From the NCBI GenBank assembly GCA_944385535.1, contig CALWXR010000025.1:1-40291 (forward strand): a stretch of 40,291 bases of DNA, in the 5' to 3' direction. Under the pieces are notes generated by a model. It was given only the letters and a program-made list of their open reading frames with translations. It had not been told where the DNA came from and made no database searches. The position numbers and the translations under genes are program-made. Of the stretch, positions 1-40,291 are shown piece by piece (position 1 is the stretch's first letter; every line of letters starts with the position of its first letter). The stretch is from an uncultured Oscillospiraceae bacterium (GTDB lineage: Bacteria > Bacillota > Clostridia > Oscillospirales > Oscillospiraceae).

Positions 1-467
1 GCACACTTCGTATACGGGTCTACAAGTGTTTGGTTCGGGAGGAGATCAATTCCAAGTTTTGCGGCCTCTGCAGCTTTTTCGGCCGAGTGATGTTTACCAG
101 CTGCCATTGTTCTGATGTGTCTTCTCACGTCAAAGGCTTCTGTCGGAGATGTATATGGTCTCTTTCGCAAAATCGCTTCAGTGGCAGGTGTTGCCGTCGC
201 AATTTTCGGCATAGAGGTCGTTGTTGTTACAGAATCCATTTTTATACTTTTAGCAAGCGACGACCACAATTTGGTAAGCTCATCTTTGTTTTTGACTCCC
301 CAAATGATACCAACAATGGCTGTGATACTGACACCAGCAAGAATCAACTGAGCTTTATGCTCCTTAATCCATACAAGAACCCCCTTTTTGCTTTCTGAGG
401 AACTTTCCATGCTCTGCTCCAAAGCAATGGATTCCTCTTCAATGGATTTCTGCTTTACTTCATTCAT
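1..467 (-). CDS. Single-pass membrane protein, partial (runs off the window)
   Basis: A frame starting at ATG 467 stays open through 155 codons to the window edge, so the gene is cut by the window and not broken. An AGGAGGA ribosome site lies about 5 bases upstream. The N-terminus is acidic and charged, followed by one hydrophobic segment at about residues 39-57 (AQLILAGVSITAIVGIIWGV). After that come a Thr-rich linker and a basic/Ala-rich region. The start overlaps the stop of the upstream helix-turn-helix gene by 8 bases, so the two are translationally coupled. I do not recognise the family. The DNA is much AT-richer than the backbone, which suggests acquired DNA. A second ATG at 463 is in another frame and stops after two codons. 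Confidence 0.7.
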   Translation of the reverse strand, partial: MNEVKQKSIEEESIALEQSMESSSESKKGVLVWIKEHKAQLILAGVSITAIVGIIWGVKNKDELTKLWSSLAKSIKMDSVTTTTSMPKIATATPATEAILRKRPYTSPTEAFDVRRHIRTMAAGKHHSAEKAAEAAKLGIDLLPNQTLVDPYTKC

Positions 468-939
468 ATTTATCCTCCTTTACAGCAGATAATTTATCAA
501 TTAGCTTTTGAAATTCGGCGATTTGCAATTGATCATCTTGAATTTGTTTTTGAAGCTGGTGGATAGTATCTTCCTTTATTTTGATGGCTTCTTCGTATTT
601 TTTGATTTCCCTGCGAAGGAAGTTGATGACATCTTTATTGGATATCTGCGCCTTTTTTAATTGTTCTTCATCAATCAACTTCTGAGCAATTAATCCTCCT
701 ATCATAACCGTTGGTAACACAGCGGCTCCCACTGCTGCTCCTGCTAATGAGGCTTTTGCTATTGAAGCATATTTAGGGGAAGAATTCAGAAACTCACGGA
801 GAGCCGCCTCATAAACAATGTGACCCCCCTTTTTAGACACAATAGTTGCATCAAGCTTTTTGTCACGAATCCATCGACGAACTGTTTCAGGATTTGTATT
901 TAGCATCTCAGCGATTTCCTTCACGTTATAGCTTTTCAC
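460..939 (-). CDS. Excisionase/MerR-type HTH protein with hydrophobic segment and coiled coil
   Basis: 159 residues. Residues 1-50 form a MerR/excisionase-like winged helix, with VKEIAEMLNTNPETVRRWI as the helix-turn-helix and a basic wing after it. Residues about 60-88 are Ala/Gly-rich and hydrophobic (a possible membrane segment or hinge). Residues about 90-155 are a charged coiled coil. The start codon is GTG at 939, with GGGAGG about 10 bases upstream. It is the first gene of a two-gene operon with the membrane protein at 1-467. DNA binding is supported by the HTH. A DNA-binding head on a possible membrane segment plus a coiled coil suggests a membrane-tethered regulator or a plasmid/phage-type partition or defence accessory protein, but the function is not known. 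Confidence 0.75.
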   Translation of the reverse strand: MKSYNVKEIAEMLNTNPETVRRWIRDKKLDATIVSKKGGHIVYEAALREFLNSSPKYASIAKASLAGAAVGAAVLPTVMIGGLIAQKLIDEEQLKKAQISNKDVINFLRREIKKYEEAIKIKEDTIHQLQKQIQDDQLQIAEFQKLIDKLSAVKEDKYE

Positions 940-968
940 AGCACCACCGCCTCCCGTACATCAGTAAC

Positions 969-997
969 AGTATAACACAAAAATATAGTATTAACAA
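969..997 (-). promoter_or_regulatory. Sigma-A promoter of the HTH/membrane protein pair
   Basis: On the minus strand, TTGTTA and TATACT are separated by 17 bases, and the -10 box lies about 30 bases upstream of the GTG start at 939. The -35 box matches consensus at 4 of 6 positions and the -10 box at 5 of 6. Confidence 0.55.
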
Positions 998-1193
998 GAT
1001 TTTTGTAGCATTAAAATATCGCATTAAAAACAGATAAGATTTGAAGAGCATAAAAAATTTTGGGTACTCTTGAAAATAGACCAATTCTTATCTACTATCA
1101 AGGTTTTCTTGAACTCCATTTTTTACCTTTCTGAAGGTCAAGAACAGAGTCAAAGCTACGCAGTATATACGCATTATAATTAGCAAAACATTA

Positions 1194-1239
1194 AAAGCCG
1201 CCAGAAGCATCATTCCTTGGATGTGCCTCTGGCGGCTTT
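1194..1239 (-). terminator. Rho-independent terminator after the DUF6061-like gene
   Basis: A 16-base stem with one mismatch (AAAGCCGCCAGAGGCA and its partner) with a 14-base loop lies 6 bases past the stop of the gene at 1245. It ends in TTTTAATGTTTT on the minus strand. The loop also holds AAGGA and a double ATG (see findings). Confidence 0.75.
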
Positions 1240-1244
1240 GTCGA

Positions 1245-1496
1245 TCAATCAAAATCTGACGGTGGTATCTCTGTGACGGTTCGCAAGTATTCTTTTGGAT
1301 CTCCATTTAAAATCAACTCCGCATAGGACAGCGGATCGTTGTAGATGAGCCAGTCCAGTTCAGACCGCTGAAAACGGCTATTTGCCACCTCATCCTCAAC
1401 AGCGGTGCAGTTAATGGAAATCACGCTGCCGTCAGAATATTTCAGTTCCACACAGGCGGTGTCGATATTAAACTCGCAGGAAATAAGTTTTTTCAT
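1245..1496 (-). CDS. Small DUF6061-like protein
   Basis: 83 residues, starting MKKLISCEF. ATG 1496 is chosen because a perfect GGAGGT lies 7 bases upstream. The longer TTG start at 1511 would place the ribosome site inside the gene. The protein is a small acidic beta-rich sequence ending in PPSDFD. It resembles small conserved proteins (DUF6061 type) common on Clostridia accessory elements; that assignment is from memory of the family. Function unknown. Its own terminator follows at once. Confidence 0.7.
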   Translation of the reverse strand: MKKLISCEFNIDTACVELKYSDGSVISINCTAVEDEVANSRFQRSELDWLIYNDPLSYAELILNGDPKEYLRTVTEIPPSDFD

Positions 1497-1561
1497 GGGA
1501 TGTACCTCCAAAATTTAATGTTCTGGAAGTAATGTAAGCGTGGGTTTGTGGTGTGGTATCC

Positions 1562-1690
1562 TTAACTATGGGAAAGGTCACGTTCCCATTTGCTGACCGC
1601 CTGCCTGGACACCCTTAACTGATAGGACAGCTCTTCCTGTGAAAGTCCGGCCTCTTTACGCAGTTTTTGTATTTTTTCTCCAAAGGTCAT
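1562..1690 (-). pseudogene. Stub of an XRE-family repressor
   Basis: A 42-codon frame starts at ATG 1690, with GGAGGA 8 bases upstream. It encodes an almost complete Cro/cI-type helix-turn-helix (GEKIQKLRKEAGLSQEEL then VSRQAVSKWE) and stops directly after the recognition helix. Relatives usually continue with a further 60-200 residues, often membrane segments, so this looks like the 5' stub of a larger regulator. The ribosome site and frame are intact, so a very short DNA-binding peptide could still be made. Between here and 1915 I see no gene. Confidence 0.65.
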
Positions 1691-1915
1691 TTCAGTGTCC
1701 TCCTTTCGCTGTCAGTATATAATTTTTACCGACGGCGCACCACCAAAATACGGTTGCAACTGGGCAACAACAGGTTGCACTCAGAAAAATCATTGTGTTT
1801 TCGACGCGCACGGTCGTTCTCTGATTCAATGGTTTGCGTCCATTATATCAGAATTCTTGCGGACGCACAAACATTTCTTCCCATCCGTTCCGCCCGGCTT
1901 GGCAGAAAACAGGAA

Positions 1916-1942
1916 CGCGCCAAGGCGAGATGCCTTGGCGCG
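1916..1942 (-). terminator. Terminator of the dagK-nudix operon
   Basis: Perfect 11-base stem CGCGCCAAGGC with a 5-base loop, directly downstream of the Nudix stop at 1947. It is followed on the minus strand by TTCCTGTTTT. Confidence 0.75.
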
Positions 1943-1946
1943 TAGA

Positions 1947-2414
1947 TTATCGAATCTTTTTTCCGTTGAGCACCGCTTCTGTCAGGGTGTCCGCCTGATA
2001 GCGCAGGGTTAGCAGGAAGAAGGGGGCGTCCTGCCATAGAAGGTTCAGGAAGATCTGATCCCCTTCCCACTTGGGAAGGCTGTCCAGAAAATCCCGGCTG
2101 ACCCACTGCAGTTCCCCCTCCGGGCAGTCGGAAAGTTCTCCCTCAAAGCCGTCGGCGGTGAACAGGTACATGTATTCTCCCTCACAGCAGCTGTTTAGGA
2201 AGGTGACGATCCCCCGGCACCGCCAGGAGGTGAGCTTCAAGCCGGTTTCCTCCCGGGCCTCCCGCAGGAGGCATTCGTCGGGGCTTTCGTCTTTTTCAAA
2301 TTTGCCGCCAATGCCGATCCATTTCCCCTGGTTGATATCGTTTTTCTTTTTGATCCGGTGGAGCATGAGCACTTCATTGCCCCGGGTGATGTAGCATAAG
2401 GTGGAGTTAATCAT
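1947..2414 (-). CDS. Nudix hydrolase (8-oxo-dGTP diphosphatase-like)
   Basis: 155 residues. The Nudix box is complete at about residues 37-59 (GGKFEKDESPDE, then REAREETGL), giving the metal-binding REXXEE core. The N-terminus (CYITRGNEVLMLHR, then GKWIGIGGK) is typical of MutT/YjhB-type enzymes that hydrolyse oxidised nucleoside triphosphates. The substrate cannot be fixed from sequence. The start ATG 2414 overlaps the lipid-kinase stop as ATGA, so the two are translationally coupled. An in-frame extension further upstream lies inside the kinase gene and is not used. Confidence 0.9.
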   Translation of the reverse strand: MINSTLCYITRGNEVLMLHRIKKKNDINQGKWIGIGGKFEKDESPDECLLREAREETGLKLTSWRCRGIVTFLNSCCEGEYMYLFTADGFEGELSDCPEGELQWVSRDFLDSLPKWEGDQIFLNLLWQDAPFFLLTLRYQADTLTEAVLNGKKIR

Positions 2415-3307
2415 GGTTCGGTCCTTTTCTGCATCAGCTGAATGGCGTGGTGGAGATTTTCCACTTCCACCTCTTCGTGACCATCTTCTTTTTCTCCGTC
2501 CAGAGTCCAGGGCATTTCCGAACCGGCGAAGATCCTGATCTTCCTGGCGCTGCGGAAGGTAATCATGGCGCAGTTGTATTTCTGGATCTGCAGCGCCTGG
2601 ATACACTCGGAGATCTCGGCCAGGTTCTGGGGGGCACGAACCAGCAGGATCTCAAACAGGCCGTCGCCCATGTCCACCTGGCTGGGATCCAGGGTCAGAA
2701 TGCCGCCGATGGAGGTGGAGTTGCAAATGGCCCCGAAGAGAAAATCATCCTCCACCACCTGGCCGTCGATCTCCATGCGGATGTGCTCGTTGCGAATCTG
2801 GGAGATCTCGGAAATGCTGCCAAGCAGGTAGGCGGTGTGCCCCAGGGCGTTTTTAATATTCTGAGGGGTCACATAGCTGGACTTGGTGAAGGCCCCGAAG
2901 GAGGCTACGTAGGAAAAATACCGGCTGCCGAATCTGCCCACATCATAGGGCACCGGACGGCCCCCCACAATGTCTTTGGCGGCCTGAACCACGTTGGACG
3001 ACAGGTGCAGGCTGGAAGCAAAGTCGTTGGTGGATCCGGCGGGGATGTAGCCGATGGGCACCTGGGCCCCGGCCCGGAGCAGACCGGTGATGGTCTCGTT
3101 TAATGTGCCGTCGCCTCCGCAGCAGACCACCAGATCCATGCCGGCGCTGCGGGTCTGGGCGGCCACAGTGGCGTCCCCCTGGGCGGAGGTTACATAGGTG
3201 ACCACCTCATATCCCCCGCCGCAGAATACGCCCAGGATCTCTGCCAAATGCCGGTTGGCCTTCTTCTGACCGGCGCAGGGGTTCAGGATAAACAGCATTT
3301 TTTTCAT
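2411..3307 (-). CDS. Diacylglycerol/lipid kinase of the DagK-YegS-BmrU family
   Basis: 298 residues, normal length for the family. The N-terminal catalytic domain has the nucleotide-binding NPCAGQKKA near residue 9, the signature CCGGDGTLNE near residue 63, and GYIPAGSTNDFA near residue 85. The C-terminal half is the beta-sandwich domain with the FGAICNSTSIGG segment and an ending LDGEKEDGHEEVEVEN. Members phosphorylate diacylglycerol or related lipids with ATP at the membrane face, recycling lipid from teichoic acid synthesis. Which lipid is used here is open. It has its own promoter and shares an ATGA overlap with the Nudix gene. Confidence 0.9.
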   Translation of the reverse strand: MKKMLFILNPCAGQKKANRHLAEILGVFCGGGYEVVTYVTSAQGDATVAAQTRSAGMDLVVCCGGDGTLNETITGLLRAGAQVPIGYIPAGSTNDFASSLHLSSNVVQAAKDIVGGRPVPYDVGRFGSRYFSYVASFGAFTKSSYVTPQNIKNALGHTAYLLGSISEISQIRNEHIRMEIDGQVVEDDFLFGAICNSTSIGGILTLDPSQVDMGDGLFEILLVRAPQNLAEISECIQALQIQKYNCAMITFRSARKIRIFAGSEMPWTLDGEKEDGHEEVEVENLHHAIQLMQKRTEP

Positions 3308-3343
3308 AGGATCGCCTCGAAAGTTAGTTTACATTTGCTTTAC

Positions 3344-3372
3344 ATTATATCCGCGGGGGAAAGGATTCGCAA
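3344..3372 (-). promoter_or_regulatory. Sigma-A promoter of the lipid kinase operon
   Basis: Minus strand TTGCGA and TATAAT are separated by exactly 17 bases. The -10 box is perfect and lies about 37 bases before the ATG at 3307. GAGG provides the ribosome site. Confidence 0.75.
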
Positions 3373-3441
3373 GAGATTTTCACTGGAATTTACCAAAACA
3401 ACGCTGAAAATTTACGATTCATTCATAGTTTCCATAACACA

Positions 3442-3470
3442 TTGCATTTCCCCGGAAGCTGTGATATAGT
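3442..3470 (+). promoter_or_regulatory. Sigma-A promoter of the RluA-type gene
   Basis: TTGCAT and TATAGT are separated by 17 bases, placing the transcript start near 3477. The TTG of the -35 box is itself the first possible start of the downstream open frame, so that start cannot be used. This promoter is what forces the downstream start choice. Confidence 0.7.
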
Positions 3471-3534
3471 AGCTTTTGGAAACCTGCGGAAAAGAGCGGG
3501 CGCTTGCCTGCCCCGCCGGAAAGGAGGAGATCCC

Positions 3535-4398
3535 CTGGAACTGAAGTGCGTTGCCGCCCGGGAGGGGCGGCTGTCCTCATTTTTGCTGGGAGAATTGAAA
3601 ATGTCCGCCGGACTGATGAACAAGCTGAAGTGGGGAGAGGGGATCCGGGTCAACGGCGTCAGCCGGAGAACCAATTATCCGGTTGCCCCCGGAGATGTGA
3701 TCACCGTCACCTGGGAGGAGCCGCCCATCCAGTATCCGGCCCAGGAGGGGAAGCTGCGGATTGTATATGAGGATGGGGGCATTCTGGTGGTGGATAAGCC
3801 CCCGGGCATGCTGATCCATCCCTCCCGGCAGAAAAATGAAGGGACTCTGGCAAACCTGGTGGCGGGATACTATCGGAAAACCGGACAGAACGGCGCCTTT
3901 CACCCCATGACCCGCCTGGACCGGGATACCTTCGGGCTGGTGCTGCTGGCGAAAAACGGATACCTCCACGCCCTGCTCCAGCAGACGGCGGTGGAGAAAA
4001 CCTATCACGCGCTGGTGTTCGGCGGGCCGGAGCGGGATCGAGGGGTCATCGACGCGCCCATTGCCCGGCGCCCTCTGCCCAGCCTGCTGCGCTATGTGGG
4101 GCCGGAGGGGAAGCCCTCTGTGACCGAGTACCGGGTGCTGGAACGAAGGGGGCAGATCTGCAAGATTGCCCTTCGTCCGGTGACCGGCAGAACCCACCAG
4201 CTGCGGGTACACTGCGCCCATATGGGATTTCCCGTTTTGGGAGATCCCCAGTACGGCACGGAAGATTCCCAGGCCCTGTCCCGGCAGCTGGGACTGAAGC
4301 ATCAGATGCTGTGCGCCAGAGCCCTGGAATTCACCCACCCCCTCACCGTGGAAAGGATGGCCATTACCTCCGACATGGACGCGGAACCAGACGGATAA
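3535..4398 (+). CDS. RluA/RluD-family pseudouridine synthase
   Basis: An N-terminal S4 RNA-binding domain (about residues 10-60: LSSFLLGELKMSAGLMNKL, then GIRVNG) precedes the RluA catalytic domain. Visible motifs are VVDKPPGMLIHPS, the catalytic RLDRDTFGLVLLAK (Asp nucleophile; Phe replaces the usual Ser/Thr) and the C-terminal RPVTGRTHQLRVH with GDPQYG. It isomerises uridine to pseudouridine in rRNA or tRNA; the exact target is not readable. The frame opens at TTG 3442, but that codon is the promoter -35 box. The best ribosome site, AAGGAGGAG at 3521-3529, points to a CTG start at 3535. No ATG, GTG or TTG lies between them in frame. The true start is therefore probably non-canonical. Confidence 0.88.
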   Translation: MELKCVAAREGRLSSFLLGELKMSAGLMNKLKWGEGIRVNGVSRRTNYPVAPGDVITVTWEEPPIQYPAQEGKLRIVYEDGGILVVDKPPGMLIHPSRQKNEGTLANLVAGYYRKTGQNGAFHPMTRLDRDTFGLVLLAKNGYLHALLQQTAVEKTYHALVFGGPERDRGVIDAPIARRPLPSLLRYVGPEGKPSVTEYRVLERRGQICKIALRPVTGRTHQLRVHCAHMGFPVLGDPQYGTEDSQALSRQLGLKHQMLCARALEFTHPLTVERMAITSDMDAEPDG

Positions 4399-4401
4399 AA
4401 A

Positions 4402-4438
4402 CCGGCTTCTCTCAAAACGCTTGCTTGAGAGAAGCCGG
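4402..4438 (+). terminator. Hairpin after the RluA-type gene
   Basis: Perfect 14-base stem (CCGGCTTCTCTCAA) with a 9-base loop, three bases after the stop. The U-tract is weak (CCCCATTTTAT). 4440-4580 between this and the next terminator holds no gene that I can support. Confidence 0.6.
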
Positions 4439-4580
4439 CCCCATTTTATGGGGAATCAGCGGAAGGTATCCGGGGAAGGGGCAAAAAACCTGCGCCGGAA
4501 CAACAGACGAACGCGGAAAGGCTTTGGCGCTGAAGGCGTTTGGCGTTGCTCAATGCGCGTTATGTAAACTATTCCGGCAA

Positions 4581-4616
4581 AAAATAAGCAGGGCCCCTGT
4601 GGGTCCTGCTTATTTT
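4581..4616 (-). terminator. Terminator of the zinc-ribbon gene
   Basis: 12-base perfect outer stem AAAATAAGCAGG plus inner CCC/GGG pairs. On the minus strand it ends in TTATTTTTTG, seven bases past the stop of the gene at 4624. Confidence 0.85.
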
Positions 4617-4623
4617 CCGGAGA

Positions 4624-4902
4624 TTAGCCGTTGGCGTGCATCTGAGCAAAGCACTCGCTGCAGAACACAGGACGGTCGGACTTGGGCTCGAAGGGAACCT
4701 TGGCCTCACCGCCGCAGCGGGCGCAGGTAGCGGTAAAGAACTCACGGGGGCCACGGGCAGCATTCTTGCGAGCAGCGCGGCAGGCCTTGCAGCGCTGGGG
4801 CTCGTTCTGGAAGCCACGCTCGGCGTAGAACTCCTGCTCACCGGCGGTGAACACAAACTCGTTGCCGCACTCTTTGCACACTAAAGTCTTGTCTTCGTAC
4901 AT
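4624..4902 (-). CDS. Small zinc-ribbon protein (two metal-binding knuckle pairs)
   Basis: 92 residues with four CxxC knuckles: CKEC near residue 9, CKAC near 38, CARC near 60 and CSEC near 81. Together these form two zinc ribbons. A basic linker (RAARKNAARGPREFF) suggests nucleic-acid contact. Proteins of this shape (N-terminal probable zinc-ribbon plus C-terminal CxxC-x(n)-CxxC module) are widespread in Clostridia with no assigned function. The gene stands alone with a consensus promoter and a strong terminator, so it is probably well expressed. The start is supported by GAGAGG just upstream. Confidence 0.8.
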   Translation of the reverse strand: MYEDKTLVCKECGNEFVFTAGEQEFYAERGFQNEPQRCKACRAARKNAARGPREFFTATCARCGGEAKVPFEPKSDRPVFCSECFAQMHANG

Positions 4903-5002
4903 GGAAAATACCTCTCTTCGGTTTGTTGTGCCCCGTGAAATTCCAAGATAACGGTGATTACGCAGGGTCGGTTAATATGTGGTATAAACTGCCACAAACC
5001 GG

Positions 5003-5031
5003 ATTATACACAAATGTGAATATTTTGTCAA
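5003..5031 (-). promoter_or_regulatory. Perfect-consensus sigma-A promoter
   Basis: On the minus strand, TTGACA and TATAAT both match consensus fully with a 17-base spacer. The leader to the start at 4902 is about 90 bases and carries a small palindrome (GTGG...CCAC near 4980). Confidence 0.85.
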
Positions 5032-5090
5032 TCCTTTATGAAAAAAATTTGTACGGATTTTGACGGCTTATGCAGCATGCCAAAGGGCCT

Positions 5091-6131
5091 TTAAAGGGAG
5101 AACTGGGTCTGGCCCTCGTAAGGGATGTGCAGGTGATCGTAGGCCAGAGCGGTGACGCACCGGCCCCGGGGAGTTCGGGTGAGAAAACCCAGCTGCATTA
5201 GAAACGGCTCGTACACATCTTCCAAAGTTACCGCTTCCTCGCCGATGGTGGCGGCCAGGGTCTCTAAGCCCACCGGGCCGCCGCCGTAGTTCTGAATGAT
5301 GGCGGTGAGCATCCGGCGGTCGATGTTGTCTAAACCCAGCTTGTCCACCTCCAGCCGCCCCAGGGCAAGATCGGCGGCCTCTCTGGTGATGGTGCCGTCT
5401 CCCATGACCTGGGCAAAGTCCCGAACCCGGCGCAAAAACCGGTTGGCGATCCGGGGGGTGCCCCGGCTCCGGGAGGCGATCTCCATAGCCCCCTCCGGGG
5501 CGATGGGCATGCCCAGAATGGCGGCGGATCGGGTGACGATCCTTGCCAGCTCCTCCGGGGTGTACAGCTCCAGCCGCAGATTCACCCCGAACCGGTCCCG
5601 CAGAGGGGCGGACAGCTGTCCGGCCCGGGTGGTGGCGCCCACCAGGGTAAATTTGGGCAGATCCAGACGGATGGAGTTGGCGCTGGGGCCCTTGCCCACG
5701 ATGATGTCAATGGCAAAGTCCTCCATGGCCGGGTACAGGATCTCCTCCACCACCCGGTTTAAGCGGTGGATCTCGTCAATAAAAAGAATGTCCCCAGGGT
5801 TCAGGTTGGTCAGTAGGGCCGCCAGATCCCCGGGCTTTTCAATGGCGGGGCCGGAGGTGACCCGGATGTTCACCCCCATCTCATTGGCGATGACTCCCGC
5901 CAGGGTGGTCTTGCCCAGCCCCGGAGGGCCGTAGAGCAGGGTATGATCCAGGGATTCTCCCCGCTGTCGGGCGGCTTCAATATAGACGGACAGGTTGCTT
6001 TTTACCTTCTTCTGCCCGGTGTAATCGGAAAGCAGCTTCGGCCGCAGACCGATCTCCCCCGCGTCCTGTGGGGCAAAGGTGGGGGAGATGATGGGGCCGG
6101 TGTCGTATTCCTGAGAAAAGTCCAGACTCAT
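5091..6131 (-). CDS. ruvB: Holliday junction branch-migration ATPase RuvB
   Basis: 346 residues, the usual length. Walker A is GPPGLGKTT near residue 67, Walker B is [10 protein letters not shown] near 117, sensor I is VGATTRAG near 164 and the arginine-finger region is RDRFGV. The C-terminal winged helix ends [17 protein letters not shown]. It forms hexameric rings that drive branch migration with RuvA at recombination intermediates. It is the last gene of ruvC-ruvA-ruvB on the minus strand. AGGAGGTAACC precedes the ATG. Confidence 0.98.
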
Positions 6132-6176
6132 GGTTACCTCCTGAAACCGGCGGGAGGGCTTCCGCCGGATGCAAAT

Positions 6177-6779
6177 TTATCCTTTCATGACCATTGCCCG
6201 CAGGGCGTAGCGCACCATTTCCTCGGTGGTGGCGGCGCTGTCCACGCCCTTTAAGGCGGCGCTGATCTCCGCCGGGGAATAGCCCAGCTCCTGCAATGCC
6301 GCGTGGGCCAGGGCGGCGGCGCTGCCCCCGTTGGCCGGGGCGTTCTGAGCGGGGCCGCCGGAATAGTCCAGCTCCATGCTGCCGCCCAGCTTGTCCTTCA
6401 GCTCCAGAATGATCCGCTGGGCGATTTTTTTGCCGATACCCTGGGCGGCGGTGAGCATTTTTTCATCCCCGGTCATAATGGCCAGGGTCAGGTTCTGGGG
6501 GCCGCAGGAGGAAAGAATGGCCATGGCGGCCTTGGGGCCTACGCCGCTGACGGAGGTCAGCAGGGTATAGCAGCGCTGCTCCTCCCGGCTGATGAAGCCA
6601 TACAGATCAAAGGCATCCTCCCGGATGGATTCGGTGATGTAAAGCCGGGCAGTTTGGTTCAGCTTCAGCTGACCGGCGGTATAGGCGGTGATATGGCAGC
6701 CGTAGCCAACGCCCCCGCAGTCGATGACTGCCAGTCCGGGCTCCAGAATGGAAACGATGCCGGAAACGTAGTATAACAT
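6177..6779 (-). CDS. ruvA: Holliday junction DNA-binding protein RuvA
   Basis: 200 residues with the three RuvA domains: an N-terminal OB fold (MLYYVSGIVSILEPGLAVID), paired helix-hairpin-helix motifs (LLTSVSGVGPKAAMAILS and AQGIGKKIAQRII), and a C-terminal UBA-like RuvB-binding domain (ALQELGYSPAEISAAL). It binds the four-way junction and loads RuvB. It sits between ruvC (33 bases away) and ruvB (45 bases away) with its own GGAGG. Confidence 0.97.
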   Translation of the reverse strand: MLYYVSGIVSILEPGLAVIDCGGVGYGCHITAYTAGQLKLNQTARLYITESIREDAFDLYGFISREEQRCYTLLTSVSGVGPKAAMAILSSCGPQNLTLAIMTGDEKMLTAAQGIGKKIAQRIILELKDKLGGSMELDYSGGPAQNAPANGGSAAALAHAALQELGYSPAEISAALKGVDSAATTEEMVRYALRAMVMKG

Positions 6780-6811
6780 GGAAAACCTCCAAAGGGAAAG
6801 GATTTGTCACT

Positions 6812-7309
6812 TTACTTGCCCGAAAGCTGCCCCAGCAGGGATGTGGACGTGCGGGCGTGGCACAGGGCGACGGCGATGGCGTCGGCGGCGTCGTCGGGCT
6901 TGGGCGTTTCGGTTAAGCGCAGCAGCCGCCGGGTCATGTCCTGAACCTGTTGTTTGGTGGCGTTGCCATAGCCCACCACCGCCTGCTTTACCTGCATGGG
7001 CTTGTATTCGTAAACGGGGATATGGGCCTGCTGGATCGCCAGCAGGATCACCCCCCGGCTTTGGGCCACTTTGATGCCGGTGGTCACGTTCTGGCCGAAG
7101 AACAGCTCTTCAATGGCCACCGCCTCCGGCTGGGCGATTTGCAAAAGCTTGGTCATGTCGTTGTAGATCACTTCCAGCCGCCAGGAAAAATCCGTATTTG
7201 CCGGGGTGGTGATGGCGCCGCAGTTTAGAAGCTGGTACTGTCCCCGCTGAGCGCCGATCAGGCCGAAGCCCGTAATGCCGTAGCCCGGGTCAATGCCGAG
7301 GATCCGCAT
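6812..7309 (-). CDS. ruvC: Holliday junction endonuclease RuvC
   Basis: 165 residues from ATG 7309, chosen because MRILGIDPGYGITGFG is the canonical N-terminus with the first catalytic Asp. The other acidic residues are visible in VAIEELFFG and in the C-terminal KPDDAADAIAVALCH. It resolves Holliday junctions as a dimer. Its ATG shares one base with the TAA of the upstream 51-residue membrane gene (TAATG), so translation is coupled. An in-frame extension upstream is only the shadow of that gene. Confidence 0.97.
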   Translation of the reverse strand: MRILGIDPGYGITGFGLIGAQRGQYQLLNCGAITTPANTDFSWRLEVIYNDMTKLLQIAQPEAVAIEELFFGQNVTTGIKVAQSRGVILLAIQQAHIPVYEYKPMQVKQAVVGYGNATKQQVQDMTRRLLRLTETPKPDDAADAIAVALCHARTSTSLLGQLSGK

Positions 7310-7464
7310 TACAGATTGCCTCCGGCCATGTTGACGATCTGCCAGATCACAAAAAGAATAAACAGCACAAGCCCCGCCCGGGCCGTCCACACCTGCCAGG
7401 CAGGACGGGGAACATAGCCTTCCCGGCTCTCCTCCGGCTGATTCAGGTCGCGATTCTCTTCCAT
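7309..7464 (-). CDS. 51-residue single-span membrane protein coupled to ruvC
   Basis: A short frame starts at ATG 7464, six bases after GAGGTG. It encodes a hydrophilic acidic N-terminus (MEENRDLNQPEESREG), then an amphipathic VPRPAWQVW and one hydrophobic span at about residues 31-47 (GLVLFILFVIWQIVNM). Its TAA overlaps the ruvC ATG. The ribosome site, the coupling and the clean single-span topology argue that it is real. I do not recognise the family. It may act mainly as a leader for ruvC translation or as a small membrane protein. An overlapping ATG at 7469 is out of frame and stops after seven codons. Confidence 0.7.
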   Translation of the reverse strand: MEENRDLNQPEESREGYVPRPAWQVWTARAGLVLFILFVIWQIVNMAGGNL

Positions 7465-7608
7465 CTCATTCACCTCTGGGGTATATCATAGCACATTTGT
7501 TTTGTTTTTCCTACTGCCTTTTTGAAAAAAGTTTGCCGGAGGAATTGGCTCCATATACATGTTTTTCGTCCGCTGGGAAATACTAGCCGGGAAAAGGCGG
7601 TGGGTTTT

Positions 7609-8691
7609 GTGGAGAAGTTTTCCTGTAAGACAACGATTATTTCCGGGGAAGGGGCGATTGCTTCCCTGGCAGAGCTGAAGGCCAATCGGCTGTTTCTGGT
7701 AACGGATCCCTACTTTATGAAAAATGGAGTGGCCCGGAAGGTGGTGGAGGCGGCAAAATGCGCACAGGCGGAGATTTTTGACCGGGTTCAGCCGGATCCC
7801 ACAGTGGCGCTGGCGGCGGAGGGTACCGCCCGGCTGAAGGCCTTTCGTCCGGATCTGGTGGTGGCCCTGGGCGGGGGCAGCGCCATGGACTGCGGCAAGG
7901 CCATGGCCTTTTTCGCCAAAGGAAAGTATCAGATAGCGGCCATCCCCACCACCTCCGGCTCCGGGGCGGAGGTGACGGATTTTGCCGTTTTGACCCATGA
8001 CAAGGTCAAACATCCTTTGGTGGATCCGGGGCTGAAGCCGGATATGGCGATTTTGGACAGCGATCTGCTCCAGGAGCTGCCCAAGGGGCTGATCGCGGAG
8101 ACCGGCTTTGATGTGCTCAGCCACGCTTTGGAAAGCTATGTGGCGAAAGGCTCCGGGAACCTTACGGATCTGTACGCCCGGGAGGCATTCAGCAGCGCCT
8201 ACGCCGCCCTGCCCGCTTCCTACGCCGGGCGGAAGGAGGTGCGGCTGAAGGTGCATTTGGCGGCTACCATGGCGGGCATGGCCTTTACCCAGGCGGGGCT
8301 GGGGCTGTGCCACGCCTTGTCCCACAGCTTAGGCGGGCTGTACCATGTGCCCCATGGGCGGCTGAACGCCATATTGCTTCCGGCGGTGATCAGCTGCAAC
8401 GCCCATGTGGCGGGAAAAAAATACGCCGAGCTGGCCCGGGCGGCGGGGATGGGGGGCAGCGCCGATACCATTGCCCTGCGGAACCTGAAAAACGGCCTGA
8501 TCCGGCTGCGGCAGGAGCTGAACCTGCCCCAAACCCTGGCCCAGGCGGGAGTGGATCCCCGGTCGGTGTGGCGAAACGCGGAAGCAATCGTAAAAGCCGC
8601 CCAGGCAGATCCCTGCTGCCGGGACAATCCAATGGAGGTGGAGGACTTTCTCATCCGCCGGATCCTGGAAGAGGTGACCGGCCGTGTCTGA
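7609..8691 (+). CDS. Iron-dependent alcohol dehydrogenase (EutG/PduQ type)
   Basis: About 360 residues from GTG 7609 (GTG 7600 is an alternative; the frame is open from 7522 but that part is not family-like). NAD binding is marked by VALGGGSAMDCGKAM and PTTSGSGAEVTDFAV. The iron ligands lie in FDVLSHALES, LCHALSHSLGG and HVPHGRLNA. The family reduces acetaldehyde or propanal to the alcohol with NADH and, in microcompartments, recycles NAD+ for the aldehyde dehydrogenase. It is the first gene of the microcompartment locus and appears intact. It is separated from the eutC remnant by a repeat. Confidence 0.9.
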   Translation: MEKFSCKTTIISGEGAIASLAELKANRLFLVTDPYFMKNGVARKVVEAAKCAQAEIFDRVQPDPTVALAAEGTARLKAFRPDLVVALGGGSAMDCGKAMAFFAKGKYQIAAIPTTSGSGAEVTDFAVLTHDKVKHPLVDPGLKPDMAILDSDLLQELPKGLIAETGFDVLSHALESYVAKGSGNLTDLYAREAFSSAYAALPASYAGRKEVRLKVHLAATMAGMAFTQAGLGLCHALSHSLGGLYHVPHGRLNAILLPAVISCNAHVAGKKYAELARAAGMGGSADTIALRNLKNGLIRLRQELNLPQTLAQAGVDPRSVWRNAEAIVKAAQADPCCRDNPMEVEDFLIRRILEEVTGRV

Positions 8692-8740
8692 TGCTGTTTT
8701 TTAATCTTTCATTTTGCTATAAAAAACTATGATATAAAGG

Positions 8741-8813
8741 TAAAATTCAAACATTTTTGATGACGTTCATTTTTGGCGGCGCTGTACTCAGCATGGAGAT
8801 TTAATCAAGAAAT
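8741..8813 (+). repeat. 73-bp dispersed intergenic repeat, copy A
   Basis: Near-identical (67 of 73 positions by eye, no gaps) and in the same orientation to 26822-26894. It begins TAAAATTCAA, contains TTTGGCGGCGCTGTACTCAGC and ends TTTAATCAAGAAAT. Here it lies between the alcohol dehydrogenase and the eutC remnant. No open frame covers it in a consistent way. Confidence 0.9.
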
Positions 8814-8852
8814 AGGATCGGGAACAGGAAACGGGATAGGCAGGAGACAGCC

Positions 8853-9211
8853 ATGAACAAACAGGAATTGGCCGCGATGATCGCGGAAATACTAGGCACC
8901 ATGGAGGCGGAGCCTCTGGCGAAGGGGGGGAGACTACCGCCCCCAGCCGGAGCGGACAAAGACCGGATACCGGGACTTTGCCGGGAAAAACGGAATGGTG
9001 GAAGTGCGCGCCAAGTGCCGGGGCAAGGATGAATACCTGACCCGTCCGGATCTGGGAAGATGCTTCGATGAGGAAAGCAAAGAGAAGATCCGGGCGGCGG
9101 TTCCCGGTACGCCTAAAATTCATCGTGGCGGGGGACGGCCTTTCCTCCGCCGCCATCACCGCCTTCGCCGAAGGGGCGGCTCAGGTGGCGCTTGGGCCGC
9201 GGGAGGAATAG
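8853..9211 (+). pseudogene. eutC: Remnant of eutC (ethanolamine ammonia-lyase small subunit)
   Basis: Three frames carry successive pieces of EutC. First comes a typical N-terminus, MNKQELAAMIAEILG, from ATG 8853 after a ribosome-like CAGGAGACAG. Second, from about 8970, is KNGMVEVRAKCRGKDEYLTR then PDLGRCFDEES, matching the conserved ...EVR...YLTRPDLGR core. Third, from 9116, is KFIVAGDGLSSAAITAF, matching the DGLS...AI element, ending at TAG 9211. The region between the first two pieces is too short for the usual roughly 110 residues, and the C-terminal third (about 100 residues) is gone. EutC with EutB forms the cobalamin-dependent lyase that cleaves ethanolamine, so no functional enzyme can come from this copy. 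Confidence 0.9.
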
Positions 9212-9267
9212 ATACCGGCCTGCGGGGAAAGCTGTTGTAGGCAGCAATATGAAAGGAGAAGGAAGCT

Positions 9268-9573
9268 ATGGATACAAATTCTTTGGGAATGATCGAAACA
9301 AAGGGTCTCGTCGGCGCCATTGAGGCGGCGGACGCCATGGTCAAGTCTGCCAATGTGCAGCTGGTGGGCAAGGAGCAGGTGGGCGGCGGCCTGGTGACGG
9401 TGATGGTTCGGGGGGACGTGGGCGCGGTGAAGGAGGCCACCGACGCCGGGGCAGCGGCGGCGGAAAAGGTGGGCGAGCTGATTTCCGTCCATGTGATCGC
9501 CCGGCCTCACATGGAGGTGGACGCCATTTTGCCCAAGGGCCGTTCCGGCCAGACGCCCCCGGCGGCAAAGTAA
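9268..9573 (+). CDS. eutM: BMC-domain shell hexamer protein (EutM/PduA/PduJ type)
   Basis: 101 residues: a single BMC domain, starting [19 protein letters not shown] and containing [19 protein letters not shown], which is highly conserved in EutM/PduA shells. [20 protein letters not shown] and the VIARPH strand follow, with a short C-terminal tail. It forms cyclic hexamers that tile the facets of a bacterial microcompartment. AAAGGAGAAGG lies upstream. The frame is intact although the genes on both sides are wrecked. Confidence 0.95.
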
Positions 9574-9795
9574 ATGCTCTGCAGCGAAGAAGCGGCCCGG
9601 GCCAATGTCCGAAACCGGGAGGGCAGGAGGGTATTCTACCTGGGTAAGGGGTATCAGCTGACCAGCGCCTTCCGGGATCGGGAGGGAAGGCCTGCCCGGG
9701 TGGACATCCTCCGGGCCTGGAACCCCAGGAGCAGCATGCCCTATATATTGATGGCGCGGTGGAAAAGCGGAAATTTCCCCCCTGACAAAGGATAG
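9574..9795 (+). pseudogene. Fragment, possibly from a eut cobalamin adenosyltransferase (EutT-like)
   Basis: ATG follows the eutM stop directly. The frame gives MLCSEEAARANVRNREGRRV then FYLGKGYQLTSAFRD. This resembles the N-terminus of EutT-type proteins, which begin with an S/TEE...R segment and an LTPxARD motif. After that the sequence loses any family likeness in all three frames (73 codons in the annotated one). EutT makes adenosylcobalamin for EutBC. The match is from memory and weak; it could be the start of another eut accessory gene. The position between two eut remnants supports a degraded gene and not a new short one. Confidence 0.4.
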
Positions 9796-9819
9796 ACTGG
9801 GTTCCTCTGTATGCAAAGG

Positions 9820-10150
9820 ATGAAGATCATGAAGCTGAAAACCACCCTTTTTGGGAAAAACTACACATTTCGAGACATCAAGCAGGCGCTGGCTAAGGCC
9901 AACGAGGAACAACCGGGGACGCTCTGGCGGCGGAGATGATCGCGGCGGTATGCAAGATCATGGGCAAGCGCGCCGGCGTTTTCATGGGCTGCGACTGCTG
10001 CTGCACCAACCATATGAAGGCGGATCAGAACGATATTGAAAATCTGGCGTCCTTGCTGACCTTGGCCGGGTGCAGCTGCTTTATGGGCATTCCCCATGGA
10101 GACGACATTATGCGCAACGATCAGACCACCGGTTTCCGGGAGACGGCTCC
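9820..10150 (+). pseudogene. eutB: Remnant of eutB (ethanolamine ammonia-lyase large subunit)
   Basis: Starts MKIMKLKTTLFGKNY then TFRDIKQALAKANEEQPG, the hallmark EutB N-terminus. After a frameshift near 9920 it continues AAEMIAAVCKIMGK (about position 120-130 of a normal EutB). It then jumps straight to FMGCDCCCTNHMKADQND and AGCSCFMGIPHGDDIM with QTTGFRETA (about position 340-400). So roughly 85 and 210 residues have been lost by two internal deletions, plus the last 50 or so residues. The remaining reading frame contains no complete TIM barrel, so no activity is possible. Its position after eutC and eutM differs from the usual eutB-eutC order, which points to rearrangement. Confidence 0.92.
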
Positions 10151-10189
10151 AGCTTGCTGTTTTAGCGGAAGTCCGGGAAAGGAGGCAGT

Positions 10190-11626
10190 ATGGAACTGGA
10201 TCAAGATCTGGCGGCACGACAGGAGGCGCGGGCTTTGGCAAGGCAGGCTAAAGCCGCCCAGGAGGGGCTGGCGCAAATGTCCCAGCAGGAGTTGGACGCC
10301 GTTGTGGAGGCGGTGGCCAAGGCATTCTCAAGGGAAGCCGCGGTTTTGGCCCAAATGGCGGTGGAAGAAACCGGCTTCGGCAACGTGGAGGATAAGATCG
10401 CCAAGAACCGCTTCGCCTCCGAAACGGTGGCGGCGGCGGTCCGGGGGATGAAAACCGTGGGGATTCTGCGGGAGGATCCGAAGTTTTGGGAGGTAGGCGT
10501 GCCGGTGGGGGTGATCGCCGCCATTGTCCCCAGCACCAGTCCCACCTCTACGGTTTGCTACAAGGCAATCATCGCTTTGAAGGCGGGAAATGCCATTGTC
10601 TTTTCTCCCCATCCCAAGGCGGCGGTCTGCACCCGGAAGGCGGTGGAAATCGTGGCGGAGGCGGCGGAAAAGGCGGGAGCGCCAAAGGGGAGCGTTGCCT
10701 GCCTGACCATTCCCACCCTGGCCGGGTGCCGGGAGCTGATGGGCGCGGACCCGGTGGGGCTGATCCTGGCTGCTGGGGGCCCCGCCATGGTGAAGGCGGC
10801 CTATTCCTCCGGCAAGCCCGCCATGGGCGCAGGGGCGGGGAACGGCCCTGCCTATATCCACCCCAGCGCCGATCTGGGCCATGCTCTGGAGTGCATTGCC
10901 CGATCCAAAAGCTTTGACTACGGAACGGTATGCGCCTCTGAGCAAAGCGTCATTGTGGAGAAGGGGATGGAGCGGCAGACCATAGAGCAGGCCCGAAAAT
11001 TGGGCTTTTACTTTATGGATTCTGACCAGGCGGGAGCCCTGGCAAAGCGGCTGTTTCGGCCTGACGGAAGTTTGGATCCGGCGGCGGTGGGGAAGTCCGC
11101 GGAGCGCCTGGCGGAAATGGCGGGCTTTGCCGTACCCGGGGGGACGCGGGTTCTGGCAGCCCGGGAGCAGGAGACGGGGCCCGCCCGGCCCTGCTCCATG
11201 GAAAAGCTGTGTCCGGTGCTGGCCTTTTTCGTCATGGACAGCGAGCAGGCGGTTCTGGAAAAGGCCATGGAGGTATTAAAGCATGAGGGGGCGGGGCATA
11301 CCTTTGCCATCCACGCCCGGGATCAGGAGGTGATCCGCCGGTTCGCTCTGCAAATCCCCGTGTCCCGGCTCCTGGTGAATACCCCGGCGGCTTTGGGAGG
11401 AATTGGGGCCGCCACGGAACTGTTCCCGGCCCTGACCCTGGGCTGCGGGGCGGTGGGAGGCAGCAGCTCCTCCAACAACATCTCCCCCCTGGATCTGGTT
11501 AACATTCGCCGGGTGGCCTGGGACGCCCGGGAGCATACAGCCGGGGCGCGGGTGGAAAGCTGCTCGGTGAACCCGGAGCTGGTGGAGCTGCTGACGGAAA
11601 AAATCCTGCGGAGGCTGGACGGATGA
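10190..11626 (+). CDS. eutE: CoA-acylating acetaldehyde dehydrogenase (EutE/PduP family)
   Basis: 478 residues, full family length. The N-terminus MELDQDLAARQEARALARQA is the amphipathic helix typical of clostridial acetylating aldehyde dehydrogenases and may serve as shell-targeting peptide. NAD-binding and catalytic motifs are PVGVIAAIVPSTSPTSTV, AGNAIVFSPHP and the catalytic Cys at about 248 in FDYGTVCASEQSVI (Tyr replaces the usual Asn in DNG). GGSSSSNNISP lies near the C-terminus. It converts acetaldehyde, CoA and NAD+ to acetyl-CoA and NADH inside microcompartments. GGAGG precedes ATG 10190. It is followed by pduL after 18 bases. Confidence 0.93.
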   Translation: MELDQDLAARQEARALARQAKAAQEGLAQMSQQELDAVVEAVAKAFSREAAVLAQMAVEETGFGNVEDKIAKNRFASETVAAAVRGMKTVGILREDPKFWEVGVPVGVIAAIVPSTSPTSTVCYKAIIALKAGNAIVFSPHPKAAVCTRKAVEIVAEAAEKAGAPKGSVACLTIPTLAGCRELMGADPVGLILAAGGPAMVKAAYSSGKPAMGAGAGNGPAYIHPSADLGHALECIARSKSFDYGTVCASEQSVIVEKGMERQTIEQARKLGFYFMDSDQAGALAKRLFRPDGSLDPAAVGKSAERLAEMAGFAVPGGTRVLAAREQETGPARPCSMEKLCPVLAFFVMDSEQAVLEKAMEVLKHEGAGHTFAIHARDQEVIRRFALQIPVSRLLVNTPAALGGIGAATELFPALTLGCGAVGGSSSSNNISPLDLVNIRRVAWDAREHTAGARVESCSVNPELVELLTEKILRRLDG

Positions 11627-11644
11627 GGAAAAGAGGGGAGAAGC

Positions 11645-12253
11645 ATGGACGAAGGGCAAATAAATACGCTGGCGGAAGCCCTGATGGGCAGTCTCTTTGT
11701 GGAGCTGGAGGCCTCCGGGCGGCATGTGCATGTGACCAAAGAGCAGGCCCTGACCCTGTTCGGCCACCCGTTGACGCCGGAACGGCCCCTGTCCCAGCCA
11801 GGGCAATATCTTTCCAAGGAGCGGGTCACGGTCATCGGGCCCAAGGGAAGGTTTGACCGTGTGGCAGTGCTGGGACCGGAACGGAAGCGGGCCCAGGTGG
11901 AGATTTCTCTCACCGACGCCCGCACGCTGGGCTTGACGCCGCCGGTGCGCCAGTCTGGGGATGTATCCGGAAGCCCCGGGACACTCCTGGTTGGGGAAGC
12001 CGGACAGGTGGAGCTGAAGCAGGGGGTCATTGCCGCCCAGCGGCACATCCACCTGACGCCCCAGACCGCCGCCCGGTTTGGGGCGGGGGATCAGCAGAGG
12101 GTGAAGCTGAAAACATACACCCATCGGCCGGTGGTGTTTGAGGATGTGGTGGTTCGGGTCAGTCCGGATTTTGCCAGCTATGCCCATTTGGATTATGATG
12201 AGGCCAACGCCTGCGGGTTTCAAAAAGGGGACTTGGGGAGGATCTTGCCATGA
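11645..12253 (+). CDS. pduL: Phosphate acyltransferase PduL
   Basis: 202 residues, a duplicated PduL beta-barrel. The zinc-binding residues are visible in ASGRHVHVT (near residue 25), AAQRHIHLT (near 128) and YAHLDYDEAN (near 182). It converts acyl-CoA and phosphate to acyl phosphate, regenerating CoA inside the shell and feeding acetate/propionate kinase. The N-terminal 20 residues before the barrel could be an encapsulation peptide. The stop overlaps the next start by 4 bases (ATGATCC...). It is intact. Confidence 0.93.
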   Translation: MDEGQINTLAEALMGSLFVELEASGRHVHVTKEQALTLFGHPLTPERPLSQPGQYLSKERVTVIGPKGRFDRVAVLGPERKRAQVEISLTDARTLGLTPPVRQSGDVSGSPGTLLVGEAGQVELKQGVIAAQRHIHLTPQTAARFGAGDQQRVKLKTYTHRPVVFEDVVVRVSPDFASYAHLDYDEANACGFQKGDLGRILP

Positions 12254-12648
12254 TCCGGGCGCTGCTTATCGGGCAGGAGCCGGCCGCCGCCCTGGGGTAT
12301 GAATATGTGCGGGAGGCTCCCTTTGAGGCGGTGGTCATTGGATCTCTGACCATTTCCCAGCTGCTGCGGTTTCGGGAGGAATCGGTTCTGGAGGCCCTGG
12401 CGGAGGGAAAGCCGGTGTATTTGTACACCCCGGGGCTGCCCCAGTCCCCCAGGAACCGGGAGCTGGGGGCCAGTCTCACCGCCGCCCAGCGGGAACTGAA
12501 AAACTGGGGGGTTCTGTTTACCGACGGAGGCAGGAAGAAACTGATCACCGCTCAGGAGGCAAGGCTCCTGCGCAGCGCTGGTCAGCGGCCCGGCCCGGGC
12601 GCGGTGCTGACGCCCCTTGCCAAGGAGATTATGGAGGGAACGAAATGA
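12250..12648 (+). CDS. Microcompartment-associated protein of unknown function (eut_hyp type)
   Basis: 132 residues with overlapping starts at both ends: it overlaps pduL by 4 bases, and its TGA overlaps the eutN ATG. Residues 1-60 look like a small Rossmann/flavodoxin-like fold (AVVIGSLTISQLLRF, then GKPVYLYTPGLP). The C-terminal half is helical and basic. Similar uncharacterised proteins are found between pduL and eutN in clostridial ethanolamine operons. The role is unknown. Tight coupling to shell and enzyme genes says it belongs to the compartment. Confidence 0.75.
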   Translation: MIRALLIGQEPAAALGYEYVREAPFEAVVIGSLTISQLLRFREESVLEALAEGKPVYLYTPGLPQSPRNRELGASLTAAQRELKNWGVLFTDGGRKKLITAQEARLLRSAGQRPGPGAVLTPLAKEIMEGTK

Positions 12649-12875
12649 AGGTTGGAAAAGTGGTAGGAGCCGTTTGGGCAACCCGGAAGGCGGCCTGTTT
12701 ACAGGGTCAGACCTTCCTGGTGGTGGAGGCCGACGGGGAGAAGATTGTGGCGGCGGATCAGGTGGGAGCGGGTACCGGAGACCGGGTGCTGCTGGCCACC
12801 GGCACCGTAGCCAGCCGGTACTGCATGGACGCCCCGGTGGACGCGGCAGTGGTGGCCGTTGTGGATGAAAAGTAG
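12645..12875 (+). CDS. eutN: BMC vertex pentamer protein (EutN/CcmL family), short at the C-terminus
   Basis: 76 residues: MKVGKVVGAVWATRKAACL, then QTFLVVEADG, the diagnostic GAGTGDRVLLATGTVAS and APVDAAVVAVVDE. These are the EutN/CcmL core strands that form pentamers capping shell vertices. Relatives run about 85-99 residues and continue past VDE with a last strand. Here the frame ends at TAG exactly where a repeat module begins, so the last 10 or so residues appear replaced by repeat DNA. The fold core is complete, so it may still work. Start and frame are unambiguous (ATGA overlap with the preceding gene). Confidence 0.9.
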   Translation: MKVGKVVGAVWATRKAACLQGQTFLVVEADGEKIVAADQVGAGTGDRVLLATGTVASRYCMDAPVDAAVVAVVDEK

Positions 12876-12940
12876 GGGCCTCCCCAGGCTCCCCCTATGG
12901 GGAAGCTGTCACGGTGTAAGCCGTGACTGAGAGGGTATAC
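12874..12940 (+). repeat. Repeat module with GTCACGG...CCGTGAC hairpin
   Basis: The segment AGCTGTCACGG...AAGCCGTGACTGAGAGG matches, in inverse orientation, the hairpin inside the MITE at 22079-22356 (AGTCACGG, then CCGTGACAGC). It begins on the eutN stop codon. Confidence 0.6.
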
Positions 12941-12989
12941 CGCGTCCTCTGTACGGAGAACCGCCCGTCGCCCCCGCCACACCAAACGC

Positions 12990-13026
12990 CTGTCATCTCG
13001 AGCGAGCGAAGCGAGTCGAGAGATCT
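12990..13026 (-). repeat. TCGAG palindromic repeat, copy 1
   Basis: Starts CTGTCATCTCGAGCG and ends GTCGAGAGATCT. It is the reverse complement of the cores at 13103-13131, 13192-13212 and, more diverged, 30797-30826. Confidence 0.75.
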
Positions 13027-13060
13027 ACGCGCTTGCCGCCTGTAGGTACCAAAATGGTTG

Positions 13061-13212
13061 CTGCGGAGGAACCAACGGAGGTTTCAGGTTCCATGGATGC
13101 CAAGATCTCTCGACTGCGCTCGAGATGACAGAATTCTTAGTGCGGAGGAACCAACGGACGTTTTTTGGTTCCGCAGATGCCAGGATCCCTCGACTTCCCT
13201 CGGGATGACAGG
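13061..13212 (+). repeat. Two tandem copies of a 72-78 bp repeat unit
   Basis: Unit 1 (13061-13131) and unit 2 (13140-13212) share TGCGGAGGAACCAACGGA, GGTTCC, GATGCCA and a TCTCGACT...CTCGAGATGACAG palindrome. The palindrome is related to 12990-13026 and 30797-30826. Only two units exist and there is no spacer regularity, so this is not a CRISPR array. Confidence 0.8.
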
Positions 13213-13297
13213 TGTTTGGTGCAGAGGAAGGGACGGGGCGCGGCGGTTGCTATGGTACCTACAAACGGCAGCAATCAGCAGGAGAGAGGGGAAAACC

Positions 13298-13440
13298 ATG
13301 TCGTTTCATGTGCCGTTATGGCGGTATTCGCGGCGCTGGGGGCTGTTGACCGGATCCTGGGCAACCGGTTCGGACTGGGGAAGGAATTCGGAAACGGCAT
13401 CCTGGCTATGGCATTGTGGATGACCCGGAAGGAACGCTGA
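13298..13440 (+). pseudogene. eutH: 5' remnant of eutH (ethanolamine transporter)
   Basis: After AGGAGAGAGG there is ATG 13298 (MSF...). One frame over, the sequence reads AVMAVFAALGAVDRILGNRF then GLGKEFGNGILAMAL. This is the conserved first membrane segment and loop of Firmicutes EutH, where ...MxFFxxLGAxDRIxGNKFGLGxxFEEGxMAMG is usual. A frameshift lies within the first 10 codons and the frame ends at TGA 13440, leaving about 40 of some 360-400 residues. EutH brings ethanolamine into the cell. Its place right after eutN matches clostridial eut operons. This is the third ethanolamine-specific gene lost at this locus. Confidence 0.75.
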
Positions 13441-13454
13441 TTTGGGATTGGGTG

Positions 13455-13484
13455 TTGACAAAAAGGACGGGTTCGGGTTATAAT
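13455..13484 (+). promoter_or_regulatory. Sigma-A promoter of metG
   Basis: TTGACA and TATAAT, both perfect, with an 18-base spacer. Transcription should begin near 13491 and give a leader of about 260 bases. Confidence 0.85.
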
Positions 13485-13490
13485 GATTCC

Positions 13491-13735
13491 AATATTTGCA
13501 AAAGCTGTGAAGAGGAGAGTACCCTTTGCGGCCGCCGGTCAGAGAGCCCTGTTTGGTGGGAGGGGGTACGGCGCGCGGAAGGGGAACATGGCCTCGGAGC
13601 CGGGCCTTCGATAGGTAGGGGGCCCCGGGAGATCCCGTTATCGATCCCATGAGGCAGCGGGCTTTTCCGCTGTAAATCAAGGTGGTACCGCGTCAGCTCT
13701 GTCGCCCTTGGGTTTTCCAAGGGCGATTTCTATCT
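13491..13735 (+). promoter_or_regulatory. T-box riboswitch leader (Met specifier) of metG
   Basis: The leader contains the Stem I signature GAGGAGAGTA, the AGAG bulge region, and a specifier-loop segment GGGGAACATGGCCTCGGAG. Within that segment, ATG at 13588-13590 sits where the specifier codon is expected, between GAAC and the conserved GGAG. The T-box proper AAGGTGGTACCGCG is at 13679-13692. A terminator follows. Uncharged tRNA-Met should pair with the specifier and the T-box to stabilise the antiterminator and allow metG expression. The AUG codon agrees with the downstream gene. Confidence 0.92.
13703..13730 (+). terminator. Regulatory terminator of the metG T-box
   Basis: Stem CGCCCTTGG/CCAAGGGCG with a 5-base loop followed by ATTTCTATCT. 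Competing pairing with the T-box sequence upstream gives the antiterminator. Confidence 0.85.
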
Positions 13736-13752
13736 ATTTAGGAGGAAAAACC

Positions 13753-15714
13753 ATGACGGAAAAGAAACCCTATTATATTTCCACGGCCATCGCCTATACA
13801 TCCGCCAAGCCCCATATCGGCAATACCTATGAGATCGTTCTGGCCGACGCCATTGCCCGGTATAAGCGGCAGCAGGGCTATGAGGTGTATTTCCAGACCG
13901 GCACCGACGAGCACGGCCTGAAGATCCAGCAGAAGGCCGAGGCCGCCGGCATCACCCCCCAGGAGTATGTGGACAAGGTGGCGGGCCAGATCAAGGACAT
14001 CTGGGATCTGATGAACACCACCTACGACCGGTTTGTCCGGACCACCGACCCGGAGCACAAGAGCAAGGTCCAGAAGATCTTCCGCCGGATGTATGAAAAG
14101 GGCGACATTTACAAGGGCAAATACGTGGGCAAGTACTGCACCCCCTGCGAGTCCTTCTGGACGGAAAGCCAGCTGGTGGACGGCAAGTGCCCTGACTGCG
14201 GCCGGGAATGTGTGGACGCGGAGGAAGAGGCTTACTTCTTCCGGATGAGCAAGTACGCCGACCGGCTGATGAAGCACATTGAGGAGCATCCGGAGTTCAT
14301 CCAGCCCGAGAGCCGGAAGAACGAGATGGTGAACAACTTCCTGAAGCCGGGCCTGCAGGACCTGTGTGTCTCCCGGAGCAGCTTCACCTGGGGCGTGCCC
14401 CTGGACTTTGCCCCCGGCCACGTGAGCTATGTGTGGCTGGACGCTCTGAGCAACTATATCACCTTCTGCGGCTACGACCCCGACGGCAACCACGACGAGC
14501 ACTACAAGAAGTTCTGGCCCGCGGATCTGCACCTGATCGGCAAGGACATTGTCCGGTTCCACACCATTTACTGGCCCATCTTCCTGATGAGCATGGGTGA
14601 GCCCCTGCCCAAGCAGGTGTTCGGCCATCCCTGGCTGCTGGTGAAGGGCGATAAAATGTCCAAGAGCCTGGGCAACGTGATCTACGCCGACGATCTGGTG
14701 AAGCTGTTCGGCGTGGACGCGGTGCGGTATTTCGTGCTGCACGAGATTCCCTTCGCCGCCGACGGCATTATGACCTACGAGCTGATCATCGAGCGGGTGA
14801 ACAGCGAGCTGGCCAACATCCTGGGCAACCTGGTGAACCGGACCATCGCCATGAACAACAAGTATTTTGACGGTGTGATTCAGCAGCCCGCCACTGTTGA
14901 GGCTGTGGACGAGGAGCTGAAGGCGGTGGCCCTGGCCATGCCCGGCAAGGTGGCGGAGAAAATGGACCAGCTGCGGGTGGCCGACGCCATCGACGAGATC
15001 TTCGTCCTGCTCCGTCGGGCCAACAAGTATATCGATGAGACCATGCCCTGGGCCCTGGCCAAGTCGGAAGAGAGCAAGCCCCGGCTGGGTACCGTGCTGT
15101 ATAACCTGCTGGAGGCCATTCGCTTCGCCGCCATCTCCCTGAAGCCCTATCTGCCCGATACCGCCGACCGGATTCTGAAGCAGCTGAATGTGGAAAACGG
15201 CGGTCTGGAGAGCCTGGCTTCCTTCGGCGCCCTGGCGCCCGGCGGCAAGGTGGGCCCCGGCGAGATCCTGTTCGCCCGGCTGGACCCGGTGAAGAAGATG
15301 GAGGAGATCAACGCCTATAACGAGGCCAAGGCCCGGGAAAAGCTGCCCGCCTTGGAGATCGAGCCCTATACCCAGGAGAAGGTGGACTTTGACACCTTCT
15401 GTAAGTCTGACTTCCGGGCGGTGAAGGTGAAGGACTGCGTGAATGTGAAAAAGAGCGACAAGCTTTTGCAGTTCACCCTGGACGACGGCTCCGGCACCGA
15501 CCGGCAGATCCTCTCCGGCATCGCCAAGTACTATAAGCCGGAGGATCTCATCGGCAAGACCCTGGTGGCCATCACCAATCTGCCTCCCCGGAAGATGATG
15601 GGCAAGGAGAGCAACGGGATGCTCCTGTCCGCCGTTCACACGGAGAAGGGGGAGGAAAAGCTGAACCTGATCATCCTGGACGACGCCATCCCCGCCGGCG
15701 CGAAGCTGTGCTGA
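13753..15714 (+). CDS. metG: Methionyl-tRNA synthetase
   Basis: 653 residues. Class I signatures are PHIGNTY near residue 22 and KMSKSLGN near 300. A zinc knuckle lies at CTPCESFW...CPDCG (about 130-153). An anticodon-binding helical domain follows. A C-terminal tRNA-binding EMAP/Trbp111 domain starts at about 550 (DFRAVKVKDC, then LPPRKMMGKESNGMLLSA), which also dimerises the enzyme. It charges tRNA-Met. ATG 13753 is chosen because of AGGAGG just upstream; earlier in-frame codons lie in the T-box. Confidence 0.98.
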   Translation: MTEKKPYYISTAIAYTSAKPHIGNTYEIVLADAIARYKRQQGYEVYFQTGTDEHGLKIQQKAEAAGITPQEYVDKVAGQIKDIWDLMNTTYDRFVRTTDPEHKSKVQKIFRRMYEKGDIYKGKYVGKYCTPCESFWTESQLVDGKCPDCGRECVDAEEEAYFFRMSKYADRLMKHIEEHPEFIQPESRKNEMVNNFLKPGLQDLCVSRSSFTWGVPLDFAPGHVSYVWLDALSNYITFCGYDPDGNHDEHYKKFWPADLHLIGKDIVRFHTIYWPIFLMSMGEPLPKQVFGHPWLLVKGDKMSKSLGNVIYADDLVKLFGVDAVRYFVLHEIPFAADGIMTYELIIERVNSELANILGNLVNRTIAMNNKYFDGVIQQPATVEAVDEELKAVALAMPGKVAEKMDQLRVADAIDEIFVLLRRANKYIDETMPWALAKSEESKPRLGTVLYNLLEAIRFAAISLKPYLPDTADRILKQLNVENGGLESLASFGALAPGGKVGPGEILFARLDPVKKMEEINAYNEAKAREKLPALEIEPYTQEKVDFDTFCKSDFRAVKVKDCVNVKKSDKLLQFTLDDGSGTDRQILSGIAKYYKPEDLIGKTLVAITNLPPRKMMGKESNGMLLSAVHTEKGEEKLNLIILDDAIPAGAKLC

Positions 15715-15729
15715 CAGAAAATTCACCAC

Positions 15730-15755
15730 GCCCCCGGTTCCGCAGAGCCGGGGGC
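15730..15755 (+). terminator. GC hairpin after metG
   Basis: GCCCCCGG/CCGGGGGC stem, 16 bases after the metG stop. The U-tract is poor (GGTTCCGTCC), so it may be a weak terminator. Confidence 0.45.
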
Positions 15756-15775
15756 GGTTCCGTCCTATGTGAATT

Positions 15776-15805
15776 TTGGCACTCTGTTGCTGAGAGTGCT
15801 AAAAT
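15776..15805 (+). promoter_or_regulatory. CIRCE operator (HrcA site) overlapping the hsp20 promoter
   Basis: TTGGCACTC, nine bases, GAGTGCTAA (15776-15802) is CIRCE with one mismatch (G for A in the left arm). The palindrome extends outward with TGAATTTT/AAAATTCA. The same bases contain a sigma-A promoter: TTGGCA (15776-15781), 18-base spacer, TAAAAT (15800-15805). HrcA bound here would block RNA polymerase directly, giving heat-shock induction of hsp20. No hrcA gene is in the window. Confidence 0.9.
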
Positions 15806-15942
15806 TCACAAACTGTTCACGGAGGCGACACATAAAATCCGATTTCTTCCGGTATCCTAATCATAGAAAAAAGAAACACAGAGGCCCTGAAGATCGGGGA
15901 CAGTCATCCCGGGAGGGGCCGCAGGAATTTGGAGGAATTGTT

Positions 15943-16395
15943 ATGTTTGAACTCAGCCGCAGAATGAATCATCCCGTCAACCAGTATAACCCCTTCCGGG
16001 AAATGGAAGAGATGGAACGCCGGTTCTTTGGGCCGGCCTATGAGGACTTTTTCCGCTCCCCGAGCCTGGCGGAATTCAAGACCGATATCACCGACGAGGG
16101 GGATCACTTCCTTCTGGAAGCGGATCTGCCCGGCTTTGACAAGAAGGACATCCAGCTGGATCTGGACGGGGACACCCTGACGGTGAAGGCGGAGCGCCAC
16201 TCCAATGTGGAGAAGAAGGAAAAGGACAAGGTGGTTCGCGTTGAACGCAGCTATGGCAGCTACAGCCGCAGCTACGACATCACCGGCATTGACAAGGATG
16301 GCATCCGGGCCAGCTACGAGGGCGGCGTGCTGAAGCTTACCTTGCCCAAGGAGGCGCCGGCCGTTCCCACCAATCGCCGGATCGAAATTCAATAA
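15943..16395 (+). CDS. Hsp20 family small heat-shock protein
   Basis: 150 residues from ATG 15943, with GGAGGAATTGTT upstream. A Pro/Phe-rich N-terminal arm (NPFREMEEMERRFFG) is followed by the alpha-crystallin domain. That domain runs from FKTDITDEGDHFLLEADLPG to EGGVLKLTLPK, with the A-x-x-x-n-G-V-L signature near the C-terminus, and ends in an anchor tail RRIEIQ carrying IEI. It is an ATP-independent holdase that binds unfolding proteins. The gene is alone, controlled by the CIRCE/promoter about 140 bases upstream and closed by a strong terminator. Confidence 0.95.
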   Translation: MFELSRRMNHPVNQYNPFREMEEMERRFFGPAYEDFFRSPSLAEFKTDITDEGDHFLLEADLPGFDKKDIQLDLDGDTLTVKAERHSNVEKKEKDKVVRVERSYGSYSRSYDITGIDKDGIRASYEGGVLKLTLPKEAPAVPTNRRIEIQ

Positions 16396-16401
16396 CCGAA
16401 A

Positions 16402-16439
16402 CACCCGGGATTCCAAACGGAATCCCGGGTGATTTTTTT
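16402..16439 (+). terminator. Terminator of hsp20
   Basis: Perfect 13-base stem CACCCGGGATTCC with a 4-base loop followed by a run of seven T. Confidence 0.95.
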
Positions 16440-16499
16440 GAACGGAACGGATGGGGCGCGTTCATCCAAAATTTCATGAGCGCCTGGCTCACTTTTTCA

Positions 16500-16529
16500 T
16501 TGACATTTACAAAAAAGTCGTAGTATAAT
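16500..16529 (+). promoter_or_regulatory. Sigma-A promoter
   Basis: Perfect TTGACA and TATAAT with an 18-base spacer, about 50 bases before the small gene at 16581. The flanking DNA turns abruptly AT-rich here. Confidence 0.8.
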
Positions 16530-16580
16530 AATCTCAATAAGTAGTCGGAATGTGTTCAAACTTAGAAAGGAGTGACATTA

Positions 16581-16811
16581 ATGTTTAATATGTCTAAAAA
16601 AGCTTTTTGGGTACCATATGACGAAGGAGACGTCTATCCTACTGTTGTCAAAGCACACCAAGCAATTTCCAAGTATTGTGATGAGAATGGCGACTCATAC
16701 ACTTTTACAGGTGATGACGAAGTTGTAATTAACGACATACTCTATGAAATATATAGAGGTTATGAATCTGGAAGCCGTGGTAATTACGGAATTAAGTGCA
16801 GAGAAAAGTGA
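16581..16811 (+). CDS. 76-residue protein of unknown function
   Basis: ATG 16581 follows GAAAGGAGTG; an in-frame GTG at 16572 lies inside the ribosome site. The protein is small and acidic-aromatic (MSKKAFWVPYDEGDVYPTVV, then DEVVINDILYEIYRGYESGS) with no membrane segment. The consensus promoter, the ribosome site and the terminator at 16865 support a real transcription unit. The low GC and isolated position suggest recent acquisition. I do not recognise the family. Confidence 0.65.
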   Translation: MFNMSKKAFWVPYDEGDVYPTVVKAHQAISKYCDENGDSYTFTGDDEVVINDILYEIYRGYESGSRGNYGIKCREK

Positions 16812-16864
16812 ATTCCCTAGATTTTTAAAACTGATTATTAGTCGTCTGCTCGAAGCACTAGCAA

Positions 16865-16897
16865 GCAGGGAAACAGAGATGTTTTCCTGCAATTTTT
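16865..16897 (+). terminator. Terminator of the 76-residue gene
   Basis: 10-base stem GCAGGGAAAC/GTTTTCCTGC (one G-T pair), 6-base loop, then AATTTTTATATTTT. Confidence 0.8.
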
Positions 16898-17005
16898 ATA
16901 TTTTGAGAATAGTATTCAAAGCAGAAATTTAGACGAGAGTCTACTGACAAAGCCTAAATTTCGAGAGAGCAGTTTCTAAACTTCCACCAGTAATTATATC
17001 GTTTT

Positions 17006-17164
17006 TTACCAATCTTTGGTATATTCGATAAACTGCTTGTCGCTGATAACCTCCGTCTTACTCAGGTCGCTTCTCCAATTTCCGTAATTTTCAATGTCCA
17101 AAACAAAATCCCACACTTTGCGAAGTTCGGCGGGAATTACAGCTTTTATATTTGTAGTCGCCAT
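17006..17164 (-). pseudogene. 5' fragment of an SRPBCC/polyketide-cyclase-like gene
   Basis: From ATG 17164 the frame gives MATTNIKAVIPAELRKVWDF, then VLDIENYGNWRSDLSKTEVI and FIEYTKDW, then TAA. This is the N-terminal strand-helix of an SRPBCC lipid-binding fold (the W...V.d...y..W motif), about 52 of the usual 140-150 residues. The frame ends where relatives continue with the next beta strand. The following sequence is AT-rich and shows no continuation in other frames, so the 3' part was lost. It starts 26 bases after the stop of the MBL-fold gene and was probably the last gene of that operon. Confidence 0.65.
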
Positions 17165-17189
17165 TTTTACACCTCTTGCCCCGAAAAAC

Positions 17190-17954
17190 TCATAGCTGCA
17201 CAGACCAATCGTTAAAATTGAATATACCGCTTCCGTGATGAAGCTTTCCTTCCGCTTCAAGCCGCCTGAATTCATCTCTCATACGAGCTATAATTTCCGG
17301 TTGTACATCTAACGAGTGGTGAGCCGGAAATATTCTCTTTACCGGAAGCGCGGCTATTTTTTCCAGTGACTTCAGGTAAGCTTTCGGATCGGTAGAGGGA
17401 AACCAAGCTGTCAAAGTACCCTTATACACTAAGTCTCCGGTAAATAAATATCCTCTCTCTTTTTCCAAAAAACACATATGTCCCGGTGCGTGTCCCGGCG
17501 TATGGATTACCTCGATCGTTCTTCCCCCTAATTCAAGGAGTTCGCCGCCGTACAGCACCTTAGCTGGTTTGCCCTGAAAAAGCCGGTAGTCGCTGATATT
17601 AAAATCCTTTGGTAATTCACAGCGCTCAACAACATATCCCTTTATCATTACCAACGGCTGCGGAAAACTGCCGCTGAGCCAATCAAGCTCCAATTCGTGG
17701 GCGTAGAAATCAGGATAGTATTGGTGACCGCCGATATGATCCCAGTGAATATGCGTTGCGACAGCGGTTACAGGCTTATCTGTCAGTTCCGAAACCACCT
17801 TTGAAATATTGCAAATACCCAGTCCGGTATCGATCAGCAGGCTGCGTTTGGTGCCGTTCAAAAGATAGCAATGCGTTTCTTCCCAATGCTTGTATTCGCT
17901 TATCGCGTATGTACTTTCATCAATCCTATCGATTGTAAACCAATTGTTCGCCAT
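17190..17954 (-). CDS. MBL-fold metallo-hydrolase
   Basis: 254 residues from ATG 17954 (GGAGGA 5 bases upstream). The metal-binding THIHWDHIGGH lies near residue 85. Further ligands are in HTPGHAPGHMCF near 155, FTGDLVY near 173 and the final His in FPAHHSLD near 213. It is a complete metallo-beta-lactamase fold of the glyoxalase II/hydrolase branch; the substrate is not deducible. It follows the flavin reductase-like gene by 15 bases on the same strand. GC is lower than the backbone. Confidence 0.88.
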   Translation of the reverse strand: MANNWFTIDRIDESTYAISEYKHWEETHCYLLNGTKRSLLIDTGLGICNISKVVSELTDKPVTAVATHIHWDHIGGHQYYPDFYAHELELDWLSGSFPQPLVMIKGYVVERCELPKDFNISDYRLFQGKPAKVLYGGELLELGGRTIEVIHTPGHAPGHMCFLEKERGYLFTGDLVYKGTLTAWFPSTDPKAYLKSLEKIAALPVKRIFPAHHSLDVQPEIIARMRDEFRRLEAEGKLHHGSGIFNFNDWSVQL

Positions 17955-17969
17955 ATTTTCCTCCACAAA

Positions 17970-18617
17970 TCAGTCGTATTTCTCGATATGCACCGTCGCA
18001 ATCGCCGACTGATTCGGCTCTCCGGTGATCAGGTCTTGGGGGGCAGGCACAAGCAGCATAAATCCGTCTTTCCCGTATCGCTGTTCATATCCTTGGGCAT
18101 AGGCTTCTTCCACGGAGATATGCCGTACCTGCCCGATTACCATGGCCGTAATTCCCGCGCCGCTTAAATCCTGCACTTCTTTCAGGGCACATTCCATGGT
18201 GAGAAATGCCTCGCCGATCACAGGCGCATTTATCGTCTTGGCGTTGGAAACCGAAAAGCCCCCCGCCGCGAATTCGTCATCGTCCATTTCGTTCCGGTGA
18301 ATGGTATTGACCAGATCGTCATAACGGCTTATGGGAAGGAAGTTGATACAAAAGCATTTTTCCCTTTGAATGTTGGCATAGGTATGGGTATGCTGATATA
18401 GACCCCCCATCACGGCGAAGAAGGCGGTCTTATCGCCGTGAAAGCAGCTCCACGAATGAAAGCACACATTCGGCTTCCCGTTCTCTTTCCAAGTGGTGAT
18501 GGCGAACAGAACGGTGGGTATTCCCGCCGTTACCTCAAAATGGGAGAACAGTTCAAACGCCTCCGGATAAGCGGGCTTAAAATACTGAGGGAAATCCTTC
18601 CCGATCTCTATTTTCAT
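17970..18617 (-). CDS. Flavin reductase-like FMN-binding protein
   Basis: 215 residues. FMN-binding split-barrel fold: ITTWKENGKPNVCFHSWSCF near residue 40, CFCINFLP near 90 with NTIHRNE, a central GGFSVSNAKTINAPVIGEAF and a C-terminal VIGQVRHISVEEAY. Such proteins bind FMN and reduce flavin or small molecules with NAD(P)H. The partner is unknown. AAAGGAGCCGTT precedes the start. It is the first gene of the unit with the MBL hydrolase and the truncated SRPBCC gene. Confidence 0.82.
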   Translation of the reverse strand: MKIEIGKDFPQYFKPAYPEAFELFSHFEVTAGIPTVLFAITTWKENGKPNVCFHSWSCFHGDKTAFFAVMGGLYQHTHTYANIQREKCFCINFLPISRYDDLVNTIHRNEMDDDEFAAGGFSVSNAKTINAPVIGEAFLTMECALKEVQDLSGAGITAMVIGQVRHISVEEAYAQGYEQRYGKDGFMLLVPAPQDLITGEPNQSAIATVHIEKYD

Positions 18618-19105
18618 AACGGCTCCTTTCGTGAACTGGAATTTATTTTGTAATATGTTTATCGACTTGGTTCAGCAAAGGATCTGCCAGCGCCGGTAAG
18701 AGAAAATGTTTGTTGGTTCCTCCGGGCTTCCCTGAAAAATGGCGGGCTTAAGGCTGGGCAGTGATTGGGATGTTGTGTACCGATTCGGGCACCGTACCCA
18801 TTCGGCGGCGAAAGGGTATACCGGCACTTACCAAGTGCGCGCCGGGAGGGGTCCGGGGAGGGCGGCTCTGGCGCGGGAGCTGGCCAGCGTTCAGCGCCTC
18901 CCCGGTCGGCTTCTTTGCTTCCTTTCTTGCCGAGACAAGAAAGGAAGGCCCCCGGCAGGGTAGAGGAGCACTCGGACATGGGATGCGCCAAATCTTTCCC
19001 GCATTTGCATTATACTTTCTGACAGAAAATCCAGTTTCTTGCAGAAGCTGAATTAACCAGATAAGCATATTTTGTAATAACAGGTTTTCCTAAAGTTTCT
19101 TCCTG
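18618..19105. other. Non-coding stretch with one strong hairpin
   Basis: Overlapping open frames exist on both strands, but none has a ribosome site or family likeness. A perfect 12-base inverted repeat CTTCCTTTCTTG with a 6-base loop lies at 18918-18947. GC jumps from AT-rich flanks to very GC-rich between about 18740 and 18990, as in an inserted repeat element. No element ends could be defined. Confidence 0.5.
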
Positions 19106-19300
19106 TCACAGCTTTTTCACATCTTCCATATAGATGGAAACCTCGCCGCATTTTGGGCAGATTGCCACCTTCGGCTTGCCGATTCGACCGCCGAACAGCT
19201 TATTTTCATCTGCGGACATCACAATCCCGTATCCTGCCCCCTCTACCTTGACGGCGCAGTTTTCTTTCATTTCCGTTCCGCATCTGAGACACATTCTCAT
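19106..19300 (-). CDS. Small zinc-ribbon protein
   Basis: 64 residues starting MRMCLRCGTEM. Two CxxC knuckles (CLRC near residue 4 and CPKC near 50) make one zinc ribbon separated by a Gly-rich strand region. ATG 19300 is preceded by CGGAGG at suitable spacing; the longer ATG at 19324 lacks a ribosome site. Similar orphan zinc-ribbon proteins (annotated as nucleic-acid-binding) occur widely in Clostridia. The role is unknown. Confidence 0.7.
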   Translation of the reverse strand: MRMCLRCGTEMKENCAVKVEGAGYGIVMSADENKLFGGRIGKPKVAICPKCGEVSIYMEDVKKL

Positions 19301-19369
19301 ATACAGCATCCTCCGTTTCCACATTTCTCATAGCCATGATGTTTCCGCGTAATGGTACAGAGCCTCCGC

Positions 19370-20947
19370 TTAGGCCCTGATTTTAAATGTTTGAGGCGCA
19401 AAACGATATACCAAAATGCTTGCGACAATGCTGTAAAGCACACAGAACACAATCGTCATTATTCCAAAGATCATAATCGGCATACGCAGCTGCATGCAAC
19501 CAAAGCAAATGAGATAGGTCACGGTCAAAACAATCCGGTATGTGCCGCTTTTCAGTTCCGTCCCCGCGTTATAGGGCTGAAGCAGATAGTAGATCGTAAG
19601 GTAATGGATGGAGAAAAACAGGCTCATGCACAAAATGGATACGATCAGCACCACATAGTTGAGCGGGTTGTCCGTTCCTCCGGTAGCAAACAGGATCAGC
19701 GCCAGCCCGCCGCCGATGACCAGCGCCGGAACAGCATTGATCTTCATGATTTCACGAAGGCGGATCTGAAACAGCCGCAGGATACATTTCGGCTGCTTAT
19801 AAAATGAATAGGTCAGCAGGCTGTGGTCGCAGTTCATAAAAAGCGCCTGTGTAAAGTTCGTTCCACGGTTGATGGAGTACATAATAAACACAAAGTACGG
19901 AAGCCAGGTCATTACAATTTTATTAATGATGGGTTTCTCTTCCGGAAGCAGATAGATCCCCGCCAGCACCGCGGCAACGAGAAACGCGCATATATAAGAA
20001 ATCTTTTTCGTTGAGTTCCAGAGTATCTTTTTGTGCCGCTTGATAAACAGCTCATTTAAGTACTCAAAGCCTTTGCGGCTGCTGGTAATGGAGGTATCCG
20101 TGGATATTGTCTTTTCGTTTGCCTGTTTCAAAAGCTTCGTCGCGGCGGCACTGTCCATCTGATTTGTCAAGCCTGCCAGCAATTCTTTGTTGATTGCATA
20201 ATAGTCCCGGAAGGTGGTCAGCCTTGTGATACTTGCCATTCCAAGGGGAATACACACCAAAAATATACCCATTGATGCCACCGCAGGCACAGCAAAACCA
20301 AAGGCGGGCGGAGCATAGGCAATCCCTAAAAGCAGGGCGATACATCCCCAAACATATTTAGACAACTTGTTTTCGTTATATCCAAAGCCCCTTTTCTCAT
20401 AATCCCACAGGGTAACAGCCGCCGCAAACAGTTTCATGCCCGCTATGCAAAGGGGCAGAAGGAGGCAGAACCACAAAGGAACGTCCATATTCCTTCCGAA
20501 TAGGATCGTGAACGGCAAAAATCCGACAATAACCTTCAAAATGGAGTAGAAATAATTTATCAGCGTATATTCCCGCGCGTCCATTTTCATTAGGATCATG
20601 GCATAATATTTATCCTTCGTAGGATTAAAAAGATGGGTATTTACAAAACTGCCGATCACCGTTAAGAACAGTAAAATATGCAGAAACACTTCCGCTTCAG
20701 GCAATCCCTTATAGAGAATGCCAACGCCGCATACCATGGTAATAAAGTAAAGAAACTTCCCCAGGAACGTGGAAACAATTTCCCATAGCACAGACAGTAC
20801 GTTGGCAAAAATTTTAAGCCCCTTTACCCGGTACAGCGTTGCCGGAAGCAGCCGCTTTAACAGAGGAATCTGCTTCAGAGAAAACAAAATGCCATTGACA
20901 CGGTAGGTGTTTTTCAGGGAAAAGGAAATTATAAGCGTTTTATTCAT
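19370..20947 (-). CDS. ABC transporter permease-like membrane protein
   Basis: 525 residues from ATG 20947, overlapping the ATPase stop by 8 bases. About 12 hydrophobic spans fall in two groups (about 70-245 and 320-520), separated by a cytosolic charged stretch. The N-terminal 60 residues are basic and cytosolic. Tight coupling with the ATPase makes it the membrane partner of an exporter. No known substrate motif is visible. Relatives are found in small-regulator/ABC operons in Firmicutes, often tied to bacteriocin or antimicrobial resistance, but that is inference from layout. Confidence 0.82.
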   Translation of the reverse strand: MNKTLIISFSLKNTYRVNGILFSLKQIPLLKRLLPATLYRVKGLKIFANVLSVLWEIVSTFLGKFLYFITMVCGVGILYKGLPEAEVFLHILLFLTVIGSFVNTHLFNPTKDKYYAMILMKMDAREYTLINYFYSILKVIVGFLPFTILFGRNMDVPLWFCLLLPLCIAGMKLFAAAVTLWDYEKRGFGYNENKLSKYVWGCIALLLGIAYAPPAFGFAVPAVASMGIFLVCIPLGMASITRLTTFRDYYAINKELLAGLTNQMDSAAATKLLKQANEKTISTDTSITSSRKGFEYLNELFIKRHKKILWNSTKKISYICAFLVAAVLAGIYLLPEEKPIINKIVMTWLPYFVFIMYSINRGTNFTQALFMNCDHSLLTYSFYKQPKCILRLFQIRLREIMKINAVPALVIGGGLALILFATGGTDNPLNYVVLIVSILCMSLFFSIHYLTIYYLLQPYNAGTELKSGTYRIVLTVTYLICFGCMQLRMPIMIFGIMTIVFCVLYSIVASILVYRFAPQTFKIRA

Positions 20948-21650
20948 TTCCTTCCTCCCGCAGTGCCGCAATGATCTTATCCTTAAATTCGCCGCTGTCT
21001 AAATCCGCTTGCTCCACAACCTCCAGCTCTCCGTGATTGAGCAGTACAATCTCATCGCAAAGGTCCAGGGCCAAATCCATAATATGGGTGGAGAAAACGG
21101 TGATGCGGTTTTGTTTAAGCGAGCGGAGCAGCTGCTTCATTTCTTCGGCGACAACCACATCCAGGGATGTTAAAGGCTCGTCCAGCAGCAAGATGTTTGG
21201 CTGGGCGATGATGTTGATGAGCATTTGCATTTTGTTTTTCATGCCGTGAGAGTAATCCTTGAGCAGTTTATCCCTGTCCTCCGGCTCGATGCTCATATAA
21301 TCAAAATACTCGTCAATGCTTTTGGGATTATTAATGGATCGCTCATTGATGTCCATAAAGAACTTTAAAAATTCCCTGCCCGTAAGAAATTCCGGTACGG
21401 TAGGGGTGGACAGCACATACCCAATATCCTCCGCGGCCACCTCACGGCGGACTCCGTTTTCATCTTCTATGTAGAAATTCCCGTTATCCGCCTTCAAATC
21501 CCGGTTCAGGCAGTTGAACAGCGTTGTTTTGCCGGCGCCGTTCCTGCCAAGCAAACCGTAAATTTTACCTTCTTCAAATGTAAAATTAATGTCTCTGAGA
21601 ACTTCCTTTTTCTCAAAGTGTTTTGATAAATGCTCAATGACAAGCTTCAT
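20940..21650 (-). CDS. ABC transporter ATP-binding protein
   Basis: 236 residues. Walker A is GRNGAGKTT near residue 35, Q-loop VLSTPTVPEFLTGRE near 80, degenerate signature YSHGMKNKMQ near 134 (SHGMK for LSGGQ, as in drug/bacteriocin exporters of the BcrA class), Walker B NILLLDEPLTSLD near 153 and switch His STHIMD near 187. It supplies energy to the permease encoded next. The stop of the disrupted membrane gene overlaps its start by 4 bases. Confidence 0.93.
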   Translation of the reverse strand: MKLVIEHLSKHFEKKEVLRDINFTFEEGKIYGLLGRNGAGKTTLFNCLNRDLKADNGNFYIEDENGVRREVAAEDIGYVLSTPTVPEFLTGREFLKFFMDINERSINNPKSIDEYFDYMSIEPEDRDKLLKDYSHGMKNKMQMLINIIAQPNILLLDEPLTSLDVVVAEEMKQLLRSLKQNRITVFSTHIMDLALDLCDEIVLLNHGELEVVEQADLDSGEFKDKIIAALREEGNE

Positions 21651-22364
21651 AGGAACGATCCTCCATTACATTTTCTTTTGATAATAGGACATAAAACAAA
21701 GTCTAATACCGTTTTGAGCAAAAATATTCCCACGAGAAGAAGCGTAATCCACATGGGAGCGTCCAGAAAAATTCCAATCCACGCGCCGGCCATCAAAAGC
21801 CAGTGAAGGATCTCGCCGGATTTTGCCTGGGCTTTATCACGGATCAGCTGGTTGCGTTCATCTTTTTCCTCAATCTCGTTCAGCTTCATCAAATCGGGGT
21901 TTTTTCTCCCCACAGATCGATATACCATTTTGCGATGCCATAGCCAAACAGTCCGGCTCCTATGCCGATCATGGCGCCGCTTTGAGAATCGCTCAAATAG
22001 TCCAAAAGAAATCTTGCGGCAAGAACCAAAGCAATGCCCACAACGCCAATGGCAAGATACAGGCTTGTTTTCTTTCTCCTCTAAATGAGCAGATTTGAAA
22101 AATGCACAATTTCGGATTTGCACTGGAGCGGGAGCTCCCAAGGCTCCAAAAGTGTAAAGGGAGCTGGCCCGTAGGGCCTGAGGGATTGTGCAGTGAAATG
22201 TTGCGAATTCGCCCGCACTTCGGCAAAAAGGGAAGCGCCCTGCCGCGTCAATCCCCCAGTCACGGCTTCGCCGTGACAGCCCCCTTTACACAAGGGGGCC
22301 TTTGACTGCTTCCTTTTTCTGCAATTTGTGTACAATTTGAATTTGCTCATTTAGAGTTTCTCAT
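21647..22364 (-). pseudogene. Small membrane protein gene split by a MITE and a frameshift
   Basis: The original start is ATG 22364 (AGGAGG upstream; ATGA overlap with the XRE stop). After ATGAGAAA the frame is interrupted by the 278-bp element. It resumes after 22073 as KKTSLYLAIGVVGIALVLAA, then DYLSDSQSGAMIGIGAGLFG and IAKWYIDLWG. A one-base shift in GGGGAGAAAAAACCCC near 21905 breaks it again. The rest reads PDLMKLNEIEEKDERNQLI, then two spans (EILHWLLMAGAWIGIFL and WITLLLVGIFLLKTVL). Rejoined, it is a four-span protein of about 145 residues of the kind that accompanies XRE-ABC operons. The downstream part could restart at ATG 21889. Confidence 0.85.
22079..22356. mobile_element. MITE, 278 bp, with terminal inverted repeats and 6-bp target duplication
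   Basis: Terminal inverted repeats of about 35 bases start CTCTAAATGAGCA at both ends. TTTCTC is duplicated at 22073-22078 and 22357-22362. The interior carries a GTCACGG...CCGTGAC hairpin and no open frame. Removing the element and one duplication restores ATGAGAAAGAAAACAAGCC, an intact gene start. Transposition would need a transposase from elsewhere. Confidence 0.93.
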
Positions 22365-22564
22365 TGCTTTTCCTCCTCATAAATGAAAATATCTTCAATG
22401 CTCATATCAAAATACCGCGCAAGCTTAAACGCCAATATAATAGAAGGGTTGTACCGTCCATTTTCCAGAGAGCCGATGGCCTGCCGGGATACTTCCAGCG
22501 CGGCGGCAAGTTCTTCCTGCTTGATTCCCCGTTCTTTCCGGATTTCCTCCAAACGATTTTTCAC
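22361..22564 (-). CDS. XRE-family transcriptional regulator
   Basis: 67 residues from GTG 22564, with AAAGGAGGCGCGCC upstream. It consists almost entirely of a Cro/cI helix-turn-helix: NRLEEIRKERGIKQEELAAA, then VSRQAIGSLENGRYNPSI, ending FDMSIEDIFIYEE. This short class (YozG-like) often represses its own operon of membrane and ABC genes. The stop overlaps the split membrane gene, and the promoter carries a GTATG...CATAC palindrome. Confidence 0.9.
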   Translation of the reverse strand: MKNRLEEIRKERGIKQEELAAALEVSRQAIGSLENGRYNPSIILAFKLARYFDMSIEDIFIYEEEKQ

Positions 22565-22606
22565 GGCGCGCCTCCTTTCTATGGAAAGTTTGCTTTCTAT
22601 ATCCAT

Positions 22607-22634
22607 ATTATAGCAAAGCGTATGATTATCTCAA
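22607..22634 (-). promoter_or_regulatory. Promoter and likely autoregulatory operator of the XRE-ABC operon
   Basis: Minus strand TTGAGA and perfect TATAAT with a 16-base spacer. A GTATG...CATAC inverted repeat overlaps the -35 box, a probable site for the XRE protein (inference). Confidence 0.6.
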
Positions 22635-22639
22635 GCATA

Positions 22640-23110
22640 CTTTCCGTTTAAAGAGATGTTTTTCTTACGCCATAGATCACCGGCTAAGACGAAAAGCACA
22701 AGAAATCAAAATACAATACTTATATAAATAGTCTGTGAAGGGCTGAAAACAATATTTATAGACTATAAACGAAGGCTGAAACCTGCTTTCTTCACAGTCT
22801 GCTACACATCTTCGTCGTGTAAATAATGCCTGCTGAATAAGTTGTTATCACCACTTATTCAGCAGACATTACATAGGCATTTTACCGGGAACTTGCTGGC
22901 TCCGCTGCGCGTCAGGGGACAGAGCAAAGGCGGCCGGCAAGGGTTAAGCCTGTCCGTCCTCTTGCGGAGCCTCAATCGATTTGCATTCCTGCGCTGAGTT
23001 TGGCGGCATCGACCGGGATGGAGAGGGGTTCCGTGATGAATCGTTTTGAACATCACGGAACCCCCATGTTAGCCCTGTCCCCGGGGTGAGAAGCGGCTGA
23101 TGGTATCCTG
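22640..23110. other. Non-coding stretch with strong hairpins
   Basis: No gene is supported. Two perfect inverted repeats stand out: CTGCTGAATAAG (arms 22830-22841 and 22854-22865) and GGGGTTCCGTGATG (arms 23025-23038 and 23051-23064). CTGTGAAG/CTTCACAG also flank 22725-22800. The GC content rises sharply at about 22880. The first hairpin arm resembles the arm of the hairpin at 27339-27386 (CTTATTCAGCAG). Confidence 0.55.
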
Positions 23111-23118
23111 GGGTTGTA

Positions 23119-23307
23119 TCAGGAAATCGAAGCTTCCTTTGCCAGCTGACCCATCAGCTTGTCCATCTCCTGGCGGGAGCGAACGGCCCGGGCTTTTTTC
23201 AGAACCGCGTCCTTTTCTTCCCTGGTCATCATGGCGTAGGCGTTCGTTGCTGCTTCGTTTCGGATTAAAGCGGACACAAAGCCGCTGGGGATCTGATCGC
23301 TTTTCAT
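23119..23307 (-). CDS. 62-residue helical protein of unknown function
   Basis: ATG 23307 follows AGGAGGTAAACTTT. The protein is helical and charged (MKSDQIPSGFVSALIRNEAA, then MMTREEKDAVLKKARAV). It has no cysteines and no membrane segment. It lies 15 bases after the spoIVB stop on the same strand, so it could share that transcript. Small proteins of this type are common and unassigned in Oscillospiraceae. Confidence 0.7.
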   Translation of the reverse strand: MKSDQIPSGFVSALIRNEAATNAYAMMTREEKDAVLKKARAVRSRQEMDKLMGQLAKEASIS

Positions 23308-23322
23308 AAAGTTTACCTCCTG

Positions 23323-24288
23323 TTATGCTGCCGCGGAGAGCATATTTTCAATGAAAATTCCGTATCCGGTAGTTGGATCTTTTACCAAAACATGGGTCAC
23401 CGCCCCCACAAGACGGCCGTTCTGGATGATGGGGGAGCCGGACATGCCCTGGACGATGCCGCCGGTGGTTTCCAGAAGCTGGGGATCTGTGACTTTAATG
23501 AGAAGATTTCTGCCGTCCGGGCGGTCTGCGGAATAAATTTTCATAATTTCCACAGAATACTCCTGTGCCTCCTGCCCTTGGATCGTGGAGCGGATCACAG
23601 CGGGGCCTGTCTGGATCTCTTCCCGGGTGGCGGCGGGGATCGGTTCGCCCGGGAATTTCTGCTTTGTTACACCGAACACACCTTGCGGGGTGTTTTTCTG
23701 CAGAGCGGCAAAGGCCGCTTCCGCAGAGCCCTTCAGCTGTCCCGGCTCCCCGGATTTTCCTTTCTTTATGCTGAGGATCCGGGCGTCAAAGGCGCTGCCG
23801 CTGGTCATTTGCAGCAGACTGCCTTTGGCGTTGCTGACGCCATGGCCCAGAGCGCCGAAGGCGCCGTTCTCCGGGTCGTAAAATGTGACGGTGCCGATGC
23901 CGGCAATGCCCTGGCGCAGATAAACGCCAAGCCGGGGCTCGCCGCTGCCGCGTGTGGTGGGGATCGTAAGATCTTGGGTTTTGTTCCCCCGGCGCACGGT
24001 AAGCAGCGCGTCCTCGTCACAGCTTTTTAACGCGGAGCGCACATCCTCCGTACAGTCGATTTCCGCGCCGTCGATCTTTAGGATCTCGTCGCCGATTTTC
24101 AGTCCTGCTTCTTTCGCCCGGATTCCCATTACATCATCAAAAGCAGCCACGGTGACGGTGTCGTCGCTGAGCTGCAGACCGATGATCCTGCCCACCGGCA
24201 CCAGCATTTGGGCCGCCTGGGCGGTTCCGGGGATCAGCAGGCAAACTGCCAGAAAACAAAAGAAACAATTCCATAGTCGTTTTATCAT
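23323..24288 (-). CDS. spoIVB: SpoIVB peptidase (sigma-K checkpoint protease)
   Basis: 321 residues from ATG 24288 (GGAGGGCAGCAAG upstream). A signal/anchor segment lies at residues about 7-26. A PDZ domain (about 60-115: AKEAGLKIGDEILKIDGAEI) precedes the S55 peptidase domain. The catalytic His is in FGALGHGVSNAKG and the Ser in IVQGMSGSPIIQNGRLVGA, with the typical end VLVKDPTTGYGIFIENML. Secreted from the forespore, it cleaves SpoIVFA to start pro-sigma-K processing. It is shorter than the Bacillus protein (about 425) but has all catalytic elements. It marks the host as a spore former. Confidence 0.95.
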   Translation of the reverse strand: MIKRLWNCFFCFLAVCLLIPGTAQAAQMLVPVGRIIGLQLSDDTVTVAAFDDVMGIRAKEAGLKIGDEILKIDGAEIDCTEDVRSALKSCDEDALLTVRRGNKTQDLTIPTTRGSGEPRLGVYLRQGIAGIGTVTFYDPENGAFGALGHGVSNAKGSLLQMTSGSAFDARILSIKKGKSGEPGQLKGSAEAAFAALQKNTPQGVFGVTKQKFPGEPIPAATREEIQTGPAVIRSTIQGQEAQEYSVEIMKIYSADRPDGRNLLIKVTDPQLLETTGGIVQGMSGSPIIQNGRLVGAVTHVLVKDPTTGYGIFIENMLSAAA

Positions 24289-24320
24289 CTTGCTGCCCTC
24301 CTTAAATTTGTCTGCCTTTT

Positions 24321-24348
24321 TAATATGACCCGGGGCAACCAACATAAC
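24321..24348 (-). promoter_or_regulatory. Possible forespore (sigma-F/G type) promoter of spoIVB
   Basis: Minus strand CATATTA (close to the sigma-G -10 CATAMTA) at 24321-24327 and GTTAT at 24344-24348 with a 16-base spacer. It lies about 33 bases before the ATG. Bacillus spoIVB is read by these sigma factors. The match is short, so this is suggestive only. Confidence 0.45.
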
Positions 24349-24534
24349 CGCTGAAAATGTCGAAAATTCAGGAATGGAATGGGGATAGTGGGGGTTTTTG
24401 CATGCTGAAATTTTTTGAAGCGGACGGAGAAAGACGCGTTTAACGCAGCCGCAAGCGCCGCCGGGACGGATGGAACGGAAGCTGGTTTATTTCCCCGGAA
24501 ATTTTTCGAAGAAAAGACGGACGGGGACTGCTTC

Positions 24535-24595
24535 ATTTACCTATTGACAAAGTAGGCAGAAGGTGCTATATTACCTATGGATTTACTAGGTAAAT
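24535..24595 (+). promoter_or_regulatory. nifS promoter with two Rrf2-type operator palindromes
   Basis: TTGACA (24544-24549) and TATATT (24567-24572) with a 17-base spacer. Two sites of identical layout cover it. Site 1 is ATTTACCTA, 9 bases, TAGG, with its spacer containing the -35 box. Site 2 is ATTACCTA, 9 bases, TAGGTAAAT, overlapping the -10 end and the transcript start. The third gene of the operon encodes a Rrf2 regulator, so autorepression is likely. Confidence 0.75.
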
Positions 24596-24614
24596 ACACT
24601 CTGGAGGATAGACT

Positions 24615-25805
24615 ATGATGCATGTATACGCTGATAACGCGGCGACCACCGCCATGAGCCAGGTGGCGATTGACGCGATGACGCCTTATTTTAACAAAAT
24701 TTACGGCAACCCTTCTTCCCTGCACTCGGTTGGCCAGGAGGCCAAGGAGGCGCTGGACGCTGCCCGGGCGACTGTGGCCGCCTGCCTGGGCTGTGAGCCC
24801 CGGGAAATCATCTTCACCTCCGGCGGCAGCGAGGCGGACAACCAGGCCATCCTTTCCGCCGCGGCCTACGGCAAGAAGAAAAACAAAACCCACATCATTA
24901 CCACCGCCTTTGAGCATCACGCGGTGCTCCACACCCTGCAGAAGCTGGAGAAGGAAGGCTTTACCGTCACCTATCTGGATGTAAGCAAGGGCCACAACAT
25001 CACCGCTCAGCAGGTCAAAGACGCCATTCGGGAGGACACCTGCCTGGTGACCACCATGTACGCCAACAACGAGATCGGCTCCGTCTTGCCCATTTCGGAG
25101 ATCGGCGCGGTTTGTAAGGAAGCGGGCGTGACCTTCCACACCGACGCGGTTCAGGCCGTGGGCCATCTGCGCATCCATGTGAAGGAGCAGAACATTGACA
25201 TGCTCAGCCTGTCCGGCCATAAGTTCCACGGCCCCAAGGGTGTGGGCGCGCTGTATGTCCGCCGGGGGCTTCCCCTGGTGAACGTCATTGAAGGCGGCGC
25301 CCAGGAGCGGGGCAAGCGGGCCGGTACGGAAAATCTGCCCGCCATCTGCGGCATGGCCGCCGCCATGAAGGACGCCTGTGACCACATGGATGAGAACATG
25401 TCTCGGGTAGCCGCCATGCGGGATCGGCTGATCGAAGGCTTAAGCCGGATTCCCCACAGCGCCCTGAACGGCGACCCGGTGAACCGGCTGCCCGGCAACG
25501 TCAGCTTCTGCTTTGAGGGTATTGAGGGAGAGAGCCTGCTGCTTCTGCTGGATATGAAGGGGGTCTGCGCCTCCTCCGGCTCTGCCTGCACCTCCGGCAG
25601 TCTGGATCCCAGCCATGTGCTGCTGGCCATCGGCCGGGTTCACGACGTGGCCCACGGCTCCCTGCGGCTTTCCTTAAGCGAGTACAACACCCAGGAGGAA
25701 GTGGATCACATTCTCCAGGTGGTTCCGGAAGTGGTTGCCTACCTTCGGAACATGAGCCCGGTGTGGCGGGATCTGCAAGACGGCAAGCGGGAATATATTC
25801 TGTAA
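24615..25805 (+). CDS. nifS: Cysteine desulfurase NifS/IscS
   Basis: 396 residues. PLP-binding Lys is in SLSGHKFHGPKG near residue 202. The substrate/cofactor region is EIIFTSGGSEADNQAI, with FEHHAVLHT. The catalytic Cys loop is SSGSACTSGSLDPSHVL near 322. It transfers sulfur from cysteine to the scaffold NifU for Fe-S assembly. GGAGGATAGACT precedes ATGATG (24615 or 24618). It is the first gene of nifS-nifU-rrf2; nifU follows after 33 bases with its own AAGGAG site. Confidence 0.97.
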   Translation: MMHVYADNAATTAMSQVAIDAMTPYFNKIYGNPSSLHSVGQEAKEALDAARATVAACLGCEPREIIFTSGGSEADNQAILSAAAYGKKKNKTHIITTAFEHHAVLHTLQKLEKEGFTVTYLDVSKGHNITAQQVKDAIREDTCLVTTMYANNEIGSVLPISEIGAVCKEAGVTFHTDAVQAVGHLRIHVKEQNIDMLSLSGHKFHGPKGVGALYVRRGLPLVNVIEGGAQERGKRAGTENLPAICGMAAAMKDACDHMDENMSRVAAMRDRLIEGLSRIPHSALNGDPVNRLPGNVSFCFEGIEGESLLLLLDMKGVCASSGSACTSGSLDPSHVLLAIGRVHDVAHGSLRLSLSEYNTQEEVDHILQVVPEVVAYLRNMSPVWRDLQDGKREYIL

Positions 25806-25838
25806 ATGAACTAAAATAGATTTAAGGAGATCATATAA

Positions 25839-26267
25839 ATGGCACTGTACAGTGAAAAAGTAATGGATCATTTCACCCACCCCCGGAATGTGGGCATCAT
25901 TGAAAACGCCGACGGCGTAGGAGAAGTGGGCAACGCCAAGTGCGGCGATATTATGAAGATCTATCTGAAAATCGATCATGAGATCATTTCGGACGTAAAG
26001 TTCGAGACCTTTGGCTGCGGCTCCGCCATTGCCTCTTCCTCCATGGCTACGGAAATGATCAAGGGCAAGTCCATCCACGAGGCCATGCAGCTGACCAACA
26101 AGGCTGTGGCGGAGGCCCTGGACGGCCTGCCCGCCCACAAGCTCCACTGCTCTGTGCTGGCGGAGGAGGCCATCAAAAACGCCCTGAAGGATTACTACGA
26201 CCGCAACGGCCTTCCCTACAACGAGAAGGATTTCCCGGACTGCGCCCATTGCGCCCACTGCGAGTAA
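25839..26267 (+). CDS. nifU: Fe-S cluster scaffold NifU/IscU
   Basis: 142 residues with the three scaffold cysteines: NAKCGDIMKIYL near residue 35, FGCGSAIASSS near 61 and HKLHCSVLAEEAI near 104. The start MALYSEKVMDHFTHPRNVGI is typical of clostridial IscU. It builds [Fe-S] clusters with sulfur from NifS. The C-terminus ends CAHCAHCE, adding three more cysteines in a short tail, as seen in related clostridial proteins. rrf2 begins 4 bases after its stop. Confidence 0.97.
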   Translation: MALYSEKVMDHFTHPRNVGIIENADGVGEVGNAKCGDIMKIYLKIDHEIISDVKFETFGCGSAIASSSMATEMIKGKSIHEAMQLTNKAVAEALDGLPAHKLHCSVLAEEAIKNALKDYYDRNGLPYNEKDFPDCAHCAHCE

Positions 26268-26271
26268 GGGT

Positions 26272-26691
26272 ATGATCGTATCGACCAAGGGGCGTTACGC
26301 TCTGCGGGTGATGGTCAGCTTCGCCCAGCGGGGCCGGGAGGAGTACATCCCCCTGAAGGAGATTGCCGAGGCGGAGGGCATCTCCCAGAAGTATCTGGAG
26401 TCCATTATGACCACCTTGTCCAAGGCGGGCTTTGTGGACGCCGTTCACGGCAAGGGCGGCGGCTACCGCTTAAACCGCAGCCCGGAGGAATACACCGTAG
26501 GCAGCATTTTGAAGCTGACAGAGGGCGGCCTCACCGCGGTGTCCTGCACCGCCCAGGGGGCGGCTGCCTGCTCCCGGACGGAGTGCTGCCAGGCTAAGCC
26601 CATGTGGGACCGGCTGGATAAGATGATTGACGATTTCTTTGAGGGCATCACCATCGCGGATCTGCTCAAAGACAATGGCGTTCAGAAATAA
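26272..26691 (+). CDS. Rrf2-family (IscR-like) Fe-S-sensing repressor
   Basis: 139 residues. The N-terminus MIVSTKGRYALRVMVSFAQR is the Rrf2 hallmark. The winged helix continues with LKEIAEAEGISQKYLESIMT and GKGGGYRLNR. Cysteines cluster at about 92-107 (SCTAQGAAACSRTECCQAK), where IscR holds its cluster. It is directly downstream of nifU, and two palindromes lie over the operon promoter, so it probably represses nifS-nifU when clusters are sufficient. CymR-like sulfur sensing is the alternative, but CymR lacks such cysteines. Confidence 0.92.
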   Translation: MIVSTKGRYALRVMVSFAQRGREEYIPLKEIAEAEGISQKYLESIMTTLSKAGFVDAVHGKGGGYRLNRSPEEYTVGSILKLTEGGLTAVSCTAQGAAACSRTECCQAKPMWDRLDKMIDDFFEGITIADLLKDNGVQK

Positions 26692-26719
26692 TACTGATTC
26701 TCTTTTAAAATCTTACATC

Positions 26720-26745
26720 GGATGAAGGATTTTCATTAGAGAACC
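26720..26745 (+). repeat. 27-bp-type repeat, copy A
   Basis: GGATGAAGGATTTTCATTAG followed by AGAACC, matching 30582-30608 with three or four differences and the same orientation. Both lie shortly after the end of a transcription unit. Confidence 0.7.
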
Positions 26746-26821
26746 ATATTCGGCAGTGCCGGAAGGCGATGCCTTCTTGATTCAAATGAAAGATTTACAA
26801 TGAAGGTCTCTAAAACAACGA

Positions 26822-26894
26822 TAAAATTCAAATATGTTTGATGACTTTCATTTTTGGCGGCGCTGTACTCAGCGCGGGGATTTAATCAAGAAAT
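26822..26894 (+). repeat. 73-bp dispersed intergenic repeat, copy B
   Basis: Same orientation as 8741-8813, with six differences. Shared core TTTGGCGGCGCTGTACTCAGC and end TTTAATCAAGAAAT. No gene overlaps it. Confidence 0.9.
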
Positions 26895-26905
26895 GGTATA
26901 AAACA

Positions 26906-26958
26906 AGGCGTTGTCTAAAAATGATTGTTCCGAATCATTGGAGACAACGCCTCTTTTT
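26906..26958 (+). terminator. Long hairpin/terminator 1
   Basis: AGGCGTTGTCT/AGACAACGCCT with an inner ATGATT/AATCAT stem, then CTTTTTAT. A strong intrinsic terminator, 215 bases after the rrf2 stop. Confidence 0.8.
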
Positions 26959-26996
26959 ATGGCCGGCCTGTGGATTATGTTTTCAAAATGTGAATA

Positions 26997-27052
26997 AACA
27001 GCCGACTTTTTTGAGGGGCAGATTTCCCTCTCAAAAAAGTGGGCTGTTTTCT
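26997..27052 (+). terminator. Long hairpin/terminator 2
   Basis: AACAGCC and ACTTTTTTGAG pair with CTCAAAAAAGT and GGCTGTT (one G-G mismatch between), then TTTTCTTCTTTT. Confidence 0.7.
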
Positions 27053-27146
27053 TCTTTTGGGATGCTGCGCGACAGTCGGGACAATCAAACGGCTTCCCAA
27101 CCGGCTGGTTTGTATTTTATGACGCAGCTCCTAGATAATGTGTACT

Positions 27147-27196
27147 GAACAACGCAAAAGCCCTGCCAAGGCTTTCCGGACTTTTTTGCGTTGTTC
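27147..27196. repeat. Long inverted repeat 3
   Basis: 13-base perfect arms GAACAACGCAAAA/TTTTGCGTTGTTC around a 24-base interior that pairs again (AAAGCC/GGCTTT). It could act as a terminator on the minus strand. Confidence 0.7.
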
Positions 27197-27295
27197 CGGC
27201 GCAAGGTTTTTTCCGTCTTTCAGCGAAAAAAGCCTGTACCTGTTTGGATGACGCGGTGCGCCCCATCATCGAAAATACCCATTGATACGCGCCTG

Positions 27296-27335
27296 AATTG
27301 AAAAAAACGGTTGGAAAGAGCCGTTTTTTTCAATT
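27296..27335. terminator. Bidirectional hairpin/terminator 4
   Basis: 15-base perfect arms AATTGAAAAAAACGG/CCGTTTTTTTCAATT with a 10-base loop; T-runs on both strands. Confidence 0.75.
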
Positions 27336-27338
27336 TCC

Positions 27339-27386
27339 CGCCTGCGGCGGGGAATAAGCCGCTTTCCTCGGCTTATTCAGCAGGCG
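27339..27386. repeat. Long inverted repeat 5
   Basis: CGCCTG and GAATAAGCCG pair with CGGCTTATTC and CAGGCG. The right arm shares CTTATTCAGCAG with the hairpin at 22830-22865. 27390-27560 holds nothing further that I can support. Confidence 0.65.
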
Positions 27387-27576
27387 CTAATTTAAGTCCT
27401 TTCATATCCAAGCCTCCATTCAAATCACGATTTAACGCCATGTTATTATAGCATCACACTGGGAATCATAAGGAAAAAGAGGCGGCTGCACGCTGAAGAT
27501 CCGGGCATTGGATCAAAAACGCCGGTTTTGGAGAATACGATCGAAAAAATATATGCATATTTCACGGAAAAATGAG

Positions 27577-27605
27577 TTGATATTCATTCGTTTTTGTGAT
27601 ATTAT
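27577..27605 (+). promoter_or_regulatory. Sigma-A promoter of the GH85 gene
   Basis: TTGATA and TATTAT with a 17-base spacer, about 60 bases before the ATG. A GGGAGG...CCTCCC hairpin lies in the leader (27616-27640), just before the AAAGGAG ribosome site. Confidence 0.65.
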
Positions 27606-27666
27606 ACATAATATCTGGGAGGGGATGCCTGCTCCTCCCATTGTCATTACGAAAGGAGAATGATGG

Positions 27667-30510
27667 ATGAAGTTGATGAAGAAAGCCCTTGCGCTGCTGC
27701 TGGCACTGGCAATGGCGGGCTCTCTGGCTGCCTGCGGCGGCGCCCCCGCGGAAGAAACCCAGCCCCCTCAGCAGGAAACGGCTCCTGTTCAGGAAACCGT
27801 TCCTGCAGCGCCCGTGATTTCCGTTACGGAGGAAAACACCTATACCAAGCCCCTGACCAATGTTCCCGAGGTGCCCTACTGGTTCCCCGCGGATTTGCTG
27901 AACTGGACGCCCAATGAAAACGGGACGGACGTGTATAATGTCAGCAGCATTCCTTTGGCAAAGCGTGTTGACCGGGAGAAGCTGTCCACCGTCAACGCCA
28001 CCCAGAACAAGGATGTGAAGGTCGTTGCCATTTCCATTATGAACAGCAACACCAGCGGCAACGCGCCCCACGGCCTGAACAGCGCCAATGTCAACATCTT
28101 TACTTACTGGCAGTATGTGGATATCCTGGTTTACTGGGGCGGCTCCTCCGGCGAGGGTCTCATCGTCACCCCCAGTGCCGATGTGATTGATGCCGGCCAC
28201 AAGAACGGCGTCCCCGTGCTGGGCACCGTGTTCTTCCCTCAGGCGGCCCATGGCGGTAAGATCGCGTGGCTGAACGACTTCCTGCAGAAGGACGAAAACG
28301 GCGAATTCCCCATGGTGGATAAGCTTATTGAGGTCGCCAATTACTTCGGCTTCGACGGCTGGTTCATCAACCAGGAAACCGAGGGCAGCGACAGCGATCC
28401 CGACGGCTTCCTGACCGAGGATCACGCGGTGCTGATGCAGGAATTCATCAAGGCCTATAAGGCGAAGGCCGGCGATGATCTGCAGCTGATGTGGTACGAC
28501 TCCATGACCGTGGACGGGGAAATGGACTGGCAGAACGCCCTGACCGACAAGAATAAGTTCTACGTTATTGGCGATAACCAGGAGGCTGTGGCCGACAGCA
28601 TGTTCCTGAACTTCTGGTGGAACACCGAGGAATATGCCTCGGACGAGCTGCTTAAGGCCTCCGCCGAGAAGGCTGCTGAACTGGGTGTGGACCCGTATGA
28701 TCTGTATGCAGGCATCGACGTCCAGGCAAACGGAACCAACACAAACGTCCGCTGGAATCTGTACGCCCCTGAGGGCCAGGCTCCTTATACCTCTCTGGGC
28801 CTGTACTGTCCCAGCTGGACATATTTCGCCGCCGAGGACTTCTTCACCGATTTCCAGGAGAAGGAAGGCCAGATGTGGGTCAATGAAAAGGGAGATCCCT
28901 TCGCGGACGTCACTGTGGAAACCGGCAAGTGGGCCGGCGTCTCCACCTACGCCGTGGAGAAAACAGTTGTGAACACCGTGCCCTTCATCACCAACTTCAG
29001 CATGGGCAACGGTTATAACTTCTTTGTGGACGGGGAGAAGGTCTCCACCAAGGACTGGAACAATCGCTCCTTGCAGGATGTGCTGCCCACCTATCGCTGG
29101 CATCTGGAGCAGGGTGAGGGCAACAGCCTGGAGGCCATTATGGACTATTCCGATGCCTGGTACGGCGGCACCAGCCTGAAGCTGTACGGCAAGATGACTG
29201 CCGGTCAGCCCACAACCCTGAAGCTCTACAGCTCCGATCTGGCAATCACCGAAGGCCTGTCCTGGACCATGAAGGCTAAGAGCAGCGTGGAAATGGATCT
29301 GGATCTGCTGGTCACCCTCTCCGACGGAGATACCCAAGTGATCCCCGGCGATCAGAGTGTCGGCGAGGCATGGACTACCGTCACCTTTGACATTTCCGGC
29401 CTGAGCGGCAAAACCGTTTCCGGCTTCGACATCCGGGTGACCTCCCACGCGGATGTGGTTGGCATCAAGTTCTTACTGGGCCAGATCGCTGTTACCGATC
29501 CGTCCGCGGAAGCTCAGGCGGTGTACGCCTCCGATCTGAAGGTGGACAGCACCAGCTTCGACGATGACGACTGCATCTACACCGGCGTCTGCCTGAGCTG
29601 GGCCGGCAATGCCGACCTGTACGAGATCTACCGGATCAATCGGGACGGCTCTGTCTCCTTCCTGGACGCTACTCCCAGCACCGCGCTGTACATCAACGCC
29701 CTGGAGCGCAACGACGATACCAACAAGACCAACTTCAAGGTGGTTCCTGTGGATCTCTACGGGAACCGGGGCACGGAATCCAACGTTGTGACCATGGATT
29801 GGCCTGACAACAGCCTGCCCAAGGCGGACTTCATGGCCTCCTCCACCCTGGTCGCTCCCGGCCAGGAGGTCACCTTCACCAGCCTGTGCTCCGCCAACAC
29901 CGAGACGCTGACCTGGGAATTCCCCGGCGCCTCTGTGGAGACCAGCGCCGAAGTGGCCCCTGTGGTTAGCTACGCCGCGGAAGGCGCCTACACCGTTAAG
30001 GTCACCGCCAAGAACGCCTCCGGCGAAGCCGTGGCCGAGAAAACGGATCTAATCACCGTCACCGCCAAGGTTACCGGCGAACTGGCCCTGCTCTCCGGCG
30101 GCAAGGATACCGAGGCTTCCGCTTATGTCAACGAAAACGAGGCGCCTCCCTTCGCCGTGGATGGCGACTACAGCAAGAAGTGGTGCGCCACCGGTGACCC
30201 GCCCCACACCATCACCATTGATCTGGGTGATGCCAAGGCGGTGAGCCAGGTGAAGATCTTCCACGCCCAGGCAGGCGGAGAAAGCCCGGATATGAACACC
30301 AAGGCTTACACCATCCTGGTCAGTGAAGACGGTGAGACCTTCACTGAGGTGGTCAAGGTCACCAAGAACACCGACGGCGAGACCTCCAATACCTTCGCCG
30401 CTGTAAATGCCCGCTACGTGCGGCTGGTGGTGGAGAAGCCCACCCAGGGCTCCGATACCGCCGCTCGGATCTACGAGGTGGAGGTCTACGGCCTGGACGA
30501 AGCCCTGTGA
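27667..30510 (+). CDS. Secreted lipoprotein endo-beta-N-acetylglucosaminidase (GH85)
   Basis: 947 residues. A lipoprotein signal peptide has its lipobox at LAAC (Cys23), followed by a Pro/Gln/Thr linker. The GH85 TIM barrel spans about residues 60-420. Catalytic Asn235 and Glu237 lie in GFDGWFINQETEG; other typical elements are YWQYVDILVYWGG and LMWYDSMTVDGEMDWQNAL. A beta-sandwich domain (about 430-620), an Fn3-like segment (about 640-715), a PKD-like domain (about 720-800) and a C-terminal F5/8 type C (CBM32-like) domain (about 805-945: AYVNENEAPPFAVDGDYSKK) follow. GH85 enzymes cut the chitobiose core of N-glycans, so this cell-surface enzyme probably releases host or dietary glycans. It stands alone between a promoter and a terminator. 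Confidence 0.93.
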   Translation: MKLMKKALALLLALAMAGSLAACGGAPAEETQPPQQETAPVQETVPAAPVISVTEENTYTKPLTNVPEVPYWFPADLLNWTPNENGTDVYNVSSIPLAKRVDREKLSTVNATQNKDVKVVAISIMNSNTSGNAPHGLNSANVNIFTYWQYVDILVYWGGSSGEGLIVTPSADVIDAGHKNGVPVLGTVFFPQAAHGGKIAWLNDFLQKDENGEFPMVDKLIEVANYFGFDGWFINQETEGSDSDPDGFLTEDHAVLMQEFIKAYKAKAGDDLQLMWYDSMTVDGEMDWQNALTDKNKFYVIGDNQEAVADSMFLNFWWNTEEYASDELLKASAEKAAELGVDPYDLYAGIDVQANGTNTNVRWNLYAPEGQAPYTSLGLYCPSWTYFAAEDFFTDFQEKEGQMWVNEKGDPFADVTVETGKWAGVSTYAVEKTVVNTVPFITNFSMGNGYNFFVDGEKVSTKDWNNRSLQDVLPTYRWHLEQGEGNSLEAIMDYSDAWYGGTSLKLYGKMTAGQPTTLKLYSSDLAITEGLSWTMKAKSSVEMDLDLLVTLSDGDTQVIPGDQSVGEAWTTVTFDISGLSGKTVSGFDIRVTSHADVVGIKFLLGQIAVTDPSAEAQAVYASDLKVDSTSFDDDDCIYTGVCLSWAGNADLYEIYRINRDGSVSFLDATPSTALYINALERNDDTNKTNFKVVPVDLYGNRGTESNVVTMDWPDNSLPKADFMASSTLVAPGQEVTFTSLCSANTETLTWEFPGASVETSAEVAPVVSYAAEGAYTVKVTAKNASGEAVAEKTDLITVTAKVTGELALLSGGKDTEASAYVNENEAPPFAVDGDYSKKWCATGDPPHTITIDLGDAKAVSQVKIFHAQAGGESPDMNTKAYTILVSEDGETFTEVVKVTKNTDGETSNTFAAVNARYVRLVVEKPTQGSDTAARIYEVEVYGLDEAL

Positions 30511-30541
30511 TCCGTTTGACCGACCCCCCTGCTGACACAAA

Positions 30542-30575
30542 AAATGCCGAGCTTCCTCCGGGAAGTTCGGCATTT
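30542..30575 (+). terminator. Terminator of the GH85 gene
   Basis: AAATGCCGA and CTTCC pair with GGAAG and TCGGCATTT; it starts about 30 bases after the stop. The T-run is short. Confidence 0.75.
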
Positions 30576-30581
30576 CATATG

Positions 30582-30608
30582 GGATGAAAGATTTGCATTA
30601 GAGAATCC
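30582..30608 (+). repeat. 27-bp-type repeat, copy B
   Basis: GGATGAAAGATTTGCATTAG followed by AGAATCC; partner of 26720-26745. 30610-30900 contains no gene that I can support. Confidence 0.7.
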
Positions 30609-30796
30609 TATGAGACGAAAAAATTCAATCCTCGGCAATGCCTTCGCAATGACCGCAGCTTGCGCGCATGATTGTGATGCCACCGCTCCAGGGGCGGAGG
30701 CAAAGCTGTGAATTATGCATGGGCCGGCCGTTTGGCTGGTAAAGCGTGATTTTTCGCGCGTGCCATGCAGCGTTTCCTTCTCCGCGCATTGGTGCC

Positions 30797-30826
30797 AGGA
30801 TTTCTCGACTGCGCTGGATATGACAT
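30797..30826 (+). repeat. TCGAG palindromic repeat, diverged copy
   Basis: AGGATTTCTCGACTGCGCT then GGATATGACAT, same family as 13103-13131 and 13192-13212. Confidence 0.65.
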
Positions 30827-30905
30827 GGGGAAAGTGCGGGGAACCAATGGAGCAGGGGGTCTCAGCAGAAAAAGACTGGGGCAGATTGTCCTTTTGCCGC
30901 TGTGA

Positions 30906-31910
30906 TCACATCTGAAAAATATTCCCCAAAACTACTCCGCCGTTGCCGTTCGGTTCCGGGGGTTTTACGCTGTCGTAGGCCAGGGCGTAGGTGACCTGAA
31001 TCCGATTGCCAAAGGCGTAATAAATCAGGAACATAACCGCCAGGTACAGCCCATAGAACAGGAAGTATGCCACGTCATCAGAAAAGGGCAGGGAAATGCC
31101 CAGAGCGGGGAGGATCTGGTCGCCGTAGCCCACCGCCATGGCAAGCAGTCCGGCGGCATAATACCACCAAAGGCTCAGATCCAGCCGGAACAGGGGGATC
31201 CGATTTCCTTTCATCATCTTCCGGCTTTCCCGCAGGACCGCCACCGCGCCCAGGGCCGGACAATCGATGAGCACGTAATTGGCCATCCGGTAGCGGTAGT
31301 AGAAGGGAAGGCTGATGGCGCAGAACAGCCCAAAGCAAATGATCAGCGCCGGAAGCATGGCCTGCTCCAGCTGGGCGTAAACCTCGTCGTCCAGGACGAG
31401 GACGCTTTCCCCGGCGGAGGCCGCCTCTGTGACCAGGGGAGTGAGGATTTCCATGGCGCTGTCTGAGAGGGGAGTGATCAGGTATACCGTGACAGCGGCA
31501 TAGAGGCTCAGCAGAAAAATGCCAATATAAATGACGCACTGTACCAGGGTGCAGCGGATCAGGGGCCAGAACCGGTCAAAGCCCAGCCGCAGGGAATTGA
31601 CCGAGGCGTATTGCCCCCGGGCGATCCGAAGGGCGGCGGACTGATAGCCTAAATCCAGGCACAGGAGCGCCACCCATTGGGCGATGAGCACCACAATGCG
31701 GATGGTGGAGAGAAAGGAGCGGGTACCAATCTGACCCAGACCGCCGGTTTGGGAGATCTGCTGATTCAGAACATAGGAAAGGATGGTTACCAGAGCCGTC
31801 AGCCCCAGGGAGAGTCCGGCATATATGAGCACGATTTTCTGTCCGTCCCGGGCCTGACTCAGACGCTGAGGAACCAGTGATTTTATACTGCGTGTGTTTC
31901 GGATATCCAT
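30906..31910 (-). CDS. DUF975-type integral membrane protein
   Basis: 334 residues from ATG 31910; the in-frame extension to 31979 lies over the promoter. A cytosolic N-terminus is followed by about six spans: residues 27-47, 72-90, 125-150, 190-215, 250-272 and 285-310. The NSLRLGFDRF segment and LPFYYRYRMANYVLIDCPAL are typical of DUF975 proteins. The function of the family is unknown; it is common in Firmicutes. It is transcribed divergently from the XRE-TPR regulator with about 150 bases between them, so shared control is possible. Confidence 0.8.
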   Translation of the reverse strand: MDIRNTRSIKSLVPQRLSQARDGQKIVLIYAGLSLGLTALVTILSYVLNQQISQTGGLGQIGTRSFLSTIRIVVLIAQWVALLCLDLGYQSAALRIARGQYASVNSLRLGFDRFWPLIRCTLVQCVIYIGIFLLSLYAAVTVYLITPLSDSAMEILTPLVTEAASAGESVLVLDDEVYAQLEQAMLPALIICFGLFCAISLPFYYRYRMANYVLIDCPALGAVAVLRESRKMMKGNRIPLFRLDLSLWWYYAAGLLAMAVGYGDQILPALGISLPFSDDVAYFLFYGLYLAVMFLIYYAFGNRIQVTYALAYDSVKPPEPNGNGGVVLGNIFQM

Positions 31911-31950
31911 AGTGTGTTTCCGTCCTTGTAGAGCATTGAATGTTACTATT

Positions 31951-31979
31951 GTTATAAACCAATCCGGGAAAAATAGCAA
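31951..31979 (-). promoter_or_regulatory. Sigma-A promoter of the DUF975 gene
   Basis: Minus strand TTGCTA and TATAAC with a 17-base spacer, about 40 bases before ATG 31910. Confidence 0.6.
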
Positions 31980-32059
31980 ATAAATTTTTTGTAACCATGG
32001 AAAAGGAAGGCAAAATGTGATATAGTGGGGTAAATCTCATTTACAAGGGAGAGAAGTCC

Positions 32060-32878
32060 ATGGAACTGGGGGAAAAGCTGCGCCAGGCCCGGCTGGAAGC
32101 GGGGCTTTCCCAGCGAGCGCTGTGCGGCGAGAAAATCAGCAGGAACATGCTTTCTCAAATCGAAAACGGCGGGGCCCGGCCCTCCATGGGGACGCTGCAA
32201 TATCTGGCGGCCCGGCTGGGCAGGCCGGTCAGCTGGTTTTTGGAGGAAGAGGCGGTATGCTCTGCCAATCAGACGGTCATGGAGCAGGCCCGGCAGCGGT
32301 TTGACAGTGGGGACCATTCCGGAGCCGCTGCCGCCCTGGAGGACTACCGGGAGCCGGATCCTGTATTTGACCGGGAAAAGCAGCTGCTGGAAATTCTCAT
32401 TTGCCTTTTCCTGGCGGAAGGGGCTGTGGAAACGGGGCGGCTGCCCTATGCCCGGGAGCTGCTGGAAAAGGCGGGGGCCCTCGGCGCGTCCGCTGCCTAT
32501 TACACAGAGGAACTGGAACGAAGGCGGTTGCTGCTGCTGGGCAGAGCGGGGCAAACGGACGCGGTTTCCCGGCTTCCCAGCCTGGATGAAGAGCTGCTCC
32601 TTCGGGCGAAGGCGGCCCTGTCCGCGGGAGAGACGGAGCGGGCCTGGAAGCTACTGTGCGCCCTGGAAAATGGGACAGATCCCGGCGCTGCCCTGATGAA
32701 GGGAAGGTGCCGCATGAAGGAAAAAGACTACCAGCAGGCGGCGGCCTATTTCCAACAGGCGGAGGCCCGATTTCCGGAGGAAGCGGTTCAGGCGCTGGAA
32801 GTGTGCTTCCGGGAGCTGGGGGACTACAGGAAAGCCTATTTCTATGCCTGCAAGCAAAGACGGGGGGCAGAAGGATGA
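32060..32878 (+). CDS. XRE-family regulator with TPR-like helical domain
   Basis: 272 residues. N-terminal helix-turn-helix at about 5-60 (LGEKLRQARLEAGLSQRALC, then ISRNMLSQIENGGARPSMGT). A long helical domain follows with TPR-like repeats, which are clearest near 200-270 (MKEKDYQQAAAYFQQAEARF). Proteins of this build (PlcR/RRNPP-like or ClgR-like) often sense a peptide; no peptide gene is visible here. GGGAGAGAAG precedes ATG 32060. The stop overlaps the DUF2200 start as ATGA. Confidence 0.85.
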   Translation: MELGEKLRQARLEAGLSQRALCGEKISRNMLSQIENGGARPSMGTLQYLAARLGRPVSWFLEEEAVCSANQTVMEQARQRFDSGDHSGAAAALEDYREPDPVFDREKQLLEILICLFLAEGAVETGRLPYARELLEKAGALGASAAYYTEELERRRLLLLGRAGQTDAVSRLPSLDEELLLRAKAALSAGETERAWKLLCALENGTDPGAALMKGRCRMKEKDYQQAAAYFQQAEARFPEEAVQALEVCFRELGDYRKAYFYACKQRRGAEG

Positions 32879-33225
32879 GCAACGATCAGGTATTCGCCAT
32901 GGGGTTCCAAAAGGTCTATCCGCTGTTGGTGAACAAAGCGGTAAGAAAAGGAAGGACGGAAGGGGAGGTTCGGCAGATTGTCTGCTGGCTTACCGGCTAC
33001 AGTCCGGAGGAAGTGGAGGAAGCGGTGAACGCCGGGACCGCCTACGGGGATTTTTTCCGGAACGCCCCCCGGATGAACCCCAACTGTCATTTGATCACCG
33101 GGAGGGTGTGCGGCATCCGGGTGGAAGAAATCGAAGATCCTATCATGCGCCGGATCCGGTATTTGGATAAGCTGGTGGATGAATTGGCCAAGGGAAAACC
33201 TATGGATAAGATACTAAGAGGATAA
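32875..33225 (+). CDS. DUF2200 family protein
   Basis: 116 residues from ATG 32875, coupled to the XRE-TPR gene. Family features are VFAMGFQKVYPLLVNKAVRK at the N-terminus, CWLTGYSPEEVE near 40, YGDFFRNAPRMNPNCHLITG near 60, and CGIRVEEIEDPIMRRIRYLD toward the end. Many organisms carry DUF2200 proteins of unknown role. The gene ends at a strong terminator. Confidence 0.88.
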   Translation: MSNDQVFAMGFQKVYPLLVNKAVRKGRTEGEVRQIVCWLTGYSPEEVEEAVNAGTAYGDFFRNAPRMNPNCHLITGRVCGIRVEEIEDPIMRRIRYLDKLVDELAKGKPMDKILRG

Positions 33226-33231
33226 AAGAAC

Positions 33232-33268
33232 GCCCCGGAAGGAAATGGGAATTCCTTCCGGGGCAGTT
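33232..33268 (+). terminator. Terminator of the XRE-TPR/DUF2200 unit
   Basis: Perfect 13-base stem GCCCCGGAAGGAA with a 7-base loop, then AGTTTTAT. It also lies just past the end of the reversed dehydrogenase remnant. Confidence 0.9.
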
Positions 33269-33404
33269 TTATACTCTGGCTGCGCCATCCACATTCAGCA
33301 CGGCGCCGGAGATATAGGCGGCTTCCTCAGAGGCCAGAAATAGGAAGGCGTTGGTAATGTCCTCGGGCTGGCCCAGGCGGCGCAGAGGGATCCGCTGGGT
33401 CAGG
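33269..33404 (-). pseudogene. 3' remnant of a short-chain dehydrogenase (FabG-like)
   Basis: Reading the minus strand into TAA 33271-33269 gives [20 protein letters not shown], then [20 protein letters not shown]. This is the conserved C-terminal end of FabG-type reductases (P..R.g.pedia....fLas..a.yitG..l.vdGG). Only about 44 residues remain. The 5' part is replaced by the end of the first capA gene, whose stop overlaps the breakpoint. No start or ribosome site remains. Confidence 0.8.
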
Positions 33405-34890
33405 CGGCAGGTTGGGTAGCATCGCCAGTCTCCTGGGTGGTTTCGGGAATGGTTTCGGGAATGGTCTCCCGGGCGGCCTCCGCGGCGTACTTTTCCGGGT
33501 GCCAGGCCAGATCATAGTAGTATTCCTCCCGGGCCTGCTTCTGCTCTGCCAGCCAGGTCTTGCAGCTTTCAAGACCTTCCCCTACCAGGCCCATGGTTCG
33601 GTCATAGGATTTTTGGGCGGAGGAGAGCATGGCGCTGTTTAAGTTAAAATCGCTCTGCCACTGATCCCGGCGGGAATCTTCCAGGGGCAGGATGTTATAC
33701 TGCTTGACGCTGCGGGTGTCCATATTCACCCAGGTGGGGATCAGGTTGGTATCCGCCAGATACACCGTGCCGTCGGAGTATTTTTCAAAGGTGACGGAGA
33801 ACAGGGCCGCATCCTCGGTATAGCCGTAGGGGTTGTATTCATCCATATACTCCTTGCGCTGGTTGGATACCGCGTTGCCAAGAGAGTAGATGCACACGGT
33901 TTTGTGCTCCGGATCCACGGTGCTTTCCAGCAGGGCCATGGGCTCTACCACATGGGGATGGCCGCCTACGATCACATCGAACCCTAAGTCGCACAGCTTC
34001 TGGGCCATTTCCGTTTGATCGTCGTTGGCGTAGGTCAGATACTCCACCCCCCAATGGATATACAAAATGGTGGCTTCCGCCCCTTCCGCCTTCATATCCG
34101 CCAGGTATCCGGCGATTTCCTCGTAGAACGCGTCCAGATCGGCGTAGCGGAAGCAGTTGACCAGGTCATAGGAGCCGTCCGTCATGGCAATACCGTTCAG
34201 GGAAGGATAGCCGCTTTGGCCGTTGGAGGTCTCATAGGTATAAGCGATCATGCCGATATGGATGCCGTTTATATCCTTGACCACATATTTCGGCTCTTCC
34301 GCCGAGGCCATGGTGCCCAGGGTCTCCATACCCCGCTCCCGAACCACTTCCAGGGTTCGCAGGAAGCCATCCAGACCGGTATCGTAGCTGTGGTTGTTTG
34401 CGGTGAGCATCATATCAAAGCCTGCGTCCCGGGCCCCGTCCACAATGGCGTCGGGACTGTTGAATTTTGGGAAGCCGGAGTAGGGCTTGTCACTGCCTCC
34501 CAGAGAGGTCTCCAGATTGATGGCGGCGTAGTCCGCCTGGGAAACATAGTCTTTGACATACTGAAAGACGGAATCGAAATTGTAGCTGCCATCGCTTTGC
34601 AGGGCGGTGTTCACCACGGGAAGGTGCATCATCAGATCCCCCATGGCGGCTACGGTGGCGGTGGAGACCACATGCTCCGGCACCGGATCCGGCTGGGTGG
34701 TTTCCGTGGGCTCCGTCTGTTCCGGCGTGGTGGGGATCGCCACGGAAGCGGAGGGCTGGGTCGGGGCGGGCTTGTCCGCTAACCGCACAGACAGCCAGAT
34801 GACCCCGGCGGTGGCGGCTATAAAGATGAAAGTGAGAATGACCAGCAGCACATACACGATGGAAGCGCCGCTTTTCCGTTTGCGGGCCAT
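33400..34890 (-). CDS. CapA-family protein, paralogue 1 (membrane-anchored)
   Basis: 496 residues. One N-terminal span ([20 protein letters not shown]), a Pro/Thr-rich linker, then the CapA/PgsA metallophosphatase-like domain (about 75-430): [64 protein letters not shown] and [11 protein letters not shown]. These are the metal-site motifs. In Bacillus, CapA takes part in poly-gamma-glutamate synthesis or export; here no capB/capC is nearby, so the role is open. The C-terminus has [13 protein letters not shown], a short repeat. It is the third gene after alr and paralogue 2. Confidence 0.9.
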
Positions 34891-34929
34891 AAATGCCTCC
34901 TTCAGAAGATGAGATCAGAGTTAGGACGG

Positions 34930-36309
34930 TTACCCGGCCATAGAGGCGGTTTTCTCGGCCTTTGCCTGCTGCAAATGGTTCCGGCAGGCCTCCAAGCCGC
35001 TGCCTACAATGTCCATGGTGCGGTTATAGGAGTCCTGGGCCAGGGAGAGGAAACCGGCGTTCAGGTTAAACAGAGTGCTCCACTGATCCTTCTGATCCGG
35101 ATCCAGGGGCAGAATCAGATATTCGGTCTTGCCGCCGATGCCGGTGAGATTCACCCAGGTGGGGATCAGGTTCACATCCGCCACGGCGGCGCTTCCGTCG
35201 GCGTAGCGCTCAAAGGTAACGGTGAAAATGGCGCCGTCCTCCGTATGGCCGGTTTTCAGCCGCATTTCCGCGATCCGCTGGTTGGACACCGCGTTGCCCA
35301 GGGAATAAATGCACACGGTCTTATGTCCGGCGTCGGTGGTGCTGGTAAGCAGCTCCATGGGCTGAATCACGTGGGGATGGCCGCCTACAATCACATCCAC
35401 GCCCAGATCGCACATCTTCTGGGCCATCTGGCTTTGAATGGGAGACTGGGTAAGCTCATACTCCACGCCCCAATGGATGTAAACCATGGTCAGCTCCGCC
35501 CCTTCCTCTTTCATGGCTTCCAGCTGGGACTGGAGGCGGGTATAGAAGGTATCCAGGTCGGTTTCTACAAAATAGTTGACAATGCCGGTCTCCGTGACCG
35601 TGGGACCGTAGTTCAGGGAGGGGCGGCCGTCTGTTTCGCTGGTGGCGTAGGTGTAGCAGATCATGCCCACTTTGATGCCGTTCAAATCCACGACGGCGTA
35701 TTTCTTCTCTTCGCCGTTTAGCTGGGTGCCCAGGGTTTGGACGCCGTAGCTGCGGACGGTTTCTACGGTGCGCAGAAGTCCGGCGGTATCCCGGTCGGCG
35801 CTGTGGTTATTGGCGGTGAGCAGCATGTCAAAGCCGGCCTCCACCAGATCCTCCATCAGAGAGTCGGGGCTGTTGAAGGGATTGCCCCGGTAAGGGTAGT
35901 CAGGGCCGCTGAAGGTGGTCTCCAGGTTGGCTACCCCATAGTCGCTGGCGGTAAAATAGTCGTCCACATACTGAAACATGGAGCTGAACTCATAGGTGCC
36001 GTCCTCCTGGGCGTAGGCCTCGCAAATGGGCCGGTGCATCAGAAGATCGCCGGTGACGGCCACTGTGGCGGTGGATACCACCGGGTCAGGCTCCGTAGGG
36101 GGCTGGGTGGTTTCTCCGGACGCCTCTGCCCCGGCCCCCTGGGATACCGGCAGACGGACGTCCTCGGAGACTTGGATGGAAGCCTCCTGATTGACCAGGT
36201 CAACGGATTTCCACAGAAAAAAGACGGTGGCGGCGATCATGAGAAGGATCAGCACGTAAAAAACGGCGATGCCTTTGCTGGATGATGAGCGTTTGGATCG
36301 GCGGGACAT
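34930..36309 (-). CDS. CapA-family protein, paralogue 2 (membrane-anchored)
   Basis: 459 residues from ATG 36309 (AGGAGGTTCCC upstream, 10 bases from the alr stop). Same architecture as the neighbour: basic N-terminus, one span (IAVFYVLILLMIAATVFFLW), linker, CapA domain with [52 protein letters not shown] and [14 protein letters not shown]. The two proteins share most of their length and are tandem duplicates. Diverged linkers and ends suggest different partners or localisation. Confidence 0.9.
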   Translation of the reverse strand: MSRRSKRSSSSKGIAVFYVLILLMIAATVFFLWKSVDLVNQEASIQVSEDVRLPVSQGAGAEASGETTQPPTEPDPVVSTATVAVTGDLLMHRPICEAYAQEDGTYEFSSMFQYVDDYFTASDYGVANLETTFSGPDYPYRGNPFNSPDSLMEDLVEAGFDMLLTANNHSADRDTAGLLRTVETVRSYGVQTLGTQLNGEEKKYAVVDLNGIKVGMICYTYATSETDGRPSLNYGPTVTETGIVNYFVETDLDTFYTRLQSQLEAMKEEGAELTMVYIHWGVEYELTQSPIQSQMAQKMCDLGVDVIVGGHPHVIQPMELLTSTTDAGHKTVCIYSLGNAVSNQRIAEMRLKTGHTEDGAIFTVTFERYADGSAAVADVNLIPTWVNLTGIGGKTEYLILPLDPDQKDQWSTLFNLNAGFLSLAQDSYNRTMDIVGSGLEACRNHLQQAKAEKTASMAG

Positions 36310-36319
36310 GGGAACCTCC

Positions 36320-37489
36320 TTAGAATATAGAATCCGAAAGATAATGGATCCGGTGAATTTCACGGCCCTCCCGGAGGTATACCCGGGGGACCCGGCGGCT
36401 GACGCCGCATACGAATTCATAATTGAAGCTGTCTGCTTGGGCGGCGATCTGCTCGGCGGAGATTACTTCGCCGCCGTCCCGGCCCATAAGGGTAACCGGA
36501 TCCCCGGGGACAACGCCGGGAATATCCGTCACATCCACCATCATCTGATCCATACACACCCGGCCCAGGATGGGGGCTTTTCTGCCCCGGATCAGCACAT
36601 GGAATCTGCCGGAAAGGTTCCGGCGGTAGCCGTCGGCATAGCCAACGGGGATGGTGGCAACCACCGTTTCTCTGGCGGTGACGAAGGCGCCGCCGTAGCT
36701 GATCTCCCGGCCCGGGGGCAAAGTTTTGACATGGGTGACCTGGCTGCGCAGGCTCATGGCGGGCTTCAGGGGCAGCAGGGCGGGGTCTACCTCATCGCTG
36801 GGGTACAGGCCGTAGAGGGCGATGCCCGCGCGAACCATATCGTATTGGTTCTCGAAGTTCATCAGCCCCGCGGAATTGTTCAGGTGGCGGATGGGGATCT
36901 CCAGGCCCTGCTCTTTCAGCATGGCGTCAAAAGCGTTGAACCGGGCTTCCTGGACCTTGGCCCGGCTTAAGTCCAGGCAGTCGGCGGTGGCCAAGTGGCT
37001 AAAGAGGCCCTCCGCCTGAAGTGCGGGAAGGGCGGCGATTTTGGCGCACAGATCCGCGTCCTCCCGGGTGACCTGAAAGCCGATACGGCTCATGCCGGTA
37101 TCCAGGGCGAAGTGAAAAATACCGGGCAGACCCGTTTCCACGGCCGCTTTGGACAGGGCCACGGCATCCTCCCAATGGAAAATGGCGGGACGGATCCCCT
37201 GGCGGATGGCGGTCTCATAGGCGGACACCGGGGTGTAGCCCAGGATCAAAATGGGATTTTGAATTCCGGCCCGGCGAAGCTCCAAAGCCTCCTGCATGGC
37301 GCTGACGCCGAAGAAGGGGCATTTATCCTTCAGAAGGCCGGCTACGGCAACGGCGCCGTGGCCGTAGGCGTCGGCTTTCACAATGGCCATCACCGGCACC
37401 TTGACTTTGGCCTGAATGGCGTCCATGTTGGCGGCAATGGCGTCCAGATCAATTTGGGCGTAGGTGGTATCGAAATTTATGGAGGACAT
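36320..37489 (-). CDS. alr: Alanine racemase
   Basis: 389 residues from ATG 37489 (GGGGTGAGAAAC upstream). PLP-binding Lys is in MAIVKADAYGHGA near residue 38. The other catalytic Tyr lies in EISYGGAFV near 263. FHFALDTGMSRIGF and VCMDQMMVDVT are classic fold-type III motifs. It makes D-alanine for peptidoglycan. It is the first gene of alr-capA-capA, with 10 bases to the next start. Confidence 0.96.
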   Translation of the reverse strand: MSSINFDTTYAQIDLDAIAANMDAIQAKVKVPVMAIVKADAYGHGAVAVAGLLKDKCPFFGVSAMQEALELRRAGIQNPILILGYTPVSAYETAIRQGIRPAIFHWEDAVALSKAAVETGLPGIFHFALDTGMSRIGFQVTREDADLCAKIAALPALQAEGLFSHLATADCLDLSRAKVQEARFNAFDAMLKEQGLEIPIRHLNNSAGLMNFENQYDMVRAGIALYGLYPSDEVDPALLPLKPAMSLRSQVTHVKTLPPGREISYGGAFVTARETVVATIPVGYADGYRRNLSGRFHVLIRGRKAPILGRVCMDQMMVDVTDIPGVVPGDPVTLMGRDGGEVISAEQIAAQADSFNYEFVCGVSRRVPRVYLREGREIHRIHYLSDSIF

Positions 37490-37622
37490 GTTTCTCACCC
37501 CATAGTTACAGTTAGATTCATTCTAGCATAAATCGGAAAAAATGTAAACCTACAAACAGCTTAAGGTTTTCTTGCGTTTCCGGCCTGATTTTTGGAAATC
37601 CTGCGGCCGGAAGGGAGGAAAA

Positions 37623-37647
37623 AAGACCGCCCTGGGCGGGCGGTCTT
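37623..37647 (-). terminator. Terminator of the GltA-like gene
   Basis: AAGACCGCC/GGCGGTCTT stem with a 7-base loop, ending TCTTTTTTCC on the minus strand. Confidence 0.9.
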
Positions 37648-37661
37648 GGTATGGTTTGGGT

Positions 37662-38933
37662 TTACGGATCTGCGGTTTCCCCTTCCTTGGCAGCCTGGGC
37701 GGCTTTGACCTCCGGCAGGCTTTGGATGTACTCGTGCATGGCCAGGGCCACATCCTTGCTGTGGGCCACGGCCTCTACCACGGTGCGGGCGCCGTTGACC
37801 ACGTCGCCGGAGGCGAAAATGCCTGGGCGGCTGGTGCGGCCCTGTTCGTCCGCCACCAGCAGGCCCCGATCATTGGCGGACAGGCCGGTGGTGGTGTTGA
37901 CGATGGTGTTCTGAGGGCCCTGGCTGATGGAGATGATGACGCTGTCGGCTTCGTACAGGGTATCGGTGCCTTCCACTTCCGTCAGGGTGCCGTCCTCATT
38001 TTCCACCACGTCCCGGAAAATTACGCCCTCGTCCACAATCTCAATGGGCTTTTTGTTGTACTGGAACTGTACGCCTTCCAGCTGGGCGTAGCTGAATTCA
38101 TACTGGCTGGCGGCGATCTTCTTTCTCAGGGAGAAGCAGGTCAGTTCCTCCGTACCCTTGCGCATGGCGGTGCGGGCCACGTCCATGGCGGCGTTGCCCG
38201 CGCCGATGACGACGACCTTTTTGCCCAGGTGGTAAACATCCGGGTTGTGCAGGTAGTTGATGGCATAGTGGACGTTGCCGAAGGTCTCTCCCTTGATGTG
38301 CAGGGCATTGGGCTTCCACACGCCGGTGCCGATGAAAATGGCCTTGTAGCCGTCCCGGAACAGATCGTCAATGCCGATGGCGCTGCCGATGCGGGTATTG
38401 GGGCGGATCTTGATGCCCTTGAGCTCCAGATGACGGTACTGGATATCCTCCAGCACCGACTTGGGCAGCCGGAACTCGGGAATGCCATAGCGGAGCACGC
38501 CGCCGATCTGGTCGTTGCTTTCGAAAATGGTCACCTGGTAGCCGTACCGGGCAAGCAAAATGGCAATGGTAATGCCTGCCGGGCCGGAACCGACGATGGC
38601 AACTTTTATTCCGTTGGAGGGGTGGGGGCCTTTCACCATTTTGGAGGCGTAGGTGCTGGAAATGTAGTGCTCAATGGTGGAAAAATGCACCGGCGCTCCT
38701 TTTCTTCCCAGGACGCAGTGGCCCTCGCACTGGTTTTCGTGGTTGCAGATCAGGCTGCATACCGTGGTCAGGGGATTGTTCTCAAACAGGAGCCTGCCTG
38801 CCTTATCCAGCTGGTTGTCCTTCAGCAGCCGGATCACCTGGGGAATGGGGGTGTTGATGGGACAGCCCTTCTGGCATTGGGGATTTTTGCAGCCAAGGCA
38901 ACGGTTGGCCTCGTCCATAACGTGAAGCGCCAT
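37662..38933 (-). CDS. GltA/NfnB-like FAD-NAD(P) oxidoreductase
   Basis: 423 residues. An N-terminal Fe-S domain (about 12-75: CLGCKNPQCQKGC and CSLICNHENQCEGHC) precedes two dinucleotide-binding sites (VAIVGSGPAGITIAILLAR near 110 and KVVVIGAGNAAMDVARTAM near 240), with GGVLRYGIPEFRLPK between. This is the glutamate synthase small-chain family, which also includes NfnB/SudB and some pyrimidine dehydrogenase chains. No partner subunit (GltB or NfnA) lies nearby, so it acts with a distant partner or alone. The start is supported by AAGGAGG. Confidence 0.9.
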   Translation of the reverse strand: MALHVMDEANRCLGCKNPQCQKGCPINTPIPQVIRLLKDNQLDKAGRLLFENNPLTTVCSLICNHENQCEGHCVLGRKGAPVHFSTIEHYISSTYASKMVKGPHPSNGIKVAIVGSGPAGITIAILLARYGYQVTIFESNDQIGGVLRYGIPEFRLPKSVLEDIQYRHLELKGIKIRPNTRIGSAIGIDDLFRDGYKAIFIGTGVWKPNALHIKGETFGNVHYAINYLHNPDVYHLGKKVVVIGAGNAAMDVARTAMRKGTEELTCFSLRKKIAASQYEFSYAQLEGVQFQYNKKPIEIVDEGVIFRDVVENEDGTLTEVEGTDTLYEADSVIISISQGPQNTIVNTTTGLSANDRGLLVADEQGRTSRPGIFASGDVVNGARTVVEAVAHSKDVALAMHEYIQSLPEVKAAQAAKEGETADP

Positions 38934-39009
38934 TGGAATTCCTCCTTATTTGGTTGATAGAACCATTTTATCACCAGAATGCCGGGGACGCAAGGGGCGA
39001 AATAAGAAA

Positions 39010-39050
39010 CTCCCGACAAAAGCAGGACTTTACCAAGCTTTTGCCGGGAG
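39010..39050 (-). terminator. Terminator of the DUF805 gene
   Basis: 14-base stem CTCCCGGCAAAAGC with GCTTTTGTCGGGAG (one G-T pair), then TTTCTTATTTC on the minus strand. Confidence 0.85.
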
Positions 39051-39057
39051 CGGGGAT

Positions 39058-39516
39058 TCAGTATTTGGGACTGGGGCCCCAGGGGTTTTCTTCCGGCTGG
39101 CTGTCCTTGCAGAACTGTACCAGCAGGATGATGGTGCCCACAATGGGAAGGAGAATGAACAGATACCACCAGCCGCTTTTGCCTACATCGTGCAGGCGGC
39201 GGATACACAGGGCCAGGCTGGGCACAAGGGTGGCCAGGGTCCAGATCCAGGAATAGTCCGGCAGGACAGCGCCGACAATGCCCCCGGCCAGGCCGATCAC
39301 CAGGGTGGCCCACCAGTACTCACTCCGCCGGGAGCGGCCGTGAAAGTCGGTATAGCCCACAAAGTACAGCCGGACCGCTTCCACAATCCCCACCTGGGGC
39401 TTGGGTTCCCGACGCTTTCCCACCGGATCGCTGAACAGTCCCCCAACAGGGGCGCCGCAGAAATCACAGCGACCGGCGTTGTTGGGAACGAAATTGCCGC
39501 ATTTCTTACAATACAT
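39058..39516 (-). CDS. Zinc-ribbon plus DUF805 membrane protein
   Basis: 152 residues. An N-terminal zinc ribbon (YCKKCGNFVPNNAGRCDFCG, two CxxC) is followed by the DUF805 domain. That domain has the motifs YFVGYTDFHGRSRRSEYWWA, then three spans at about 67-85, 88-105 and 115-133, with the diagnostic IRRLHDVGKSGWWYL. DUF805 proteins are small inner-membrane proteins of unknown role. GAGGAAGG lies before ATG 39516. Confidence 0.9.
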   Translation of the reverse strand: MYCKKCGNFVPNNAGRCDFCGAPVGGLFSDPVGKRREPKPQVGIVEAVRLYFVGYTDFHGRSRRSEYWWATLVIGLAGGIVGAVLPDYSWIWTLATLVPSLALCIRRLHDVGKSGWWYLFILLPIVGTIILLVQFCKDSQPEENPWGPSPKY

Positions 39517-39573
39517 GATCCTTCCTCCGCTTCTTTCTGTTTTGTATGCCCTCCGGTTCAGGGGAAAAGCGCC

Positions 39574-40128
39574 TTAGTCCATCAAGGTGCCGTCAGGGTG
39601 AAACAGGGGCAGTTTTTCCAAATAGGTAAGATCCGGCCGCTCCTGGGCCTCGCCTTCCGCCAGGATCGCCATCCGGCCGCAGATCACGCCGCCGGCCTGC
39701 TCCACCAGGGCTTCCAGAGCCTTCAGACTCTCGCCGGTGGAGATCACGTCGTCCACGATCAGGATCCGCTTGCCCTTCATCAAAGCGGCGTCGGCGCCGT
39801 CTAAGTACAGCTTCTGCTCTTTGGCGGTGGTAATGGAGTGGACGCTGACGCCGAATACATCCCGCATGTACAGCTTGGGCGCCTTCCGGGCCAGAATATA
39901 CTTTTTGTCCCCGGCCTGCCGGGCCATTTCATGGGCAAGGGGGATGCCCTTGGCTTCCGCGGTGATGATATAGTCATACTCCGGGGCTTTTGCCAGAAGA
40001 TCCCGGGCGCAGGCCACGGTCAGTTCCGGATCGCCGAAGATCACAAAACCGGCAATGGACAGCGTATCGCTGACAGGGCAGATGGGCAGATCCCGCTCCA
40101 AACCAGCCACGGTCATTCTATAGTACAT
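39574..40128 (-). CDS. Phosphoribosyltransferase (adenine/xanthine PRTase-like)
   Basis: 184 residues from ATG 40128. AAGGAG lies 9-14 bases upstream, and an in-frame ATG at 40164 falls inside the -10 box. The PRPP-binding loop KRILIVDDVISTGESLKALE is near residue 118, with the type I fold motif YDYIITAEAKGIPLAHEMAR near 56 and the usual hood region before it. Such enzymes join PRPP to a purine base for salvage. The base cannot be read from sequence; the length fits Apt/Xpt relatives. Confidence 0.88.
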   Translation of the reverse strand: MYYRMTVAGLERDLPICPVSDTLSIAGFVIFGDPELTVACARDLLAKAPEYDYIITAEAKGIPLAHEMARQAGDKKYILARKAPKLYMRDVFGVSVHSITTAKEQKLYLDGADAALMKGKRILIVDDVISTGESLKALEALVEQAGGVICGRMAILAEGEAQERPDLTYLEKLPLFHPDGTLMD

Positions 40129-40162
40129 GGGGAACATCTCCTTGTTTGTTTTAGATATTTCC

Positions 40163-40190
40163 ATTATACAACATGCCCTAAAAAAGTCAA
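40163..40190 (-). promoter_or_regulatory. Sigma-A promoter of the phosphoribosyltransferase
   Basis: Minus strand TTGACT and perfect TATAAT with a 16-base spacer; short leader of about 28 bases. 40191-40291 shows nothing that I can support. Confidence 0.75.
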
Positions 40191-40291
40191 GGATGGGAGT
40201 AGGAAAGGGGAGGGGCAGTATGTGTCAAGTAATAATTGGCAAGAATCCTTTTCACGAAACCAAGTGAAAAATCTGACTGCATCCGGTAGCA

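Follow-up and report, generated by a model that had tools for sequence, protein, structure and literature searches.

Can the shell and the core enzymes of a bacterial microcompartment (BMC) stay under selection after the lyase that supplies their aldehyde has been destroyed? This question is raised by a locus in the window (i.e. the whole 40,291-nt stretch of DNA analysed here), in which the preliminary description had placed six full-length genes among remnants of eutC, eutB and eutH.

Organization of the locus

The closest relatives carry a complete locus, adh-eutA-eutC-eutL-eutM-eutT-eutB-eutE-pduL-hyp-eutN-eutH, adjoining metG, and the window's branch has relatives with complete loci to either side. 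The genes of the window correspond one by one with those of two intact loci, G087 and G043. That is, adh, eutM, eutE, pduL, hyp and eutN are still open, eutC, eutT, eutB and eutH persist as remnants, and eutA and eutL are absent. The locus has ruvC on one side and metG on the other, an arrangement shared by 5 of the 20 stretches with ruv genes from relatives, and a match to EutB was found in 97 of the 100 other BMC-bearing congeners. The features are as follows (profile matches in brackets).

7558..7608, + strand: element 5′ of adh, conserved in part, GGGRAATACTRG followed by GAAAAGGCGGTG (ribosome-binding-site-like)
7609..8691, + strand: adh, Fe-containing alcohol dehydrogenase, open, full length (Pfam ADH_Fe_C 3.5e-41, Fe-ADH 5e-37)
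8692..8852, no strand: AT-rich (36.6% GC) dispersed repeat, in the place of eutA in G087 and G043
8853..9169, + strand: eutC remnant in two pieces, 8853-8948 and 8971-9169, 3′ end missing
9170..9267, no strand: deletion site where the eutC 3′ end and the whole of eutL were removed, from comparison with relatives
9268..9573, + strand: eutM, BMC-H shell protein, open (Pfam BMC 7.6e-29; 97% to G087)
9574..9792, + strand: eutT (cobalamin adenosyltransferase) remnant, both ends kept, middle deleted
9829..10167, + strand: eutB remnant, with start, two internal fragments, and last codons plus stop retained
10190..11626, + strand: eutE, CoA-acylating acetaldehyde dehydrogenase, open (NCBIfam TIGR02518 6.7e-184)
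11645..12253, + strand: pduL, phosphotransacylase (PTAC), open (Pfam PTAC 6.9e-70)
12250..12648, + strand: hyp, 132-aa conserved protein, open and constrained, present in the relatives' loci
12645..12875, + strand: eutN, BMC-P vertex protein, open (Pfam EutN_CcmL 5.5e-21)
13297..13440, + strand: eutH remnant, ~40 codons at the start and ~10 at the end retained

The element upstream of adh is recognisable in all 7 of the 7 aligned loci, except that its second half is not so in G087. The repeat at 8692..8852 has four more partial copies in the same genome and six in the genome G014, and no second copy of a palindrome-like stretch at 13004-13026 was found within the window.

The six open genes

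Comparison with the relatives confirmed that the six open frames are full length, and all but hyp are backed by Pfam. The adh product is 77% identical to that of G087 over 360/360 positions (its Pfam matches span 7522-8688 as listed), EutE scores 612.3 bits against TIGR02518, under the cut-off of 620.1, and EutN is 76 aa long, the same as in G043. The hyp protein has no Pfam match, and its likeness to TIGR02536 (eut_hyp) is sub-cut-off (E 0.0051). The locus therefore encodes the BMC-H and BMC-P shell proteins of the EUT metabolosome (EutM and EutN), and its core aldehyde dehydrogenase, alcohol dehydrogenase and PTAC are all present as full-length frames, with a catalytic Asn of the aldehyde dehydrogenase replaced.

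That replacement qualifies the earlier description of the aldehyde core as intact, which holds for the reading frames but not for every catalytic residue. Asn117 of EutE, the catalytic oxyanion residue, is Asn in 80 of 80 homologs and Ser in the window, while Cys248 is kept. Ser120 of the alcohol dehydrogenase (invariant in 38/38 homologs) and Ala56 of EutM (86/86) are also changed. PduL shows no departure over the 49 columns that are at least 90% conserved among 61 homologs.

Extent of gene loss

The eutC, eutB and eutH remnants are real: they sit where G087 and G043 have intact genes (Pfam names EutC, EutB and EutH in G087), and chance resemblance is excluded for eutB and eutH because the remnants match the EutB profile at 2e-23 and the EutH profile at 2.3e-7. 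The eutC remnant carries an internal deletion and two frameshifts, eutB three deletions and a 1-base frameshift, and eutH a 10-base deletion and a deletion of ~0.9 kb. The losses go beyond those first listed, including a eutT remnant and the whole of eutA and eutL. Two parts of the eutT query (residues 1-47 and 190-238 of 238; Cob_adeno_trans in G087) match by tblastn, overlapping in the window. No match to eutA was found within the window and eutL gave no tblastn match there, so that the BMC-T protein EutL of the EUT metabolosome is absent.

All eight deletions of at least 98 bp lie outside the six open genes, an outcome obtained in 0 of 300,000 random placements, and in 1 of 300,000 when the deletions are merged to five events, in a test devised after the pattern had been noticed. 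Small frameshifting indels number 4-5 in the ~930 bp of remnants versus none in the 4,047 bp of the core (conditional P 0.0012 to 0.0002), where deletion lengths, remnant length and indel count are by-eye readings of the alignments. The claim that the core genes were spared while the ethanolamine module decayed is thus borne out, the deletions avoiding the core far beyond random placement.

Substitutions and constraint

Among residues unchanged in eight intact relatives, the window has changed 17 of 125 in the remnants versus 31 of 686 in the core (Fisher P 0.0003), whereas G087, treated alike, has changed 4 of 125 and 27 of 686 in the same columns. Since the deletions miss the core and the core has fewer changes at invariant residues than the remnants, the six genes were probably under selection during the loss of the ethanolamine module. 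For eutE taken singly, the difference from the remnants at invariant columns reaches only P 0.02.

The codon models drew a line within the core. In a 5-taxon model, whole-branch omega was 0.178 for eutE versus a background of 0.098, and 0.149 for the remnants versus 0.084; omega of eutM in the window was 0.035. In a mixture model with 8 taxa, eutM+eutN+hyp gave f=0, and f=0.04 cost 2dlnL 4.8-5.7; hyp taken singly disfavoured f=0.06 (2dlnL 4.4), and without hyp f=0.04 was not rejected for eutM+eutN. In contrast, adh+eutE+pduL gave f 0.08-0.11, with f=0 costing 2dlnL 9.1-13.2; f=0 was disfavoured for adh (2dlnL 6.4 and 6.0 in two runs) and for eutE (7.7 with the species topology, 3.5 with the eut topology). 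The remnants gave f 0.02-0.04, f=0 not being rejected (2dlnL 0.05 to 1.6). Their codon set comprised 221 of 298 codons, from which all of eutT, the final 20 codons of the eutB fragment and 8 codons around one of the eutC frameshifts had been excluded; at 249 codons the signal was weaker (f 0.02, f=0 costing only 0.05). The dN/dS check called for earlier therefore gave a split answer: eutM, eutN and hyp look undisturbed, with no detectable excess of amino-acid changes on the window branch, but adh+eutE+pduL carry excess replacements at about the remnants' level or above. This suggests that the shell is still under selection, while the enzymes are now selected less strongly or in a different way. 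Because the branch excess of eutE and adh is as large as that of the remnants, continued selection on the enzymes and a relaxation as old as that of eutB cannot be told apart by the codon model on its own.

The strongest competitor, though on balance an unlikely one, is plain decay, in which the locus has served no purpose since the lyase disappeared and its remaining frames are open only for want of time. The relaxed-like excess of replacements in the enzyme genes, the loss of the EutE oxyanion Asn, the changes at ADH Ser120 and EutM Ala56 and the short time since the loss (remnant f ~0.04) are all in line with it. It does not account well for eight deletions that all avoid the six genes or for a core of 4,047 bp free of frameshifts; moreover, f=0.04 is rejected for shell plus hyp, and the core overall changes at invariant columns like that of G087.

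Genome-wide searches

The rest of the genome, a 99%-complete draft in 121 contigs from a single assembly, was searched for enzymes that bear on the function of the core. No intact eutB or eutH was found genome-wide, the only EutB match being one fragment of 83 positions, so that the EUT signature enzyme EutBC is represented by this fragment and, in the locus, by the eutC remnants. The loss of ethanolamine use by the EutBC/EutH route, as first proposed, is thereby upheld. Nor was there a second BMC-domain gene (one BMC match in all); since none of EutB, EutH and the BMC domain has a match outside the locus, it is not a defunct duplicate.

The earlier suggestion of a glycyl-radical lyase as replacement was not borne out: the search for a PFL-like glycyl-radical enzyme gave no match in this genome, with matches in 3 of 14 controls, so that an aldehyde source of this kind is rejected. 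The diol dehydratase profile (PF02286) gave no match even in the controls. None of the suggested substitutes was thus detected, and service of the core to aldehyde from some other source is retained as a possibility.

A full-length Pta is encoded elsewhere in the genome (Pta was detected in 7 of the 9 genomes compared, not in G082 and G021), and PduL is therefore not kept as the only phosphotransacetylase. The genome has three Aldedh matches, EutE included; of the other two, one lies between proB and proC and is taken to be ProA, the second is taken to be a non-acylating dehydrogenase, and no bifunctional AdhE is among the three. As no CoA-acylating aldehyde dehydrogenase other than EutE was detected, the enzymes might be retained for cytosolic ethanol/acetate fermentation, with the shell genes riding along. 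This seems improbable, however, as the shell genes are better conserved than the enzymes, the reverse of what it predicts, and the genome has its own Pta. Misassembly or strain mixing, conceivable in one 121-contig assembly, is very improbable given eight deletions with collinear remnants on one 40-kb contig, ruvC-metG flanks as in the relatives and six clean frames.

A proposed module-wise reduction of a metabolosome

The reading we favour, at a probability of roughly 0.58, is an ordered, module-wise reduction to a metabolosome without signature enzyme, the shell being still constrained and the enzymes relaxing or shifting. The starting point would have been an EUT-type metabolosome locus, dismantled module by module. 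The ethanolamine-specific set that was hit comprises the lyase EutBC, its reactivase EutA, the adenosyltransferase EutT, the two-domain BMC protein EutL and the transporter EutH; it was disrupted by small indels and by no fewer than eight distinct deletions of at least 98 bp, all sparing the six core genes. What is left would be hexamer-forming EutM and pentamer-forming EutN with an alcohol dehydrogenase, an acylating aldehyde dehydrogenase and a phosphotransacylase, a set that could in principle interconvert ethanol, acetaldehyde, acetyl-CoA and acetyl-phosphate, with no aldehyde-making lyase of its own. Particles built from hexamers and pentamers in which BMC-T is lacking have been reported for GRM2 proteins (cmcABC′ + D, modelled as cmcC′ and cmcD; PMC6971018). 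More speculatively, and with rather less confidence than we would grant even to plain decay, the metabolosome may be in mid-switch: with the EutL pore and the ethanolamine module gone and the EutM/EutN shell selected, the alcohol dehydrogenase and EutE would be changing for another alcohol or aldehyde, or the shell itself would be what is kept.

Module-wise reduction would make this locus a half-way stage, which may show how organelle-like microcompartments disappear or take on new roles. Intact congeners allow the removal of the signature module to be followed in detail here, and constraint on the branch differs between the shell and the enzymes; whether a core survives without its signature enzyme, and which parts of it are retained, is therefore directly testable.

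Comparison with known metabolosomes

From a limited literature search on eut decay and BMC loci, we know of no comparable locus in print. We assign the locus to an EUT2-like subtype. With the EUT metabolosome as described (PMC4207490, PMC8156839) it shares EutE, a PduL-type PTAC, an alcohol dehydrogenase, EutM and EutN, but it has no intact EutBC, EutA, EutT, EutL or EutH, all of them being either missing or disrupted. The ETU ethanol metabolosome of Clostridium kluyveri likewise pairs shell genes with those of an alcohol dehydrogenase and an acylating aldehyde dehydrogenase and lacks a lyase (PMC4207490). As described there, however, ETU has no PTAC, no BMC-P and several dehydrogenase copies, whereas the window has PduL and EutN, and its eut remnants betray its origin.

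A large number of metabolosome loci are reported to encode an aldehyde dehydrogenase and no obvious aldehyde-making enzyme (PMC8217296), the types without obvious signature enzyme being given as ACI, FRAG1-7, HO, MIC2-7 and MUF2-3 (PMC8217296). According to the EutB, BMC and PFL-like searches, the window resembles the MIC/MUF/FRAG kind, with aldehyde dehydrogenase and shell and no obvious enzyme that makes the aldehyde. In the same source, PDU and GRM4 are a pair of types set apart by a swap of the signature enzyme, and satellite 'EUT modules' consist of EutA/B/C with an EutL-type BMC-T, added to other BMCs (PMC8217296). This very module lies within the set lost from the window: there it has been added, here removed. 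The window, for its part, still holds the remnants that reveal how its signature enzyme went.

Loss of the ethanolamine module

The locus (7609..13440, + strand) begins at the adh start and ends where the eutH remnant has its stop, and six of its genes (the core: adh, eutM, eutE, pduL, eutN and hyp, the last encoding a 132-aa conserved protein) are open frames of full length relative to those of relatives. The window, a single 40-kb contig, comes from a 2.85-Mb draft genome that is 99.05% complete; this genome was compared within a set of 136 genomes of its inferred genus, itself included. Relatives were ranked by full-length matches to MetG, whose gene adjoins the locus; identity to the window's MetG was 94% for genome G087, 91% for G043 and 89% or lower for the others. 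DNA upstream of metG was taken from 20 relatives, some stretches ending early at contig ends. In both G087 and G043 the locus is complete and its genes follow the order seen in the window, adh-eutA-eutC-eutL-eutM-eutT-eutB-eutE-pduL-hyp-eutN-eutH-metG, and therefore the window's ancestor carried the full set. Among the G087 proteins, Pfam identified EutA, EutB, EutC, EutH and a cobalamin adenosyltransferase, together with a two-domain BMC protein whose position and sequence mark it as EutL. The remaining relatives have eut genes that are reordered, partial, or absent within the stretch examined; as in the window, ruvC is found upstream of the locus in 5 of the 20. Among the 80 loci retained, 25, all from MAGs, encode an EutE with 66-73% identity to the window's.

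Gene-by-gene matching to the G087 and G043 loci confirmed the preliminary description of an open core beside remnants of eutC, eutB and eutH, and added eutA, eutL and eutT to its list of losses. The eutA gene is absent, and at its place lie 161 bp of AT-rich DNA (8692-8852; 36.6% GC vs 55.5% for the window). This DNA is a dispersed repeat with four further partial copies in the window genome (C25:26822-26894, C10:15649-15754, C5:50178-50281 and C10:45750-45800; matches of ~50-110 bases at 80-92% identity), and it is matched in 5 of the 136 genomes, with six copies in G014. What is left of eutC is its first ~32 codons plus codons ~116-182, and it contains two frameshifts; one deletion stretch removed the eutC 3′ end and the whole of eutL. 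Both ends of eutT are retained; eutB, with three deletions and a 1-base frameshift, still has its start, two pieces of its interior and its final codons, and eutH is reduced to ~40 first and ~10 last codons. Thus, the lyase, its reactivase, the adenosyltransferase, the transporter and EutL are every one broken. According to the relevant passage of PMC8217296, EutA/B/C with an EutL-type BMC-T form a module seen as satellite loci of other microcompartments.

Flanking sequences and gene order

The eut gene order differs strongly among close congeners (loci L065, L067 and L069 vs L063, L064 and L066), with constant adjacency to metG. In L064, the G043 locus, eutC, eutM and eutB are each preceded by a spacer of ~200 bases, and these spacers resemble one another in sequence and contain CTTCCCCCGGGGGGAAG. 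An element upstream of adh (7558-7608), consisting of GGGRAATACTRG and then GAAAAGGCGGTG, is recognisable in seven aligned loci (the window and six relatives), its second half not being recognisable in G087. It is possibly a promoter or operator; a sigma-70 scan did not report it. Ahead of metG (13455-13712), a perfect match to the TTGACA-18-TATAAT promoter precedes a T-box leader at 13498-13712. In five genomes (G025, G038, G063, G022 and G133), MetG is matched in two pieces inside a single open frame of 787-834 residues, which suggests an insertion in metG within one group of genomes.

Rarity of the arrangement

A BMC match was found in 101 of the 136 genomes, the window genome included, with three matches in most genomes listed (read as eutM plus two in eutL) and one in the window genome. 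EutB, looked for in all 101, was matched in 97 of the 100 others, only in pieces in a few (split between two contigs in both G050 and G088, and at the edge of a contig in G079), and was without match in G015, G030 and G089. Since the G015 contig begins at eutM and the G089 locus is divided over two short contigs, the window presents the sole case, among the congeners that were examined, of EutB being lost in place beside a retained core. A second EUT-like locus, more distantly related and including several BMC genes as well as an EutB of its own, was read in G112 (L180; C10:8000-26000); G115 (C3) and G078 (C55) contain further candidates.

In the window genome itself, the only EutB match is the window fragment (positions 339-421 of 435), so the check for an intact eutB elsewhere agreed with the proposed loss; likewise EutH matched only the window remnant, and the BMC domain only eutM. 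A glycyl-radical lyase as a source of aldehyde found no support, as no PFL-like enzyme was detected in this genome by a search that was positive in 3 of 14 controls. A full-length Pta is present, as are two aldehyde dehydrogenases besides EutE, with types assigned from sequence: one is a ProA, flanked by proB and proC, and the other is non-acylating and adjoins an Fe-ADH.

Tests for selection on the core

The core was under selection during module loss, as indicated by three tests. First, when eight deletions of 98 to 1,318 bp were placed randomly without overlap in the 10.2-kb locus, the six genes were spared in 0 of 300,000 trials, or in 1 of 300,000 with the deletions merged to five events, in a test devised after the pattern was seen. 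Second, four to five frameshifting small indels (counted by eye) occur in the ~930 bp of remnant, whereas the core has none in 4,047 bp; the conditional P is 0.0012 to 0.0002 with all six genes and 0.024 to 0.009 with only eutE. Third, at positions where eight intact relatives share one residue, the remnants are changed at 17 of 125 and the core at 31 of 686 (Fisher P 0.0003; 15/121 and 26/659 with nine relatives); the corresponding counts for G087 are 4/125 and 27/686. For eutE alone, 18 of 278 are changed, giving only P 0.02 against the remnants.

Codon models on the window branch speak against a simple 'intact core'.

Branch omega model (five taxa), window branch vs background
Gene; window branch; background; 2dlnL
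eutE; 0.178; 0.098; 6.2
adh; 0.217; 0.141; 2.0
pduL; 0.150; 0.102; 0.7
eutM; 0.035; 0.043
eutN; 0.084; 0.084
hyp; 0.073; 0.118
trimmed remnants; 0.149; 0.084; 2.9
metG (control); 0.031; 0.054

A mixture codon model, with f as the neutrally evolving fraction of the branch, was run on the species and eut topologies, which differ in the partner of G087 (window or G043). For adh+eutE+pduL, f was 0.08-0.11 and f=0 was rejected (2dlnL 13.2 and 9.1 for the species and eut topologies, respectively). Against f=0, adh alone gave 6.4 and 6.0, and eutE alone 7.7, and 3.5 on the eut topology, therefore not significant at 5% there; on the G087 branch, eutE had f=0. For eutM+eutN+hyp, f was 0 and f=0.04 was rejected (4.8 and 5.7); without hyp, f=0.11 was rejected and f=0.04 was not. 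For the remnants, f was 0.04 and f=0 was not rejected (1.15; 1.6). From these f values, the loss is recent relative to the window branch. By the same measure, the enzymes are disturbed at least as much as the remnants, and the shell genes and hyp are undisturbed.

Conserved residues

Cys248, the catalytic residue of EutE, is retained, and two positions invariant in 80 of 80 homologs are changed in the window: Asn to Ser at 117 and Thr to Ala at 195. The relevant part of PMC4762007 gives Cys 269 as catalytic and N138 as oxyanion residue in the C. phytofermentans enzyme, and this spacing of 131 equals that from 117 to 248. Because residue 117, Ser for Asn, corresponds to the oxyanion position, the usual activity of the window EutE is likely to be lost or strongly reduced. 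The number of EutE departures at conserved columns is not unusual (3/118 vs 4/117 in G087), those of G087 including none at columns conserved in all 80 homologs. Departures elsewhere were 0/49 for PduL, 2/77 for ADH (including S120A, Ser in 38/38 homologs) vs 1/77 in G087, 1/50 for EutM (A56E, Ala in 86/86 homologs), 1/22 for EutN and 1/51 for hyp.

Proposed function and comparison with known systems

The ethanolamine module was lost and the core spared, as initially proposed; the idea of an unchanged aldehyde core was not supported, given the excess in the enzymes and Ser at EutE 117. Enzymes of these kinds are known to interconvert an alcohol, its aldehyde, the acyl-CoA and the acyl-phosphate, which for C2 substrates means ethanol to acetyl-phosphate or the reverse. 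The core would have been useful for a time without the lyase, and its enzymes evolve as if selection had weakened or shifted to another substrate. A shell built from EutM and EutN is conceivable, because GRM2 particles (cmcABC' + D, with a model made of cmcC' and cmcD) that consist of hexamers and pentamers and lack BMC-T are described in part of PMC6971018.

The window locus is an EUT locus cut down to a signature-less metabolosome, as predicted from its genes, and the route of loss can be read from the remnants. In the portion of PMC4207490 that bears on it, the ETU locus of C. kluyveri is described without PTAC and BMC-P, unlike the window locus, and is the nearest described analogue.
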